From: Stigmatella erecta
Lineage (GTDB): Bacteria; Myxococcota; Myxococcia; Myxococcales; Myxococcaceae
Assembly: GCF_900111745.1 (NCBI RefSeq)
Contig: NZ_FOIJ01000009.1
Span: 186,001 to 250,000, forward strand
Direction of reading: 5' to 3'
DNA length: 64,000 nt
Shown: positions 1 through 64,000 of the stretch, one piece after another
Layout of the letters: each line of letters begins with the position of its first letter
How positions within the stretch are numbered: position 1 is the stretch's first letter
Translations under genes and position numbers: made by a program
Notes under the pieces: model-generated
The model's input: the letters and a program-made list of their open reading frames with translations, nothing else
Told to the model about the DNA's origin: nothing
Databases searched by the model: none

Positions 1-1
1 A

Positions 2-3000
2 CCGCGTGAAGCGGCGGGGCTCGATCCGCAGCACCGCCTGCTGCTCGAAGTCGCCTGGGAGGCGCTCGAACACGGGCACCAGGTTCCAGACCGGCTCGTG
101 GGCAGCAAGACCGGCGTCTTCGTCGGCATCATGAGCCAGGACTACAACCTGCGGACGCTCGCGCTACCGGCGAACCAGCTCGACATCTATTCCAGCACCG
201 GCAACGGGCACGCGTTCGCGGCGGGGCGCATCTCCTACCTGCTTGGGCTGCAGGGCCCCTGCCTCTCGGTGGACACGGCGTGTTCCTCGTCGCTCGTGGC
301 GCTGCACCTGGCGTGTCAGAGCCTGCGCAGCGGCGAGAGCGACCTCGCGCTCGCGGGAGGCGTGAACCTCATCCTGTCGCCACTATCAATGGAGGTGGTT
401 GCGCGTACGCAGGCGCTATCGCCGGACGGCCGCTGCCGCGCGTTCGACGCGCGCGCGAACGGCTTCGTGCGCGGCGAGGGCTGCGGGGTGGTGGTCCTCA
501 AGCGGCTCTCGGATGCTGTGCGCGACGGGGACCGTATCTGGGCGGTGGTGAAGGGCTCGGCGGTGAATCAGGACGGGCAGTCCAGCGGCCTCACGGCGCC
601 GAACGGGCGCGCTCAGGAGTCTCTCCTGCGCACGGCACTGGAGGGTGCGGGCGTGAAGCCGGAGCAGGTGGGGTACGTGGAGGCTCACGGAACCGGCACG
701 TCGCTCGGCGACCCCATCGAGTTCGAGGCCCTTGCCAACGTGTTCGGAGGGGCGCGGAGCGATGGCTCGGTCTGTGCCATCGGCTCGGTGAAGACGAACA
801 TCGGGCACCTTGAAGCCGCGGCGGGAATGGCAGGGCTCATCAAGGCGGTGCTCGCGCTGCAGCACGAAGCGATTCCGAAGCAATTGCACTTCGAGGCGCT
901 CAATCCGCGGATGACCCTGGAGGGTACTCCGTTCTCCATCGCCTCCGCGCCGCGTGCATGGCGGAAGGGGACGCAGCCTAGAGTCGCGGGGGTGAGCTCG
1001 TTCGGCTTGAGCGGTACGAACGCGCACGTGCTGCTCGAGGAGCCGCCGTTGCAAACGCACGCGGCGGATGCCGCGGTCCACGACGGTGCGCTCTTGCTGC
1101 CGCTCTCCGCGAAGAGTGAGGCGGCACTGCGCGAACGGGCGCTCGCGTTCGCACGCCACGTCTCGGGCGCGGACCGCGCGAGGCTTCGCGACATTTGCGC
1201 TACGGCGGGGGGGCGGCGCAGTCACCACACGCACCGCTTCGCGGCCGTTGGCACGAGCGCGGGAGAGCTGAGTGAACGTCTCGAGGCGCTTGCGCGAGGC
1301 GAGTTGCGCCCGGGATGCACGCGTGGAGACAGCGCACTCGCGGGACGTGGGCGCGTGTTCGTGTTCCCGGGGCAGGGGAGTCAGTGGATTGGGATGGGGC
1401 GCCGGTTGATGGCGGAGGCTCCCTTCCGTGACGCGCTCTCGCGCTGCGCCGAGGCACTCCGGCCGCACGTGGGATGGGATCTCCTCGAGGTGCTTGCGTC
1501 CGAGGGGTTGCCTGCGCTGTTGGAGCGCGTCGAGGTGGTGCAGCCGCTGCTCTTCGCGATGCAAGTGTCCCTGGCGGCGCAGTGGCGCGCGTGGGGCCTG
1601 ACGCCGGATGCAGTGGTGGGCCACAGCATGGGCGAGGTCGCCGCCGCGCACGTGGCGGGCGCGCTCTCGCTGGAGGACGCGGCGAGCGTCATCTGCCTGC
1701 GCAGCGCGGCGGTCGCAACCGTCGAGGGCCAGGGCGGCATGGCGCTGGTCGAGCTGTCGCGAGAGCAACTCGGCCAGCGGCTGAAGGGCCAGGAGTCACT
1801 CCTCGCGGTCGCAGCCCAGAACGGACCGAGGTCGAGCGTCGTCTCGGGCGATGTGATGGCGCTGGAGGCGCTGCTCGAGCGCCTCGAGGCGGAGGGCATC
1901 TTCTGCCGCCGGGTGAAGGTGACGTACGCGTCACACAGTCCTCAGATGGAGCCGCTCACGCCCGTGCTGCTCGCAAGCCTCCGCGGCCTTCAGCCGATGC
2001 AGGCCCAGGTTCCGATGCTGTCCACTGTGACGGGCGAGTACGTGCGCGGCGACGAGCTCAACGCGGAATACTGGACGCGCAACCTGCGCCAGCCCGTGGC
2101 CTTCTGGGACGCCGTCCAACGCTTGGTTCGGGAGGGGCACGGCGCGTTCGTCGAGGTGAGCCCGCATCCGGTGCTCGTCCCCGCGCTCGAGGAGGGGCTC
2201 GGCTCGCTGGGCCAGCACGCTCTGGCGTTCCCCACCGCGAAGCGTGACGAGGACGAGCGCGCGGCGATGCTGGCCACGCTCGGCGGACTCTACGCCGCCG
2301 GCCAGCCCGTGGCGTTCGAGCGCCTGGGCCCGGGGGACGCCTCCCTGGCTGACCTTCCCGCGTATCCGTGGCAGCGCGAGCGTTTCTGGCTCGAGGCCGA
2401 GGATGCGTCCTCGCGCGCAGGTGTGGAGGTAGGGGGCCATCCGTTGCTTGGGCGCCACCTCGAGGCCGTCGGCCGCCGTCATTACTTCGCGGCGGAGCTG
2501 AGCCTGGCGCGTCTGCCGTTCCTCTCGGACCATCGCGTCGATGGCCGTGTGGTGTTCCCGGGTGCGGGCTACGCCGAGATGGCGCTCGCTGCGGCGGAGC
2601 AGGTCCTCGGGGCGTCCGGCGCGCTCGCGGACGTACGCTTCGAGCAGATGCTCACGTTGACCGATGCGCCGGTGTCCATGCAGGTGGTGGTAGGCCCTGC
2701 GGGGGAGGGCCGCTTCGAGTTCGAAGTCTTTGCCAGGGCGTCGCCAACGGAGGCCTGGACGCGTCACGCGCGCGGCGTGCTGAAGGCCCGTGGCACGCCG
2801 GCGTCTCCGGCCGTGGGCACACTCGACGCGCTCCGCAGCCGCTGCAACGAGCCCATTGCGGCTGGGACCCATTACGAGGCACTGGCGCGGCTGGGGCTTG
2901 AGTACGGCCCTGCGTTCCATGGCGTGCTTGAGCTGTGGCGCGGAGAGCGCGAGGCGCTCGCGCGCGTCCGCCTGCCGGAAGCAGTCGCCGCTGCGGAGGG

Positions 3001-6000
3001 GCCCTACCACATGCATCCGGCGCTCCTGGATGCGCTTCTCCAGGTCGCCGGTGGGCTCGCGAAGCCGGCGGAGGGAATGCGCGCCTTGCCGGCTGGAATC
3101 TCGCGGCTGGAGCGCAGCGCAGCGCTCGAAGGAGAGGTCCTCTGCCACGCGGTGTGCCGTGCGAGCGACACGCACGGGATGCGCGTGGACGTCTTCGCGT
3201 ACCGGCTGACGGGCGAGCGCCTCCTGGAGGTCGAAGGGCTTCTCATCCGCTATTTGCCGGGCCAGAAGCGCGATGCGCTCGGCGACACGCTCTATGCCGT
3301 CGAGTGGGACGCGCAGCCAGCCAGTACGGCCCGCGTGGAGGTCCAGGCGCAGACCTGGCTCATCCTTGCGGACCAGGGCGGGACGGGGGAGGCGCTCGCG
3401 CAACGGCTCGAGGCGCGCGGCCAGAGGTGTCTCCTCGCCTTCCGGAGCGCGCGGACGTCCGTGCAAGAGCACGGCCGCCGCGAGCTCGACGCTTCCGGCG
3501 CGGAGGGGCTGGAGCGCCTGGTGAAGGAGGCGCTCGCGTCGGAGCCTCCGCTGGCCGGAGTCGTCCACGCCTGGTCGTTGGATGCTGCGGGTACCGAGGA
3601 TCTCGGTGCGGCGTCGCTCGAGGAGGCACAGCAACTGGGGACGCAGAGTGCGCTCCGGCTGGTGCAGGCGCTCGCCCGCGCGGGGCGCAGGGACCCCCCG
3701 AAGCTGTGGCTCCTGACCGCAGGCGTGCATCCGCTGGACACCTCTCCGGGGCTTGCCGTCGCGCAGGCGCCGCTGTGGGGGCTGGCTCGCACCATCGGGC
3801 ACGAGCTCCCGGAGTTGAGGACCTCCTGCCTGGACCTGTCCGCCAGGCCATCCGCGCCGGAGCTGGATGCGCTCGAGCGGGAGCTCCTGGACGGAGACGG
3901 ACGTGAGGACCAGCTCGTTCTTCGTGGTCACGCGAGGTACGTGGCGCGCTTGAAGCGGTCCATCTCGGCGGCGCCGCCCAGGCCTGTCGCGCGGTCCGCG
4001 GAGATGCCGTTCCGTGTCGAGACGGCCCGGCCTGGGGTGCTCGATGAAGTGGCCTTCCGTGCGTCTGGGCGCAAGCCCCCGGGCGAGGGCCAGGTGGAGA
4101 TTGAGGTCGGCGCCGCAGGGCTCAACTTCCTCGACGTCCTGTTCGCGCTCGGGATGATGGAGGACACCGGGCAGGGTTCGGGAGGGCCCCCGCTGGGCTT
4201 CGAGTGCGCGGGGCTCATCAGCGCCGTCGGCAAGGGCGTGAGCGGCCTCGAGGTGGGCCAGACTGTCGTCGGCATTGCCCCGCGCGCGTTCGACTCGTTC
4301 GTCACGACGTCCAGCCAGCTCGTGGCGACACTTCCGAGAGGGATGCGCGTGGAGGACGCGGCCGCCATCCCGGTCGCCTTCCTGACCGCTTGGTACGCGC
4401 TCGAGCACGTGGCACGTCTGCGCGCGGGCGAGAGGGTTCTCATCCATGCCGCAGCGGGTGGAGTGGGGCTCGCGGCCGTTCAGGTCGCACAGCTCGCAGG
4501 CGCGGAAATCTTCGCGACCGCGGGTACCGAGGACAAGCGGGCGCTCCTGCGCTCCATGGGCATCCGCCACGTGATGGACTCCCGCTCGCTGGCATTCGCG
4601 GACGAGGTGCGGGCGCGCACGGGAGGCGAGGGCGTGGACGTGGTGCTCAACTCGCTTTCGGGCGAGTTCATCCCCGCGAGCCTCGGCGTGCTGCGCGAGT
4701 ACGGCCGCTTCGTGGAGATCGGCAAGCGCGACTACGTCCAGGACCATCCCTTGGGGCTCAAGCCGTTCCTGCGGCAGCTGAGCTTCACGCTGGTGGACCT
4801 CCGCTCGATGAGCCGTGCCCGCCCCGCACTCGTCCAGCGGCTGCTGGCGGAGATTCTGGAACGCTTCGCTTCGGGGGCCTTCCGTCTGCCGCCCGTCAAG
4901 GTCCTGCCCGTCTCGCGCGTGGCCGAGGCGATGCGCGCGATGGCACAGGGCGAGCACGTTGGGAAGCTGGTGCTGTCGTTCAGCCGCGAGAGCGCCCCTT
5001 CGACGCTGCTGCCTGCGGCCGCGTCCGGGGCGGCCATCCGGCCCGATGGCACATACCTGTTGACCGGTGGCGCGGGCGGCGTGGGGCTCCAGCTGGCGCG
5101 GTCCCTGGTCGCACATGGCGCGAGGAGTCTGGTGCTCCTCGGGCGCAGCGAGCCGCCCGCTGGAGCGCTCCGTGCCGCGGAGGAACTCCGCGCCTCAGGG
5201 GCGAGGGTAGAGTTCGCGCGCGCGGACGTGGCCGACGCGGGCGCTCTGGCGGCCGTCCTGACGGACCTCCGGCGGCGCTTGCCTCCTCTCCAGGGCGTCA
5301 TCCATGCGGCGGCCGTCCTCGACGACGCGACCCTGCTGCGGCTCACCCCCGAGCAGATGCGCCGGGTCGCAGCGCCGAAGATTCTCGGTGCCTGGAACCT
5401 GCACGTTCTCACCCGAGGGGATGAGCTCGGCTGCTTCGTCCTGTGCTCGTCGGTGGCGTCGGTGCTCGGCTCGCCGGGCCAGGGCAACTACTGCGCCGCG
5501 AACGCGTTCCTGGATGCGCTCGCGCACCATCGGCGCTCGCTCGGACTGCCGGGCCTGAGCATCAACTATGGCCCATGGGCAGAGGTGGGGCTCGCCGCCG
5601 CTCAGTCCAACCGGGGCGAGCGCCTGGCCATGAGCGGCGTCGAGAGCTTCACGCCGCAGCAGGGCGCAGAGGTCTTCACGCGGCTGTTGACGGAAGCCGC
5701 GGTGCAGGTGAGCGCCATGCGGCTCAATGTGCGCCAGTGGAGGGAGTCGCACCTGTCCTCCGCGCGCTCGCCGCTTCTGTCAGCGTTGCTCGAAGAGGCC
5801 CAGGGTGACACTTCCGCGCCGGGCGGCGCGTGGCGGGAGCAGCTGCTGTCACATCCAGTGGGGGACCGCTCGCGGGTGATGGAGGGCTACCTGCAGGAGC
5901 AGCTCGGGCGCGTGTTGCGTTGCGCGCCGTCGCGCATCGAGCCGTCCGCGCCGTTCAAGAACCTCGGCGTGGACTCGCTCATGGCCATTGAGTTCCGCAA

Positions 6001-6286
6001 CCGGCTCGAGGGCGGGCTGGGTGTGGGCCTCAGCACGTCCATCGTCTGGCAATACCCGAACGTCTCCGCGCTCGCGGTCCGCTTGGCGGCGCTGCTCGAG
6101 GTGCCGCTCGAGAGCGCACCACCGCCGGCGGCGGGGCTGCCCACGGTCACATCCACGCCTGTGGGCGCGAACAGCGCCACGGCCGAAGCTCCGGCGGCGC
6201 AGGTCTCCGAAGAGGGGGCCGCGCGCATCCTGTCGGCGCTTCGCAAGCTCAAGAAGAAAACCCCCACGGAGGGTGGGTCGCAATGA
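2..6286 (+). CDS. Type I polyketide synthase, KS-AT-DH-ER-KR-ACP module (5' end outside window)
   Basis: The reading frame is open from base 2 and already inside a ketosynthase (DPQHRLLLE near base 28), so the GTG at 98 is not the true start. Domains in order: KS (active Cys at 281-283 in TACSSS, then EAHGTGT and KTNIGHLE); AT at about 1356-2230 (GHSMG, Ser codon 1625; RVEVVQ and YASH, both signatures of methylmalonyl-CoA selection); DH at about 2437-3260 (HxxxGxxxxP with His at 2531, and the Asp of LLDALLQ at 3029); ER at about 4010-4980 with a GGVGLAAVQ nucleotide loop; KR at about 5040-5580 (GGAGGVG, LDD, Ser and Tyr present, B-type by the LDD motif); ACP at about 5890-6080 (GVDSL). The module should add a methylmalonate unit and fully reduce the beta-carbon. 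A Lys-rich C-terminal tail probably docks to the next protein, whose start overlaps this stop by 4 bp. Confidence 0.97.
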   Translation, partial: PREAAGLDPQHRLLLEVAWEALEHGHQVPDRLVGSKTGVFVGIMSQDYNLRTLALPANQLDIYSSTGNGHAFAAGRISYLLGLQGPCLSVDTACSSSLVALHLACQSLRSGESDLALAGGVNLILSPLSMEVVARTQALSPDGRCRAFDARANGFVRGEGCGVVVLKRLSDAVRDGDRIWAVVKGSAVNQDGQSSGLTAPNGRAQESLLRTALEGAGVKPEQVGYVEAHGTGTSLGDPIEFEALANVFGGARSDGSVCAIGSVKTNIGHLEAAAGMAGLIKAVLALQHEAIPKQLHFEALNPRMTLEGTPFSIASAPRAWRKGTQPRVAGVSSFGLSGTNAHVLLEEPPLQTHAADAAVHDGALLLPLSAKSEAALRERALAFARHVSGADRARLRDICATAGGRRSHHTHRFAAVGTSAGELSERLEALARGELRPGCTRGDSALAGRGRVFVFPGQGSQWIGMGRRLMAEAPFRDALSRCAEALRPHVGWDLLEVLASEGLPALLERVEVVQPLLFAMQVSLAAQWRAWGLTPDAVVGHSMGEVAAAHVAGALSLEDAASVICLRSAAVATVEGQGGMALVELSREQLGQRLKGQESLLAVAAQNGPRSSVVSGDVMALEALLERLEAEGIFCRRVKVTYASHSPQMEPLTPVLLASLRGLQPMQAQVPMLSTVTGEYVRGDELNAEYWTRNLRQPVAFWDAVQRLVREGHGAFVEVSPHPVLVPALEEGLGSLGQHALAFPTAKRDEDERAAMLATLGGLYAAGQPVAFERLGPGDASLADLPAYPWQRERFWLEAEDASSRAGVEVGGHPLLGRHLEAVGRRHYFAAELSLARLPFLSDHRVDGRVVFPGAGYAEMALAAAEQVLGASGALADVRFEQMLTLTDAPVSMQVVVGPAGEGRFEFEVFARASPTEAWTRHARGVLKARGTPASPAVGTLDALRSRCNEPIAAGTHYEALARLGLEYGPAFHGVLELWRGEREALARVRLPEAVAAAEGPYHMHPALLDALLQVAGGLAKPAEGMRALPAGISRLERSAALEGEVLCHAVCRASDTHGMRVDVFAYRLTGERLLEVEGLLIRYLPGQKRDALGDTLYAVEWDAQPASTARVEVQAQTWLILADQGGTGEALAQRLEARGQRCLLAFRSARTSVQEHGRRELDASGAEGLERLVKEALASEPPLAGVVHAWSLDAAGTEDLGAASLEEAQQLGTQSALRLVQALARAGRRDPPKLWLLTAGVHPLDTSPGLAVAQAPLWGLARTIGHELPELRTSCLDLSARPSAPELDALERELLDGDGREDQLVLRGHARYVARLKRSISAAPPRPVARSAEMPFRVETARPGVLDEVAFRASGRKPPGEGQVEIEVGAAGLNFLDVLFALGMMEDTGQGSGGPPLGFECAGLISAVGKGVSGLEVGQTVVGIAPRAFDSFVTTSSQLVATLPRGMRVEDAAAIPVAFLTAWYALEHVARLRAGERVLIHAAAGGVGLAAVQVAQLAGAEIFATAGTEDKRALLRSMGIRHVMDSRSLAFADEVRARTGGEGVDVVLNSLSGEFIPASLGVLREYGRFVEIGKRDYVQDHPLGLKPFLRQLSFTLVDLRSMSRARPALVQRLLAEILERFASGAFRLPPVKVLPVSRVAEAMRAMAQGEHVGKLVLSFSRESAPSTLLPAAASGAAIRPDGTYLLTGGAGGVGLQLARSLVAHGARSLVLLGRSEPPAGALRAAEELRASGARVEFARADVADAGALAAVLTDLRRRLPPLQGVIHAAAVLDDATLLRLTPEQMRRVAAPKILGAWNLHVLTRGDELGCFVLCSSVASVLGSPGQGNYCAANAFLDALAHHRRSLGLPGLSINYGPWAEVGLAAAQSNRGERLAMSGVESFTPQQGAEVFTRLLTEAAVQVSAMRLNVRQWRESHLSSARSPLLSALLEEAQGDTSAPGGAWREQLLSHPVGDRSRVMEGYLQEQLGRVLRCAPSRIEPSAPFKNLGVDSLMAIEFRNRLEGGLGVGLSTSIVWQYPNVSALAVRLAALLEVPLESAPPPAAGLPTVTSTPVGANSATAEAPAAQVSEEGAARILSALRKLKKKTPTEGGSQ

Positions 6287-9200
6287 ACGAAGCGCTTCAG
6301 GCCATCTCGGACATCCTGGCGGAGCTGACACCCGAGGACCGCGCCGCGCTCGCAGCGATGGTGGGAAAGGCTCCGAGTCCCGTCGCCATCGTCGGCATCG
6401 GCTGTCGCTTCCCGGGCGGAGCCGACAACCCCGAGCGCTTCTGGGAGTTCCTGCGCGCGGGGACCGACGCTGTCCGCGAAGTCCCGCGAGAGCGCTGGAA
6501 CGTGGACGACTATTACGATCCGGATCCCCAGGCGCCGGGGAAGATGGTCACCCGTTACGGCACGTTCCTCGACGAGGTAGACCGGTTCGATGCGCCGTTC
6601 TTCGAAATCTCCGGGCGCGAGGCGCAGTCGATGGACCCGCAGCAACGGCTGCTGCTCCAGGTGGGCTGGGAGGCCCTGGAGAGCGCGGGCCTGCCACCGG
6701 ATGGGCTCAAGGGGCGCGCGGTGGGCGTGTTCGTCGGCAGTTGCCTCCATGACTACGAGATCCTCGCGCAGCGCCGCGGTCTGGAACGCTTTGATGCCCA
6801 CTCGGTGACGGGCGGGATGTCGAGCGTGCTCGCTGGCCGCTTGTCGCACTTCCTCGGGTTGCACGGGCCCAGCCTCACGGTGGACACCGCGTGCTCGTCC
6901 TCACTCGTTGCGCTCCACCTGGCATGCCAGAGCCTGCGCGCCGGTGAGTCCGACGTGGCGCTCGCAGCGGGGGTGAATCTGCTCCTGGCGCCCGAGAGCA
7001 TGGTCATGTTGTCTCGCCTGGGGGCCTTGTCGCCGGATGGCCGTTGCAAGTCGTTCGACATCCGCGCGAACGGGTTCGCGCGAGGAGAGGGCTGCGGTGT
7101 CGTCGTCCTCAAGCGGCTGCCAGATGCGCTTGCGGCCGAGGACCGCATCTTCGCGGTGATTCGCGGCTCTGCCGTCAACCACGACGGGCGCAGCACGGGG
7201 CTCGCGGCGCCGAACGCGCAAGCCCAGAAGGCGGTGATTACCGAAGCGCTCGGGAACGCGGGCGTGAGGCCGGAGCAGGTGGGCTACATCGAGGCACACG
7301 GGACGGGGACGCCGCTCGGGGACCCCATCGAAGTGGACGCGCTCAAGGAGCTGTTCGCGAGCCGCAAGGACGGCTCGACCTGCGGGCTCGGGTCCGTGAA
7401 GACCAACCTGGGACACCTGGAAGCGGCGGCGGGAATCGCCGGCATCATCAAGGTGGCGCTGTCCCTGCAGCAAGAGGCCATCCCGCCGCACCTGCACCTC
7501 ACCGAGCTGAACCCGCGCATCCAGCTGTCGGGGTCGCCGTTCAGCATCCCGGCGTCAGTGCAGCCGTGGAAGCGCGCGGGCGCGCCGCGGATCGCGGGCG
7601 TGAGTTCCTTCGGTCTGTCTGGCACCAACGCGCACGTCGTGATGGAGGAGGCGCCCGTGCGCGAGCAGCGCCCTGTATCCGCGGGCCGGCCGGCGCATCT
7701 GCTGACCCTCTCGGCGAAGTCGTCCGCGTCACTCCGGGAACTCGCGCGCCGGTACGCCGCGCTGCTGGGGGCTCCGGGGGGGGCGGCGCTGGGGGACGTC
7801 GCGCGGTCCACGCACCTGGGGCGCTCGCTGCTCTCGCACCGCCTGGCGGTGGTGGCGGAGGGCCGGGAAGAGGCCCAGGAGGCGCTCAGCGCGTTCGCGG
7901 AGGGGAAACCTTCGCGCACGGTTGCGTGCGGTGAAGCGTCCGCGTCGCAGCGGCCGCGGGTGGCGTTCCTTTTCACGGGCGAGCTCGCGCCGCTCACCGC
8001 TGCGGGACGGACACTCCATGAGACCGAACCCGTGTACCGCGCGGCCGTGGAGCGCTGCGCGCAGCTGCTCGGGCCGGCGCTTGGGGCCGGCGTGACGCAG
8101 GCGCTGCTCGGCCGGGGCGCGCTCGAAGACGCTTCCATCGTTCAGCCAGCGCTGTTCATCATGCAGTACGCGCTGGCCGAGCTGTGGGCGTCCTTTGGCG
8201 TGCGTCCGGAGGGGGTGCTCGGGTACGGAGCCGGAGAGCTCTCCGCCGCGTGTGTCGCGGGCGTGCTGAGCCTTGAGGACGCGCTGAGGCTCGCGGCCGA
8301 ACGCGGGCGGCTGCTGCAGGGACTTCCCGAGGCAGGCGAGGCAGCCGCCGTGTTCGCGAGCGAGGCGGAGGCCGCCCGTGCCATTGCATTGCATCCGCGC
8401 GGGGTGACCATGGCCGCCTTCGACGAGCCGGGGCAGGTGGTCATCGCCGGTGCGGCTGCTGCGTTGCGCGAGGTGGTGGCTGCGCTTGAGGCGCAGGGCC
8501 TGAGGACATCGCCGGTGCGCGCGCCGCCTGCGTTCCGCAGGCCCGGCGTGGAGGCCATGCTTCCGGCGTGGGAGCGCGCGGTGGCGCAGGTGCGTTTCAG
8601 CCCACCGCGCTGCGTGTTCGCATCGACCGTGACTGGTGCGATGGCGGCGCCCGGAGGGGTGGCACATGCAGACTACTGGCGCCGGCAAGCGGGCGAGCCG
8701 GTGCGTTTCCGGCAGGCGCTCGAGGCGTTGCGCGGGGCCGGGTTCGACACCTTCGTGGAGCTGGGGAGGCAACCGGCGCTGATCGGCCTGGGACGCAAGT
8801 GCCTGCCCACTGCGGAGGCGGTGACGTGGGTCGCGTCACTGAAACCAGAGCGGGAGGAGGCACGAGGGATACTGGAGGGACTCGGGGAGCTTGTCGCGCG
8901 AGGCGTGCAGGTAGAACTCTCTGGCCTCCATCGGGACGAGCGTGGCCCACGCATCCCGCTGCCCACCTACCCGTTCGCCAAGGAGCGCTACTGGTTGGAG
9001 GCGGCAGCGGCGGCGCAGGGGCCTTACCGCCCGAGTGCTCCCGGCACGGGACTTCTCGGCACACGGCGTGAGTTCGCGGGAGACACCGTCTGCTTCGAGG
9101 CGAGCTGGAAGGGTTCCGAACTCCCCTTCGCGAAGGAGCACCGGTTCGACGGCGGGCCTGCGCTCCCCTCTGCAGCTCAGCTGGTGCGCGTGCACCTGGC

Positions 9201-11676
9201 CGCGGCACAGGTGATGGGCAGTGAACGTGTCGAGCTGCAGCGCGTCCGGCTCCAGGCTCCGCTTGCGGTGACGGACCCTCCCGGTGATTTCCAGAGCCAG
9301 CTGCTGCTCACCCCGGCGAAGGATGGCTATGCGTTCGACATCGCGAGCGCGCGCATGTCCGGTGGAGACATGCCGCCCGTGTGGACGCGGCATGCTTCAG
9401 GGACGCTGTCATTCCCTCGAGGCGCCCCTGGGCCGGCACCGGCCATCGCGACGGATGGGATCGAAGGGGCACGGCTCGGTACCGAGCAGGTGTCCGCACA
9501 GCTTCGGACGTGGGGGCACGAGCCTGGCCGACGGCTTGAGTCCGTGTGGTCGAACGGGCGTGAGGCGGTGGCGCAGCTGCGCGCCGGAGGGGACGGGACG
9601 GGGTGGGACCCGCTTCTCCTCGAGACCTCATTGTTGGCCGCCGCATTCGTGAGCGCACCTGCCGAGGATCAGGCGTTTTTCCCGGGCGAGATTGCAAGAT
9701 TGGTCTTCGGCAAGGCGGTAGTGCCGGGGGAGCTGCTGACGTGCACCGTGCGCCGGACGGCTGACGCCACTGCGGATGTGTGGCTCACGGATGGGCAAGG
9801 CCAGACCCGGCTGGAGGCGAGGGGGGTTCGCCTTGAGTGGATGGCGCGCGAGCAGCTGCCTTCCTCGCTGCGGAAGCGCGCCGGCGAGTCCGTGTACGAA
9901 GTGAGCTGGAGCCCTGCCTCCCCTCCACAGCAGGCCGAGACCACAGCGTGCGCTTGGTTGTTATTCGCGGATGAAGGTGGCGTGGCGGACGCGCTCGCGG
10001 CGCACATCCGCAGCACGCCGTCCGCCTCGGTTGTCAGGGTCCGCCCGGGCGATGCGTTCAGCGAAGGGCCCGGCGGCTTCCGGGTCCGCCCCGGTGAGGC
10101 CGCGGATTACGCTCGCCTGCTTGAGGCGCTCCGTGGGGCCGGAGGCCCGCTGCTGACGCGTGTGGTGCATCTATGGGCGCTGGACGGCCGGGAGAAGGGA
10201 GGCGCGCCCGGTGACGAGGCAAGCCGCCTCTCCTGGCCGGTGGTGGCGCTGGTGCAGGCGCTCGCCAAAGCCAACGCGAACGCCCGCGTGCATGTCGTGA
10301 CGCGAGGGGCGCAGGCTGTCCATGCTGGCGAGTTGCCCACGCCCGCGCAGGCGGCGTTGTGGGGATTGGGCCGCGTCGTGGCGGATGAGCTCGCGTCACT
10401 GTGGGGCGGGGTGTTGGACCTGGAGGCTCCGGGCACCCCAGCGGACGCCGAGCGGATGTACCACGCGCTGCTCGGAGGCAGTTGGCCGCAAGGTGCCGCG
10501 CTCCGCGGTGGGGGCTGGCATACGCCGCGGCTCACGCGCGCAGTGGCGGAGTACGGGGAGCCGGTGACGTTCCGGCGCGACGCGAGCTACCTGCTGACGG
10601 GAGGCGCCGGTGCGCTAGGGCGGGCCGTGGCCACGTGGATGGCGGACCAGGGCGCACGCTGTCTGGTCCTCGCGGGGCGGAGTGACGGCAGCCGGGAAGT
10701 GCTCGCGCTCGAGCAGGAACTTGCGGCGCGGGGTGTCCGCGTCGTGCTGGAGCGCGTCGACGTGGCTCGCCGCGAAGAGGTGCAGGCACTGTTGTCGCGG
10801 ATGGCGGAGCAGCTGCCGCCGCTCCGGGGCGTGGTGCACGCCGCGGGCGTGTTGGAGGACGCGCTGTTGGTGAACCAGGACCCTGCCGCGTTCGCGCGGG
10901 TGTTGGCCCCCAAGGTGGCCGGCACGGTCCATCTCGATGAGCTCACGCGGCAGCGGCCGTTGGACTTCTTCGTGAGCTTCTCATCCATCGCGGCGCTGCT
11001 CGGCAATGCAGGGCAGGGTGCGTATGCCGCAGCGAATGCTTTCCTCGACGCATTCGCCGCGACTCAGCGTGCGCGGGGGCTCCCGGCGCTCACGGTGAGC
11101 TGGGGAACGTGGCAGGTGGGGATGGCCGCAGCTGCCTCTGCGACGCGCAAGCACTGGCTCCAGGCCATGCCGCCCGGACTCGGCGTCAATGTCCTTGGAC
11201 GGCTGATGCGCAGCGGCCGCGCATGGGCGATCGGCATGTCCGCGGACTGGTCCTGCTATGAGGACGGGAACGCGGTGCGGGCGCTCCTGCTGGAAGAGCT
11301 GACGCGAGGCGGATCGGCGAAGCCGGCCCCGGCGCCGGTTCCGCAGGCGCAAAGCCCCGTGGCGCCCGTGAGCACGGAGCCTCCGCTCGTGAGCGCGCTT
11401 CGCCAAGTCGCTGCGGCACGGCACGAGGAGTTCGTGCTGGACCAGGTGAGCCGAATCGTCCGCACCGTGCTCTTGCTGGACGATGCCATCCCTGTCTCGC
11501 CCACGCGGAGATTGGACGAACTCGGGTTGGACTCGCTGCTCGCTGTGGATCTGGTGAATGCGCTGCGTGCCGAGACGGGCCTCCCACTGCCAGTCACCTT
11601 GCCCATGGAGCACCCGAACACCGCCGCCATTGCTCGCTACATCCACCGGAGTCTGGAGGCCTCAGCCGCGCCCTAG
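6283..11676 (+). CDS. Type I polyketide synthase, final module with inactive-looking AT and DH (KS-AT0-DH0-KR-ACP)
   Basis: The 1797-residue protein begins with a short helical docking segment (about 1-30). It then has KS (Cys204 in TACSSS, EAHGTGT and KTNLGHLE intact), an AT-like domain (about 560-860), a DH-like domain (about 925-1185), KR (about 1430-1610; GGAGALG, active Ser, and Tyr in GAYAAANAF) and ACP (about 1720-1790; [10 protein letters not shown]). The AT is broken at its catalytic residues: GHSxG reads GYGAG (Gly649 for Ser), the His-bearing motif reads PAFR (Arg752 for His), and the usual FPGQGSQ entry reads FTGELAP. The DH keeps His953 but the Asp of DxxxQ is Glu1114 and the Gln is lost. 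There is no thioesterase or other release domain. The start overlaps the upstream stop (ATGA). The module either takes an extender from another AT or does not elongate at all; the substrate cannot be read from sequence. Confidence 0.96.
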
Positions 11677-11771
11677 GACGCGTGAGCAGCGGTCACCGAG
11701 AAGCAGCTTGACCCAGGAGGAATGCGCCGGTATACGCGCATCCGCTCGCGACGTCTCCGCGAGCAGGGTGT

Positions 11772-11846
11772 GCGGGAATAGCTCAGCGGTAGAGCATCGC
11801 CTTGCCAAGGCGAGGGTCGAGGGTTCAAATCCCTTTTCCCGCTCCA
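11772..11846 (+). tRNA. tRNA-Gly (GCC)
   Basis: A full cloverleaf can be drawn. The acceptor stem GCGGGAA pairs with TTCCCGC, with a T discriminator and an encoded CCA (11844-11846). The D-loop contains AGCGGTA. The anticodon stem TCGCC/GGCGA encloses loop TTGCCAA, giving anticodon GCC. The T-arm carries TTCAAAT. It lies 95 bp beyond the last PKS gene, and a strong hairpin follows 15 bp downstream. Confidence 0.97.
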
Positions 11847-11861
11847 ATTTTAGAAGTCCAA

Positions 11862-11896
11862 GCGGCCGGAATCCTTCAACAAAGGGTTCCGGCCGC
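11862..11896 (+). terminator. Terminator-like hairpin after tRNA-Gly
   Basis: GCGGCCGGAATCCTT and AAGGGTTCCGGCCGC form a 15-bp stem (one G-U pair) around a 5-nt loop. No long T-run follows, so it may be an inefficient or factor-assisted terminator, or an RNA-processing structure. Confidence 0.7.
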
Positions 11897-11996
11897 GGGC
11901 GTTTCAGGCCTGACCTGATGGCGGGCTTCACCCCGGTGCGCAACCTGGGCGCCGAGGATTTCATCGACATTGGGCTGCGCAACGGCATCCCCCGCC

Positions 11997-14900
11997 TCAC
12001 AAAGACAGGCGTGTCTCTCCCGGCAGCGTGAGGATGAACTCCGCGTATTGCCCCTCCTCGGACTCCACGTGCAACGTCCCGCCGTGGGTGGCAACGATGA
12101 TGTCGTGGCTGATGGACAGACCCAACCCCGTGCCTTTCCCCGGCGGCTTGGTCGTGAAGAAGGGGGTGAAGAGCCGGTCCCGGATGGCCGGGGCAATGCC
12201 CTCTCCATTGTCGCGTATCCGCATCTCCACCGCGCTTCCCGTCCACCGCGTGGACACCCGCACCTGGGGCAGTGAGGCCAGCCCAAGACGCCGCCCCTTG
12301 TGGTGGGCCGCGTAGCAGCTGTTGTCCAGCAGGTTGAGGATGACCCGGCGGATGTCCTCGGTGGCCAGGGACAGGGAGGGCACGGAGGGGTCGAGCTCGG
12401 TATCGATGGCCACCTCGATTTTCGGTGTCTGGGAGTGCAGTCCGTGCTGGATGAACCGGACGGCTTCCTCCACCAGCTGGTTGATGTCGGCCAGGTGCCG
12501 CTTCCCAGCGGGGGCGCGCGCATGCCTCAGCATCCCGTCGATGATGCTCGTGGCGCGGTGCCCGTGCTCGCACACCTTGAAGGAGTTCTGCGTCAGCTCA
12601 CTCATCAAGGTCAGGAGCTTGTCCTTCCAGGGGGGCGGAAGCCCCGTGCCATCCCCCAGGTCCTCCGCCAGCTCCTGGAGCAACTCCAGGGAGCCCTCGG
12701 CGAAGTTGTTCATGAAGTTCAACGGGTTCTTCAGTTCGTGCGCGATGCCCGCGGTGAGCTCTCCCAGCGAGGCAAGCTTCTCCTGGGTGATGATCTGCGC
12801 CTGCATGGTCTTGACCGTCTCCAGCGTGTGCTGAAGCTCGGCATTCTTCTGGTGGAGCTGCTCGGTGCGTTCGGTGACGCGTTGCTCCAGGGTTCGGCTG
12901 TGCTCCTCCATCGTGCGGTACAGCGCGGCATTCTCGATGGAGATCGCGGCCTGAGCCGAGAGAATGCCCAGCACTTCCAAGCGGCTGCCGTTGAAGGCCC
13001 CTGCGGCCAGGTTGTTCTCCAGATAGAACAGGCCGAGCAAGTGATTGCGGTGGAAGATGGGCGTGCAGAGCACCGAGCGCACGCCGTGGCGGGAGATGTA
13101 GAGGTCCGTGCGGAAGGGTTCCTGGGCGCACGCGTCATCCAGTACCACGGGGGCGCCGGTTCGCAGCACTTGATGCGCGATGGCATGGCACAGCGCCTCG
13201 CTGAGGGCCAGAGGCTGAGAAGGCGTCACGAGGCCCTGGGGGCCGCCCACCTCCGCTGCCGCCTCGACAAAGAAGTCCTGCTCGCGCTGGAGCACCAGCA
13301 CGCCCCGCTGTGCGCCGGCGCTCTCCAGGACGATGCCGATGAGGTTGGCCACCAGCTGTGAGAACTGCAGCTCGCTGGAGATGGTCTGCGAGGCCTTCAT
13401 CACCGAGGTCATGTCGAGCAGGTCATTGCGCGATTCGGAAGAGGCCGCGGCGCTCGTCTCCGGGGGCGTCATCCGCGCCACCGCGCCCCAGCGGCCGGCG
13501 GTCCCTCCATAGGTACGCAGCAGGGACGCGTGTTCGGCCAGCAACTGGTTGGCCTTTCCATAGGCGCCCCAACGCTCACAGGCATTGAGTGCCTCCAGCA
13601 GATAGGCATAGGCGTGGGGCCGCCGTCCCCGCTCTACCTGAAAGCGGCATGCTTGTTGGCAGGCGAGGGCTTCCAGATTGGGGAGCCCGCTCGCGCGCGC
13701 GGCGGTGATGGCCTCCTCATACGCCTGAAGCGTCTCCTGCTCCTGCCTCCTCACGCGGGCGAGTTCCGCCCGGACGAGGAGGTGGTGGGGCGCGTAGTTC
13801 TCCGGAGCCCGTTGGGCACACTTCTCCAGGTACGCGAGGTGCTTCTCCATCACCGCCAACAGGGACTCTGGTGGCTGGGGGCTGTCCAGGCAGACCGCCG
13901 CCGCGCTCATGGCATGATAAAAGGCATGTGTTACCAGCACGACCTGACCCGGGACGGCGGCCAGCCAGGGCTTGGCGGCCTCGGCATGCGCCAGCGCCTG
14001 TTTGGGCCTGCCCATCAGGTAGTGCTGCTCGGCCAGCACGACCGCCCGGTACGCCTGTGACAGGGGCCACTGGATCTCGGGCGCGTACTCGGGCACTTCC
14101 TCGGCACCTGTCAACAACAGCACGGTCTGTTGGATGTACTGGAAGTTAGTGAAGTTGCCTGCATCCTTGAACGGCTTCAGCAGCTCGAGGAACTTGCGGT
14201 TCTCGGCCACGAGCTCCGGGAGGGGATCCCCCAGGGAGAGCCGCAGCCAGGCACGCACGATGAGACAGTGCGCCACCCGCTTCCAATCCCCGCCCTCCAT
14301 CGCGCCCTTGTAGGCCTCCGTGAGCAGCTCCAGGCTGGTACGGGAGCCGCGCACCCAGTGGCTGATGAAGGAGGCATGCACGAAATGCACGTGGGCCTTG
14401 ACGATGGGATCCTGGAAGTGACCGGTGAGCTCGATGGCCAGCTGCCCGAACTCCTGTCCCGTGAACGGGTCATCCCTCCCACTGGTGTGAAGGAGGCCCA
14501 GGAGCGCATAGCCGTAGGGAGAGAAGCGGCTGTTGCCGTGCTCCAACGACAGCTTGACGAGCCGGAGCGCCAGCCACATGACGATGTGCTGCGCCACGAA
14601 GTAGGCGGGGGTCGTGGCCGCGGCCAGCAGGCCATGAACCAACTCCACGTGGGGATCCTTCAGCCGGGGCAACTGGAGCAAGTCCGCCACCCCGCGCCCT
14701 TTCATCAGCTCCGAGACCTCCCGCATTTGAGCCGCCAGTTGCTCCCTGTCCAGTGAGGCCGGGCACTCGACGCCCAGCACGCGCAAGCCCTCGAGGCTCA
14801 GCTTCAGCGCCTCGGTGTATTCGCTGTTCAGGGCCGCCAGGTGGGTTTGCAGGCCGAGCACCGTGGCCTGGTGCTCCGCGGAGTGCGCTTGGGCCCGCAG

Positions 14901-17354
14901 CGTCTCGAAGCAGGTTCTGGCCACCTCGAAGTCTCCCGCCAGGTAGCTGGACTCCGCGTACTCCATATAGAGGGCGAAGGCCCGTTCGTGCTCATGCTCC
15001 CAGGGGGAGGCGGGAAGCAGGGTGCTGCCTGCACGGAACAGCCCGCATGCGGTGCGGTACGCGCCCGAGGCCTTCGCCCGTTGCCCCGCCTTCAGGTGGA
15101 GGTCGGCCAGCTCGAGCCGCAGGTCCGGAGCGATCTGCTCCAGCCCGTGGCCCAGGTGCGGAAGAATCGTGAACGCCCGCTCTTCCACGCTCCCCGCAGC
15201 GCGGGCGTCCTCGTACAAGCGCAAGCCCGTCCGCACGTGACGGGTGGCGCGCTCGGCCTCGGGGCTGAGCATGTAGGCCGCCTGCCGCACCCGGTCATGG
15301 AGGAAGCGCAGGGGCACATCGAAATCCGGAGGCACGCTGTCCCCGTGGGGATCGAGCAACCGGTAATCCGGGCTGAGCGGCAGCACGAGCCCGCGCTCGA
15401 TGGCGCTCCAGAGCACGCGCGCCGTCTCCGCGCTCGTGGCGCCGTGGGCGAGCGTGAGGTCGCGGAATCCAAACATGGAGCCCAGACAGGCGGCCTGCTG
15501 CAGCACCTCCATGGTCTCCCGAGGCAGCCGGCGGAGCTCCACCGCCATCAGCCCCGCCGCGTCTTCGGGAATCTCCTGGGATTCGATCTCGGAGAAGTCC
15601 CAGTCCCACCCCGTGCCGCGAGGGCTGGCGCGCAGCAGGCCCTGCTCGTACAGGAACCGGAGGAACTCTCGGACGACGAAGGGATTGCCTCCCGTCCTGG
15701 AGTGGATGAGCGTGCCCAGCTCCAAGGCCTGGGATTCGCTTGCACCGGTGACGTCTCCCACCATCCGCGCCACCTCTGGCGGGCCGAGCGGTGCCAGGTC
15801 GAGGAGCTGGAGCGGCGTGCCCGTGGCGGTCAGCTCGTTGAGCGCGAGGGCCAGGGGATGCGTTTCGGAGACCTCGACGTCCCGGTAGGCGCCCACCAGC
15901 AGCAGGTGATGGTTGTCCGGGCTCAGCGCGAGCGCCTTCACCAGGGCGAGGGTGGCGCTGTCGGCCCACTGCAAATCGTCCAGGAACAGCACGAGCGGCC
16001 GGCCTGGCAAGGCAAAGGCCAGGAGCGCCCGCGCCAGCACCAGCGTAAGCCGGCGGTGGGCTCCGTCCGCGGACAGGGGCGCCCCAGGGGGCTGCTCCCC
16101 CAAGAGCGCGCGGGTGTCTGGAATGGCCTCGACGAGCACCCCCGCGTTCGAGCCCAGCCCCTCCAGCAGGCGCTCGCGCATGAAGGCTTCCCGGGCGGGC
16201 TCCTCCGCCTGGGTTTGGCGCACGAGCTGCCGCAGCGCCTGCTGCACGGCGTCGAAGGGCACGCCTCGATGGATGGGGTCGCACTTGCCCGAGACGAACC
16301 GCCCCTGGCGGATAGCCGTGGCCCTGTGCAGCTCGTTGACCAGGGAGGACTTGCCAATGCCCGCAGAGCCGGTGACCAGCAGCAATGGGCACCGTCCGGT
16401 CTCCGCGCGCGCATGCAGCTCCTTCAGCAGCTCCAGGTCCGAGGTGCGCCCGTAGAGCCCTTGCGGCAACTGGAAGCGCTGGGAGCGGTCCGCGGAACCC
16501 AGGGAGAAGGGGGGCGCGGCGGTTCCCTCCTGGAGCTGGAGCCGGCACTTCTCCAGGTCGGAGACGAGGCCCGAGGCACTCTGGTACCGGGCCTCCGGAT
16601 CCTTGGCCAGCAGCTTGAGCACGATGTCCGCGAGCGCGGAGGGAATGCTGGAGACCACCTCGCGCGGCGAGGGAGGACGCTGGGCGACATGGGCATGGAG
16701 CAGCTCCAGCGGCTCGTTGGTGGGGAAGACGCGCCGGCCGGTGAGCATCTCGAAGAAGGTGGCGCCCAGGGCGTAGAAGTCCGCGCGGCAGTCCACGGCC
16801 CGGTTCATGCGTCCGGTCTGCTCCGGGGCCATGTAGGCCAGCGTGCCCGCCAACTGGGTGAGGCTCTCGGGGGGGACCACCTCCCGCGCGATGGCCACCG
16901 CGAGGGAGAAGTCCGTGAGCTTCAGGATGCCGGTCCCGGGGTTGACGATGATGTTGTGGGGTTTGATGTCCTTGTGGATGACGCTCTTGCGGTGGATGTG
17001 GCCGAGCGCCAGGGTGATGGGCAAGGCGAAGTCCAGGAAGGTCCCCACGTCCAGCCGCCCGCGCTCCTTGAGCAACTGGCTCAACGAGGTACCGCCGAAG
17101 TCCTCCAGGACGAGCCCCGGCCGATCGGGGAACTCCTCGAACCCGAGCACGCGCACGATGCCGTCCCCCTCGACGCGGCGGGAGAGGGCGTACTCGCGCC
17201 GGAGCTCCAGGATGCGGCGCCGGTCGAGGTAGTCACTGCCCGGGAACTTGATCAGGACCGGGCAGTCGTCCTTGAGCCGGGTCGCCCGGATGAGCAGCGA
17301 GCGCTCACTCTCGTGAATGGGCTCATGAAGCGCGTACCCCCACCTACGCACCAT
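11997..17354 (-). CDS. Hybrid Ser/Thr kinase - AAA ATPase - GAF - histidine kinase
   Basis: The start chosen is the ATG at 17354, because GGAG lies 5 nt upstream and the kinase fold begins at once; the longer frame back to 17513 adds only unrelated sequence. The 1785-residue protein has: an N-terminal Ser/Thr kinase (about 6-265; Lys36 in VLIK, HKDIKPHN with Asp129 and Asn134, APEQ); an AAA_16-type ATPase (Walker A GSAGIGKSS near 329-337, Walker B LVLFLDD); a long helical TPR-like region; a GAF domain; a short coiled coil; HisKA (AHELKNP, His about 1539); and HATPase (N box, DNGEG, GTGLGLS). The metal-binding DFG of the Ser/Thr kinase is DFS (148-150), a possible weakening. No receiver domain is attached and no response regulator lies beside it. 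This architecture is known as a multi-sensor multi-kinase in myxobacteria and cyanobacteria; the signal is unknown. Confidence 0.95.
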   Translation of the reverse strand: MVRRWGYALHEPIHESERSLLIRATRLKDDCPVLIKFPGSDYLDRRRILELRREYALSRRVEGDGIVRVLGFEEFPDRPGLVLEDFGGTSLSQLLKERGRLDVGTFLDFALPITLALGHIHRKSVIHKDIKPHNIIVNPGTGILKLTDFSLAVAIAREVVPPESLTQLAGTLAYMAPEQTGRMNRAVDCRADFYALGATFFEMLTGRRVFPTNEPLELLHAHVAQRPPSPREVVSSIPSALADIVLKLLAKDPEARYQSASGLVSDLEKCRLQLQEGTAAPPFSLGSADRSQRFQLPQGLYGRTSDLELLKELHARAETGRCPLLLVTGSAGIGKSSLVNELHRATAIRQGRFVSGKCDPIHRGVPFDAVQQALRQLVRQTQAEEPAREAFMRERLLEGLGSNAGVLVEAIPDTRALLGEQPPGAPLSADGAHRRLTLVLARALLAFALPGRPLVLFLDDLQWADSATLALVKALALSPDNHHLLLVGAYRDVEVSETHPLALALNELTATGTPLQLLDLAPLGPPEVARMVGDVTGASESQALELGTLIHSRTGGNPFVVREFLRFLYEQGLLRASPRGTGWDWDFSEIESQEIPEDAAGLMAVELRRLPRETMEVLQQAACLGSMFGFRDLTLAHGATSAETARVLWSAIERGLVLPLSPDYRLLDPHGDSVPPDFDVPLRFLHDRVRQAAYMLSPEAERATRHVRTGLRLYEDARAAGSVEERAFTILPHLGHGLEQIAPDLRLELADLHLKAGQRAKASGAYRTACGLFRAGSTLLPASPWEHEHERAFALYMEYAESSYLAGDFEVARTCFETLRAQAHSAEHQATVLGLQTHLAALNSEYTEALKLSLEGLRVLGVECPASLDREQLAAQMREVSELMKGRGVADLLQLPRLKDPHVELVHGLLAAATTPAYFVAQHIVMWLALRLVKLSLEHGNSRFSPYGYALLGLLHTSGRDDPFTGQEFGQLAIELTGHFQDPIVKAHVHFVHASFISHWVRGSRTSLELLTEAYKGAMEGGDWKRVAHCLIVRAWLRLSLGDPLPELVAENRKFLELLKPFKDAGNFTNFQYIQQTVLLLTGAEEVPEYAPEIQWPLSQAYRAVVLAEQHYLMGRPKQALAHAEAAKPWLAAVPGQVVLVTHAFYHAMSAAAVCLDSPQPPESLLAVMEKHLAYLEKCAQRAPENYAPHHLLVRAELARVRRQEQETLQAYEEAITAARASGLPNLEALACQQACRFQVERGRRPHAYAYLLEALNACERWGAYGKANQLLAEHASLLRTYGGTAGRWGAVARMTPPETSAAASSESRNDLLDMTSVMKASQTISSELQFSQLVANLIGIVLESAGAQRGVLVLQREQDFFVEAAAEVGGPQGLVTPSQPLALSEALCHAIAHQVLRTGAPVVLDDACAQEPFRTDLYISRHGVRSVLCTPIFHRNHLLGLFYLENNLAAGAFNGSRLEVLGILSAQAAISIENAALYRTMEEHSRTLEQRVTERTEQLHQKNAELQHTLETVKTMQAQIITQEKLASLGELTAGIAHELKNPLNFMNNFAEGSLELLQELAEDLGDGTGLPPPWKDKLLTLMSELTQNSFKVCEHGHRATSIIDGMLRHARAPAGKRHLADINQLVEEAVRFIQHGLHSQTPKIEVAIDTELDPSVPSLSLATEDIRRVILNLLDNSCYAAHHKGRRLGLASLPQVRVSTRWTGSAVEMRIRDNGEGIAPAIRDRLFTPFFTTKPPGKGTGLGLSISHDIIVATHGGTLHVESEEGQYAEFILTLPGETRLSL

Positions 17355-17501
17355 GTTCGCTCCGTCGTGACGCCTGCTTGGCAGCAGGCCCATCAGTGGA
17401 TGGTGGGAGTGTGCCATGGATGCTGTTCCTTCCAGAAGTGGCCGAGCCATTCCGATCGTTCCCCCGGTTGTTCTCCATGCTCCACCTTTGAGCGCCCATC
17501 G

Positions 17502-17521
17502 CCTGTGAATCACGTCACAGG
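17502..17521. promoter_or_regulatory. Perfect CRP-type palindrome
   Basis: CCTGTGA and TCACAGG flank a 6-nt spacer. The core TGTGA-N6-TCACA equals the E. coli CRP half-site consensus. It sits between the divergent hybrid-kinase gene and the YhhN-like gene, about 64 bp upstream of the latter's start. The regulator would be a CRP/FNR-family protein that is not encoded in the window. Confidence 0.6.
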
Positions 17522-17563
17522 ATTCCTGTGGCTCGCTTCACGGCACGCCCACGGCCTGCCCCA

Positions 17564-17569
17564 TAGGGT
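17564..17569 (+). promoter_or_regulatory. -10-like hexamer TAGGGT before the YhhN-like gene
   Basis: TAGGGT lies only 6 nt before the ATG at 17576, and no good -35 is seen at the expected distance. With a transcription start near the ATG, the CRP-type site would be centred near -62 to -65, the usual place for class I activation. This is inferred from spacing only. Confidence 0.4.
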
Positions 17570-17575
17570 AGGTCC

Positions 17576-18340
17576 ATGCTCCCTTCCACAGCGCATCCTC
17601 GGCGAACGTCTCTTCCTCAAGTCTTCCTGGGCGCTTTTGTCTCCGCGGCACTGGTCAACTGTGCCGCGAACCTGTCTGGCCTCGGTGGGCCCTGGCTGGT
17701 GTTCTGCTCGAAGGGGGTGCTCATGCCCCTGCTCGCGGCATTCCTCCACACGAGCACGCGCGGCAAGCGCACGCTCCTGCCGCGCCGCTTCCTTTTCCTC
17801 GCATTGGGCTTCTGTTGGGCCGGAGACATCGCGTTGGGCCTGCCCGGACATGATCTCTTCCTGGTGGGCATGGCCGCGTTCGGTTTTGCGCACCTTTGCT
17901 ACATCCGCACGTTTCTCGAGGGCGTCCGGTGGAAGCGTCTCAACAGGCGCAAGGCCGTGATGTATGGCTTTCCGTTCGCTGTCTACGGATACACGCTGTA
18001 CCCGGTCATCGCGGCACATATGACTGGCGGTGACCTGCGCTACCGCCTGCCCATGCTGATCTACATGGCTCTGGTGCTCACGAGCGCCCTCAGCGGTTTC
18101 CTGCGCACGCTCCAGTTCCGCTCGTCCTCTTCCACACCGGTGCTTGCCGGGGCCGTGCTGTTCGTGCTGTCCGACAGCATTGTGGCCCTCTCGCGTTTCG
18201 TCTTTCCGCTGCCCGCCATGAATTTCGCCATCATGGCGACGTATCTCTTTGCGCAATACCTGATTGTCAAAGGCTGTGTGCTCGCAACACCCGTAGAACC
18301 ACCGGAGCTGAGAATGCCGTTGTCTCCCGCCGCTGCTTGA
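17576..18340 (+). CDS. YhhN/TMEM86-family membrane protein, probable lysoplasmalogenase
   Basis: The 254-residue protein has about eight hydrophobic segments and the polar motifs of the YhhN family, such as GD in helix 3 (residues near 83-84), an FAHLCY motif and a late SDS motif (near 200). Characterised family members hydrolyse the vinyl-ether bond of lysoplasmalogens in the membrane. Myxobacteria make plasmalogens, so the role is plausible here. No Shine-Dalgarno sequence precedes the ATG and a -10-like hexamer lies 6 nt upstream, so the mRNA may be leaderless. An FAD-linked oxidase follows 39 bp downstream on the same strand. Confidence 0.8.
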   Translation: MLPSTAHPRRTSLPQVFLGAFVSAALVNCAANLSGLGGPWLVFCSKGVLMPLLAAFLHTSTRGKRTLLPRRFLFLALGFCWAGDIALGLPGHDLFLVGMAAFGFAHLCYIRTFLEGVRWKRLNRRKAVMYGFPFAVYGYTLYPVIAAHMTGGDLRYRLPMLIYMALVLTSALSGFLRTLQFRSSSSTPVLAGAVLFVLSDSIVALSRFVFPLPAMNFAIMATYLFAQYLIVKGCVLATPVEPPELRMPLSPAAA

Positions 18341-18379
18341 ACCCACTCCATCCTGCTCACCCTGAAGAAGGAGTCACCC

Positions 18380-19861
18380 ATGGAACAGACCTTTGATGGA
18401 ATGAAGATCGTCACCGCCAGGCCCGTGTCGAACTGGTTCAATGACATCCACACCCATCCCCGGGTGATTGCCTATCCCACGCATCCCCGGCACCTTCAGC
18501 GCATCGTCCGGGACACGAAGACGTTTCCCAGTCCCCTCCGGGCGGTGGGCTCGATCCACTCCACCACGGCTTGCTTCGAAGCGGATACCGGGACCGTGGT
18601 GGTGATGAAGGCGTTCAATCACATGTCCCTGGGGGTGGATGCCGAGGGCAACCCCACGGTCACCGCGGGCGCCGGGGCGCGCTTCTTCGAGGTGGCCGAG
18701 TTCCTCCGCCGCCACCAGCTCCAGTTCTATGTGAATGTGGAGATTGGCGATCTCACCATGGGGGCGGCGGCCTGTGTGGGCACCAAGGAGTCCGCCTTCC
18801 CCGGAGAGCATGGCCAGGTGAGCTCCTACTTGCAGTCCGTGAAGATGATCAATGCACGGGGGGAGTGGGTGGAAATCCCCAGCCCCCAGCAAGAGCTGGA
18901 TCTGCAGACGCTGCGCTCCAGTTATGGACTGCTGGGCTTCGTTTACGAGGTCACCTTCCAGGTGAAGAAGCTCACGGCGATGGCGGTGCGCCACCGCACC
19001 TTCACCCTTCAGGAGTTCGTGGAGTTCCTCCACACCGGGCTGAAAGACCTGGAGAAGCAGGGCACGTCGATCATGCTCTACCTGGATCCCTTCACCCGCA
19101 AGCACCTGTTCATGGGGCCCCGGGGGCTCATCACCGCGGAGCTTCGCACCTATGTCGATGCGGATCCCGCCGCGTCCACCCGCTGGCAGTGGAAGTTGCG
19201 CAACTTCGTCTGGAGGGACGCGGCCCCGCGCTTCGCGCATCTGGCCGCGCGGTTCGTGCCGTTCCGGTTCCTGCGCAATGCGCTGCTGAACACGGCGAAC
19301 TGGGTGAACCACTTCTTCCTGCGCACCGTGATTCGCGGACGCAACACCCAGCCCCCGGCGCAGATCATCCGCTATCCCCACAAGGGAGGCCCCGGGAAGT
19401 ACACCTTCAGCATCCTGGCCTTTCCCGAGAAGGGTTATAGCGAGGTGCTCTCCTGGTACTTCGCGTTCTGTCAGCGCCATGAGGCGAAGCACGGCTACCG
19501 CAGCAACCTGCTGAGCGTGGGGTACCGCACCTTCCAGGATCAGCGCTCCCTGCTCTCGTACTCCTACGAGGGCAACTCCATGACGGCCGATCCCGTCTCC
19601 ACGGGGACCCCTGGGTGGAGGGAGTTCCTGGCGGAGTACCATGCCTCGGCGGAGAAGCACGGAGGCGTGCCGCTGTTCAATCAGACCCCGGGGGTGACCG
19701 CCGGGGCCGCGTGGCAGGCTTTCGGTCAGCGGCTGCGCAAGCTCGCCAGGATTCGGGACCGGCTCGACCCCACGGGGCGCTTCCTGAACCCCTTCTTCAA
19801 GGCCCTGCTGGAGGAGCCCCTCCCGCAGCACCTGGGGCACTCCATGCGCAAGGCAGGCTGA
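18380..19861 (+). CDS. FAD-binding oxidoreductase (sugar-lactone/alditol oxidase-like, PCMH fold)
   Basis: AAGGAG lies 6 nt before the ATG. The first ~200 of 493 residues form an FAD-binding type 4 (PCMH) domain: RAVGSIHS near 55 in the position of the usual RxxGxGHS, then TAGAGARF and GAAACVGT. The C-terminal half resembles the substrate domain of D-arabinono-lactone/alditol oxidases and ends with a typical LDPTGRFLNPF segment. The second Gly of the GxGHS motif is Ile and no flavin-linking His stands out, so covalent flavinylation is doubtful. The substrate is unknown. It is probably cotranscribed with the YhhN-like gene, which raises an ether-lipid role as a guess only. Confidence 0.8.
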   Translation: MEQTFDGMKIVTARPVSNWFNDIHTHPRVIAYPTHPRHLQRIVRDTKTFPSPLRAVGSIHSTTACFEADTGTVVVMKAFNHMSLGVDAEGNPTVTAGAGARFFEVAEFLRRHQLQFYVNVEIGDLTMGAAACVGTKESAFPGEHGQVSSYLQSVKMINARGEWVEIPSPQQELDLQTLRSSYGLLGFVYEVTFQVKKLTAMAVRHRTFTLQEFVEFLHTGLKDLEKQGTSIMLYLDPFTRKHLFMGPRGLITAELRTYVDADPAASTRWQWKLRNFVWRDAAPRFAHLAARFVPFRFLRNALLNTANWVNHFFLRTVIRGRNTQPPAQIIRYPHKGGPGKYTFSILAFPEKGYSEVLSWYFAFCQRHEAKHGYRSNLLSVGYRTFQDQRSLLSYSYEGNSMTADPVSTGTPGWREFLAEYHASAEKHGGVPLFNQTPGVTAGAAWQAFGQRLRKLARIRDRLDPTGRFLNPFFKALLEEPLPQHLGHSMRKAG

Positions 19862-19888
19862 GGTCAGGACTCGAGGGGGCCGCCAGGT

Positions 19889-21130
19889 TCAGGGGGTGGG
19901 GGGCCGCTTGCGGCGCAGGCCCTCCACGTCCCGCTGAACGGACTTCTGGGCCTCTTCCAGGGCCGCCTTGGGCGAAGAGGCCTTGCGCGCGATGGCGTTC
20001 ATGGCGCTGGTCATGGGCGACCAGACCATCGTCATCTCCGCCAGGTTGGGGAGCGGAACGGCGGACTCCGCCTGGGCGCGGAACGCCTTCAGGAGGGGAT
20101 CCTGCGCGATCGCGGGCTCGTCGTAGGACTGCTGCAGCGCGGGGTTCTGGCGGCCCACCACCGCCATGAGCCGCTCGCCCTCGGGGCCCGTGAGGAAGTT
20201 CACGAAGTCGAACGCCTGCTCCTTGTGCTTCGACGGGGCGGCCACGGCGACGCCCTCCACGGTCATCCACGGGCGCATCGGCTTGCCCCCGGCCTCATCC
20301 ACGGTGGGCAGCAGCGCCAGGCCATAGTCGATGTTCGGGGACACTTCGCCCAGGAACCACGGGCCGGAGAACACCATCGCCGCCTTGCCCGTGTTGAACA
20401 GCGAGGTGGTCAGCGCCGTGGAGGGCTCGGGCGGAAGGAGCTTGTCCTTGTCCACCCAGCGCATCAGCAGCTCCAGCGCCTTCACGTTCTCGGGGGCATC
20501 CAGCCGGGGCTTCGGGCCGGGGTCGAACACCCGTCCCCCGAAGGCGTTCATCAATGCCCCGTGGTAGTAGAAGTCCGTGTAGGGGTAGACGAGGCACGTG
20601 CTGTCCTCCTTCTTCCCGGGCAGCTTGGCGCACGTCTCCACCAGCTCCTTCGTGGTCCGCGGGGGCTTGGACAGGAGCTTCTTGTTGTAGATGAGCGTGA
20701 GGACCTTGAAGTTCAGGGGCAGGGCGTAGACGGAGCCCCGGTAGGTCATCGCCTCCAGGGTGGCGGGCAGGAAGCGCTTGCGGAGGGGCTCGTCCAGGAA
20801 GAAGTCGAGGGGCTCGAGGATGTTGCCGCTCTCCACCCAGCCGCCCAGCCGGTCCTGGGGAAAGATGAAGACATCGGGGCCCACCCCCCGGGGCACGGTG
20901 GCGCTGATCTTGTCCGTGAAGGCATCCGACGGAATGTTGCGCAGGGTGGCCTTCACGCCCGTGCCTGCCCGGGCCTTGTTGTAGGCGGCCACGGCCTGCT
21001 CCAGGGCCGTCCGCTCGGCAGCCCTGTACCCATTCCAGATCTGGAGATCGACTTCCTTCTTCTCCTGCGCGTGGCCGGAGCGGGGCACCGAGAGGAGAAG
21101 AAAGAACACAGCGAGCAAACAACGGTTCAT
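19889..21130 (-). CDS. MalE-type sugar ABC transporter substrate-binding lipid/periplasmic protein
   Basis: A Sec signal peptide covers residues 1-21 (cleavage after HAQ or nearby). The rest is a type 1 extracellular solute-binding fold of the maltose/multiple-sugar class: VDLQIWNGY at the N-terminus, PDVFIFPQD, YALPLNFKV, and a late WMTVEGVAV hinge strand. The length, 413 residues, is normal. GAGG lies 8 nt before the ATG, and TAAACT (21152-21157) could be its -10 box. No permease or ATPase gene is adjacent, so it must use components encoded elsewhere. It is divergent from a GH88 hydrolase gene, suggesting uptake of the uronate-containing sugar that hydrolase releases. Confidence 0.88.
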   Translation of the reverse strand: MNRCLLAVFFLLLSVPRSGHAQEKKEVDLQIWNGYRAAERTALEQAVAAYNKARAGTGVKATLRNIPSDAFTDKISATVPRGVGPDVFIFPQDRLGGWVESGNILEPLDFFLDEPLRKRFLPATLEAMTYRGSVYALPLNFKVLTLIYNKKLLSKPPRTTKELVETCAKLPGKKEDSTCLVYPYTDFYYHGALMNAFGGRVFDPGPKPRLDAPENVKALELLMRWVDKDKLLPPEPSTALTTSLFNTGKAAMVFSGPWFLGEVSPNIDYGLALLPTVDEAGGKPMRPWMTVEGVAVAAPSKHKEQAFDFVNFLTGPEGERLMAVVGRQNPALQQSYDEPAIAQDPLLKAFRAQAESAVPLPNLAEMTMVWSPMTSAMNAIARKASSPKAALEEAQKSVQRDVEGLRRKRPPTP

Positions 21131-21261
21131 GGATGCACCTCGGAAGGGGCCAGTTTACAGGGGAGCATTCACTCCTGAACGCTGCCGCTGATCTGGAAGG
21201 GGAGGATGCTTATTTCCCACCAATGGCCCTCTCTTGTCCGGGAGGGCACCAGGAGGCGTAC

Positions 21262-23130
21262 ATGGGGGGCAGGATTCAGATGCAAGGCGTGGGCTTGCTC
21301 CTCGGCCTGCTCGTGGCGGGTTCCGCCCTGGCGCTGGAGGATGCGGCGGTGGCGCAGGCCCTTCAGTTCTCCCAGCAGCAGCTGTCGCGGATGGGGGCAC
21401 AGCTCCCGGTGGGTCAGTACCCGAAGAGCACCCCCTCGGATGGGACCGTCCGGACGACGCCCGCCACGGACATGACCGGCTGGACCCAGGGCTTTTTCCC
21501 CGGAGAACTCTGGATTCTGTACGAGCTGACCGGAGCGTCCTCCTGGAAGGCGCTCGCGGCGGACTGGACGCGGGCCCTGGAGGTGCAGAAGGGGAACACC
21601 CAGACGCATGACCTGGGCTTCAAGTTCATCCCCAGCTATGGCCACGCGTACCGGCTGACAGGAGATCCGTACTACCGGGACATCCTGCTGCAGGCCGCGC
21701 GTTCCCTGGTCACCCGCTACGATGCGAAGGTGGGGGTCTTCAACACCTGTGACTGGAACCCGGACTGGCACCTGCCCACCGTCATCGACACGATGGTGAA
21801 CCTGGAGCTGATCTTCTGGGCCGCCGAGAACGGTGGGCCGCCCGAGTGGAAGGACATGGCGCTCCACCATGCGCTGCGCACGTGGGAGGATCTCGTCCGC
21901 CCGGATGGGAGCACCTTCCACGTCGTGGATTATGATCCGGTGTCGGGCGCCATCCTCTCGAAGGAGACGTACCAGGGGTATGCGGACGGCTCCACCTGGA
22001 CGCGGGGCCAGGCGTGGGCCATGTACGGCTTCACCCTGGCCTACCGGTACACCCAGGATCCGCGCATGCTGGAGGCCGCCCGGAAGGTGACCGATGCCTA
22101 CCTGAACCGGCTGTCCGGGGACTTCGTGCCCAACTGGGACTTCGATGCGCCGGAGCAACGCAAGGACTCGTCGGCTGCCGCGGCGGCGGCCTCCGCGCTG
22201 CTGGAGCTCCACCGCTTCGTGGCGGACCCGGTCCAGCGCGCGCGCTACCAATCCGCCGCCCTCCGCATGCTGGAGAGCCTCACCTCGCCGGCGTACCTGG
22301 CCGCCGGGACACGCAACGCGGGCATCCTGCTGCACGGCGTGGGGCATCTGCCCGCGGGGCACGAGGTGGACGTGGGGCTCGTGTACGGGGACTACTACTT
22401 CCTCGAGGCGCTGATGCGGTACCGGCAGCAGCAGCCTCCTCCGGACGGTGACGCGGGCTGGCACTCGAAGCAAGCGTTCGCTGGGAGCCTGTACGCTCTG
22501 GGCTCCGGTCACACCGGCGTGCTCACTGTGGAGTTCGATGTCACCCCCCACGGCCCGGCCGTTGATGGCGTGATGGGCTACGTGGGCAGCGCGGCCCAGG
22601 TGTCCTCTTATGCGGACCTGCCCATCAGCGTGCGCCTCAACCCGAGCGGGGTGTTCGACGCGCGGAATGGCGCGGTCTACGCCGCGGCGAACCCGGTGCC
22701 CTATACCGCCCACCAGACATACCACGTGCGCGTGGGGGTGGACCTGCCCGCCCAGCGCTACAGCGTCTGGCTCACCCCTCCGGGTCTTCCGGAGGTGCTC
22801 CTGGCGGAGAACTACGCCTTCCGCACCGGGGCGCCCCCCTTGGCGGATCTGGGCCAGGTGTCGCTCAGGAGCACCCAGCGCGACAACGAGTTCACGGTGG
22901 CCCGCCATACCGTGAAGGCCACGCCGGGGCTTCCAGACCCGGAAGGGCCCACGCCGGGCGTTCCCCCGGAGGTGCCGCCGGGCGACGGCGGGACCCCCGA
23001 GGACTCACTGACCGATGGGGATGAGCGCAAAGCCGGAGGCTGTGCCGCGGCCACGGGGCCCCTGGGGGCTGGCTGGGGGGCGCTGCTGCTGGCCGCGCTG
23101 CTCCGGGCCCGCCGTTCCCCAGCGCACTGA
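21262..23130 (+). CDS. Surface-anchored GH88-like unsaturated glucuronyl hydrolase with MYXO-CTERM tail
   Basis: The ATG at 21262 is preceded by a perfect AGGAGG at 5 nt; the frame extends upstream but without a better start. The 622-residue protein has a signal peptide (to about residue 24). A GH88 (alpha/alpha-barrel) domain follows at about 25-395, with THDLGF and VIDTMVNL carrying the two Asp residues that correspond to the catalytic pair of Bacillus UGL. A beta-rich C-terminal domain of unknown class lies at about 405-575. The tail is a Pro/Gly linker, then GGC, a hydrophobic stretch and Arg residues, as in MYXO-CTERM sorting signals. GH88 enzymes act on 4,5-unsaturated uronic acids left by polysaccharide lyases. 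The sugar-binding protein gene is divergent, 131 bp away. Confidence 0.88.
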   Translation: MGGRIQMQGVGLLLGLLVAGSALALEDAAVAQALQFSQQQLSRMGAQLPVGQYPKSTPSDGTVRTTPATDMTGWTQGFFPGELWILYELTGASSWKALAADWTRALEVQKGNTQTHDLGFKFIPSYGHAYRLTGDPYYRDILLQAARSLVTRYDAKVGVFNTCDWNPDWHLPTVIDTMVNLELIFWAAENGGPPEWKDMALHHALRTWEDLVRPDGSTFHVVDYDPVSGAILSKETYQGYADGSTWTRGQAWAMYGFTLAYRYTQDPRMLEAARKVTDAYLNRLSGDFVPNWDFDAPEQRKDSSAAAAAASALLELHRFVADPVQRARYQSAALRMLESLTSPAYLAAGTRNAGILLHGVGHLPAGHEVDVGLVYGDYYFLEALMRYRQQQPPPDGDAGWHSKQAFAGSLYALGSGHTGVLTVEFDVTPHGPAVDGVMGYVGSAAQVSSYADLPISVRLNPSGVFDARNGAVYAAANPVPYTAHQTYHVRVGVDLPAQRYSVWLTPPGLPEVLLAENYAFRTGAPPLADLGQVSLRSTQRDNEFTVARHTVKATPGLPDPEGPTPGVPPEVPPGDGGTPEDSLTDGDERKAGGCAAATGPLGAGWGALLLAALLRARRSPAH

Positions 23131-23155
23131 GCGCTCTGGCACGAGCGGCTCAGTG
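23125..23155. terminator. Bidirectional terminator hairpin between convergent genes
   Basis: CACTGAGC and GCTCAGTG pair, extended by CGCTC/GAGCG-type pairs with one bulge, to give about 12 bp with a 6-nt loop. The hairpin contains the stop codons of both convergent genes (GH88 stop 23128-23130; ligase stop 23150-23152). Confidence 0.7.
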
Positions 23156-26100
23156 GGAGCGCGTCTGGGGAGGGACAGTCCGGGCCGCGCCGAGTCCCGT
23201 GGGAGGCGTGGCCTTGAGGGTCTCCACCTGGGAGCAGAGCCCACGGAGCACCTGCTCGGTGAGCTTCGCCAGCGTGCTCAGCAGTTCGCCGTCGGCCGTG
23301 CGGCCGTGCCAGAGCAGCTGGGCTTGTTCCGTGGAGAGCCGGGCCTCCACGCGCAGGGCAATGGCCCCCGTGCCCGGCCAGGGCCCGTCATCGAACAGGG
23401 CCAGGGTGTGCAGGGTGCCTCGGCTGGACGGGGCGCCTTCGTCCGCCAGGTGCAGGCCGAAGTCAGGGACGGGCAAGGCGGTGAGCGCGTCAGCCAGCGA
23501 GCGATCCTCGCCGTAGGTCCGCAGGCCCTCGTAGGCGAGCCCCTCCAGCGGGGCTTCCAGGAGTTGGAGGTGGAGCCGCCGCGCCAGCTTCTCCGGGGCC
23601 GCGCCGGGTTCCACGGCCACGAGCGTGGGGAACGCATAGTGGAGGTTGCCCAGCATGCGCGAGGTGTCCACCCGGTAGAGGCTGGTGCCCCGCGCGCTCT
23701 GCTCCAGGCTGACCCGTACCGAGGCGCGCTGGGTGTGCGCCGCGAAGGCCAGCGAGCACGCCGTCAGCAGCAGGGCCTCCCGGGAGACATCGAGCAGGGT
23801 GGCGGCCCGCTGGAGCGCGGCCGCGTCCACGGTGGCCTGTGCGCTGGGCGCGGGGACGCCCGAGGCACCGGGCGCGGGGGGGGCCGCCTCGGAGGAGGGG
23901 GAGGCCTGGAGCCAGTGCGTGCGGGCTTCCTGGACGGTCCGGGGCAGCCGGACCTCCGTGGCGAGCTGCTGGGCCCAGCCCATCAGGGAGCCGCTCTGGG
24001 GGGCCAGCCTCACGCGCCCTCGCAGCCGTGCCTGCTCGCACGCATCCGCCAGGTCCGAGGCGAGGATCCGCCACGAGGACTCGTCCATCAGCGAGGGGTG
24101 GCAGATCGCCATGAGCCACGGGGCCGCCTTGTCGCCCCGGGCGCAGAAGACGAACGTGGCCAGCGCGCCCGAGCACCGGCCCACTTCCGCGCCCAGCTTC
24201 CGGGCCATGGCCTCGACGGTGGGCCAGCACTCCACGTCCGTGCGGGACGCGAGATCAATCCGCGTCAGGGGAACGGGCTCCTTCTCGGGAGCGATGAGCG
24301 CGGCCCAGCCGGACGGGCCCTCGGCCCCCAGCCGCGCATAGCGCAGGCGCAGCGGCTCGTGGGCGGCCCAGACGGCGTGGAGCGCCTCCTCCGCGTGGAA
24401 GGCCTCGGTGCCCGCGGGCAGCTCGAACACCCGGCAGGCCCCGGTCCGGCCCTGGAGCCCACGCGCCGGATCATGCACCGCGTACAGCGCGGGCGTCAGG
24501 GGGAGCCGGTCCTGAGGCCCCTTCCAGGAGGATTCGCGCCCCGGGGAGAGGGAGGGCTCGCTCCGGGCGGGGGCAGGGCGCTCCTCGTCCTGGGCCTGGG
24601 ACAGGGACTTGAGGCCGGAGGCCTGGTGAAGCGCCCGTGTGGCGGAGCGGGAGACCCGGCCGGTGGAGGAGCGGGGCAGGGAGTAGGCCCGCACGAGCAC
24701 GACGTCCCGGGGCGTCACCCCGTGGCGCAGGTTCACGCGCCGGTGAATGGCCTCGATGATCTCCTGCTGCCGCCTTCGGGCGTCCGTGCCCACGGGTTCC
24801 AGCTCGGTGGGGAGCACCTCGGCGATCAGCGTGAGCTCCTCGTTGCGCCCCTGCTTGGAGGCGGCCGCCACGCAGCTGCCGGGCACGAGGGCGGGGTGGC
24901 TCGACTCCACGTCGAACTCGAGATCCTGCAGCCGCAGCTCCTGGCCCTGCCAGATGATGACGTCCCGGATCCGCCCGGTGACATACAGGTCTCCGCCCAC
25001 GCTCGCGCCGAGATCCCCGGTGCGCAGGAAGGCACGCCCCGCGGAGGCCGAGCCCGCGAGCCGCCCGCGGAACACCTCTTCCGTGGTGCCCACCCGGCCC
25101 CAATAGCCATCGGCCACGCTCAGGCCGGACACCCAGATCTCCCCGATCTCCTGCTCGCCGCGCACCGCGCGGGTGATCGGGTCCACGATGAGCACCTGGA
25201 CGCTCGCCGCGGACCCACTGCTCACCAGCTTCGTGGCCGCGCCCGGCCGCTCGGTGATGCGCTGCTGGGCCAGCGCGTCCACGGCCACCCCGCGCACCGT
25301 GGCGCCGGCGTCGGACTTGGAGCTGGAGATGAGGAACGTGGACTCGGCCAGCCCGTACAGGGGACGGAAAGCCTTGGCCTGGAAGCCGCACGGGCCGAAG
25401 TGCTCCGCGAAGCGCTCCAGCGTCTCGGCGCGCACCTGCTCCATGCTGGAGAAGGCGACGCGCCAGCGGCTCAGGTCCAGCTTGGCCCGCTCCGCCTCGC
25501 CCACCGTGCGCACGCACAGCTCATAGGCGAAGTTCGGCGCGCCGCTGACCGTCGCGCCGTGGGCGGAGATGGCCTCCAGCCAGCGCCCTGGCCGCTGGAA
25601 GAAGGACTGCGCTGGCATGAGCACGCAGTGCACGCCGGCGTACAGGGGCTGGAGCACGCCCTCCAGCAGCCCCAGGCCCTGGTGGCTGGGCAGCCAGAGA
25701 AGGATCTTATCGGTGAAGGTGTGCCCCAGCGATCGCCGCAGCGCCTCGCAGTTGTCCAGGAGGTTGGCGTGGGTGACGCGCACCCCCTTGGGGGCGCCCA
25801 GGGTGCCGGCCGTGTACTGGAGAAACGCGATGGCGCGCGTGTCCACCACGGGGGGATGCCAGTCAGCGGGGGGAGGCCCGGAGATGGCCTCGGCGGCGAT
25901 GAGATCGATGTGGCCCGCGAGCCCCTCGATGGTCAGCCGCTGGCCCTCCGCGGGGCGCTGGCCGGCGACGAGCGCCGCCGCGGCCCCGGAGTCCATGGCC
26001 AAGGTGGCCATCTGCCCGGGCCCCTGCTGGGGCGGGCCGAACAGCGGGGAGGGCACGGGCACGGCGATCGCGCCCGCGTACAGGCAGCCAAAGAAGCTGG

Positions 26101-26371
26101 CCACGGAGGTGGGGCCCAAGGGCAGGGACACGAGGACGCGCTGGCCCGACAGCCCCCGCCCGTTCAGCTCCGCGGCGATGGCCCGGGCGCGCGTGTCCAG
26201 CTCGGCGTACGTGAGGGTGACGTCCTCGGAGGGCTGCGCGCCCAGGAAGGTGAAGGCGGGGGCCGAGCCCTGGTCTGCCGCGCGGCGGCGGAGGATGTCC
26301 GCAAACGTTCTCGCCTCCTTCCACACGAGGCGGGCCCCGCCGCTTGCCGGGGAGTGTACGTGTTCTTTCAC
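23150..26371 (-). CDS. Fatty acyl-AMP ligase fused to a degenerate condensation-superfamily domain
   Basis: The start is a GTG at 26371 with no clear Shine-Dalgarno sequence. Residues 1 to about 580 are an adenylate-forming enzyme of the fatty acyl-AMP ligase type: FLQYTAGTLGAPKGV (P-loop), LPSHQGLGLL, YGLAEST, and the late FLRTGDLG and GRIRDVI. Residues of about 630-1050 resemble a condensation/epimerization domain, but the HHxxxD motif reads HPSLMD (second, catalytic His replaced by Pro). The end resembles epimerization-type domains. There is no carrier domain in the protein or next to it. FAALs activate fatty acids for loading on ACPs of lipopeptide or polyketide systems. Here it is a lone gene divergent from the polysaccharide operon, so the acceptor is unknown. 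Confidence 0.85.
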   Translation of the reverse strand: MKEHVHSPASGGARLVWKEARTFADILRRRAADQGSAPAFTFLGAQPSEDVTLTYAELDTRARAIAAELNGRGLSGQRVLVSLPLGPTSVASFFGCLYAGAIAVPVPSPLFGPPQQGPGQMATLAMDSGAAAALVAGQRPAEGQRLTIEGLAGHIDLIAAEAISGPPPADWHPPVVDTRAIAFLQYTAGTLGAPKGVRVTHANLLDNCEALRRSLGHTFTDKILLWLPSHQGLGLLEGVLQPLYAGVHCVLMPAQSFFQRPGRWLEAISAHGATVSGAPNFAYELCVRTVGEAERAKLDLSRWRVAFSSMEQVRAETLERFAEHFGPCGFQAKAFRPLYGLAESTFLISSSKSDAGATVRGVAVDALAQQRITERPGAATKLVSSGSAASVQVLIVDPITRAVRGEQEIGEIWVSGLSVADGYWGRVGTTEEVFRGRLAGSASAGRAFLRTGDLGASVGGDLYVTGRIRDVIIWQGQELRLQDLEFDVESSHPALVPGSCVAAASKQGRNEELTLIAEVLPTELEPVGTDARRRQQEIIEAIHRRVNLRHGVTPRDVVLVRAYSLPRSSTGRVSRSATRALHQASGLKSLSQAQDEERPAPARSEPSLSPGRESSWKGPQDRLPLTPALYAVHDPARGLQGRTGACRVFELPAGTEAFHAEEALHAVWAAHEPLRLRYARLGAEGPSGWAALIAPEKEPVPLTRIDLASRTDVECWPTVEAMARKLGAEVGRCSGALATFVFCARGDKAAPWLMAICHPSLMDESSWRILASDLADACEQARLRGRVRLAPQSGSLMGWAQQLATEVRLPRTVQEARTHWLQASPSSEAAPPAPGASGVPAPSAQATVDAAALQRAATLLDVSREALLLTACSLAFAAHTQRASVRVSLEQSARGTSLYRVDTSRMLGNLHYAFPTLVAVEPGAAPEKLARRLHLQLLEAPLEGLAYEGLRTYGEDRSLADALTALPVPDFGLHLADEGAPSSRGTLHTLALFDDGPWPGTGAIALRVEARLSTEQAQLLWHGRTADGELLSTLAKLTEQVLRGLCSQVETLKATPPTGLGAARTVPPQTRSH

Positions 26372-26537
26372 GGCGTCCCGTCACCTAGAGGAAGAGGGGC
26401 CCGGCGCGCGAAGGCCCGGACCTGACAACCGAGGATCCACCGAAGAAAGGGGACCTGTCCATCGCTTGGAAGTGCAACGGAAAAATCCAACGATGACGCC
26501 TCCTTAGCACGTGGCCAGTCCTCACGCTGCGTGAAGG

Positions 26538-26584
26538 CGGGCGCGGGCCGTGAGGAGGCTGCCGGCGCCGGGCGCGGGCCGTGA
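26538..26584. repeat. 16-bp direct repeat, period 31 bp
   Basis: CGGGCGCGGGCCGTGA occurs without mismatch at 26538-26553 and 26569-26584. The 31-bp period is close to three helical turns, so a dimeric or cooperatively binding regulator could occupy one DNA face. The second copy ends 17 bp before the candidate -35 box. Confidence 0.7.
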
Positions 26585-26601
26585 CGCCCGCCGGGGGCGT
26601 G

Positions 26602-26630
26602 TTGACGCTCCCAGGGCTTTCCCCTAGGGT
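26602..26630 (+). promoter_or_regulatory. Sigma70-like promoter for wzm operon
   Basis: TTGACG (26602-26607), a 17-bp spacer and TAGGGT (26625-26630). Transcription would begin near 26637, giving a leader of about 155 nt before wzm. Confidence 0.55.
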
Positions 26631-26790
26631 GCGCGCGCCTTCGGGTGGGGTCTGGCCCCCGGAGCGATCGCTTCCTCAGGCTTGGCAGGTGTGGGAGCGG
26701 GAAGGGTTGGAGGCTCGGCGGAGCTTGCCTGTCCTGGGGGCGCCGCGACGCTTATGGCCCGCCAGCCTTCTGGTGTAGGGATACTGCCGC

Positions 26791-27570
26791 ATGTTGCGTA
26801 ACCTCCGAGAACTCTACCAATACCGGGGCCTGTTGCTCAGCCTGACCCAGCGGGAGCTGAAGGCGCGGTACCGCGGCTCGGTGCTCGGGTTCTTGTGGAC
26901 GTTCCTCAACCCGATGCTGCAGATGGCCGTCTATACGCTCCTGTTCTCGGTCTACATGCGCCAGAACATCGAGCACTACCCGTACTTCATGTTCGTCGGG
27001 CTGCTGCCGTGGATCTGGTTCTCCAGCTCCATCGGTGCGGGGGCCAGCGCCATCAGCGACCGCCGGGACTTGCTCACCAAGGTGCGCTTTCCGGCCCAGG
27101 TGCTGCCGGCCACCGTGGTGGTCACCAACCTGTGCAACTTCATGCTGTCGGTGCCGCTGCTCATCGTCTTCGGGCTCGTCCTGGGGCGGTGGCCCTCCTG
27201 GCACCTGCTGTTCTTTCCGGCCGTGGTGCTCATCCAGCTGTGCGTGACGATGGGGCTGGCCTACCTCATCTCCGCCATCAATGTGACGTTCCGGGACCTG
27301 CAGCAGATCGTCGTCAACCTGCTGACCATGTGGTTCTTCGTCACGCCCATCTTCTACCAGGCGCAGACGGTACCGGACCGGTTCCGGGCCCTGGTCATTC
27401 TCGCCAACCCCATGGCGGTGATGGTCACGTCCTACCAGGCCATCTTTTATGAGCACCGGATGCCCGACCTGGGGCCGCTGCTGCTGTGGTTGGGTATCGC
27501 GCTCGTGCTGCTGGCGGTGGCCTCCAGCATCTTCGAACGGCGGCGCGAGGAGTTCGCGGAGGTCGTTTGA
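26791..27570 (+). CDS. wzm: Polysaccharide ABC-2 exporter permease (Wzm)
   Basis: The 259-residue protein has six predicted membrane helices and the ABC-2 pattern of O-antigen/teichoic acid exporters. It has an amphipathic N-terminus (LTQRELKARYRGSVLGFLW), the FVGLLPWIWF segment, and AINVTFRDL followed by FFVTPIFY. With Wzt it moves a lipid-linked glycan across the inner membrane. It is the first gene of an operon of closely spaced genes; its stop overlaps the TTG start of wzt (TTGA). Confidence 0.95.
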   Translation: MLRNLRELYQYRGLLLSLTQRELKARYRGSVLGFLWTFLNPMLQMAVYTLLFSVYMRQNIEHYPYFMFVGLLPWIWFSSSIGAGASAISDRRDLLTKVRFPAQVLPATVVVTNLCNFMLSVPLLIVFGLVLGRWPSWHLLFFPAVVLIQLCVTMGLAYLISAINVTFRDLQQIVVNLLTMWFFVTPIFYQAQTVPDRFRALVILANPMAVMVTSYQAIFYEHRMPDLGPLLLWLGIALVLLAVASSIFERRREEFAEVV

Positions 27571-28892
27571 GCCAGACACACAACAGGGATGCCATCGTCA
27601 TCCGCAATGTCGTCAAGAGCTTCCGCAAGAGCACCGTCCGGCGTGAGTACACGACGATCAAGTCGGAGCTGGTGCGCTGGATGATGGGCCGCAAGGACCG
27701 GGGCGAGAAGACCTTCATCGAGGCGCTGCGCGGCATCGATTTGACGATTCCCCGGGGCAAGACGGTGGGCATCCTGGGCCGCAATGGCTCCGGGAAGAGC
27801 ACCCTGCTCAAGCTCATGACGGGCATCTACTCGCCCACCTCGGGGAGCATCGACATCAACGGGCGGATCTCCGCGCTGTTGGATCTCGGGGCGGGCTTCC
27901 ACCCGGACTTCTCGGGCCGGGAGAACATCCTCATCAACGGCATCATCCTGGGCATGTCCCGGGCGGAGGTGCGCGCCAGGATGGACGAGATCGTCGCCTT
28001 CAGCGAGCTGGGCGACTTCGTCGACGAGCCGGTGCGCACCTACTCCAGCGGCATGTACATGCGGCTGGCCTTCTCGGTGGCCACCCACGTGGACCCCGAC
28101 ATCCTCATCGTCGATGAGATTCTGGCCGTGGGCGACGAGCACTTCGGCAAGAAGAGCATGGCGAAGATGATGGAGTTCAAGAAGGCCGGGAAGACCATCG
28201 TCCTCGTCACGCACGATCTGCTGACCATCGAGAAGTGGTGTGACACGGCCGCGTGGCTCGACGCGGGGCGCATCCGCCGCTTCGGTTCTCCGGAAGAAGT
28301 CGTCCAGGACTACCGCCGTGCCGTGGCGCTGGCCGAGGAGCAGTTCCAGGTGATGGTGCCCGCGGCGATCGCCGCCGATGGCGGGGCGCTGCCCGCGCTG
28401 GATGCCCCGGCGGAGCCCGCCTCCAACGCCGCGGCCATGCTGAAGATCTCGGGCGTGCGCCTGACGCGCCGGGATGGCGTGGAGACCTCCCGGGTGGACA
28501 CGGAAGAGGGGCTCTCGCTCCACCTGGACTTCACGGCGTTTCAGTCGGTGGAGGACGCGGACTTCGTCGTCGCGCTGCGGCGGACCGATGGGATGCTCGT
28601 GTATCAGACGAGCACGGCGGCCGAGGCGCTGCCCTTGCCCCGGCCTCTGGCGAGGCAGGGCTCCCTGGTGTTGCTCATCGAGCGCGTGGGGCTGACGGCC
28701 GGTGACTACCTCTTCGATGTCTCCGTGCGCTCCGCGTCCGGGCAGAGCCAGGACATGCACCGCGGCGTCTGCCCCTTCACGGTGACCTCGGCCATCGCGG
28801 ACGAGGGCATCGCGCGGCCGGCGCACTGCTGGCGCGTGGAGAGCGAGGGGACCGCCAAGCTGGAGCTTCTGCCGAGGTGGGTCGGCTCGTGA
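27567..28892 (+). CDS. wzt: Polysaccharide ABC exporter ATPase with carbohydrate-binding C-terminal domain (Wzt)
   Basis: The start chosen is TTG 27567, overlapping the wzm stop, with GGAGG 4 nt upstream. The frame is open further back, but that part overlaps wzm. The 441-residue protein has Walker A (GRNGSGKST), the exporter-specific GAGFHPDFSGREN, the signature YSSGMYMRLAF and Walker B ILIVDE. After about residue 285 a separate beta-rich domain resembles Wzt C-terminal domains, which recognise the finished chain end. Export may therefore depend on a terminal modification of the glycan. A GT2 gene follows with a GTGA overlap. Confidence 0.95.
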   Translation: MSQTHNRDAIVIRNVVKSFRKSTVRREYTTIKSELVRWMMGRKDRGEKTFIEALRGIDLTIPRGKTVGILGRNGSGKSTLLKLMTGIYSPTSGSIDINGRISALLDLGAGFHPDFSGRENILINGIILGMSRAEVRARMDEIVAFSELGDFVDEPVRTYSSGMYMRLAFSVATHVDPDILIVDEILAVGDEHFGKKSMAKMMEFKKAGKTIVLVTHDLLTIEKWCDTAAWLDAGRIRRFGSPEEVVQDYRRAVALAEEQFQVMVPAAIAADGGALPALDAPAEPASNAAAMLKISGVRLTRRDGVETSRVDTEEGLSLHLDFTAFQSVEDADFVVALRRTDGMLVYQTSTAAEALPLPRPLARQGSLVLLIERVGLTAGDYLFDVSVRSASGQSQDMHRGVCPFTVTSAIADEGIARPAHCWRVESEGTAKLELLPRWVGS

Positions 28893-29734
28893 CGGCGGGC
28901 GGGCCACGGCAGGGGGCCCCGCTCTGGGTGGGGGTCGTCCTCTACCAGAACTCGCCACGGGAGCTGGAGCGGCTGTGCGCGGCGCTGCGGTTGAACCGGG
29001 AGACGCCCGGGGCGCCGGCGTTCCGGACCATCTGGTGGGACAACTCCCCCACGGAGGCGCTTCGCGCGGAGCTGGCGCGGCTCGTGCCCGGGGACACCTA
29101 CCGCTTCGCGGGCGAGAACCTGGGCTTCGGCGCGGCGCACAACCGCCTGATGCGGGAGGCCTTCGCGTCCCCCGGCACGCGCGCCTACGTGTGCCTCAAC
29201 CCGGACGGGGTGCCGCACCCGCGCTGCCTGGCGGAGCTGGAGGCGGAGGCGGAGCGGCCTGGACGGACGGGGCTCGTCGAGGCGCGCCTGTTCCCGGATG
29301 AGCACCCCAAGCCCTACGCGCCCCTGACGCATGAGACGCCCTGGTGCTCGGGGTGCATGGTGCTCGTCACCGCGGCGCTGTACCGGGAGGTGGGCGGCTT
29401 CGACGAGCGCTTCTTCATGTACTGCGAGGACGTGGATCTCTCGTGGCGGGCGCGGGCCGCGGGCTTCTCCGTCCGCGTGGCGCCTCGGGCGCTCATTCAC
29501 CACTACACCGTGGACCGGCCGCTGACGCCCGCCCGCGAGCGCAGCGTCCGCCGCAGCGCGGCCCTGCTCGGCGCCAAGTACGGAGACGAGGCCTTCCTGC
29601 AGGCCCGCCTGGCCGAGTACCGCGCCCTGGGGGGCGAGCCGTTCGCGGTGCCCCCCGTGTCCCGCCCTGGGGAGGCCCTGGCGCGGATCGCCGACTTCCG
29701 TCACCTCTATCTGTTCGCGGAGTCCCGATGGTGA
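28889..29734 (+). CDS. Family 2 glycosyltransferase (rhamnosyltransferase-like)
   Basis: The start is GTG 28889 in a GTGA overlap with wzt; GTG 28877 is an in-frame alternative. The 281-residue protein is a GT-A enzyme: WVGVVLY at the N-terminus, then WWDNSP, ENLGFGAAHN and CLNPDG (the metal-binding aspartate position), then GCMVLV and FDERFFMYCEDVDLSWR (ED acceptor/base motif). It resembles rhamnosyl/galactofuranosyl-type transferases. It probably adds a sugar to the exported glycan in the cytoplasm. The next gene starts inside its last codons. Confidence 0.92.
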   Translation: MTAGGPRQGAPLWVGVVLYQNSPRELERLCAALRLNRETPGAPAFRTIWWDNSPTEALRAELARLVPGDTYRFAGENLGFGAAHNRLMREAFASPGTRAYVCLNPDGVPHPRCLAELEAEAERPGRTGLVEARLFPDEHPKPYAPLTHETPWCSGCMVLVTAALYREVGGFDERFFMYCEDVDLSWRARAAGFSVRVAPRALIHHYTVDRPLTPARERSVRRSAALLGAKYGDEAFLQARLAEYRALGGEPFAVPPVSRPGEALARIADFRHLYLFAESRW

Positions 29735-31167
29735 ACACCCTTGGCAAGGCCCTGGAAGACATGAAGGTGGTGGAGCCCCTGCGTGCCTTCGTGCGGGGGC
29801 GCGTGACGCCGGAGAGCCGGGTGGCCCTCTTCGGGGGAGAGGGCGGGCTGTCCCGCGAGCTGGCCTCCGTGGGGTGCGCGGTGTGGGCAGGGGGCGCGTC
29901 CGAGCTGGAGGCGCTGCAGCGCTTCGCGCCGACGCACGTCGTGCTGACGGGGAACTCGCTGCAAGAGGGGCTCGAATACCTGGCGAGCGCCATCCTCGCG
30001 GTGTTTCCCGCGGTGGAGGTACTCCTGGGCTTCGCCAACGCCGGGGCCGCCAACGCGCTGCTCGCCACCCTCCTGGAGGGTGCCCCGGGACGCACGGGGC
30101 CATCCGAGGTGGGCTTCCGGCGCAGCCTCTCCACCTGTGGCCTGCGCGTGGTGCACCGGGCGGCGCACTCCGTGGGCGCCCACATGGGGACGTTGGCGCC
30201 GGGAACCGAGAAGGCCCTCCACCAGCTCCTGAGCGAGCTCGAGCCGGGGGCGGGCGATGACATCATCCTGTATGCCCTCCGGCGGGCCCCCGTGGCCGCG
30301 GTCGCCCCCGCGCAGGAGCCGGGCCTGCTGAGCGTGGTGCTCTGGTGCGGGCCCGGCCAGCGTCCCCTGCTCGATGAGGCGGTGTTCTCCCTCACCTGCC
30401 AGCGCTACCGGCCCTTCGAGCTGCTCCTGGTGGAGCCCGAGGGCACGGAGGGAGACGCGGCGGTGCAGATCCTGGAGCGCTACCGGCGCATCGAGGACTT
30501 CGGCTTCCAGCACGTGCAGGGGCCTCCGGGGGAGCTGATGGACCGGGCCATCCAGCAGGCCCGGGGGCAGTACCTGGCCTTCTTCGAGGCCTCCGGGCTC
30601 GTCTACCCCGGCCACTTCGAGCAGCTGGTCCAGGCGCTGCGGGGCTCGGAGGCGGCGTGGGCGGTGTCGCGCGCCTTCCGGCGGGTCTCCCGGGCGGTTC
30701 CTGGCCAGGAGGACTACACCGAGACGAAGATTCCGTTCCCCCTGGGAGACCACCTGGAGCTGGACCAGCTGCGCCAGCACCCGTGGCTGATCCACGCGCT
30801 GCTCATCGACCGGAGCCGGATCGCCAACTTCTCCCTGCACCTCCCGGACCCCCAGCCGGGACAGGCCGCGACGCTGCCGTGGCGGCTCATGGCGCTGTTC
30901 GAGCCCGTGTTCCTCAATGGGCTCGCCACGTGTGAGCAGCGCGTACCGGAGGCGGCCCCCGTGGCCGTGGACCCCGAGGTGGGGACGCTGTGGAGTCTGC
31001 GGTCCCTCGGCGCCCTGGAGCAGATGGTGTCGCGGGCCCGGAGCGCGGGCCAGAGCGCGAAGGACCTGAGGCACCGCGCGCTCGATGCGCTCGACGCACG
31101 GCTGCGCGCGGGGGCCCCCTGGCTCCATGGGGCGCTGCGGCGCACCGCCTCCAGGTTGCTGAAGTGA
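29728..31167 (+). CDS. Probable two-domain protein: methyltransferase-like N-terminus, GT2-like C-terminus
   Basis: The ATG at 29728 overlaps the upstream stop by 7 bp. The 479-residue protein has an N-terminal half (about 20-190) whose strand/helix order, with RVALFGGEGG near 33 and a THVVLTG strand, suggests a divergent class I methyltransferase fold lacking the canonical GxGxG. The C-terminal half begins LLSVVLWCGP near 200 and looks like a GT-A domain (QRYRPFELLLVE, QARGQYLAFFEAS). The expected DxD is EAS, so transferase activity is uncertain. Its position suggests work on the exported glycan. Confidence 0.65.
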   Translation: MVNTLGKALEDMKVVEPLRAFVRGRVTPESRVALFGGEGGLSRELASVGCAVWAGGASELEALQRFAPTHVVLTGNSLQEGLEYLASAILAVFPAVEVLLGFANAGAANALLATLLEGAPGRTGPSEVGFRRSLSTCGLRVVHRAAHSVGAHMGTLAPGTEKALHQLLSELEPGAGDDIILYALRRAPVAAVAPAQEPGLLSVVLWCGPGQRPLLDEAVFSLTCQRYRPFELLLVEPEGTEGDAAVQILERYRRIEDFGFQHVQGPPGELMDRAIQQARGQYLAFFEASGLVYPGHFEQLVQALRGSEAAWAVSRAFRRVSRAVPGQEDYTETKIPFPLGDHLELDQLRQHPWLIHALLIDRSRIANFSLHLPDPQPGQAATLPWRLMALFEPVFLNGLATCEQRVPEAAPVAVDPEVGTLWSLRSLGALEQMVSRARSAGQSAKDLRHRALDALDARLRAGAPWLHGALRRTASRLLK

Positions 31168-31184
31168 GCGTCCCGGGGGAGGCC

Positions 31185-33086
31185 ATGAAGCAGGTGGTCA
31201 TCCTGGCCGGAGGGAAGGGAACCCGGCTGGGCACCCAGCTGGGGGGACTGCCCAAGCCCATGATGGACGTGGGGGGCAAGCCGCTGCTGCAACACCAGCT
31301 GGAGCTGGCGCGCCGTCATGGCTTTACCGAGGCGGTGCTCTTCACGGGCTACCGGGCGGAGGCCATCGAGTCCTTCTTCGGCGACGGGGCCTCGCTGGGC
31401 ATCCGCCTCGTGTACCACCGCGAGTCCCAGCCGCTGGGCACGGCGGGGGCGGTGCTGGAGGGCCGTGCCCTGCTCGCCGAGCGCTTCCTGGTCATGTACG
31501 GCGACACCCTGCTGGACGTGGATCTGGACCGGTTCTGGGCCGCGCACGGTGCCGCTGGGGCGGACGTCACGCTCTTTCTGCACCCGAATGATCATCCGGC
31601 GGACTCGGATGTCGTGGAGGTGGACGCGGAGGGCCGGGTGCTCGCCTTCCATGGCTATCCCCATCCACCGGACGCGTGGCTGCCCAACCGGGTCAACGCG
31701 GCGCTCTACGTCGTCGAGAAGCGCGCGCTGCCCGAGTGGATGGAGCCGCCCCGGGTCATCGACTTCGCCAAGCACCTGTTTCCCGAGCTGCACCGCCAGG
31801 GCCGGTTCTTCCTGGGCTACGAGAGCCCCGAGTACATCAAGGACCTGGGCACCCCGGAGCGGTATGCCCGGGGGGTGACGGATTGGCGCGCGGGAAAACT
31901 CGCCCAGCGCTCGCTGAGCGTTCCCCAACCGGCGGTGTTCCTGGACCGTGACGGAACGCTCGTCCGGGAGGATGGCTACATCCGGACCCCCGAGCAGCTC
32001 CACCTGCTGGACGGGGTGGGCGCGGCCCTGCGGCGGCTCAATTCGTCCCCGTACCGCACGGTGCTGGTGACCAACCAGCCGGTCATCGCCCGGGGCGAGG
32101 CCACCGAGGCCACGCTCCAGCAGATCCACAACAAGCTGGAGACGCTGCTGGGCCGGGAGGGCGCCTATCTCGATCGCCTCTACTGGTGCCCGCACCATCC
32201 GGATGCGGGGTTCCCGGGTGAGCGGCGCGAGCTGAAGATCCGCTGTGAGTGCCGCAAGCCCGCCCCGGGGATGCTGGAGCGGGCGGCGAAGGACCTGTCC
32301 ATCGCGCTGCCCCGCTCGTGGCTCATCGGCGACAGCACGGTGGATGTTCGCACGGCCCATGTGACAGGCGTCCGCTCCATCCTGATGCGCACTGGCGAAG
32401 CGGGGCGCGATGGGCGGTTCCCGGACCGGCCGGACTTCGTCTTCCACGCGCTGGGGGATGCCGTGGACTACATCCTCCAGGGGCACGAGGCGCACCGGCG
32501 CCGCCTGGAGCCCGTGGCCGGGCGCATCCGTCCCGGGCAGCTCGTGGGCCTTGCCGGGCTGGCCCACTCGGGCAAGAGCAGCTCCGCGTCGGTCTTGCGC
32601 GAGCTCCTCCGCGAGCGGGGGCTCCAGGCCTGCATCGTGCCGCTGGATGCGTGGATCCGCTCCGAGGCGCGGCGCGGTGGGCCCGGGCCGCACCACAGTT
32701 ATGACTACCCCGCCATCGAGGCCGCCCTCGTGCCGCTCGCCTCTCGCACCGGAAGCCACACCGTGCGAATGCCACGGTACGAGCGCTCCACGCGCACCTC
32801 GCACCCGGATGGGGAGGTGCTGGCCGTGCAGCCCGGAGAGGTCGTCCTGGTGGAGGGCGTGGTGGCGCTGGACGTGCCCGGCCTGGAGCGGGTGCTGGAC
32901 CTCAAGCTGTTCGTCACCTGTGACGAGGCCGTACGCCGGGAGCGCTTTCTTCGGGACTACCGGTGGCGCGGGACGGCTTCCGAGGAGGGGGCCCTGGCCC
33001 GGTACGCCGAGCGGGAGGAGCACGAGAACCCACGCATCCGGGCCACGCGGGCGCGGGCGGATGCCGTCGTGGAGACAGGGCCATGA
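31185..33086 (+). CDS. hddC-gmhB: HddC-GmhB-P-loop kinase trifunctional fusion (GDP-heptose synthesis)
   Basis: The ATG at 31185 follows GGGGGAGG; a GTG at 31164 overlapping the upstream stop is an alternative that adds seven residues. In the 633 residues, 1-235 are a sugar nucleotidyltransferase (LAGGKGTRL, GLPKPM, VMYGD) like heptose-1-phosphate guanylyltransferase HddC. Residues of about 245-420 are a HAD phosphatase of the GmhB type (FLDRDGTLV, Asp254/Asp256; zinc site CPHH...CECRKP). Residues of about 445-630 are a uridine-kinase-like P-loop domain (GLAHSGKSS). The first two parts catalyse two steps from D,D-heptose 1,7-bisphosphate to GDP-heptose. The third has no obvious place in the known pathway; it may phosphorylate a sugar or nucleoside. 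Its stop overlaps hddA (ATGA). Confidence 0.9.
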   Translation: MKQVVILAGGKGTRLGTQLGGLPKPMMDVGGKPLLQHQLELARRHGFTEAVLFTGYRAEAIESFFGDGASLGIRLVYHRESQPLGTAGAVLEGRALLAERFLVMYGDTLLDVDLDRFWAAHGAAGADVTLFLHPNDHPADSDVVEVDAEGRVLAFHGYPHPPDAWLPNRVNAALYVVEKRALPEWMEPPRVIDFAKHLFPELHRQGRFFLGYESPEYIKDLGTPERYARGVTDWRAGKLAQRSLSVPQPAVFLDRDGTLVREDGYIRTPEQLHLLDGVGAALRRLNSSPYRTVLVTNQPVIARGEATEATLQQIHNKLETLLGREGAYLDRLYWCPHHPDAGFPGERRELKIRCECRKPAPGMLERAAKDLSIALPRSWLIGDSTVDVRTAHVTGVRSILMRTGEAGRDGRFPDRPDFVFHALGDAVDYILQGHEAHRRRLEPVAGRIRPGQLVGLAGLAHSGKSSSASVLRELLRERGLQACIVPLDAWIRSEARRGGPGPHHSYDYPAIEAALVPLASRTGSHTVRMPRYERSTRTSHPDGEVLAVQPGEVVLVEGVVALDVPGLERVLDLKLFVTCDEAVRRERFLRDYRWRGTASEEGALARYAEREEHENPRIRATRARADAVVETGP

Positions 33087-34063
33087 TCATCAGCCGGACA
33101 CCGCTGCGGATGAGCTTCGTGGGCGGGGGGAGCGATCTGCCCTCGTTCTACCGCGAGCATGGAGGGGCGGTCGTCTCCACCACCATCGACCAGTACATCT
33201 ACGTCACCGTTCACAAGAAGTTCGATGACGCCATCCGCGTCAGCCACGCGAGGACGGAGGAGGCCGCCAGCGTCGAGGCGATCGCGCACCCCCTGGTCCG
33301 CGAGGCCCTGCGGCTGCTGAAGATTCCGGGGGGCCTGGAGATCACCTCCATCTCCGACGTTCCCTCCCAGGGCACGGGGCTGGGCTCCTCCAGCACCTTC
33401 GCGGTGGGCTTGCTCCAGGCGCTTCATGCGTACCAGGGCCAGGCGGTGACCGCCGAGACGCTGGCCCGCGAGGCCTGCGCGCTGGAGATCGACATCCTCC
33501 AGGAGCCCATCGGCAAGCAGGACCAGTACGCGGCTGCCCACGGGGGACTGAACTTCATCCAGTTCCACGCGGACGGCGCCGTGTCCGTCCAGCCGGTCGA
33601 GTGCGCTCCGGAGACGGTGCGGACCTTCCAGCGCCGCACCCTCTGCTTCTACACGGGCCTCACCCGCAGTGCCTCCGCCATCCTCCAGGCGCAGCAGGAG
33701 GCGGTGCGCGGCAACCGGGACAAGCAAGACGTGCTGCGTCACATGGTGCGCCTCGCCCATGCGTTCAAGGAGGCGCTCGAACACGGTGACCTGGAGGCCG
33801 TGGGGGAACTGCTCCACGCCAACTGGGTGTTGAAGAAGAGCCTGGTGGACGCGGTGAGCACGCCGGCCATCGACGCGTGGTACGAGAAGGCCCGTCACGC
33901 CGGGGCGCTGGGCGGCAAGCTCCTGGGTGCCGGCTCGGCGGGGTTCCTGCTGTTCTATGCGCCCGAGGAGGCCCACCCCGCCATCGCCCAGGCCCTGGGC
34001 GATTTGCGGCGCATGGACTTCCATTTCGAGCCCCGGGGTAGTTCCATCCTCTTCGCGCAGTAG
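33083..34063 (+). CDS. hddA: D-glycero-alpha-D-manno-heptose 7-phosphate kinase (GHMP family)
   Basis: The ATG at 33083 overlaps the previous stop; upstream extension of the frame is shadow. The 326-residue GHMP kinase has TPLRMSFVGGGSD at the N-terminus, the ATP loop PSQGTGLGSSST near residue 95, and C-terminal GALGGKLLGAGSAGFLLF. This is the pattern of HddA-type kinases that phosphorylate D,D-heptose 7-phosphate at C1. It sits between the HddC-GmhB fusion and gmhA, so all GDP-D-glycero-D-manno-heptose steps are in one operon. A galacto- or fucokinase is less likely given these neighbours. Confidence 0.9.
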   Translation: MIISRTPLRMSFVGGGSDLPSFYREHGGAVVSTTIDQYIYVTVHKKFDDAIRVSHARTEEAASVEAIAHPLVREALRLLKIPGGLEITSISDVPSQGTGLGSSSTFAVGLLQALHAYQGQAVTAETLAREACALEIDILQEPIGKQDQYAAAHGGLNFIQFHADGAVSVQPVECAPETVRTFQRRTLCFYTGLTRSASAILQAQQEAVRGNRDKQDVLRHMVRLAHAFKEALEHGDLEAVGELLHANWVLKKSLVDAVSTPAIDAWYEKARHAGALGGKLLGAGSAGFLLFYAPEEAHPAIAQALGDLRRMDFHFEPRGSSILFAQ

Positions 34064-34083
34064 GAACCCTGGCGGAGGAGCCC

Positions 34084-34668
34084 ATGTCGTACAGCAAGGC
34101 GTATTACAGCCGGATGGTGAAGGCCATCCTCGCGCTCGATTACGCCCAGGTGGACTTCTGCACGGGGCTCATCGAGGCCGCCTGGAAAGCGGACAAGCAG
34201 ATCTTCACGATGGGCAATGGCGGCAGCGGCTCCACGGCCTCCCACTTCGTGTGCGACTGGAACAAGGGCGTCTCGTACACGCGCGAGCACCGCATCCGGG
34301 CCATCTGCCTCAACGACAACGTGCCCACGATGATGGCCTACGCCAACGACGTGTCCTACGCGTCCATCTTCGAGGAGCCGCTGAAGAACTTCATGCGGCC
34401 GGGCGACCTGGTGATTGGCATCTCCAGCAGCGGCAACTCGCCCAACGTGCTCAACGCCATCCGGTGGGCCAACGAGAATGGCGGCATCACCCTGGGCCTG
34501 GTGGGACACGACGGGGGCCAGCTGAAGCCGCTCGCGCAGAACGTGCTGCACGTGGCCGTGAACGACGTGCAGCTCGTGGAGGATCTGCACCTGTCCTTCG
34601 GCCACGTCACCATGCAGCGGCTCAGCGGCATGCCGGCCGAGTGCTACGTGGAGCCGGGTGCGCGGTGA
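34084..34668 (+). CDS. gmhA: Sedoheptulose 7-phosphate isomerase (SIS domain)
   Basis: GGAGGAG stands 3 nt before the ATG. The 194-residue single SIS domain has MGNGGSGSTASHF near 42, ISSSGNSPNVL near 116, and a late VEDLHLSFGHV helix with the Glu and His used by GmhA-type isomerases. It makes D-glycero-D-manno-heptose 7-phosphate from sedoheptulose 7-phosphate, the first step of the pathway. It is the last gene of the wzm operon and faces the next unit with a 3-bp gap. Confidence 0.92.
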   Translation: MSYSKAYYSRMVKAILALDYAQVDFCTGLIEAAWKADKQIFTMGNGGSGSTASHFVCDWNKGVSYTREHRIRAICLNDNVPTMMAYANDVSYASIFEEPLKNFMRPGDLVIGISSSGNSPNVLNAIRWANENGGITLGLVGHDGGQLKPLAQNVLHVAVNDVQLVEDLHLSFGHVTMQRLSGMPAECYVEPGAR

Positions 34669-34671
34669 GGC

Positions 34672-35127
34672 TCAGCGCTCGCGGTCCGGGGGCCGGGCCT
34701 GCTCGAGCCGCTCCAGCCGCTCGCTGATGTCCTTGCGCCACGCGGCCTGGGCGCGCGCGTTCTCGCGCTGCTCGTCGTAGATGAGGGCCAGCGAGTCGAG
34801 CAGGGCCTCGTTGAACTCCACCTGGCGGCGCATCACTTCGTTGATGAACGGCTGGAAGAGCCGCCGGAAGGAGCGCTTGGCGAAGACGAGCACGGGGCCC
34901 ACCACGGGCCGGTGGGACGTGGCGGGATCCGCATAGCGGGTGTCCTGCTTCTCGCGGGGCGCCTGGAGCACCTGGGGCCAGGCGGTATCCCGCGGGGGCC
35001 GCTCCGAGGCTTCGAGCTGCTGGCGCAGGCGTTCCTGCTCCTGGGCGGGCGGCACGGGAAGCCGTGCGGCTTCATCCGCCACCTCCTGGGCCAGGGTGGG
35101 CTCCATCAGCAGTTCATCCACGCGCAT
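34672..35127 (-). CDS. Helical protein of unknown function in the glycan locus
   Basis: The ATG at 35127 has GGAGAG just upstream and overlaps the end of the GT4 gene by 14 bp. The 151-residue protein is mostly charged helix. A central block (PVLVFAKRSFRRLFQPFINE, near 75-94) followed by a Gln/Asn-rich helix resembles the short helical linker found before methyltransferase or glycosyltransferase domains in O-antigen loci. It has no enzyme motif, signal peptide or clear membrane helix. Coupling to the GT4 gene suggests it assists or docks with that enzyme. Function unknown. Confidence 0.75.
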   Translation of the reverse strand: MRVDELLMEPTLAQEVADEAARLPVPPAQEQERLRQQLEASERPPRDTAWPQVLQAPREKQDTRYADPATSHRPVVGPVLVFAKRSFRRLFQPFINEVMRRQVEFNEALLDSLALIYDEQRENARAQAAWRKDISERLERLEQARPPDRER

Positions 35128-36745
35128 GGTCTCTCCGGAAGGTGGCCAGCGCCTCGCGCAGCAAGGCCACCGGGGTGTCGGGGGTGGCCGCATCCAGCGT
35201 CAGCAGCCGGTGCGCCAGGGGGCCGCCCTGGGCAAACGCGCCGGGCGAGCCGGCCGCCTCCCGGATGCCCCAGGCGCGCGAGGCGACGTAGGGCAGGGCC
35301 GCCCGGGCCACCTCCGTGTCCGCGCCCAGGAAGACGACGGGGGCCGGAGAGCGCCGGAGCGCCATCTCCAGGGAGGATGAGCCCGGCAGGGGCTCCGCCG
35401 CATCGGTGGGGAGGGGCTGATCCGGCATGAACCGCCACACGTTCCCCTCCGCCTTCAGCTCGGAGGGGCCGGAGGCCGGGGTGGGGCGCAGCGTCAGCAG
35501 GCGTGCGCCGGGGAGGCTCGCCGCGAGGTGCTGGCCCAGCAAGGACAGCGGGGCCTGGGGCCACCGGGACAGGGTGGGGCAGACAATCTCCACGGAGGCC
35601 GGGGAGGGGGACTGGGCGGGCTGCTTGCGTCCCTCCAGAAACGGCCGGAGCCCTTCGCGGACCTGCGTGGCGACCGTCTCCTGGGCGAGGGCCCGCAGCC
35701 GCTCCTGCTGCCCCGCGATGAGCCGCTGGCGCACGTCCTGCCGGCGCTCCAGCACTGCGAGCACCTGGGCGATGGCCTCGGGCTGGTCGGTGAGCGTGGT
35801 GATGCCCGTGCCGCCCAGCGTCTCGGGGATGGCCGCGGCGCCATAGGCGACGACGGGCACGTGGCGGTACATGGCCTCGAGCAGCGGCACCCCGAACCCC
35901 TCATGCCGGCTCAGGGAGAGGTACGCCGTGGCCGCCGCATAGCAGGCCGAGAGCTGGGCGGCGCTCACCCGGCCGAGCAGCCGCACCCGCCCGGCACCGA
36001 GCAGCTCCTTCACGCCCAGGAGCGCGGCGCCATACGGCGTCTCGCGGTTGAGGTAGCCGGCGAGGATCAACCGGCTGCGAGGTTGATAGAGCCGCTGGTA
36101 GGCCGCGAAGGCGCGCAGCACGCCGTCGATCCGCTTGCTCGGCACGGCGCGGCCCACGAAGAGGATGTTGACGCAGCCATCCTCCAGCAGCTCGGCCTTC
36201 AGCGCCTCGTCCGGGGCCACGTCGAAGGCCCGCCAGTCCACCGCGAAGGGCAGCACGGACACGGCGGGGTACTCCGCGGCCTGCAGCTCCTCGGCGCTGA
36301 AGTGGGAGTACGCGTAGGCCCGCTCCATCATCGGCTGGAGCGCCAGCAGCTCGTCCCGGGCTGCCGTGCAGGCAAGCGCCAGCTTCCGGTCGAAGCCCTC
36401 GAAGAGCCGGGCCGGGGTGATGTTGTGGTACACGAGCGCCTTGCGGCCCGGGGTCCGCCGCAGCAGGGGCACCAGCCGGGACTCGAAGCTGTGGTGGACC
36501 AGCAGCATGTCCCCGGCGCGCATCTGCCGGGGCAGCCGCGAGGCCGGGCGGGCCTGCTGTTCGCAGGCGGCGTCCCACTGGTCCGCGAAGATCTCCGACG
36601 GGTGGCCCCAGTCCTGGAGCAGGGCCTGGAGGTACCGCACCTGGTTTCCCACCGCGTCACCCCAGGCCAGCCGGGGCACGAGCTGGTGGACCGCGGGCAG
36701 CTGCACGCCCCCGGCGGGCCGGTGGCTCAAGAGGCCGAACACCAT
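35114..36745 (-). CDS. Family 4 glycosyltransferase with C-terminal extension
   Basis: In the 543-residue protein, residues of about 1-375 form a GT-B fold. HQLVPRLAWGDAVGNQV covers the N-terminal acceptor region, VNILFVGRAVPSKRIDG opens the donor half, and HEGFGVPLLEAM carries the E-x7-E motif of GT4 retaining enzymes. Residues of about 390-543 are an extra domain of unclear fold that starts VEIVCPTLSRW. Many GT4 proteins with this layout are mannosyl- or heptosyltransferases; the donor may be the GDP-heptose made next door, which is inference. It is divergent from rmlB, sharing a 117-bp intergenic region. Confidence 0.9.
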   Translation of the reverse strand: MVFGLLSHRPAGGVQLPAVHQLVPRLAWGDAVGNQVRYLQALLQDWGHPSEIFADQWDAACEQQARPASRLPRQMRAGDMLLVHHSFESRLVPLLRRTPGRKALVYHNITPARLFEGFDRKLALACTAARDELLALQPMMERAYAYSHFSAEELQAAEYPAVSVLPFAVDWRAFDVAPDEALKAELLEDGCVNILFVGRAVPSKRIDGVLRAFAAYQRLYQPRSRLILAGYLNRETPYGAALLGVKELLGAGRVRLLGRVSAAQLSACYAAATAYLSLSRHEGFGVPLLEAMYRHVPVVAYGAAAIPETLGGTGITTLTDQPEAIAQVLAVLERRQDVRQRLIAGQQERLRALAQETVATQVREGLRPFLEGRKQPAQSPSPASVEIVCPTLSRWPQAPLSLLGQHLAASLPGARLLTLRPTPASGPSELKAEGNVWRFMPDQPLPTDAAEPLPGSSSLEMALRRSPAPVVFLGADTEVARAALPYVASRAWGIREAAGSPGAFAQGGPLAHRLLTLDAATPDTPVALLREALATFRRDHARG

Positions 36746-36799
36746 GAGCCCCCCTTAGCGCCCGTCCCCGGGGATGTACAAGCCCTCCTCAGGTGCGTC

Positions 36800-36827
36800 T
36801 TGACGCAGGGGAGTTCACTCCGATACG
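36800..36827 (+). promoter_or_regulatory. Sigma70-like promoter for rmlBDAC
   Basis: TTGACG (36800-36805), a 16-bp spacer and GATACG (36822-36827). It would give a leader of about 30 nt before rmlB. Confidence 0.5.
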
Positions 36828-36862
36828 CAGGGTGCCTCGCTTTTCTGGGGTCCGGCGCGTTC

Positions 36863-37882
36863 ATGAATGTTCTTGTTACAGGTGGTTGCGGATTCATCGG
36901 CTCCAACCTCGTCAAATATCTGCGGAAGCACCGGCCGGACTGGAAGGTCGTCAACCTCGACAAGCTCACGTACGCGGGCAACCTCGAGAACCTGGCCGAG
37001 CTGGAGGGAGACCCCCAGCACGTCTTCGTCCGCGGGGACATCGGGAGCCAGGATCTCATCGAGCACCTGCTCGTCCAGCACTCCATTGACGCGGTGATGC
37101 ACCTGGCCGCCGAGAGCCACGTGGACCGCTCCATCCTGGGGCCCGAGGTGTTCGTCACCACCAACGTGCTGGGCACCCAGCGGTTGCTGGAGGCCTGCCG
37201 CTCGCGCGGCATCCAGCGCTTCCTCATGGTGTCCACGGATGAGGTGTACGGCTCGCTGGGCCCCACGGGCGCCTTCACCGAGCAGTCGCCGCTCCAGCCC
37301 TCCAGCCCGTACTCCTCCTCCAAGACGAGCTCGGATCTCATCTCCCTGGCCTACCACCACACCTTCGGCATGGACGTGGTGGTGACGCGCTGCTCGAACA
37401 ACTACGGGCGCTACCAGTTCCCCGAGAAGCTCATCCCCCTGATGGTGGTCAACGCGCTGCACGACAAGCCGCTGCCCGTGTACGGCGACGGCGGCAACGT
37501 GCGCGACTGGCTCCACGTGGAGGACCACTGCTCGGCGCTCCTGCGCGCGCTGGAGAAGGGCAAGGCCGGCGAGGTCTACAACATCGGCGGCGGGGCCGAG
37601 CGCAAGAACATCGACATCGTCAAGGCGGTGCTGGGCCTCGTGGGCAAGCCCGAGTCGCTCATCAAGTTCGTGAAGGACCGGCCCGGCCATGACCGCCGCT
37701 ACGCCATTGATCCGTCGAAGATCAAGGCGGAGCTGGGGTGGACGCCCTCGCAGACCTTCGAGCAGGGGCTGGCCGAGACCGTGAAGTGGTACGTGGACCA
37801 CCCTGCCTGGTGGGAGCGGGTGATGAGCGGCACCTACCGCCAGTATTTCGAGACCCAGTACCGCGCCCGCCTCAAGGGCTAG
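36863..37882 (+). CDS. rmlB: dTDP-glucose 4,6-dehydratase
   Basis: The frame is open far upstream, across the GT4 gene, but the protein clearly starts at ATG 36863 (MNVLVTGGCGFIGSN, NAD-binding GxxGxxG). The 339 residues include HLAAESHVDRS, STDEVYGSL (Asp-Glu of the dehydratase site), YSSSKTSSD (the Tyr-x3-Lys pair; RmlB usually has YSASKA) and RCSNNYG. It converts dTDP-glucose to dTDP-4-keto-6-deoxyglucose, the second step to dTDP-L-rhamnose, and is first in an rmlBDAC unit. Confidence 0.97.
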   Translation: MNVLVTGGCGFIGSNLVKYLRKHRPDWKVVNLDKLTYAGNLENLAELEGDPQHVFVRGDIGSQDLIEHLLVQHSIDAVMHLAAESHVDRSILGPEVFVTTNVLGTQRLLEACRSRGIQRFLMVSTDEVYGSLGPTGAFTEQSPLQPSSPYSSSKTSSDLISLAYHHTFGMDVVVTRCSNNYGRYQFPEKLIPLMVVNALHDKPLPVYGDGGNVRDWLHVEDHCSALLRALEKGKAGEVYNIGGGAERKNIDIVKAVLGLVGKPESLIKFVKDRPGHDRRYAIDPSKIKAELGWTPSQTFEQGLAETVKWYVDHPAWWERVMSGTYRQYFETQYRARLKG

Positions 37883-37901
37883 CCTTTCCGGAGCCGTCAC
37901 C

Positions 37902-38813
37902 ATGCGCTTTGTCGTCACGGGTTCCAACGGGCTGGTCGGCAGCCGCGTCTGTGCCCAGCTGGAGCAGCGGGGCCACGAGGTGGTGGGGATCGGCCGGGGC
38001 GCGCGGCGCACGGGCGGGGCCCACCGCTACATCCCGGTGGACCTCACCCTGGAGGCGGACGTCCTCACCGCCCTCGACGCCGCGGCGCCCGACGCCGTCA
38101 TCCACCCGGCCTCCATGACGGAGGTGGACGCGTGCGAGCGGGCGCCGGACCAGGCCTACGCCGCCAACGTCACCGCCGCCATGGCCGTGGCCAGGGGCGC
38201 GCGCAAGGTGGGCGCCCACCTGGTGCACGTCTCCACGGACTACGTCTTCGACGGCAACGCGGGGCCCTATGACGAGGAGGCCCGCCCCAACCCGCGCGGC
38301 GTCTACGCCCTCACGAAGCACATGGGGGAGCAGGCCGCGCAGTCCTTCGTGCCCGGGTGCGCCATTGCCCGCACGGCGGTGGTGTACGGCTGGCCTCCCG
38401 CGGGCCGTCCCAACTTCGGCGCCTGGCTGGTGGGCGCGCTGGAGAAGGGGCAGACCGTGAAGCTCTTCGAGGATCAGTTCGTCGCGCCGAGCCTCGCCGA
38501 CAGCGTGGCGGCGATGCTGGTGGAGCTGGGCGAGCGCAAGCTGGGCGGCGTCTGGAACACGTGCGGCGGCGAGGTGGTCAACCGCGTCTCCTTTGGCCGC
38601 GCGCTGTGCGAGGTGTTCGGGTTCGACCCGGGCCTGCTCGTGCCCTCGCGCATGGCGGATTTGAAGTTGGCCAGCCCCCGCCCGCTGCACAGCGGGCTGA
38701 AGGCGGACAAGGCGAGGGCCCAGCTCCAGGCGAAGCCCCTCGCGCTCAACGAGTCACTGCAGCGGTTTCATGCGGCGTGGAAGGCCGGAACCACGCCTGT
38801 CCGAGGTGCATGA
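37902..38813 (+). CDS. rmlD: dTDP-4-dehydrorhamnose reductase
   Basis: GGAG is 8 nt before the ATG. The 303-residue SDR protein has the GSNGLVGSR nucleotide loop, [20 protein letters not shown], and YALTKHMGE (the Tyr-x3-Lys pair of RmlD). It carries out the last, NAD(P)H-dependent step to dTDP-L-rhamnose. Its stop overlaps or abuts the rmlA start (ATGATG). Confidence 0.93.
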
Positions 38814-39694
38814 TGAAAGGGATTGTTCTCGCCGGCGGTTCAGGCACGCGCCTGTACCCGCTGACGCGCGTCGTCAGCAAGCAGCTTCTGCCCGTCTACG
38901 ACAAGCCGATGATCTACTACCCGGTCACCACGCTGATGCTGGCGGGGATCCGGGAGATTCTCATCATCTCCACGCCCACGGATCTGCCGCGCTTCCGCGA
39001 GCTGCTGGGCACCGGCGAGCAGTGGGGGGTGCGCTTCGAGTACGCCGAGCAGCCCCGGCCCGACGGCCTGGCGCAGGCGTTCGTGATTGGCCGGCAGTTC
39101 GTGGGCAATGAGCCCGTGTGCCTCATCCTGGGCGACAACATCTTCTACGGCCACGGCTTCACCGACATGCTGCAGCGGGCCGGCAAGCGGAACCAGGGCG
39201 CCACGGTGTTCGGCTACTACGTGAAGGATCCCGAGCGCTACGGCGTGGTGGAGCTGGATGCGAACAACCGCGCGGTGAGCATCGAGGAGAAGCCCACCCA
39301 GCCCAAGTCCAACTACGCCGTCACGGGCCTGTACTTCTACGACAACCAGGTGCTGGACGTGGCCGCGCAGCTCAAGCCGTCCAAGCGCGGGGAGTACGAA
39401 ATCACCGACGTGAACGCCGAGTACCTGCGCCGGGGCCAGCTCCAGGTGGAGCTGATGGGCCGCGGCTACGCGTGGCTGGACACCGGCACCCACGAGTCGC
39501 TGATGCAGGCCTCCAACTACATCGAGATCATCGAGCGCCGGCAGGGGCTCAAGGTGGCGTGCCCCGAGGAGATCTCCTACCGCATGGGCTACATCACCGC
39601 CGCGCAGGTGGCCGCGCTGGCCGCGCCCATGCGCAAGAACGAGTACGGCCAGTACCTGCTGGCGCTCCTGGAGAACAAGGGGGCGGTGTCGTGA
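38813..39694 (+). CDS. rmlA: Glucose-1-phosphate thymidylyltransferase
   Basis: ATG 38813 is chosen because GAGG lies 6 nt upstream; ATG 38810 overlapping the rmlD stop is the alternative. The 293 residues show [33 protein letters not shown] and VEKP-type [14 protein letters not shown] motifs. The length is standard for RmlA. It makes dTDP-glucose from dTTP and glucose 1-phosphate, the committed step, which is usually feedback-inhibited by dTDP-rhamnose. rmlC follows with a GTGA overlap. Confidence 0.97.
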
Positions 39695-40245
39695 AGGTGA
39701 CGGAGACGGCCATTCCCGGGGTGCTCCTCATCGAGCCCAAGGTGTTCGGAGACGCGCGGGGCTTCTTCCTGGAGACCTTCCACGCCCAGCGCTACGCGGA
39801 CGCGGGCATCCCCGGGCCGTTCGTGCAGGACAACTACTCGCGTTCGGTCAAGGGCACGCTCCGGGGGCTTCACTTCCAGGAGCCCCAGCCCCAGGGCAAG
39901 CTCGTCCAGGTGGTGGCTGGCGCGGTGTTCGACGTGGCGGTGGACATCCGCCGGGGCTCGCCCACCTTCGGCAAGTGGGTGGGGGTGGAGCTGTCCGCGG
40001 AGAACCGGCGCCAGCTCTGGGTGCCGCCGGGCTTCGCCCATGGCTTCTGCGTCACCTCGGAGTCCGCGGACTTCCAGTACAAGTGCACCGCGCTCTACGC
40101 GCCCCAGAACGAGCGTTCCCTTCTGTGGAATGATCCGGACCTGGGCATTACCTGGCCGCTGGACGGGGAGCCGAAGCTGTCCGCCAAGGATGCCGCCGCG
40201 GTGCGCTTGAAGGATGCGCCGCTGTTGCCCACCTACGGGGGATAG
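39691..40245 (+). CDS. rmlC: dTDP-4-dehydrorhamnose 3,5-epimerase
   Basis: The GTG at 39691 overlaps the rmlA stop by 4 bp. The 184-residue cupin-fold protein has [28 protein letters not shown] (catalytic His), [11 protein letters not shown] (Asp) and [12 protein letters not shown]. It epimerises C3 and C5 of the 4-keto sugar and completes the rhamnose pathway with RmlA, B and D. Confidence 0.97.
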
Positions 40246-40325
40246 ACCGGGGGCTCGCCTCCCTGCCTGCTCTGCGTGCGGCCCCAAGTCCGCTGGAATG
40301 AGGACCGCCGCCAGCCCTCCTCGCC

Positions 40326-40347
40326 GTGCGCATTGTTTGCTGCGCAC
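40326..40347. other. Small hairpin between rmlC and yihY-like gene
   Basis: GTGCGCA and TGCGCAC form a 7-bp stem with an 8-nt loop. It ends 17 nt before the next start codon. It may end rmlC transcription or shape the next gene's leader; no T-run follows. Confidence 0.4.
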
Positions 40348-40364
40348 ACGGTCGAGGAGGCGGC

Positions 40365-41420
40365 ATGGTTCTTCCAGGCAAGGGCATGGGCTGGAAAGAG
40401 TTCTTCAAGGCACTGAAGGACGAGTACACCCGGGACAAGGTGGGGGACGTGGCCGGTTCGCTGACGTTCTCGGCGATCCTGGCGATCTTCCCGTTCCTGC
40501 TGTTCCTGGTCTCCTTGGCCAGCGTCATCATTGATCCGGCTCAGGCAGAGGCGCTGATCCAGGAGCTGTCGCGGGTGGCCCCCAAGGAGGTGGTGTCCAT
40601 CCTCGGGGACCGGCTCCACTCGCTGGCGTCCAGCAACAACGTGGGCTTGCTGACCTTGGGCGGCGTGGGCGCCGTCTGGGCGGCCTCGGGCGGCATGGTG
40701 GCGCTGATGACGGCGCTCAACACGGCCTATGGCGTGGAGGAGTCGCGTCCCTTCTGGAAGGTTCGCGGCGTGGCGCTGCTGGTGACGCTGGTGACGGCGG
40801 CCATCTCCATCCTGGCCGCCGCGGCGGCGGTGGTGACGCCCGCGCTGGCCGACAAGGTTGGTGGTCCCTTCCCGACGCTCGTCACCTGGCTGCGCCTGCC
40901 CGTCGCGGGGGTGATGATGATGTTCGTCTGGGCGCTGCTCTATTACGCGCTGCCGGACGTCAAGCAGCGCTTCCGCTTCATCACCCCCGGCTCGGTGGCC
41001 GGTGTCCTCATCTGGCTCATCGCCTCGTGGGGCTTCTCTCAGTACGTGGCCAACTTCGGCAGCTATGACGCGAACTACGGCGCCATCGGCGGTGTCATCG
41101 TCCTGCTGATGTGGATGTGGATCTCCTCGCAGGTCATCCTGATTGGCGCCGAGATCAACGCCATCCTCGAGCACCGCTCGCCGGAGGGGAAGGCCCCGGG
41201 CGAGAAGGAGCTGGACCAGGGCGGGCCCCTGGTGACGAAGACCGAGGCGGAGCAGCAGGGGGCGAAGCTGCCCGGCTCCACCGAGTTCCGTCCCGAGCCG
41301 CCCCCGCCCGCGCCGGGGCCGATGCCCCTCAAGGACACCCCCCTGGTGTCCGCGGTCAAGTGGGCGGCGGGGTTGGGGTTGGGCCTCTTCCTGCTGCGCC
41401 GGGGGTCCCGCTCCACCTGA
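40365..41420 (+). CDS. YihY/BrkB-family inner membrane protein
   Basis: The ATG at 40365 has AGGAGG just upstream, so it is preferred to the earlier in-frame GTG. The 351-residue protein has about six membrane helices with family hallmarks: SLTFSAILAIFPF near 33, the long helix with SGGMVALMTALNTAYGVEE, and GSYDANYGAIGGVIVLLMWMW near 240. A Pro-rich cytoplasmic tail and a last hydrophobic stretch follow, which is longer than usual. The molecular function of the family is unsettled (the old RNase BN name was an error). It lies between rmlC and the VWA gene without clear linkage. Confidence 0.9.
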   Translation: MVLPGKGMGWKEFFKALKDEYTRDKVGDVAGSLTFSAILAIFPFLLFLVSLASVIIDPAQAEALIQELSRVAPKEVVSILGDRLHSLASSNNVGLLTLGGVGAVWAASGGMVALMTALNTAYGVEESRPFWKVRGVALLVTLVTAAISILAAAAAVVTPALADKVGGPFPTLVTWLRLPVAGVMMMFVWALLYYALPDVKQRFRFITPGSVAGVLIWLIASWGFSQYVANFGSYDANYGAIGGVIVLLMWMWISSQVILIGAEINAILEHRSPEGKAPGEKELDQGGPLVTKTEAEQQGAKLPGSTEFRPEPPPPAPGPMPLKDTPLVSAVKWAAGLGLGLFLLRRGSRST

Positions 41421-41441
41421 AAAAAAGCAGGGCCTTAAACC

Positions 41442-41509
41442 CTCCAGGGGGCTGGTCCGTTCCAGGGAAGACCGCGCGCGCTACCGCTCTTCCCTGTTGC
41501 CCCCTGGAG
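41442..41509 (+). promoter_or_regulatory. Nested hairpin sequestering the ribosome binding site of the VWA gene
   Basis: The outer stem CTCCAGGGGGC (41442-41452) pairs perfectly with GCCCCCTGGAG (41499-41509). The inner stem CAGGGAAGA (41463-41471) pairs perfectly with TCTTCCCTG (41488-41496). The last four bases of the outer stem (GGAG, 41506-41509) are the only good Shine-Dalgarno sequence for ATG 41517, so folding should hide it. It could also end transcription of the upstream gene. Confidence 0.65.
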
Positions 41510-41516
41510 TCCTCCC

Positions 41517-42677
41517 ATGTCCCTGAAGTTCCTGGTCCGGCCCTTCCTGGCCGCCGCGCTCGCCACCTCCGTGTTCTCCGCCCCCCAGGCCCTGGCCGAG
41601 GAGGCTCCTGCCGCCGCGCAGAAGGCCGCCCCGCCGCAGATCGAGGTGGTCTTCGTGCTGGACACGACGGGCTCGATGGGCAGCCTGCTGGAGGGGGCCA
41701 AGCAGAAGATCTTCTCCATCGCCTCGCGCATCGCCACCGGAAAGCCCACGCCGCGCCTGAAGGTGGGGCTGGTGGCGTACCGGGACGTGGGCGATGAGTA
41801 CGTGACGAAGCGCTTCGATTTGAGCGAGGACCTGGACACGGTCTTCACCCACCTGCGCCAGCTGCGCGCCGACGGGGGCGGGGACTCGCCGGAGCACGTG
41901 GGGCGGGGGCTGGGGGAGGCGGTGTCGAAGATGTCCTGGAGCAGCGGCCGGGAGACGATGAAGGTCATCTTCCTGGTGGGGGATGCGCCCCCGGCGAGCC
42001 GCGAGCAGGCGTGGAACTTCCAGCAGTGGTCCAAGGCCGCGAAGGAGCGGCGCATCGTGGTGAACACGGTGCGTTGTGGCAGCGACGGCGAGACGGAGAA
42101 GGCCTGGAAGGCCGTGGCGAAGCTGACGGATGGGACGTTCGACTCGATCGACTCCTCCGGAGGCATGTTGGCGGTGGCCACGCCCTATGACGCGGAGCTG
42201 GCGGAGGTGAACGGGCAGATCGCCGGGAAGACGCTCTACACGGGCACGGCGGCGGTGCAGGCCGAGAACCGGGGCCGCGCGGAGCAGATGGCGGCCCTGC
42301 CGGCGGAGTCCGCCGCCGAGCGCATCAGCTACATGAAGAAGGCGCGGGCCAAGGGCACCCTCGGGGCCGGGGCGGTGAGCAGCGCGCCCACGGCGGTGGG
42401 CGGGGCGGTGGACCTGGTCGAGAAGCCGGAGATGCTGACGGGCGTGAAGGATGCCGAGCTGCCCGCGCCGCTCCAGGGCCTGAGCAAGCAGGAGCAGGCG
42501 GCGAAGGTGAAGACGCTCGTGGCGGAGCGCAAGGCGCTGGAAGAGCGGGCGGCGAAGCTCGCGGCGGAGCGCGACACGTGGCGCCAGAAGAACGTGACGG
42601 AGACGTCGGCCAGCTTCGACGACAACGTGATGAAGAGCGTGCGAAAGCAGGCGGCCGGCTACGGCGTGGCGTACTGA
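41517..42677 (+). CDS. Secreted VWA-domain protein
   Basis: The 386-residue protein has a signal peptide (1-27, cut after ALA). Its von Willebrand factor A domain (about 42-230) has MIDAS motif DTTGS (D-x-T-x-S variant), an internal Thr/Ser region and DGGGDSPEH near 122, a calcium/metal-rich loop. The C-terminal third is Ala/Lys/Glu-rich and likely helical, with a coiled coil near 325-365. It has no protease or transport motif. VWA proteins usually bind a partner through the metal site. Its translation may be controlled by the hairpin just upstream. Partner unknown. Confidence 0.85.
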   Translation: MSLKFLVRPFLAAALATSVFSAPQALAEEAPAAAQKAAPPQIEVVFVLDTTGSMGSLLEGAKQKIFSIASRIATGKPTPRLKVGLVAYRDVGDEYVTKRFDLSEDLDTVFTHLRQLRADGGGDSPEHVGRGLGEAVSKMSWSSGRETMKVIFLVGDAPPASREQAWNFQQWSKAAKERRIVVNTVRCGSDGETEKAWKAVAKLTDGTFDSIDSSGGMLAVATPYDAELAEVNGQIAGKTLYTGTAAVQAENRGRAEQMAALPAESAAERISYMKKARAKGTLGAGAVSSAPTAVGGAVDLVEKPEMLTGVKDAELPAPLQGLSKQEQAAKVKTLVAERKALEERAAKLAAERDTWRQKNVTETSASFDDNVMKSVRKQAAGYGVAY

Positions 42678-42694
42678 GCCCCCGGCGGGCTCAG
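42674..42694. terminator. Hairpin spanning two convergent stop codons
   Basis: CTGAGCCC and GGGCTCAG form an 8-bp stem with a 5-nt loop. It includes the TGA of the VWA gene (42675-42677) and the stop of the opposite lipoprotein gene. Confidence 0.6.
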
Positions 42695-44658
42695 GGTTCG
42701 AACTGCACCACGGTGGTGCTCCACTTCACGGTCCCCTCCGAGCAGGCCCGGTCGGCGTCGAACTCCGTGGGGGCGTAGAGTTCGAACTTGCCCAGAGCGG
42801 CTCCGGGGACGTCATCGCCCGCGTACGAGTTCTCCCCCCAGGCCTGGCCAGACGGCCCTTGCCCACTGGCGAAGACAATCGAGCGGGTGAGGTCCACCGG
42901 GCCGACGGCGAAGTCGTCACTCTCGGTGGAAGGGCTCATCGTCACCAGGGAGTGCTGGGTCTGCGCGGAGGCGCCGAACTCGACGCGCTCCCAGGAGATG
43001 GCATCCACGGAGGCGGTGGTGCAGGCGGGGTTGCCCGCGCCGCGCGAGAAGGTGATGGAGGTGGGCGAGGTGAGCTCGCCACGCAGCACCCGGTCGCACA
43101 GCACGGGGGCGTCCGTGTTGGACACCCGGTGGGTGAAGAGCAGCGCGGTGGAGGCGAGGTTCACCGGGGCCAGTCCCGTGACGGTGAGCTGGGTGCCCGT
43201 CATCTTCCCCGTGGTGCCCCGGGTGACGTGGATGTCCGGCGACTCCACGGCCTGGACCGAGGCCTTCCACCCGCTGTTGCACCCCATGCTGAAGGCCAGC
43301 TCCACCTGGCTCGCCGAGGTGAGCCGGGCGGTGAAGAAGTCATCGTCCCCCAGGGTGGTGCCCCCCTGCTCGGAGCTGACAAGCAGGAAGGTGCGCTCCG
43401 GATTCACGATGGACTTCAGGGGAATCGTCGTGACGGAGCCCCTGCAAACAGCCGACAGGTGCTGGACCTGGAGGGAGGGGCGCTCCACCGTTTGCCACTG
43501 GAGCTCGACTTCGGTCCCATCATCATTGCGGCTGCACGTGATGGCGTCCTTGGACGCCAGCTCACACCGCACGCTGGAGGTGTTGGGATCGTTGTCGTCG
43601 GAGATGGCCTGGAAGAACAGCATCGTCTTCGAGGCATCCACCTGCGAGGTGGGGCAGGTCTTCTGGGTGTTGTTGGACGAGAGGGAGCAGTACCCCGTGC
43701 GCACCACGGGGAGGACGGTCACGCGGTAAGTCGCCGACGCGAACGGTTGCGACACGGAGGCAGTCAGGGTGAACGTGCCGCCCGTCCGGCTCTTGACGTA
43801 GAGGGCCGTCCGGGAGGCGCCCGCGGTGAAGAGCTGCTCGGTCTGGGCGGTCTGACACGCCGGGTCGGTGAAGTAGGCCAGGTTCGAGCCCTCCGGGGCC
43901 CTCAGCGTCACCGTCCGCGCGGAAGCGAAGGACGAGGGATTGCCATAGGCATCGCGAACCTCGAGTTCCACCGGCAACGAGCACCCTCCCGCAGGCAGGG
44001 TCTGCGCAGGGGTGACGAAGACGAGGCTCGTGGGGGCCGCGGCGCGGAAGGTCAGCGCCTGGTTGGCATTGGAGAATCCCTGGGCCACCACGCCCAGGTT
44101 GACCGTCTGGGCCACGGTTCCCCGGACGTGGAAGGCGGCGCGGCTGCTGCCGGCCTCCACCGTCACGGAGGTTGTGGGCGTCTGGCAAGCCGCATCCCGG
44201 TAGAAGGTGACGCCCGGGGTGGGGTTGGCGCTCAGGCTGATGACCGCCGCGGTCTCCACGGGGGCCGCCGTGTCCATTCCGGTCCGGGTTTCGACCACCA
44301 CGGCGTTGGAGCACTGTCCAACCGTGAGGGGCGGCTGCGAGTTGCCGAAGGCCAGCCGGGTGGGGAGGGAGGTGTCCCCGCCATCCGGGGTGCCCGAATC
44401 GGGCCCGCCGTCCTGTCCGCCATCGGGCTCGCCGCCATCCGAGGGGCCCGCGTCCGTGCCGCCATCGGGCGTTCCAGGGGTCTCCTCGGGGAGGCACTCG
44501 CTCTCACGGCAGACGAAGCCCGCCGCGCACTCGCTGTCGTCAGTACAGGCGAAGCGCCGCGAGTCCGCCCCCGTGGGGCCACTGCTACAGCCCGTCCCGG
44601 CGGCCAGGAGGACCAGCACCAGCGCAGGGGTGAATCGCAGCGAAGGGCACCGGCTCAT
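42691..44658 (-). CDS. Large secreted lipoprotein with DGG-rich linker
   Basis: The 655-residue protein starts with a lipoprotein signal (lipobox AAGTGC, Cys24). A short Cys-rich stretch (about 37-56) follows, then an Asp/Gly-rich linker of repeated DGG units (about 64-94), then beta-rich repeats resembling Ig-like or invasin-like folds. No enzyme motif is visible. DGG linkers of this kind are common in myxobacterial surface lipoproteins and may bind calcium. It is translated after the TPR gene with an ATGA overlap, so the pair probably works together at the outer membrane. Confidence 0.85.
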   Translation of the reverse strand: MSRCPSLRFTPALVLVLLAAGTGCSSGPTGADSRRFACTDDSECAAGFVCRESECLPEETPGTPDGGTDAGPSDGGEPDGGQDGGPDSGTPDGGDTSLPTRLAFGNSQPPLTVGQCSNAVVVETRTGMDTAAPVETAAVISLSANPTPGVTFYRDAACQTPTTSVTVEAGSSRAAFHVRGTVAQTVNLGVVAQGFSNANQALTFRAAAPTSLVFVTPAQTLPAGGCSLPVELEVRDAYGNPSSFASARTVTLRAPEGSNLAYFTDPACQTAQTEQLFTAGASRTALYVKSRTGGTFTLTASVSQPFASATYRVTVLPVVRTGYCSLSSNNTQKTCPTSQVDASKTMLFFQAISDDNDPNTSSVRCELASKDAITCSRNDDGTEVELQWQTVERPSLQVQHLSAVCRGSVTTIPLKSIVNPERTFLLVSSEQGGTTLGDDDFFTARLTSASQVELAFSMGCNSGWKASVQAVESPDIHVTRGTTGKMTGTQLTVTGLAPVNLASTALLFTHRVSNTDAPVLCDRVLRGELTSPTSITFSRGAGNPACTTASVDAISWERVEFGASAQTQHSLVTMSPSTESDDFAVGPVDLTRSIVFASGQGPSGQAWGENSYAGDDVPGAALGKFELYAPTEFDADRACSEGTVKWSTTVVQFEP

Positions 44659-45707
44659 GGGAGTTCACCTTGGAGCACCACGCCCGCGGGGGTGGCGGAG
44701 ACCTGCACGGGGGCGCCCAGCACCCAGAACGTTCCTCCCGCCAGCGCCGTGGCGCCCGCCACGCCGAACAGGATGTTGGCCAGCCGCGCGTTCGAGCGCG
44801 CCCGGTCATCCAGCGCATAGGCTTCGCGCTGGGTGAGGCCGGTGGTCAGGCCCTGCTCATTCACGGCGGCGCCCTCCACGTCCGCCCGGGCATGGCGCGA
44901 GCGCAGCCCGAAGTAACCCCCCGCGGCCCCACTTCCCACGGCCACGCCCAGGCACACGTAGGCCGCGCGCCGCCAGGGCGAGCTGGGGGCCTTCTCCAGG
45001 GCGGGGGTTTCTTCGGCCCGGGAGGCCTTCGGCGTGAAGGCGGGGGGCAGGGGCGGGCTTGCCGTCAGGGGGACCGTGGCACTGCCCAGCGTGGAGAGGA
45101 CCGCCTGGCGCTCGTCGAGCAACTCGACCCACCACCGCACCTGAGGCCCCTTCACGGCCACCGAGGCCTGGCCCTCCTGCAAGGGGCTCGTCTGGTGTCT
45201 CCAGGTGGTCCCGTTCTCGTTGAGGTGGAAGCGCACGGTGCGTCCCAGCTTCAGCGGATCCACCGGCGTGCGCACCGAGAGGCTCTCCACGGACGTGGCT
45301 CCCGCCGCCGGGGGGACCGCCTCCAGCCGCAGCACCGCCTGTTGGTCCGTGACCCAGGCCTTGGCCTCGAAGAAGGGGGTGACGACCCGGGGGGCATAGT
45401 CCCCCTTGAGCTGGCGGTCCGGGGCGAGCACCAGCAGGGTCTGGAACGCCGCGCGGGCCTTCGCGGGCTGCTGGAGCATGGCGGCCACCACGCCCTGGAG
45501 CTCCAGGATGTCCAGCAGGGTGTCCCGGTCGTTGCCCAGCTGGGCGCGGGCGGCGTCCAGCGCGCGCGCGGCCTCGGCGTAGCGCAGGGACTCGAGGAGC
45601 CGGCGCGCCCGGGGCAGCTCGGCATTGGGCACCTCGCCCCAGGCCAGCGGGGCCAGGAGCAAGGTGAAGGTGGCGGTGAGGGCGAGCAGGGAGCGAGGAG
45701 AGGCCAA
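44655..45707 (-). CDS. Exported TPR-like protein with C-terminal membrane helices
   Basis: The likely start is TTG at 45707. A near-consensus -10 box (TAATAT) lies 9 nt upstream and no Shine-Dalgarno sequence is seen. The 350 residues have a signal peptide (about 1-24), two or three TPR-like helical hairpins (about 28-105), a beta-rich middle, and two hydrophobic helices near 248-268 and 312-332. Similar proteins sit next to PEGA-domain kinases in myxobacteria. It is divergent from such a kinase gene and overlaps the downstream lipoprotein gene by 4 bp. Function unknown. Confidence 0.78.
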   Translation of the reverse strand: MASPRSLLALTATFTLLLAPLAWGEVPNAELPRARRLLESLRYAEAARALDAARAQLGNDRDTLLDILELQGVVAAMLQQPAKARAAFQTLLVLAPDRQLKGDYAPRVVTPFFEAKAWVTDQQAVLRLEAVPPAAGATSVESLSVRTPVDPLKLGRTVRFHLNENGTTWRHQTSPLQEGQASVAVKGPQVRWWVELLDERQAVLSTLGSATVPLTASPPLPPAFTPKASRAEETPALEKAPSSPWRRAAYVCLGVAVGSGAAGGYFGLRSRHARADVEGAAVNEQGLTTGLTQREAYALDDRARSNARLANILFGVAGATALAGGTFWVLGAPVQVSATPAGVVLQGELP

Positions 45708-45716
45708 AGCCGGGTG

Positions 45717-45722
45717 ATATTA
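45717..45722 (-). promoter_or_regulatory. -10 box TAATAT for the TPR-lipoprotein unit
   Basis: Read on the minus strand, TAATAT lies 9 nt before the TTG start. No good -35 is visible. Confidence 0.4.
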
Positions 45723-45747
45723 GTCAGGGTTTTACGAGAATCGAGAA

Positions 45748-45775
45748 TTGACAGGGGGTGGAGGCGGCGTAGAAA
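45748..45775 (+). promoter_or_regulatory. Sigma70 promoter of the PEGA kinase gene
   Basis: A consensus -35 TTGACA (45748-45753), 16-bp spacer and TAGAAA (45770-45775). The transcript would start near 45782, at or next to the GTG start at 45784. Confidence 0.6.
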
Positions 45776-45783
45776 ATTTCCAC

Positions 45784-47544
45784 GTGAGCGACATGCCCTC
45801 ACCCACAGCCGGGCCCGAGGCCCTCGCGGTCTGGCAGCAGGGGCTCGCGGTGGGCCGCTACAGCCTGCTGACGCGGCTCGCGGTGGGCGGCATGGCGGAG
45901 ATCTGGCTCGCGCGCCAGGTGGGACCCAAGGGGTTCGAGAAGTTCATCGTCATCAAGCGCATCCTGGACGGGCTGGGCACGGATCCCGAGTTCGTGGGGA
46001 TGTTCCTCGACGAGGCGCGGCTCGCCGCGCAGCTCAACCACCCGAACATCGTTCAGATTTTCGATTTGGGCGAGGAGGAGGGTGCCTTCTACATCGCCAT
46101 GGAGTACCTGCCGGGCGAGAACCTGGCCTCCGTGGTGCGCACGGGCATGCGCCAGAAGCGGCCCCTGCCCCTCTCCCACGCGGTCCGCATCATCGCGAGC
46201 GCCGCCGAGGGGCTTGGCTACGCGCACGCCAAGGTGGGGCCGGATGGGGCGCTGCTCGGCATCGTCCACCGGGACGTGTCCCCGCAGAACCTCCTGCTGA
46301 CGTACGACGGGGTGGTGAAGGTCCTGGACTTTGGCATCGCCAAGGCCGCCACCCGGGAGAGCCAGACCCTGTCGGGCCAGGTCAAAGGCAAGGCGGCCTA
46401 CATGTCGCCCGAGCAGGCCCGGGGCCAGACGCTGGATGAGCGCAGCGACATCTTCTCGCTGGGGGTCATCCTCTTCGAGCTGGTGACGCACTCGCGGCTC
46501 TTCAAGTTTCCCGAGCCGCTCGCCGCGCTGCGGGCGGTGGCCAGCGAGGAGCCGCTGCCGCTGGCCCATACGCGCAACCCCGAGGTGCCGGAGGCCCTGA
46601 GCCACATCATCGCCCGGGCGCTCGCCCGGGAACCGGGCCAGCGCTTCCCCACGGCCCGCCACTTCCAGAACGCGCTGGAGGAGTGGCTGCGAGGCCAGAG
46701 CGAGGGCACGGGGACCGGGGAGCTGGCCCACTACATGTCGCAGGTGTTCGGCGAGCGCATCCAGGAGCGCTCGCGGCTGCTCGAGTCGGCCCGCTCCGGG
46801 GACCTGTCCGCCTCGGGCGCCCAGCGGGTGGCCGCGCGCGGCGTCTCGGCGTCCTCCATGCCGGGCTCGCCGCCGTCGGCCGAGGAGGAGACCACGCTGG
46901 AGCAGCCCTGGCTCCGGCGCCCGGGGCCGCGGCTCGCTGGGGCCGCGGTGCTGGTGCTCGCGGTGGGCGCAGGGGCGCTGGCGCTCCTGTGGCCCGGGCG
47001 GAAGGCGCAGGCCCCGGCGCCGGTGGCCGTGGAGGCCCCCGCTCCGCCCGTCTCGCCGGTGCTCACCATCGAGACGGAGCCCCCCGGCGCCCGGCTCGTG
47101 GTGGACGGACAGGACGTGGGGCGCTCTCCCTTGCGGCTGGACACCCTGTCCCTGGGCGAGCACACCGTGGAGGCTTCGCTGGAGGGACGGCTGCCCTCGC
47201 AGCGCCGGGTGAAGCTCGGTCACCCGGGGGAGCGGGCCATGGTGGTGCTGGCGCTGGCCGCCGAGCCCCCTCCGCCCGTGGCCGAGCCGGTGTCCCCGGA
47301 GAAGGAGCCAGCCGCCGCGGCCAAGACGCCGAAGAAGGCCCCGGGCCGGTTGACGCTGGACACCACGCCCTGGACGCACGTGTTCCTGCGCGGGCGGAAG
47401 CTGGGAGACACGCCCCTCATCGACCATGCCCTGCCCGCGGGCCGGCATCAGCTCAAGCTCGTCAACGAGGCGAAGAACATCTCCACGGTCGTCGAGGTGG
47501 AGATCCGCTCCGGCCAGAGCACGGTGAAGAAGCTGCGGCTCTGA
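45784..47544 (+). CDS. Transmembrane Ser/Thr protein kinase with two PEGA domains
   Basis: The start is GTG 45784, or ATG 45793; the frame further upstream runs through the promoter. About 586 residues. The cytoplasmic kinase domain (about 20-290) has LAVGGMAEIWLA, the Lys of VIKRI, HRDVSPQN, DFGIAK and MSPEQ, so it looks active. A single membrane helix (about 402-420) follows. The periplasmic part has two PEGA domains (starting near VLTIETEPPGARL and RLTLDTTPWTHVF) separated by a Pro/Ala linker. PEGA domains are thought to bind cell-envelope components or surface proteins. The stop overlaps the LpxR-type gene by 1 bp (TGATG), so the kinase may sense envelope state. Confidence 0.93.
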   Translation: MSDMPSPTAGPEALAVWQQGLAVGRYSLLTRLAVGGMAEIWLARQVGPKGFEKFIVIKRILDGLGTDPEFVGMFLDEARLAAQLNHPNIVQIFDLGEEEGAFYIAMEYLPGENLASVVRTGMRQKRPLPLSHAVRIIASAAEGLGYAHAKVGPDGALLGIVHRDVSPQNLLLTYDGVVKVLDFGIAKAATRESQTLSGQVKGKAAYMSPEQARGQTLDERSDIFSLGVILFELVTHSRLFKFPEPLAALRAVASEEPLPLAHTRNPEVPEALSHIIARALAREPGQRFPTARHFQNALEEWLRGQSEGTGTGELAHYMSQVFGERIQERSRLLESARSGDLSASGAQRVAARGVSASSMPGSPPSAEEETTLEQPWLRRPGPRLAGAAVLVLAVGAGALALLWPGRKAQAPAPVAVEAPAPPVSPVLTIETEPPGARLVVDGQDVGRSPLRLDTLSLGEHTVEASLEGRLPSQRRVKLGHPGERAMVVLALAAEPPPPVAEPVSPEKEPAAAAKTPKKAPGRLTLDTTPWTHVFLRGRKLGDTPLIDHALPAGRHQLKLVNEAKNISTVVEVEIRSGQSTVKKLRL

Positions 47545-48578
47545 TGGGTGCTCCGGCGGACGGCCCAGGCAGGAGGCGGCGGCAGGCCCGGGTGGGGCTC
47601 GCAGCCTGGCTGCCCGTGCTGCTGCTGGCCACGGTGCCCGTACAGGCCCCGGCGCAAGCGGCCACGTCCCTGGGGACGCTGACCCTGCACACGGACAATG
47701 ACTTCTACGTCTCGCGCCGGGACCGGCACTACACCAGCGGGCTCCAGCTCTCGTGGACGTCGGCGGCGGACGGGGTGCCCGGTTGGATGCGGCGGCTGGC
47801 GCTCCTGCCGGGGCACGAGCCGGACGCGCGGGTGCACTGGGCGCTGGGGCTCGGGCAGAACATCTACACGCCGGCCGGGGTGGCGCTGCGCACCCGCCGT
47901 TACCGGGACCGGCCCTACGCGGGGTGGCTGTACGGCTCCTGGGGACTGGCCCGGGTCTCGGGCGCGGGGCTCGATGCGGCCATGCTCCACCTCGGAATGG
48001 TGGGGAGGGCCTCCCTGGCGGAGCCCACCCAGGAATGGCTCCATGGCGCCATGGGAATGAAGCCGCCCCGGGGCTGGGAGAAGCAGCTGAACAACGAGCT
48101 GGGCGGGGCGCTGGTGCTCTCACGCCAGCGCCGCCTGCGGCGTCCTCCGGCCGAGGACCGGACGGGCTTCGAGCTGACCGCGCACGGCACCGTATGCCTG
48201 GGCAACGTGTTCACCTACGGCGGCGGCGGGGTCGGGGCCCGCTGGGGAAAGGGGCTGGCCGGAGACTTTGGCCATGCGCGCATCTCCCCCGGCCTGCCGG
48301 GGGCCAGCACCTTCGAGCGCCGGGAGGGCTGGGCGTGGGCCGCTCACCTGGGCGCGGAGGTCCGCGTGGTGGCCCGCAATCTCTTTCTCGACGGAAACAC
48401 CTTCACCGAGAGCGCCCGGGTGCCCCGGCGGGTGTTCGTGGCGGATGCCGAGGCGGGCGTGAGCCTCACCTACCGCAACGCCCGGCTCACGTACGCCCTG
48501 GTGGTGCGCAGCGAGGAGTTCGACGAGCAGCAAGGGCCGGATCTCTTCGGCACCCTGAGCCTGGCGTTTATTCCGTAA
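47544..48578 (+). CDS. lpxR: LpxR-family lipid A 3'-O-deacylase-like outer membrane protein
   Basis: ATG 47544 overlaps the kinase stop (TGATG); longer upstream frames are shadow. The 344 residues have a signal peptide (to about 40), then beta-barrel-like sequence with the LpxR hallmarks: HTDNDFYVS (Asn-Asp of the active site), HYTSG, GQNIYTP and DRPYAGWLY. A segment with the His of EWLHGAMG then precedes GWEKQLNNE, as in Salmonella LpxR, where this His is catalytic. It probably removes 3'-linked acyl chains from lipid A in the outer membrane. The coupling to a PEGA kinase is unusual. Confidence 0.88.
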   Translation: MGAPADGPGRRRRQARVGLAAWLPVLLLATVPVQAPAQAATSLGTLTLHTDNDFYVSRRDRHYTSGLQLSWTSAADGVPGWMRRLALLPGHEPDARVHWALGLGQNIYTPAGVALRTRRYRDRPYAGWLYGSWGLARVSGAGLDAAMLHLGMVGRASLAEPTQEWLHGAMGMKPPRGWEKQLNNELGGALVLSRQRRLRRPPAEDRTGFELTAHGTVCLGNVFTYGGGGVGARWGKGLAGDFGHARISPGLPGASTFERREGWAWAAHLGAEVRVVARNLFLDGNTFTESARVPRRVFVADAEAGVSLTYRNARLTYALVVRSEEFDEQQGPDLFGTLSLAFIP

Positions 48579-49613
48579 TCAGGGATGGGGGGTCCGCCGG
48601 AAGGTGGCCTCCATCAGCGCCGTGCTCGCCAGCGCGGCGATCGCCAACCCCACGCCGCCCAGCAGGGGCGCCGCCAATCCCAGCATGGCCAGCGACGAGG
48701 CGGGGACCGCCAGGCGGTAGCCGCGCAGCGCGGCCTCATCCGTCCCCCTCCAGAGCGAAGGGAGCACCGAGAGCCCGCCCAGGACCGCGGCCACGGTGAG
48801 GGCCCCCTGGCCGGGCAGCTCCGGGGCGGCGCCCAGCCGGACCACGCCCAGGGCCAGGGCGGGCAGGGCGATGGCCCGCAGGAAGGCGCTGGCGCGCACG
48901 CCCAGGAGCAACGGGAGCGTCCGGTAGCCCGCGGCCCGGTCACCCAGGCGGTCCTTCTCGTAGTTGGCCAGGAGGAACCAGGCATTGATGCCCAGGAGCA
49001 GTCCCAGCAGGGGCAGTGCCTCTCCCAGGGCCTCGAAGGCCTGGGACAGGGAGGCTTCGGGGCTCGGCAGCCGGGCCAGAACCCCGATGCCTCCCGCGAC
49101 CGCGTTGATGGCGCCGAAGACGAGGTTGCCGAGGACCGGGAGGCCCTTGGCCTGGTTGTAGCCCACGAGCAGCACCACCGCCGTGGCCCCCAGGACCCAG
49201 GCGGCCGGGTGGAGGGCTCCCAGCGCCGCGAGCAAGAGCAGCCCCAGGAGCAGGGCCGCCCCAAGCGCGGGCCCCACGGGCAGCCGCCCATCCGCCAGGG
49301 GACGCCCGGGCGCATTGATGGCGTCCGTGTCCCGGTCGAGCAAGTCATTGAGCAGCTGGCCCACCCCCCAGCCCGTGCTCCCCACCCAGGCCGCGAGCGC
49401 CACGCGGCCCACCTCCACGGGCCCCGGTACGGCCGCCGCCCCCGCCAGGGCCGCCGCCCCGCCGAAGGCGAAGTAGTGCGGGCGCATCGCCTCGAGGAGC
49501 AGCATCCCAAAGCGCCCCACGCTCAAACCTGCCAGCACCGGTGCTCCCCGGCCCACATCTCGCACCCACTGCCGGGTTTCGGTGAAGAGCGTTTGGTACC
49601 GAGGGCCTTTCAT
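48579..49613 (-). CDS. UbiA-family prenyltransferase
   Basis: ATG 49613 is preferred; GTG 49625 adds four residues. The 344-residue protein has about nine membrane helices. The first Asp-rich motif is NDLLDRDTDAINAPGRPLADG (near 90), which matches NDxxDxxxD of UbiA enzymes and resembles chlorophyll/bacteriochlorophyll-synthase-type members. The second motif is NYEKDRLGD near 215, with one Asp replaced by Glu/Lys spacing. The aromatic acceptor is not clear. It is divergent from a second UbiA-family gene. Confidence 0.85.
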   Translation of the reverse strand: MKGPRYQTLFTETRQWVRDVGRGAPVLAGLSVGRFGMLLLEAMRPHYFAFGGAAALAGAAAVPGPVEVGRVALAAWVGSTGWGVGQLLNDLLDRDTDAINAPGRPLADGRLPVGPALGAALLLGLLLLAALGALHPAAWVLGATAVVLLVGYNQAKGLPVLGNLVFGAINAVAGGIGVLARLPSPEASLSQAFEALGEALPLLGLLLGINAWFLLANYEKDRLGDRAAGYRTLPLLLGVRASAFLRAIALPALALGVVRLGAAPELPGQGALTVAAVLGGLSVLPSLWRGTDEAALRGYRLAVPASSLAMLGLAAPLLGGVGLAIAALASTALMEATFRRTPHP

Positions 49614-49679
49614 GGGCCTGTCCACGTAAGGGAATGTCGGTCAGGAAAAACAGGGAGCTCCAAATAATAAAGTCTTATT

Positions 49680-49697
49680 TTGAATCTGGGGATTCAA
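49680..49697. promoter_or_regulatory. Palindrome in the AT-rich region between two prenyltransferase genes
   Basis: TTGAATC-TGGG-GATTCAA is a perfect 7-bp inverted repeat. It is preceded by AATAA-AGTC-TTATT (49666-49679), another perfect one. Together they make a candidate operator or hairpin in an otherwise GC-rich region. Confidence 0.45.
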
Positions 49698-49770
49698 GGT
49701 TTAACAAGCAGTCACGAAAGGAAATGGGCGCACCGGCGCTTCTCTCCGGTGTGCAGTCCCGTGACAGCTT

Positions 49771-50808
49771 ATGACCGTGAGTTCCCTGACCCAGCGCCTC
49801 CTGGCCCTGGGCCGCGTGAAGTTTCTTCTGTACAGCCCCATTCTTTACACCGTGGGGGCCATCATCCCCACGCTCGAGGGGGGCGCTCTCCACGCGGGAC
49901 ACTTCGTTCACGGTGTGCTCTTCACGTGGATTACCCACCTGATGACGCATTACTGCAACGAGTACTACGACCTGGAGCCGGACCGGGCCAACGTGTCGCC
50001 CTCGCCCTGGACGGGAGGCAGCCGGGTGCTGGTGAAGGGGCTGGTGGCACCCGAGCTCTCCCTGCGGCTCGCGTACGCGCTGGCGGCGGTCTCCCTCATG
50101 CTCGCGCTGCTCATGCCCACGATGAGCGCCCGGGTGCTGTGTCTGCTGGCCATCTTCTTCTCGTGGGAGTACAGCGCGCCGCCCTTCAAGCTGGAGGCGC
50201 TGGGCCTGGGTGAGGCCACCGTGACGCTGGTGCTCAACATCCTGGTGCCCGTGCTGGGCTACTGCCTCCAGAGCGGCGGCCTGCAACCCCATCCCTTGCT
50301 CCTGGTGCTCATCCCGCTGGGCATCATCGAGTACATCCGGATGATGGTCATGAACATGGCCGACTGGGAGAGCGATGCGACCACCTGGAAGAAGACCCTG
50401 GTGGTGCGCATCGGCATCGAGAACGCCGTGAAGGTTCACGGCGTGGGCATGGTGCTGGCGTACCTGTCGCTGATTCCGCTGTACTTCGCGGGCGTGCCGC
50501 TCACGGTGCTGCTGGCCCTGCTGGCCACGGCCTACATGGGGCTGCGCTATGCCTACCGGCTCCAGAAGGGCGCCTGGCGGCAGAAGCAGACGATGTGGAT
50601 CATCCCCTACATCGCGTCGACCCATAATGGACTCGGGGGCTCGGCCGCGCTCATCGGGATGATTCTCCTCAAGCCCGGCGTCTCGCCGTCCTCGCTGGAA
50701 TTCTTCCCGCTGTATCTCTACCTGGGAGGCTTCTTGCTCCTGAAGTTCATGGCGCGCCTGAAGCGCCAGCCCCCCGTGGGGGCGGAGCCGGGCGGAAACC
50801 CCGCCTGA
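49771..50808 (+). CDS. UbiA-family prenyltransferase, MenA-like
   Basis: The 345-residue protein has about eight or nine membrane helices. Its first Asp motif is NEYYDLEPDRAN (N-x3-D-x3-D) near 63, followed by GGSRVL, as in MenA-type 1,4-dihydroxy-2-naphthoate prenyltransferases. The second motif is NMADWESDATTWKKTL near 195. Membership of the UbiA superfamily is firm; menaquinone synthesis is likely but a different acceptor cannot be excluded. No strong Shine-Dalgarno sequence precedes the ATG. It is divergent from another UbiA-family gene, so the two may be regulated from the shared 157-bp region. Confidence 0.82.
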   Translation: MTVSSLTQRLLALGRVKFLLYSPILYTVGAIIPTLEGGALHAGHFVHGVLFTWITHLMTHYCNEYYDLEPDRANVSPSPWTGGSRVLVKGLVAPELSLRLAYALAAVSLMLALLMPTMSARVLCLLAIFFSWEYSAPPFKLEALGLGEATVTLVLNILVPVLGYCLQSGGLQPHPLLLVLIPLGIIEYIRMMVMNMADWESDATTWKKTLVVRIGIENAVKVHGVGMVLAYLSLIPLYFAGVPLTVLLALLATAYMGLRYAYRLQKGAWRQKQTMWIIPYIASTHNGLGGSAALIGMILLKPGVSPSSLEFFPLYLYLGGFLLLKFMARLKRQPPVGAEPGGNPA

Positions 50809-50834
50809 GCGGGGCTCCGTGCCTGAAGGCAGGA

Positions 50835-50862
50835 GGCCTCCTGGCGGGGGTGCCAGGAGGCC
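50835..50862. terminator. Bidirectional terminator hairpin
   Basis: GGCCTCCTGGC and GCCAGGAGGCC form a perfect 11-bp stem with a 6-nt loop between the convergent MenA-like and ABC-F genes. Confidence 0.75.
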
Positions 50863-50868
50863 CCGGGT

Positions 50869-52473
50869 TCAGCGGCGGCGCGTGTCCGTGTCCACCGCGT
50901 GCTTCTCCATGAACTCGGCGTAGGGCCCGTTGTAGTCGAGCACCTCCTGGCCGCTGCCCTTCAGCGACCAGATGCGCGTGGCCACCTCGGAGATGAGCTC
51001 CTGGTCGTGCGTGACGACGATGACCGTGCCCTCGAACTTCTTGAGCCCGTCGGCCAGCGCGCTGATGGACTCCAGGTCCAGGTGGTTGGTGGGCTCGTCG
51101 AACACCAGCACGTTGTCCTGCGTCAGCATCAGCTTGGAGAGCAGCAGCCGCACCGTCTCACCACCGGACAGCGTGTCGGTGGGCTTCATGCGCTCCTCGC
51201 CCGAGAAGAGCATCCGCCCCAGCACGCCGGAGATCTCCTCGTTGGTGAGCTTGGTGTTGATGTCGCGCATCCACTCGAAGGCGGTGGTGCCCTTGCGGAT
51301 GGTGCCGTGGTGGTCCTGCGGCAGGTAGCCCAGGGTGGCCTGGTGGCCCCACTTCACGTTGCCCCCGTCCGGCTCCAGCTGCCCGGCGATCATGCGCACC
51401 AGGGTGGACTTGCCCACGCCGTTGCGGCCGATGACGCAGATCTTCTCGCCCTTGCACACCAGGGCGTTGAAGGGCTTGATGACCGGCGCCCCGTCGAAGG
51501 ACTTGTGGATGCCTTCGATCATCAGCGTCTGCTTGCCGCTGACCTGCTTCTGGTCGAAGCGGATGAAGGGCCGGGCGATGTTGGAGCGCTTCAGGTCCTC
51601 GCTGCGCAGCTTTTCGATCTGCTTCTTGCGGCTCTGCACCTGGGAGGCGCGGGTGCCGGCGCTGAAGCGGGCCACGAAGTCCTGGAGCTGGGCGATCTTC
51701 TTCTTCTTCTCCTCGGTCTCGGACTCGATGCGGCCGCGGATCTGCGCCTTCTGCATCACCATGTCGTCATAGCCGCCCGTGTACGGGATGATCGTCTCGT
51801 AATCGATGTCGGCGATGTGGGTGCAGATGACGTTGAGGAAGTGCCGGTCGTGGCTGATGGTGATGAGCACGCCCTCGTAGTCCGTGAGGAAGTTCTGCAG
51901 CCAGCGGATGGACTCGATGTCCAGGTTGTTCGTGGGCTCGTCGAGCAACAGCCCCTCGGGCTTGCCGAACAGCGCCTGGGCGAGCAGCACGCGCAGCTTG
52001 AGGCCGCCGGTGAGCTGCCGCATGGGGCCCTCGTGGAAGTTCTCCGCGATGCCCAGACCCACCAGCAGGGTGGCCGCGTCGCTCTCGGCCACGTAGCCAT
52101 CCTCCTCGGCGATGACGCCCTCCAGCTCGCCCAGGCGGTTGCCGTCCTCCTCGGTGATGTCCGCCTTGGCCAGGAGCGTGTTCTTCTCCTGCATGGCCTC
52201 CCACAGGGGCTTGTTGCCCATGAGCACCACGTCCAGCACGCGGTCCTGGTCGTAGCGGAAGTGGTCCTGCCGCAGGATGCCCAGGCGCTTGGGGCGGGTG
52301 ATGGTGCCCATGTCCGCTTCCTCGTCCCCGGCGAGGATCTTCATGAACGTGGACTTGCCCGCCCCGTTGGGGCCGGTGAGGCCGTAGCGGCGGCCCGGCG
52401 AGAACGAGACGTTCACGTCCTCGAAGAGCTTCTTGGGCCCGAAGGCCTTGGAGACGTTGATGATGTTGAACAT
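50869..52473 (-). CDS. ABC-F family ATPase (YbiT-like)
   Basis: The 534-residue soluble protein has two ABC domains and no membrane helices. The first has Walker A GPNGAGKST near 37, signature LTGGLKLRVLL and Walker B LLLDEPTNNLD. The second has GRNGVGKST near 348, LSGGETVRLLL and VLVFDEPTNHLD. A charged helical linker (near 240-300, EEKKKKIAQL) joins them, as in translation factors that bind the ribosomal E site. It has the YbiT-like layout rather than the antibiotic-resistance subtypes; a ribosome-rescue or translation-tuning role is likely. Confidence 0.95.
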   Translation of the reverse strand: MFNIINVSKAFGPKKLFEDVNVSFSPGRRYGLTGPNGAGKSTFMKILAGDEEADMGTITRPKRLGILRQDHFRYDQDRVLDVVLMGNKPLWEAMQEKNTLLAKADITEEDGNRLGELEGVIAEEDGYVAESDAATLLVGLGIAENFHEGPMRQLTGGLKLRVLLAQALFGKPEGLLLDEPTNNLDIESIRWLQNFLTDYEGVLITISHDRHFLNVICTHIADIDYETIIPYTGGYDDMVMQKAQIRGRIESETEEKKKKIAQLQDFVARFSAGTRASQVQSRKKQIEKLRSEDLKRSNIARPFIRFDQKQVSGKQTLMIEGIHKSFDGAPVIKPFNALVCKGEKICVIGRNGVGKSTLVRMIAGQLEPDGGNVKWGHQATLGYLPQDHHGTIRKGTTAFEWMRDINTKLTNEEISGVLGRMLFSGEERMKPTDTLSGGETVRLLLSKLMLTQDNVLVFDEPTNHLDLESISALADGLKKFEGTVIVVTHDQELISEVATRIWSLKGSGQEVLDYNGPYAEFMEKHAVDTDTRRR

Positions 52474-52702
52474 GGCGATGCTCTTGACGAAAAGGGGGCT
52501 GCGGCCAGACGCGCCGCGGCATTACCACCGCGGGGAGGCCGGAGGGAATCCTTGTAACGCGCGCCTGGAACCATTCATGCCGCCAGCCCCTGTCCCGGGC
52601 CCCCGGGCCATGTAGGCCCAGGTCGCCTTCCTGGGGGGCAAGGGGGCGGCTTTGGCTGGCGCCAGGTGCGATGGGCGCGGAGGCAGGTATAACGCCCGGC
52701 CC

Positions 52703-53872
52703 ATGGCTGTCCGCTTCGAACTCGTCACCACCGACCCCACCGGCGCCCGCGCCGGGGTGCTCCACACGCGCCGGGGCTCTTTTCCCACCCCCATGTTCAT
52801 GCCGGTGGCCACCCATGCCGCCTTCCGCCACCTGGGCACCGAGGAGGTGTGGGAGACGGGCAGCCGCATCCTCCTGGCCAACACCTACCACCTGATGCTC
52901 CGGCCCGGCGCGGACGTGTTCCGCAAGTTCGGCGGCATCCACCCCTTCATGCAGTGGGATGGGGCCATCCTCACGGACTCGGGCGGGTTTCAGATCTTCT
53001 CGCTGCCGGAGGACCGGCTCATCACCGAGAAGGGGGCGCAGTTCCGCAGCTTCTACGACAACAGCCGCCAGATGCTCAGCCCCGAGACCAGCATCGCCAT
53101 GCAGCAGGCGATCAACTCGGAGATCATGATGGTGCTGGACGTGTGCATCGACTCGCGCACGGACGAGGCGGGCACGCGCGAGGCCATGGAGCGCACCCAC
53201 CGCTGGGCGGTGCGCAGCCTGGCCGCCAAGGACAAGGTGCCCACGGGCCAGGCGCTGTTCGGCATCGTCCAGGGCGGTGTCCACCCGCGCCTGCGGGACG
53301 AGAGCGCGGCGTTCCTCACCCAGCTGCCCTTCGATGGCTTCGCCATTGGCGGCCTGGCGGTGGGGGAGACGAAGGAGGAGCGCGAGACGATGACGGTCCG
53401 CGCCACCGCCTCGCTGCCCACGGACAAGCCGCGCTACCTCATGGGGGTGGGCACGCCCACGGACCTGCTGGAGGCGGTGATGCGGGGCGTGGACATGTTC
53501 GACTGCATCATCCCCACGAAGATGGCGCAGCAGGGCTACGCGTACACCTTCGAGGGGCTGGTGCGCATTACCCGCATGGTCTACCGCCTGGATGACGCCC
53601 CGCTGGACGCGGCGTGCGACTGCCTGGTGTGCAAGCGCTACACGCGCGGCTACCTGCAGCACCTGATGCGCGGCAAGCACCACCTGGGCTCGCGCATGCT
53701 CTCCATCCACAACGTGCGCCACTACCAGAAGCTGATGGGCAAGCTGCGCGAGGCCATCCTCCAGGGCAGCTACGCGCAGACGTACCGGGAGCTCAAGGCC
53801 GCCATCGCCCCGCCGAAGGACCTGCGCGGCGAGGTGTCCCCCGAGGCGGTGACGCTGAAGGACGTGGGCTGA
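52703..53872 (+). CDS. tgt: tRNA-guanine transglycosylase (queuosine synthesis)
   Basis: ATG 52703 is chosen; 17 upstream in-frame codons are not conserved-looking. The 389-residue enzyme has ILTDSGGFQ (catalytic Asp), GIVQGG, GGLAVGE, the nucleophile Asp in DMFDCIIPTKMA, and the zinc site CDCLVC plus a downstream His. It exchanges G34 for preQ1 in tRNAs with GUN anticodons. There is no Shine-Dalgarno sequence. TATAAC (52688-52693) lies 9 nt upstream and could be the -10 box of a leaderless transcript. Confidence 0.97.
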   Translation: MAVRFELVTTDPTGARAGVLHTRRGSFPTPMFMPVATHAAFRHLGTEEVWETGSRILLANTYHLMLRPGADVFRKFGGIHPFMQWDGAILTDSGGFQIFSLPEDRLITEKGAQFRSFYDNSRQMLSPETSIAMQQAINSEIMMVLDVCIDSRTDEAGTREAMERTHRWAVRSLAAKDKVPTGQALFGIVQGGVHPRLRDESAAFLTQLPFDGFAIGGLAVGETKEERETMTVRATASLPTDKPRYLMGVGTPTDLLEAVMRGVDMFDCIIPTKMAQQGYAYTFEGLVRITRMVYRLDDAPLDAACDCLVCKRYTRGYLQHLMRGKHHLGSRMLSIHNVRHYQKLMGKLREAILQGSYAQTYRELKAAIAPPKDLRGEVSPEAVTLKDVG

Positions 53873-53915
53873 GCCCTCGCGCGGGAAGGGGCCCGCGAGG
53901 GGCCCACTTTTCGCG

Positions 53916-53945
53916 TTGAAAATGAGAATCGTTATCACCTAGGGT
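53916..53945 (+). promoter_or_regulatory. Fur box within a sigma70 promoter
   Basis: The 19-bp sequence at 53918-53936 matches the Fur consensus GATAATGATAATCATTATC at 16 of 19 positions. It lies between -35 TTGAAA (53916-53921) and -10 TAGGGT (53940-53945), spacer 18. Fur-Fe2+ bound here would block RNA polymerase directly. Confidence 0.8.
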
Positions 53946-53953
53946 GGGCGCCC

Positions 53954-54745
53954 ATGTCCTCCCCCCTCGAGATGAAGCAGACGCGCGCGCGGTGGATGCC
54001 GGCGCTGGCCGTCCTGGCGATGTCCCTGGCGCTGGTGAATTGCGGTGACGATCCGGACGAGACGCCCCCGGACACCGACGGGCGCGGCGAGCCGCGGTGC
54101 GCGCCCGCCCCGGTGCGCTGCAGCGAGGAGAGCATTGACGGGCTCGACCTGCTGACCACCGTGTCGACGGGCGCCATCCAGGAGGAAGGCACCACGGCGG
54201 GCGAATTCCACACCTACGTGGATGCGCGCGCCGGCGGCAGCCCCCAGACACAGTCCTATACGTACGCCCGCTTCACGGCGCAGGGGCTGGTCCAGGTGCC
54301 GGTGGATGATCAGGCCGCGCTGGCGTCCATGGAGTGGGACATCGCCTTCCGCCGCTACATCCTCCGGGTGAACAGCGGGGTGTCCGGTCCCTCCTGCACG
54401 CTGGTGGCCCGCACCCCCGAAGGCACGGCTTTCGAGTCGGTGACCGCCGTGAATTCGGCCTGGGAGTTCACCCCCGAGGGTTACTTCGATGAGGCCTGCG
54501 GGCTCGTCACCCATGAGCAGGGGCTCGGCCCCGCCACGGCGCTGGGCGGCTTCTGGGTGTACGAGGCCTGTCTGGTCATGACCGGAGAGGTCTTCGTGGT
54601 GCGCCTGGCGGACGGCCGTCACGTGAAGCTGGAGGTGACGCACTACTACGATGCGGAGCCGCAGGCGGTCTGCAACGAGACGGGCTCCGCGCCCGCTCCC
54701 AACGGTGCGGCGCAGCTCCGCGTCCGGTGGGCCTTCCTGCCGTGA
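53954..54745 (+). CDS. HmuY-like lipoprotein (haem/iron acquisition)
   Basis: Start ATG 53954 (8 nt after the -10 box, no Shine-Dalgarno sequence) or ATG 53972, whose MKQTRARW gives a cleaner signal peptide. The 263-residue protein has a lipobox (LALVNC) and then a beta-rich domain that resembles HmuY family proteins: SYTYARF near 97, a WDIAFRR strand near 125, and late VVRLADGRHVKLEVTHYY. HmuY of Porphyromonas is a haem-binding outer membrane lipoprotein. The Fur box upstream supports an iron-starvation role. The next gene, a metalloprotease, starts in its stop codon (GTGA). Confidence 0.8.
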   Translation: MSSPLEMKQTRARWMPALAVLAMSLALVNCGDDPDETPPDTDGRGEPRCAPAPVRCSEESIDGLDLLTTVSTGAIQEEGTTAGEFHTYVDARAGGSPQTQSYTYARFTAQGLVQVPVDDQAALASMEWDIAFRRYILRVNSGVSGPSCTLVARTPEGTAFESVTAVNSAWEFTPEGYFDEACGLVTHEQGLGPATALGGFWVYEACLVMTGEVFVVRLADGRHVKLEVTHYYDAEPQAVCNETGSAPAPNGAAQLRVRWAFLP

Positions 54746-56196
54746 GGGCCCTGGCGCTGACGCTGCTCCTGGGCGCCGGGTGTGGTTCCGCCCGGCCTCC
54801 GCATGAGGTGCCCGGCGGCATGGCGGGACAGCTCGTGGCGGTGGTGCGCCCCACGGAGCCGTCAGCGCCCCTTCCGCGGTTCGAGCCCGGGGAGACCGTG
54901 GAGTCCATGGTGTCGCCGGGCGGGCGTTTCCGCCTCCACTTTTCCCGCTCGGGCCCCAACGCGGTGGCCGCGGCGGATGGGGATGGCAGTGGCACCCCGG
55001 ACTCGGTCGAGGCGGCGGCGCGGGTGTACGACCGCGTGGCGGCCTTCTACCAGGGGCTGGGCTACCGCTTGCCGTCCGAGGACACCGCCGGCGGGGATGG
55101 GAAGTTCGACGTGTACCTGGTGGACTTCGCCCTGCGGGCCGACGGGGCCTACCGGCTGGACGGGTGCCTCGGGGCGGACACGGACTGCACGGGGCACATC
55201 GTTCAGGAGAATGACTTCGCCGGCTACTCCTACGGCTCATATGAGGAGGCCGTGGCCACGCTGGCCAGCCACGAGTTCTTCCACGCGGTGCAGGCGGTCT
55301 ACCACCCGGGGCTGGGCATCGTGGCGGGGGAGGGCAGCGCGGTCTGGGCCACCGAGCGCTTCGAGCCCGCGCTGGACGACCTGGAGCACTTCTCGTCCGC
55401 GTACCTGGAGCGGCCCGACCGCAGCCTGGTGCTGGATCCGGACGGGCCCGCGCAGTCGTTCAGCTATGGCGCGTCCCTGTTCTTCCAGTTCCTGGGGGAG
55501 CGCTTCGGGGATGGGCTCATCCGCTCGCTCTGGGAGGAGAGCGTCCGCTCGCCCACGGCGCGCTGGCCGGTGTTGCTGGACACGTGTCTGCGCCGCGACT
55601 GGAACACGGACTTCGACGCGGCCTTCACGGAGTTCGCCCAGTGGAACCTGTCCACGGGCTCGCGATGGCAGGCCGGGCAGGGGTACGCGCGGGGCGCGGG
55701 CTATGCGGAGCTGGTGCTCGCGCCCAGGACGCTCCCGGTGGACGAGTCCTCGGTGCGCGTCGCCCCCGCAGCCGTCCGTTACTTCGAGGTGGCGGGAGGG
55801 GCCGGGACGGTCTCGGTGGGCTTCCAGCCCCGCGAGGGGGACGAGACGGGCGCGCTCCACCTGGTGGCGGTGGCACGCTCGGGCACGGCGGTGCTGCGGG
55901 TGGTCAAGGCCGAAGGGCCCGGTCCGCTGAGCCTCCAGCTTCCTGCCCAGGACGCCACGAGCGTGTCCGTGGCGGTGGTGGATGGGCGCCACGAGGGGAC
56001 GGGACGGTATGGGCGGCTCTGCATGGCTCCTACGGCCACGGCCACCCCGTGTGGTGAGGAGCCGGGGGAGGAGCCCGAGGAGCCCGAGTCCTCCAAGGGG
56101 TGCCAGGCGGGGCCGGGGACGGGAGGGGGAGGGCTGCTGTTGGCTGCTGGGTTGTGGCGCCTCAGGCGCCGGTGTTTGCCGTCTTCAACCCGATGA
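54742..56196 (+). CDS. Surface metalloprotease (HExxH) with lipobox and MYXO-CTERM-like tail
   Basis: The start chosen is GTG 54742, overlapping the HmuY-like stop; the in-frame ATG 54727 would overlap more. About 484 residues: a lipoprotein signal (LLLGAGC, Cys13), then a domain with DGDGSGTPDSVE (calcium-binding-like) and GGDGKFDVYLVDF. HEFFHAVQ near residue 178 is the zinc-binding HExxH. The later GEGSAVWATERF may supply the third ligand (Glu). A beta-rich region follows. The C-terminus is Glu-rich and then has KGC, a Gly/Leu-rich hydrophobic stretch and RLRRR. It resembles a family of putative myxobacterial metalloproteases. It is probably expressed under iron limitation with the HmuY-like protein. 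Confidence 0.85.
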   Translation: MRALALTLLLGAGCGSARPPHEVPGGMAGQLVAVVRPTEPSAPLPRFEPGETVESMVSPGGRFRLHFSRSGPNAVAAADGDGSGTPDSVEAAARVYDRVAAFYQGLGYRLPSEDTAGGDGKFDVYLVDFALRADGAYRLDGCLGADTDCTGHIVQENDFAGYSYGSYEEAVATLASHEFFHAVQAVYHPGLGIVAGEGSAVWATERFEPALDDLEHFSSAYLERPDRSLVLDPDGPAQSFSYGASLFFQFLGERFGDGLIRSLWEESVRSPTARWPVLLDTCLRRDWNTDFDAAFTEFAQWNLSTGSRWQAGQGYARGAGYAELVLAPRTLPVDESSVRVAPAAVRYFEVAGGAGTVSVGFQPREGDETGALHLVAVARSGTAVLRVVKAEGPGPLSLQLPAQDATSVSVAVVDGRHEGTGRYGRLCMAPTATATPCGEEPGEEPEEPESSKGCQAGPGTGGGGLLLAAGLWRLRRRCLPSSTR

Positions 56197-56243
56197 AAAC
56201 TGCTTCAATACGTCAAACCGCTTCAATGAAAGGGATGCACACC

Positions 56244-56558
56244 ATGCTTGAGATCCTGACCGCCGCGCTGTTCACCGCCTCCACCGCTTTCGGCGCCGCG
56301 AATCCCGCCCCAGCGGACCTCGAGATTCCCAACTCGGGTCTCACCTTCTGGGCCCAGAAGAGTTTCGGGGGGCCGTACATCAATTATCAGACCGTGCCGA
56401 CGGGGTGCACCAACCTGCCGTTTGACGCCTGGTCCGGTGTGAACATGATCAACGCGGACGGCGTCCTCGCCTACCCGGGCCCGGACTGCACGGGCATCGC
56501 GTTTGGTTTCAGCTTCCATTCCTTCAATCGCGCGGCGAAGAGCTTCAAGTCTCGCTGA
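56244..56558 (+). CDS. Small secreted protein
   Basis: Several in-frame ATGs exist (56193, 56226, 56235, 56244); 56244 is preferred because AAAGGG lies 9 nt upstream and the signal peptide then starts cleanly (MLEILTAALF). The mature part, about 85 residues, has two cysteines (TGC, DCTG), many aromatic and Gly residues, and a terminal AAKSFKSR. The pattern weakly recalls small beta/gamma-crystallin or peptidase-inhibitor (I36-like) folds, but I cannot assign it. It lies 48 bp after the metalloprotease gene and may be expressed with it. Confidence 0.65.
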   Translation: MLEILTAALFTASTAFGAANPAPADLEIPNSGLTFWAQKSFGGPYINYQTVPTGCTNLPFDAWSGVNMINADGVLAYPGPDCTGIAFGFSFHSFNRAAKSFKSR

Positions 56559-56570
56559 TCCAGAGGCGCC

Positions 56571-57884
56571 TCATGCGGCGACGTCTGCCGGAGTCATGTC
56601 CGGGGGCCGCCGCATGGGCTGGGCCTTGCCATAGGTGAGCGAGCGCCACAGCCACTCGGCGGGGCCAAAGCGGAAGCGTGACAGCCAGAGGTGGCTCAGC
56701 CCCACCTGGACCCAGAAGAGGCTGAAGATGAGCGTCAAGCACGCCAGCGCGCCCAGCTTGCCGCCCAGGCCCAGGCCGTAGCCCCGGAACAGCAGGAGGC
56801 TGATGACGGTCTGGCACAGGTAGTTCGTCAGCGCCATCTGTCCGGCCGGGGCGAGCACCGAGAGCCCCTTCTGCCAGGAGGCGCGCTGGAACAGGAGCGC
56901 GAAGCCCGCCATGTAGAAGGCGGCGAGCCCGAGCACGCCCAGCTCCGACACCGTGGGCATGAAGAACAGCCACGGCGTGCCCCTGGGGATGTGCCCGGCG
57001 CGGGTCAGAGCCCCCACGGCCAGGGAGGCGCCGTTGCCCACCACGCCCACGAGGAGCCCCCACCCGAGCAGCTTGCGCAGCAGCGGCTGGTGCGGTCCGG
57101 GCTCCTGGAGGAGCCGGTGCCGCCCCGCGAGGAGCCCCAGCAGGAACTTGCCCAGGGGGATGAGCAGGAAGGTGAAGTACACGGGCCTCAGGACGCGCTT
57201 CATGTGGACGGCGGCATTGGTCCGCAGCGTCTCCAGGTAGGAGCCGTGGTCGAACACTGCCTGCGCCTGCTTCTGGAACGCCTCGGCCTGCGCCCGCTCC
57301 TGCTTCGCCACGGCTTGAAGGGTCTCGGCGGAGCTGGCGAGCAGGGGCACGAACCGCTGGAGCATCGTGAGCACCAGGGGAACGCCGAGGATGAGCACCA
57401 GGCTCCAGACGAGGAGCCGCTTGCTGGAGAAGTCCCGGAACAGCAGCAGCAGGAACCCCGCCACGGCGTACATGGACAGGATGTCGCCGTACCAGAGCGC
57501 GAACAGGTGGGTCAGCCCCAGGCAGAGCAGCACCGTCAGGCGGCGTGTGTACAGGGGGAGCACCGCGGCGCCGCGCGCCTGGGCCCGGCCCATCTGCAGC
57601 GCGAAGCCCAGGCCAAACAGGAAGGCGAACAGGGTCATCGCCTTGCCGGCGAGCATGAACTCGTAGAGGGCGTGGACGGCGGGATCCACCGGCGAGGGCA
57701 GCAGGGGGGCCACGCCCTCCTTGGGAGGCGGGTACCGCCCGCTGAAGTGCATATAGACGTTCGACATGAAGACGCCGCAGAGGGCGAAGCCGCGCAGCAC
57801 GTCGAGGAAGACCACCCGTTCGTGGGCGCCGGCGGGGCGGATCTCCGTGGCATCGGAGGGCGCCGGGGGAGGCGAGGGATCCAT
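56571..57884 (-). CDS. DUF418 (YeiB-type) membrane protein
   Basis: ATG 57884 is preferred over 57920 because the sequence upstream is not family-like. The 437-residue protein has about ten membrane helices and the DUF418 layout: FLDVLRGFALCGVF at the N-terminus, a short loop with SFLFGLGFALQ-like sequence near 95, and a C-terminal block with LTNYLCQTVISLLLF, LGPAEWLWRSLTYG-like ending. The molecular function is unknown, but some relatives are linked to lipid or antibiotic transport. It faces the small secreted protein gene (12-bp gap). Confidence 0.88.
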   Translation of the reverse strand: MDPSPPPAPSDATEIRPAGAHERVVFLDVLRGFALCGVFMSNVYMHFSGRYPPPKEGVAPLLPSPVDPAVHALYEFMLAGKAMTLFAFLFGLGFALQMGRAQARGAAVLPLYTRRLTVLLCLGLTHLFALWYGDILSMYAVAGFLLLLFRDFSSKRLLVWSLVLILGVPLVLTMLQRFVPLLASSAETLQAVAKQERAQAEAFQKQAQAVFDHGSYLETLRTNAAVHMKRVLRPVYFTFLLIPLGKFLLGLLAGRHRLLQEPGPHQPLLRKLLGWGLLVGVVGNGASLAVGALTRAGHIPRGTPWLFFMPTVSELGVLGLAAFYMAGFALLFQRASWQKGLSVLAPAGQMALTNYLCQTVISLLLFRGYGLGLGGKLGALACLTLIFSLFWVQVGLSHLWLSRFRFGPAEWLWRSLTYGKAQPMRRPPDMTPADVAA

Positions 57885-58014
57885 GCGCCCCAGCAGATGC
57901 GGCGCTCGCCCAGGCGTCAAGGCAGGCCCCTGGGGGGTTCACGGGCGGGGACAGGGACTTTGAAGTTTCATACGCTGGCGGTTCTGCCCCATGCCCTCCC
58001 AGGAGCCCCGCCTC

Positions 58015-58770
58015 ATGAATGAACCCCTGCGCCTGCCCGTGGAGACGGACGGCCAAGGGCGCCTGCTGGATGTCATCGAGCTGAGGGACTTCACGGTGTC
58101 CGCCGGGGGCGAGGCCTCGCGGTGGAGCCTGGAGGTGGCGCTGTTTCTCGACACGCGGCGGGCCGCGGCGGACGGGCACCTGTCGCACACGGTCCACTAC
58201 GGGCGGCTGGCGGGGGAGCTGCGCTTCCTGCTGGAGTCCTGCCGCTTCGAATCGCTGGAGCCGGTGGCGGAGGCCGTCGTCCGCTATGTGCTGTTGCCTC
58301 CGTCCCTGGATGCGCCGCATGCCCAGGTGAGCGCGGCCACGGTGCGTGTCACCCGGCCCGAGGCCCCCGGAGGACAGGCCGTGCCCGCGGTGCAGGTCCA
58401 CCGCCGCCACGGGCACTTCGCTTACCCCGTGGAGGAGACGCCCTTCGGCCACGTGGACCGCGTCTACGAGGGGGCCCGCTCCAGCATCTGCCGGCTGCGG
58501 CTCCGGCCTGGGGGCTTCGTGTCCGAGCCCCGGCATCCGCGCATGACGCAGAGCCAACTGGTGCTGGGCGGTGGCTTGCTCTTGCAGGGCCGCCCAGCCC
58601 AGCAGGGCACGGTTTTCCACGGGCCCCAGGGGCTCACCCACCGCTACGACAACCCCACGGCCATCGAGCAGTCGGTGCTGTGCGTGGATCAGCCGGAAGG
58701 GGTGGAAGGGGAGGCGCCGCTGGTGCAGGGGCGCTCCTACTATCCGGCGGAAGATCCCCACCTGAGCTGA
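58015..58770 (+). CDS. FolB-like domain fused to a cupin domain
   Basis: ATG 58015 has AGGAG 9 nt upstream; ATG 57991 lacks one. In the 251 residues, about 8-95 look like a dihydroneopterin aldolase/epimerase (tunnelling) fold: DVIELRDFTV at the start, then LSHTVHYGRLAGEL and a helix with EAVVRYVL. About 130-235 form a cupin-like beta-barrel: PGGFVSEPRHP, VLGGGLLLQG and GLTHRYDNP supply His/Glu/Gln-type ligand positions. The catalytic Lys/Glu of true FolB is not obvious, so folate synthesis is not claimed. The fusion is unusual and its role unknown. Confidence 0.72.
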   Translation: MNEPLRLPVETDGQGRLLDVIELRDFTVSAGGEASRWSLEVALFLDTRRAAADGHLSHTVHYGRLAGELRFLLESCRFESLEPVAEAVVRYVLLPPSLDAPHAQVSAATVRVTRPEAPGGQAVPAVQVHRRHGHFAYPVEETPFGHVDRVYEGARSSICRLRLRPGGFVSEPRHPRMTQSQLVLGGGLLLQGRPAQQGTVFHGPQGLTHRYDNPTAIEQSVLCVDQPEGVEGEAPLVQGRSYYPAEDPHLS

Positions 58771-58806
58771 AAGAGAATCCGCCACCCGCGCACGGCCGCT
58801 GAAGCG

Positions 58807-60039
58807 CTACCCCAGCCTCGCTGGCATCGCCGTGAACCCGCGGAACCGCGCCCGCCGCGCCCGCACCGGCGGCGCGGCCAGCGCATAGTCCGGGAAGCGC
58901 GCGAGGAACGCCGCCAGCGCGATCCGCGCCTCCATCCGCGCGAGGCTCATCCCCGCGCACGTATGCGCCCCTCCCGCGAAGGCGAGGTGCCGGTTGGGCT
59001 GGCGCCCCACGTCGAAGTGCTCCGGATCCTCGAAGCGCGCGGGGTCGCGGTTGGCAGCCCCGATGCAAAGCGTGAGGAAGGTGCCGGCAGGTGCCGTGAC
59101 GCCGCCAATCTCCGTGTCCTCCGCCACCCGCCGGTTGCCGAGCTGGTTGGAGGATTCGTAGCGCAGCACCTCCTCCACCGCCGCCGGCATCAGCGCCGGG
59201 TCTCGCACCAGCCGTGCGCGCCCGTCCGGGAAGCGTGCCAGCAACTCCAGGGCATTGCCGATGAGGTTCGTCGTCGTCTCGTGCCCCGCGTTCAGGAGGA
59301 AGACGCACTGGTGCAGCAGCTCCGTCTCGGTCAGCCGCTCCCCGTCGGATTCACCCTGGATGAGGCGCGTCAGCACGTCCGTCGCGGGGTCCCCCGGCCG
59401 CGCCCGCCGCCGCACGACGAGGATGCGGAGGTAGTCCAGGAACTCCGTCACCGCCGCGTTCCCCCGGGCCTCCTGCTCGGCCGTCAGACGGGGTTCGAGC
59501 GCGCCCAGGATGGCCAGAGACCAGCCCCGCAGGGGCCCCCGCTCCTCCATCGGCATGTCCAGCAGGTTGCCGATCACCTCGATGGGGATGGCGGCGGCGA
59601 AGTCCTCGATCAAGTCCGCGGCGCCCTTCGCGGCCAGTCCGTCCAGCAGCCGGTCCACCAGGGCGCGCAACCCGGGCTCCATCGTCGCCAGCGCACGCGG
59701 CGTCAGCGCGCCCACGATCAGCCGGCGCACCCGCGTGTGCAGCGGCGGGTCATTGAAGACGAGGGAGGTGGTGTGGTGCTCGAAGAGCGGCGTGTCCCCG
59801 TATTTCGCGCCGAACTCGACGCGCTTGTCCGAGGAGAAGGTGCGCGTGTCGCGGTAGACGCGGTCGAGGTCGGCCCAGCGGGTGAGGAAGAGGGAGCCGT
59901 CGGGCATCCGGTGGACCGGGTCCTGCTCGCGCATCGCGCGGTAGAGGGGGAAGGGGTCGGCGTAGAAAGCGTCGTCCAGCCGCGCGAGGTCGAAGGTGGC
60001 GACGGGGTCTGCGTGCGGGGAGGGACGGGCGGTGGACAT
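58807..60039 (-). CDS. Cytochrome P450
   Basis: ATG 60039 is preferred; ATG/GTG codons at 60051 and 60063 are alternatives. The 410 residues are those of a class I bacterial P450: an oxygen-binding AGHETTT I-helix motif near 245, EVLR (ExxR) near 285, and the haem loop FAGGAHTCAGM with the Cys ligand near 355. No membrane anchor or fused reductase exists, so ferredoxin partners are encoded elsewhere. It is not next to a recognisable biosynthetic cluster, so the substrate is unknown. Confidence 0.95.
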   Translation of the reverse strand: MSTARPSPHADPVATFDLARLDDAFYADPFPLYRAMREQDPVHRMPDGSLFLTRWADLDRVYRDTRTFSSDKRVEFGAKYGDTPLFEHHTTSLVFNDPPLHTRVRRLIVGALTPRALATMEPGLRALVDRLLDGLAAKGAADLIEDFAAAIPIEVIGNLLDMPMEERGPLRGWSLAILGALEPRLTAEQEARGNAAVTEFLDYLRILVVRRRARPGDPATDVLTRLIQGESDGERLTETELLHQCVFLLNAGHETTTNLIGNALELLARFPDGRARLVRDPALMPAAVEEVLRYESSNQLGNRRVAEDTEIGGVTAPAGTFLTLCIGAANRDPARFEDPEHFDVGRQPNRHLAFAGGAHTCAGMSLARMEARIALAAFLARFPDYALAAPPVRARRARFRGFTAMPARLG

Positions 60040-60111
60040 CCGGCGGAGCATAGGCCGGTGCACCGATGGACAGACAGGGGTACCCCGGAAGGGGCCGCGG
60101 GAGGGCAGAGC

Positions 60112-61020
60112 TCAAGCAGGGCCCGCCGAGGCCTTGATGAAGTCGACGAAGGCTCGCAGCGGCGCGGGCACGAGGCGCCGCCCGGGGTAATAGAGGAACG
60201 GCCCTGGGAAGTTCTGCCACCAGGGCTTGAGGAGGGGTTCGAGGGCGCCGCTGTCGAGGTGCGGCCGGAGCCAGTCCTCGAAGTGGTACACGATGCCGCT
60301 GCCAGCGATCGCCGCGTCGATGGAGAGGTCGCTCGCCCCGCCCGCGCTCACGATCAGCGGCCCCGCCGGATCAACCCGAACCTCTTCGCCGTTGCGCTCG
60401 TACTCCCACGGGGGCATCGCGCCGCTGGAGAAGCGGCCGCGCAGACAGGCGTGGCCCAGCAGCTCGCGGGGGTGCTTCGGCCGGCCATGACGCTCCAGGT
60501 AAGCCGGGGACGCGGCGGTGGCGAAGCGTTGGACACGCGGTCCGATGGGCACCGCGATCATGTCCTGTTCCAGCCGTTCGTCGTAGCGGATGCCGGCGTC
60601 GAACCCGGAGGCGATCACATCGACAAAGTTGTCGTCGGTGATGATCTCCAGCCGGATGTCGGGGTAGGCGGCGAGGAATGGGGGCACGATGCGGGGCAGC
60701 ACCAGCCGCGCCGCGCTGACCGGTACGTTGAGGCGCAGCGAGCCCGCGGGCCTGTCGCGAAAGCCGTTCACCACGTCGAGCGCGGCCTCCATCTCGGCCA
60801 GCGCGGGGCCAAGCCGCTCCAGCAAGCCCTGACCCGCGTCGGTCAGCACCACACTGCGTGTCGTCCGGTTCAGCAGCCGGACCCCCAGCTGGGCCTCCAG
60901 ACGGCGGACCGCCTCGCTGAGCGCGGACGCACTGCTGCCACTGGTGCGAGCGCCCTCACGAAACCCCCGGGCGCGTGCCACCGCGACGAAGGCCTTCAGG
61001 TCTTCCAGGTCGGCTTTCAC
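60112..61020 (-). CDS. LysR-family transcriptional regulator
   Basis: The GTG start at 61020 has GGAAGG about 7 nt upstream. The 302-residue protein has an N-terminal winged helix (ASALSEAVRRLEAQLGVRLLNR, residues near 30-51, recognition helix) and a LysR effector domain. It is divergent from pdxI with a 92-bp shared region containing a T-N11-A palindrome, the usual layout for a LysR regulator that controls its neighbour. Confidence 0.93.
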   Translation of the reverse strand: MKADLEDLKAFVAVARARGFREGARTSGSSASALSEAVRRLEAQLGVRLLNRTTRSVVLTDAGQGLLERLGPALAEMEAALDVVNGFRDRPAGSLRLNVPVSAARLVLPRIVPPFLAAYPDIRLEIITDDNFVDVIASGFDAGIRYDERLEQDMIAVPIGPRVQRFATAASPAYLERHGRPKHPRELLGHACLRGRFSSGAMPPWEYERNGEEVRVDPAGPLIVSAGGASDLSIDAAIAGSGIVYHFEDWLRPHLDSGALEPLLKPWWQNFPGPFLYYPGRRLVPAPLRAFVDFIKASAGPA

Positions 61021-61046
61021 TGTTCGCCCTTCCGCACAGCCCGTGC

Positions 61047-61065
61047 GGATTGTACCCCGTTATCC
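61047..61065. promoter_or_regulatory. Candidate LysR operator
   Basis: GGAT-N11-ATCC is a perfect interrupted palindrome with the LysR core T-N11-A, between lysR and pdxI. Confidence 0.45.
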
Positions 61066-61112
61066 CATGCCCGGGCAGCGGCTATCTGTGTCTCCTCTTC
61101 AAAGGAGAGCAC

Positions 61113-61982
61113 ATGTCCCAGATGGATCTGTCCAGCACGTTCACCCTCGGAGGCCGCACCGTGAAGCGGCTCGGCTATGGCGCCATGCAGCTCGCGGGGC
61201 CCGGCGTGTTCGGTCCGCCCAGGGACCACGGCGCGGCGTTGGCCGTGCTGCGCGAGGCGATCGCCAGTGGGGTGAACCACATCGACACCAGCGATTACTA
61301 TGGTCCGTACGTCACGAACCGGTTGATCCGCGAGGCGCTCGCGCCGTATCCCCGCGAGCTCGTCATCGTCACCAAGATCGGCGCCCGGCGGGGCGAGGAT
61401 GGCGCGTGGCTGCCGGCCTTCTCGCCCCAGGAGCTGACCCAGGCGGTCCACGACAACCTGCGCAACCTGGGCCTGGAGGCGCTCGATGTGGTGAACCTTC
61501 GCCTCATGTTCAGCGCCCATGGGCCCGCGGAGGGCTCGATCGAGGCGCCGCTCACGGTGCTCGCCGGGCTCCAGCAGAAAGGGCTGGTGCGCCACATCGG
61601 CCTGAGCAACGTCACCCCCACGCAGGTCGCGGAGGCGCGAAGGATCGCCCCCATCGTCTGCGTGCAGAACCACTACAACCTGGTGCACCGGGCCGACGAT
61701 GCCCTGATCGACGCGCTGGCCCGCGATGGCATCGCCTACGTGCCGTTCTTCCCGCTCGGCGGATTCTCCCCCTTGCAGTCGTCCACCCTGTCCGGCGTCG
61801 CGGCACGGCTCGGTGCCACCCCCATGCAGGTCGCACTCGCCTGGCTGCTTCGCCGTTCGCCCAACATCCTGCTGATTCCCGGCACCTCGTCGGTCGCGCA
61901 CCTGAGGGAGAACCTCGCCGCGGCCGGATGCACGCTCCCGGAGGACGCCCTCCAGGAACTGGAGACCGTCGCCGGGACGTGA
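61113..61982 (+). CDS. pdxI: Pyridoxal reductase-type aldo/keto reductase (PdxI/YdbC-like)
   Basis: AAAGGAGAG lies just before ATG 61113. The 289 residues match E. coli YdbC (PdxI) almost block by block: NHIDTSDYYG (Asp and Tyr of the AKR site), VTKIGARRGED (Lys), DVVNLRLMF, HIGLSNVTPTQVAEAR and AWLLRRSPNILLIPGTSSV. That enzyme reduces pyridoxal to pyridoxine with NADPH in vitamin B6 salvage. As in YdbC, the usual His of the AKR tetrad is not in its standard place. Probably controlled by the divergent LysR protein. Confidence 0.88.
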   Translation: MSQMDLSSTFTLGGRTVKRLGYGAMQLAGPGVFGPPRDHGAALAVLREAIASGVNHIDTSDYYGPYVTNRLIREALAPYPRELVIVTKIGARRGEDGAWLPAFSPQELTQAVHDNLRNLGLEALDVVNLRLMFSAHGPAEGSIEAPLTVLAGLQQKGLVRHIGLSNVTPTQVAEARRIAPIVCVQNHYNLVHRADDALIDALARDGIAYVPFFPLGGFSPLQSSTLSGVAARLGATPMQVALAWLLRRSPNILLIPGTSSVAHLRENLAAAGCTLPEDALQELETVAGT

Positions 61983-62024
61983 CGCCCGGCAGGACTCCGT
62001 TCAGACTGCAATCGCGCAGTGTGC

Positions 62025-62053
62025 TTGTAAAGCGGGAAACACGGTGATAAATG
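62025..62053 (+). promoter_or_regulatory. Sigma70-like promoter for the tandem lipoprotein genes
   Basis: TTGTAA (62025-62030), 17-bp spacer and TAAATG (62048-62053); the leader would be about 43 nt. Confidence 0.45.
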
Positions 62054-62102
62054 TTATTCGTGCTTGGCGTGACGCCAGCCGCTTCCTTATGGAGTGTTTC
62101 TC

Positions 62103-62390
62103 ATGAACCTGAAGCGCCTCGTTGTCGGCATGGCGTTCAGTGGTCTCCTCGCGGCGTGTGGTGGATCCATCGATGAGGTTCCGGGCGAGTTCCAACCTCC
62201 GCTCCAGGAGACCGAGCAGGGCATCTGTGAAGGTTGGGACAAAGGGGCGCGGAACTGTACCTTCAAGTGCACGGCGGACGATTACCGGCACTGGTACGGC
62301 TACGGGGATGTCCCCTACGGCCAGTGCCATGATCGCGCGGTGGCCTACTGCGGGCGTGAACCCTACAGCGCTTGCTGGAGCATTCCCTGA
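62103..62390 (+). CDS. Small six-cysteine lipoprotein (first of two paralogues)
   Basis: ATG 62103 has GGAG 8 nt upstream. The 95-residue protein has a lipobox (LLAAC, Cys near 19), a short linker rich in Glu/Pro, and a domain of about 54 residues with six cysteines spaced C-x9-C-x3-C-x18-C-x7-C-x7-C-W-S. Three disulfides are likely. The same spacing recurs in the next gene. I do not recognise the family. It may be a surface or periplasmic lipoprotein; no enzyme motif is visible. Confidence 0.82.
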   Translation: MNLKRLVVGMAFSGLLAACGGSIDEVPGEFQPPLQETEQGICEGWDKGARNCTFKCTADDYRHWYGYGDVPYGQCHDRAVAYCGREPYSACWSIP

Positions 62391-62424
62391 TTCCAGGCGG
62401 CTCGCCTGAAAGGAACGCATTGCC

Positions 62425-62774
62425 ATGAACTTGAAGACCTGGATCATCCCCTTGGTGTCTGGTGCCCTCTTGGCGGCCTGCGGCGCGCCCGAGGACATGC
62501 CGCAGGTGGCCGAGCCCGAGGCCACCGTGACGGCGCCGTCCGAACCCATGCCCGCGGCGGAGGCCGCACCCTCCCAGGACGGCGTCAGCGCCCAGTGGAC
62601 CGCGAACTGTGCGGGCTGGGAGAATGGCGCGCGCACCTGTTCGTGGAAGTGCCGCAGCACCAGCGAGTGGCTCTGGTCGGTCCAGACCGTGGCCTTTGGC
62701 GACTGCGGCGCCTACGCGAACAACTTCTGCGGGCACTCGGCGTACAAGGCCTGCTGGAGCTCGAACAAGCCCAA

Positions 62775-62781
<7 letters not shown>
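62425..62781 (+). CDS. Small six-cysteine lipoprotein (second of two paralogues)
   Basis: The 118-residue protein begins MNLKTWIIPL and has a lipobox (LLAAC, Cys near 19). A longer Glu/Pro/Ala linker leads to a domain spaced C-x9-C-x3-C-x17-C-x7-C-x7-C-W-S. It shares GW-x-x-GAR-x-C and Y-x-ACWS with its upstream neighbour 34 bp away, so the two arose by tandem duplication. AAAGGA precedes the ATG by about 10 nt. Its last codons overlap the end of the convergent monooxygenase gene by 7 bp. Confidence 0.82.
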
Positions 62782-63989
<1,208 letters not shown>

Positions 63990-64000
63990 CGGCTTCTCCT

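Follow-up and report, generated by a model that had tools for sequence, protein, structure and literature searches.

The locus analysed here raises the question of why a gene that joins two enzymes of GDP-heptose synthesis in one reading frame should also encode a third domain resembling a P-loop kinase, when a kinase of the kind used by the known pathway is encoded by the very next gene. We have approached this question through the window, that is, the whole stretch of 64,000 nucleotides of Stigmatella erecta DNA that was analysed, and through related loci in other bacterial genomes.

A three-domain gene in a polysaccharide locus

The open reading frame concerned starts with ATG at 31185, ends with the TGA codon at 33084-33086 and has no internal stop. 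The features of this gene and its surroundings to which we refer are as follows, with the basis of each assignment in brackets.

26791-28892, + strand: ABC-2 permease and Wzt-type ATPase of polysaccharide export (ABC2_membrane, ABC_tran, Wzt_C)
31185-33086, + strand: three-domain protein of 633 aa (translation)
31185-31919, + strand: HddC-like (sugar-1-phosphate nucleotidyltransferase) domain, residues 1-245 (Pfam NTP_transferase)
31920-32483, + strand: GmhB-like HAD phosphatase domain, residues 246-433 (2gmw; DxD, Cys/His residues)
32451-32525, + strand: continuous helix at the phosphatase-kinase joint, residues 423-447, 25 residues (AlphaFold2 predicted model)
32484-33083, + strand: third domain, of the PRK/uridine-kinase superfamily, residues 434-633 (Pfam PF00485, Foldseek)
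32556-32582, + strand: P-loop GLAHSGKSS, residues 458-466 (translation, alignment)
32646-32648, + strand: Asp488, at the position of the uridine-kinase catalytic Asp (alignment)
32853-32855, + strand: Glu557, at the position of UCK2 Glu135, a Mg ligand (alignment)
33083-34063, + strand: hddA-like GHMP kinase (GHMP_kinases_N and _C; NCBIfam HddA model, 154.1 bits)
34084-34668, + strand: gmhA-like SIS isomerase (SIS_2, E 1.5e-13; TIGR00441, 97.9 bits)
36806-40245, + strand: RmlB-, RmlD-, RmlA- and RmlC-like genes of dTDP-rhamnose synthesis (names inferred from Pfam families)

The first-pass annotation had described the gene as a fusion of two GDP-heptose enzymes with a P-loop kinase, and this description is borne out, as all three domains were matched within the single frame. 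Domain 1 matched the Pfam NTP_transferase family over residues 4-229 (E 3.9e-26) and, among solved structures, 5xhw (E 1.4e-18) and 6jq8 (E 5.4e-18), both of which are named 'putative 6-deoxy-D-mannoheptose pathway protein'. Domain 2 gave matches to HAD hydrolases, its top solved relative being the GmhB crystal structure 2gmw (residues 246-427, E 4.3e-30). The whole chain was modelled by AlphaFold2 with a mean pLDDT of 94.1 and a pTM of 0.92, and the order of its domains, HddC, GmhB and kinase, is not that of the pathway steps. Full-length relatives of the fusion are present in seven other Myxococcota genomes (96, 80, 61, 60, 39, 39 and 34 % identity) and it cannot therefore be put down to chance; to judge from the sequences, an architecture of three complete domains in one chain is almost certainly real.

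The start codon of the hddA-like gene overlaps the stop codon of the fusion (ATGA), and all four kinds of GDP-heptose pathway enzyme are encoded together within the window. The occurrence together of these four kinds of enzyme is what the GDP-heptose pathway requires, according to the part of the published account consulted (PMC10680097). When domain 1 alone was compared with the NCBIfam models it scored 87.6 bits against the HddC model NF049965 (cut-off 300), which ranked third, and 164.2 bits against the mannose-1-phosphate guanylyltransferase model (cut-off 440). The top models for domain 2 alone, the hddA-like protein and the gmhA-like protein were, respectively, GmhB model NF006506 (151.4 bits, cut-off 178), HddA model NF049969 (154.1 bits, cut-off 600) and GmhA model TIGR00441 (97.9 bits, cut-off 209.45). 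Because these scores lie below the equivalog cut-offs we use the names HddC-like, GmhB-like, HddA-like and GmhA-like, and for the same reason the identification of the sugar as a heptose rests on the gene set. Read in this way, the gene product would combine several activities of GDP-heptose synthesis and carry a kinase as an accessory.

The surroundings are those of a polysaccharide locus, with the export and rhamnose genes listed above and also a group 1 glycosyltransferase (Pfam). Between the latter and the fusion lies a gene for a 479-aa protein (29728-31164) with no Pfam match at E 1e-5, a 97 % identical relative of which is found in another of the loci examined (L044). Adjoining the export genes on the - strand is a gene for an AMP-binding enzyme with a condensation domain (23150-26371, approximately 1070 aa).

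Occurrence, conservation and apparent loss of the third domain

Far from being a local oddity, the fusion proved to be widespread. An alignment of the three-domain protein was scanned against a genome collection of 84,980 species, which returned at least 593 stretches and at least 582 relatives. The best 80 of these relatives were examined. A long third part is present in 60 of them, which come from Pseudomonadota, Bacteroidota and other phyla, whereas 19 stop at the end of GmhB and L087 is truncated by the end of its contig; the kind of architecture search that had been suggested found the HddC-GmhB-kinase order again. The proportion of 60 in 80 is not a frequency, since a three-domain query ranks three-domain proteins higher. 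Together with the window and six Myxococcota loci, the 60 loci gave 67 three-domain rows, from which four incomplete or degenerate rows were dropped to leave a final alignment of 63. Seven further long frames from Myxococcota with weak kinase matches (L033-L035, L037-L040) were rejected as they had no HddC or GmhB match. Plasmid records with at least 80 % query coverage numbered 54, and two that were translated, from Methylovirgula and Rhizobium, carry the kinase with its P-loop. The plasmid records that were inspected label the protein 'HAD-IIIA family hydrolase', so that the kinase is hidden in annotation.

The residues on which the activities of the protein would depend are strongly conserved. 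In all 63 aligned rows the HddC-like domain retains G9, G10, G12, R14, K24, D107 and D220, which we take to be its nucleotidyltransferase signature and acidic residues, and the GmhB-like domain retains D254, D256, C335, H337, C354 and C356, the Cys and His residues among which presumably form a metal site. The P-loop had been called intact-looking from the window alone, and this holds more widely, as its Gly and Lys columns are each kept in 66 of the 67 three-domain rows. Within the 63 rows of the final alignment the third domain has Lys464 in 63, Asp488 in 63, Glu or Asp at 557 in 62, Arg587 in 62 and Arg or Lys at 595 in 63. By our own reading of the profile alignment, Asp488, Glu557 and Arg587 correspond to the catalytic Asp62, the Mg ligand Glu135 and Arg166 of UCK2, and the catalytic set of the uridine kinases (catalytic Asp, P-loop Lys/Ser and Mg-binding Glu) is therefore present. 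The dN/dS ratio of the third domain was between 0.09 and 0.28 in all eight pairs compared, dS being near saturation in the pair L106-L112; the ratio was higher for domain 3 than for domains 1-2 in six of seven comparable pairs, so that domain 3 is the less constrained. Distance matrices for domains 1-2 and for domain 3 were correlated (r 0.87, with none of 2000 permutations as high), and the third domain is thus, as far as sequences can tell, co-inherited and evolving together with the rest of the protein. Taken together, these data make it very probable that the third domain is an active kinase.

The third domain was encountered only in the fused state. A profile of the domain gave eight strong matches (140-209 bits, the next being 79.9) in 189 Myxococcota genomes, for each of which 16 first-look candidates were scored, and all eight lie in frames of 628-806 aa in the eight fusion-bearing genomes. 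Forty further genomes, of which 26 are three-domain (including L091, with a shortened third domain), one is degenerate and 13 are two-domain, gave 27 strong matches (122-246 bits, the next being 84.2) when up to 79 candidates were scored per genome, and all 27 lie in frames of 608-808 aa. Among the scored candidates of these 229 genomes, some of them fragmented, no free-standing member was seen. The sole extra strong match among the 40 genomes was a second copy in a Nitrospirillum genome, again of the order HddC-GmhB-kinase. This copy (L182, G206:C3:1550000-1562000) is divergent, its domain 1 being 33.6 % identical to that of the window, and no HddA or GmhA match was found within the surrounding 12 kb.

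The first reading of the window had also pointed out that the pathway already has its kinase in HddA, and the wider survey agrees. Within the limited flanks available, HddA is found in 57 of the 67 three-domain loci (in 53 of them a short way downstream in the same orientation) and GmhA in 50, and the corresponding figures for the two-domain loci are 18 of 19 and 7 of 19. Ten three-domain loci lack HddA in the stretch examined, which might suggest that the third domain replaces HddA in some genomes; however, all nine such genomes that were searched (all but L115) encode HddA outside that stretch. Substitution for HddA was thus ruled out for these nine, and as a general explanation it is largely refuted and scarcely credible. 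As HddA supplies the known pathway kinase, an additional phosphorylation by the third domain is plausible.

Several observations bear on whether GDP-heptose synthesis needs the third domain at all. The 19 two-domain loci among the best 80 are one, and no close relative of the third-domain kinase was found elsewhere in the 13 two-domain genomes searched, so that a free gene supplying the kinase where the fusion has two domains was rejected as an explanation for these 13; the third domain is therefore seemingly dispensable, and GDP-heptose synthesis seems to proceed without need for it. When the HddC-GmhB portions of 86 rows were placed on a tree, built by a quick method and unrooted, at least ten changes between the two- and three-domain states were needed; L123 and L089, both two-domain, fall within starred sets that are otherwise wholly three-domain, a nesting that suggests loss of the third domain. 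L086 is the sole exception to the conservation of the P-loop among the 67 rows, and L082 keeps the P-loop and lacks the middle of the third domain. By its sequence, L086 is a natural kinase-dead relative. This locus, in a record labelled Brucella sp. (L086:6300-6881), has the third domain in frame without the P-loop and hddA directly behind it. To judge from these cases the third domain has apparently disappeared or become non-functional on more than one occasion, and it is for this reason that it looks accessory.

The substrate of the third domain

Membership of the PRK/uridine-kinase superfamily is established for the third domain by its Pfam score and predicted fold. It scored 39.7 bits against PF00485 (PRK, phosphoribulokinase/uridine kinase; gathering cut-off 22), and of the 63 aligned third domains 49 matched this model at E 0.01 or better and 53 matched the P-loop model AAA_18. 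The model of the domain (mean pLDDT 96.0) had UCK2 as its top Foldseek match (E 5.5e-13), and VIA-align gave Z of approximately 19-21 to pantothenate kinase, UCK2 and phosphoribulokinase. By sequence and fold together, its relatives are uridine-cytidine kinases, pantothenate kinases, phosphoribulokinases and the sugar-transport-linked kinase 3c8u, and since these solved relatives are close together in score the fold does not pick a substrate. The alignment with phosphoribulokinases was too weak for their phosphate-binding residues to be read.

The first-pass annotation had suggested that the extra domain carries out another phosphorylation, of a nucleoside or of a salvage sugar for instance; the phosphorylation itself is upheld as plausible, whereas the nucleoside finds no support in the data. 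A salvage kinase for uridine or another nucleoside that happens to be fused would account for the finding that sequence comparison ranks uridine kinases first among solved structures (E 6e-20 with a profile) and for the retention of the catalytic residues. The structural account of UCK2, in the portion consulted, gives the roles of the catalytic Asp62 and the Mg ligand Glu135 and reports that Asp84 and Arg166 bind ribose and that His117 and Tyr112 contact the base (PMC9163393). Counterparts of Tyr112 and Arg166 are present in the third domain, which also speaks for a nucleoside. The position of His117 is occupied by Arg in the window and in 34 of the 63 third domains, but it decides nothing, since His is mostly absent even from the uridine-kinase rows (Ser in 26, His in 7, Cys in 1). 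The comparison set was chosen solely on profile score from the weaker matches in the Myxococcota genomes, 38 loci yielding 34 distinct rows. An Asp-His-Pro motif, the Asp of which is by our own reading of the alignment the ribose-binding Asp84 of UCK2, is present in all 34 of these rows and in none of the 63 third domains, in which Gly, Val and Leu predominate at its columns. Conversely, Arg497, Arg610 and Glu614 are kept in 61, 62 and 62 of the 63 third domains, and the uridine-kinase rows have opposite them Leu (19), Met (12) or Arg (3), Val (34) and His (34), respectively. The third domain scored 47.0 bits against the NCBIfam uridine kinase model NF004018 (cut-off 180) and 41.0 against TIGR00235 (cut-off 220.3), whereas a separate uridine kinase encoded by the same genome exceeded both cut-offs (275.9 and 244.9 bits). 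On the strength of the absent motif and the low scores we reject a uridine kinase; the domain is very likely not a nucleoside kinase, and fortuitous fusion of such an enzyme is a most improbable explanation.

Our working hypothesis is that the kinase is active and acts on a small substrate of the sugar type rather than on a nucleoside. Known enzymes of the PRK/uridine-kinase superfamily phosphorylate primary alcohols, and since a heptopyranose has no primary hydroxyl other than that at C7, phosphorylation at this position is favoured. The most likely reaction would be the transfer of phosphate from ATP to position 7 of free heptose or sedoheptulose, in which case a salvaged sugar could pass, once phosphorylated, to GmhA or HddA; alternatively, the kinase might rescue heptose from which the adjoining GmhB domain had removed phosphate too early. 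We therefore propose, tentatively, that the third domain may be a 7-kinase of unphosphorylated heptose or heptulose serving salvage or repair, the substrate being the inferred part of this proposal. The fuller version, that these domains constitute an undescribed family of heptose/heptulose 7-kinases fused to the GmhB that removes the same phosphate, as a salvage or repair module spread over phyla and missed through its HAD-IIIA labels, is somewhat doubtful as a whole. Neighbouring genes gave no clue to the substrate in the ten cluster representatives that were annotated: these comprised glycosyltransferases, epimerases, methyltransferases, a tRNA-modifying enzyme and a NUDIX hydrolase, with no sugar importer or heptose-releasing enzyme among them, and counts of such clusters are rough because the clusters include antisense frames of GC-rich DNA. 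In one Bacteroidota locus the fusion is closely preceded by a gene for a NUDIX hydrolase (L106:4156-4713), with related frames in nine further loci from this phylum.

Three other readings have to be weighed against 7-phosphorylation of a free sugar. The kinase might act after HddC and add phosphate to C7 of GDP-heptose, or of a modified form of it, with the result that the polysaccharide would incorporate a heptose phosphate. Its fusion to an enzyme that makes GDP-heptose and the polysaccharide genes nearby are consistent with this, as is the NAD-dependent epimerase/dehydratase gene directly upstream of 33 of 68 rows counted as three-domain (including the contig-cut L087), which suggests a further change to the sugar; the five of these upstream epimerases that were compared all scored below the NCBIfam cut-offs shown, so that a GDP-heptose-modifying enzyme is possible. 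However, such an epimerase accompanies 14 of the 19 two-domain rows too, and the annotated neighbour clusters revealed neither a phosphotransferase nor any other gene confined to the three-domain loci; we consider this reading improbable. The upstream gene is seen in L055, L056, L085 and others, and none was found beside the fusion of the window.

The substrate might instead be an unrelated small sugar, polyol or acid of the same glycan, the fusion serving only to tie expression and assembly together. This would suit a superfamily of many substrates, within which Foldseek and VIA-align rank UCK, pantothenate kinase, phosphoribulokinase and 3c8u closely, but it sits less well with the co-inheritance of the kinase with the heptose domains over several phyla, and we regard it as unlikely. 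Lastly, the domain could be a nucleotide-binding structural or regulatory module in which, for example, ATP sensing sets the output of GDP-heptose. Its apparent repeated loss, the retention in L086 of a domain without a P-loop and the single continuous helix that joins it to GmhB in the predicted model can all be cited in favour of such a role; against it, the catalytic Asp is present in 63 of 63 rows and the Mg-binding acid in 62 of 63, neither of which is needed for mere binding, and a module of this kind is decidedly improbable.

Comparison with known systems

Leaving its substrate aside, the three-domain enzyme is, on sequence evidence, widespread and conserved, and our searches found it undescribed: no description of the three-domain fusion or of the third domain was found in the literature searched, in which few subscription journals were covered. 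A kinase that is conserved, seemingly dispensable and in these searches only ever fused points to a step in heptose metabolism that has perhaps gone unassayed. If this is so, an entry for salvage or repair, or a phosphorylated activated heptose, would redraw pathways that matter because heptoses are building blocks of lipopolysaccharides and capsules.

The known GDP-heptose pathway uses the same four kinds of enzyme, which in the window are encoded by three adjacent genes; in the sections of the pathway literature consulted, by contrast, the genes are separate and no third kinase domain is described. The uridine-cytidine kinases (human UCK2 and the Thermus uridine kinase) share the fold and the catalytic residues of the third domain, but their Asp-His-Pro motif and further conserved positions are replaced in it. 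3c8u has the same fold as the third domain (Z 19.4 over 191 residues), and from their names we infer that it and FrcK of Sinorhizobium belong to one family. FrcK, the closest parallel among the accounts consulted, is a kinase linked to sugar use, the substrate of which was not established in the consulted part of its description, and unlike the fusion it is encoded by a free-standing gene beside a sugar importer (PMC10433430). The window encodes its GHMP kinase separately and the kinase within the fusion has a different fold, whereas the kinase of FKP is itself of the GHMP kind and makes a 1-phosphate. FKP, as far as the consulted text describes it, is a sugar kinase (fucokinase) fused to a GDP-fucose pyrophosphorylase and is like the fusion in combining a sugar kinase and a GDP-sugar pyrophosphorylase in one chain (PMC12732313). 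The two-domain HddC-GmhB fusions of 19 loci share the first two domains and lack the third, and these natural relatives are ready controls.
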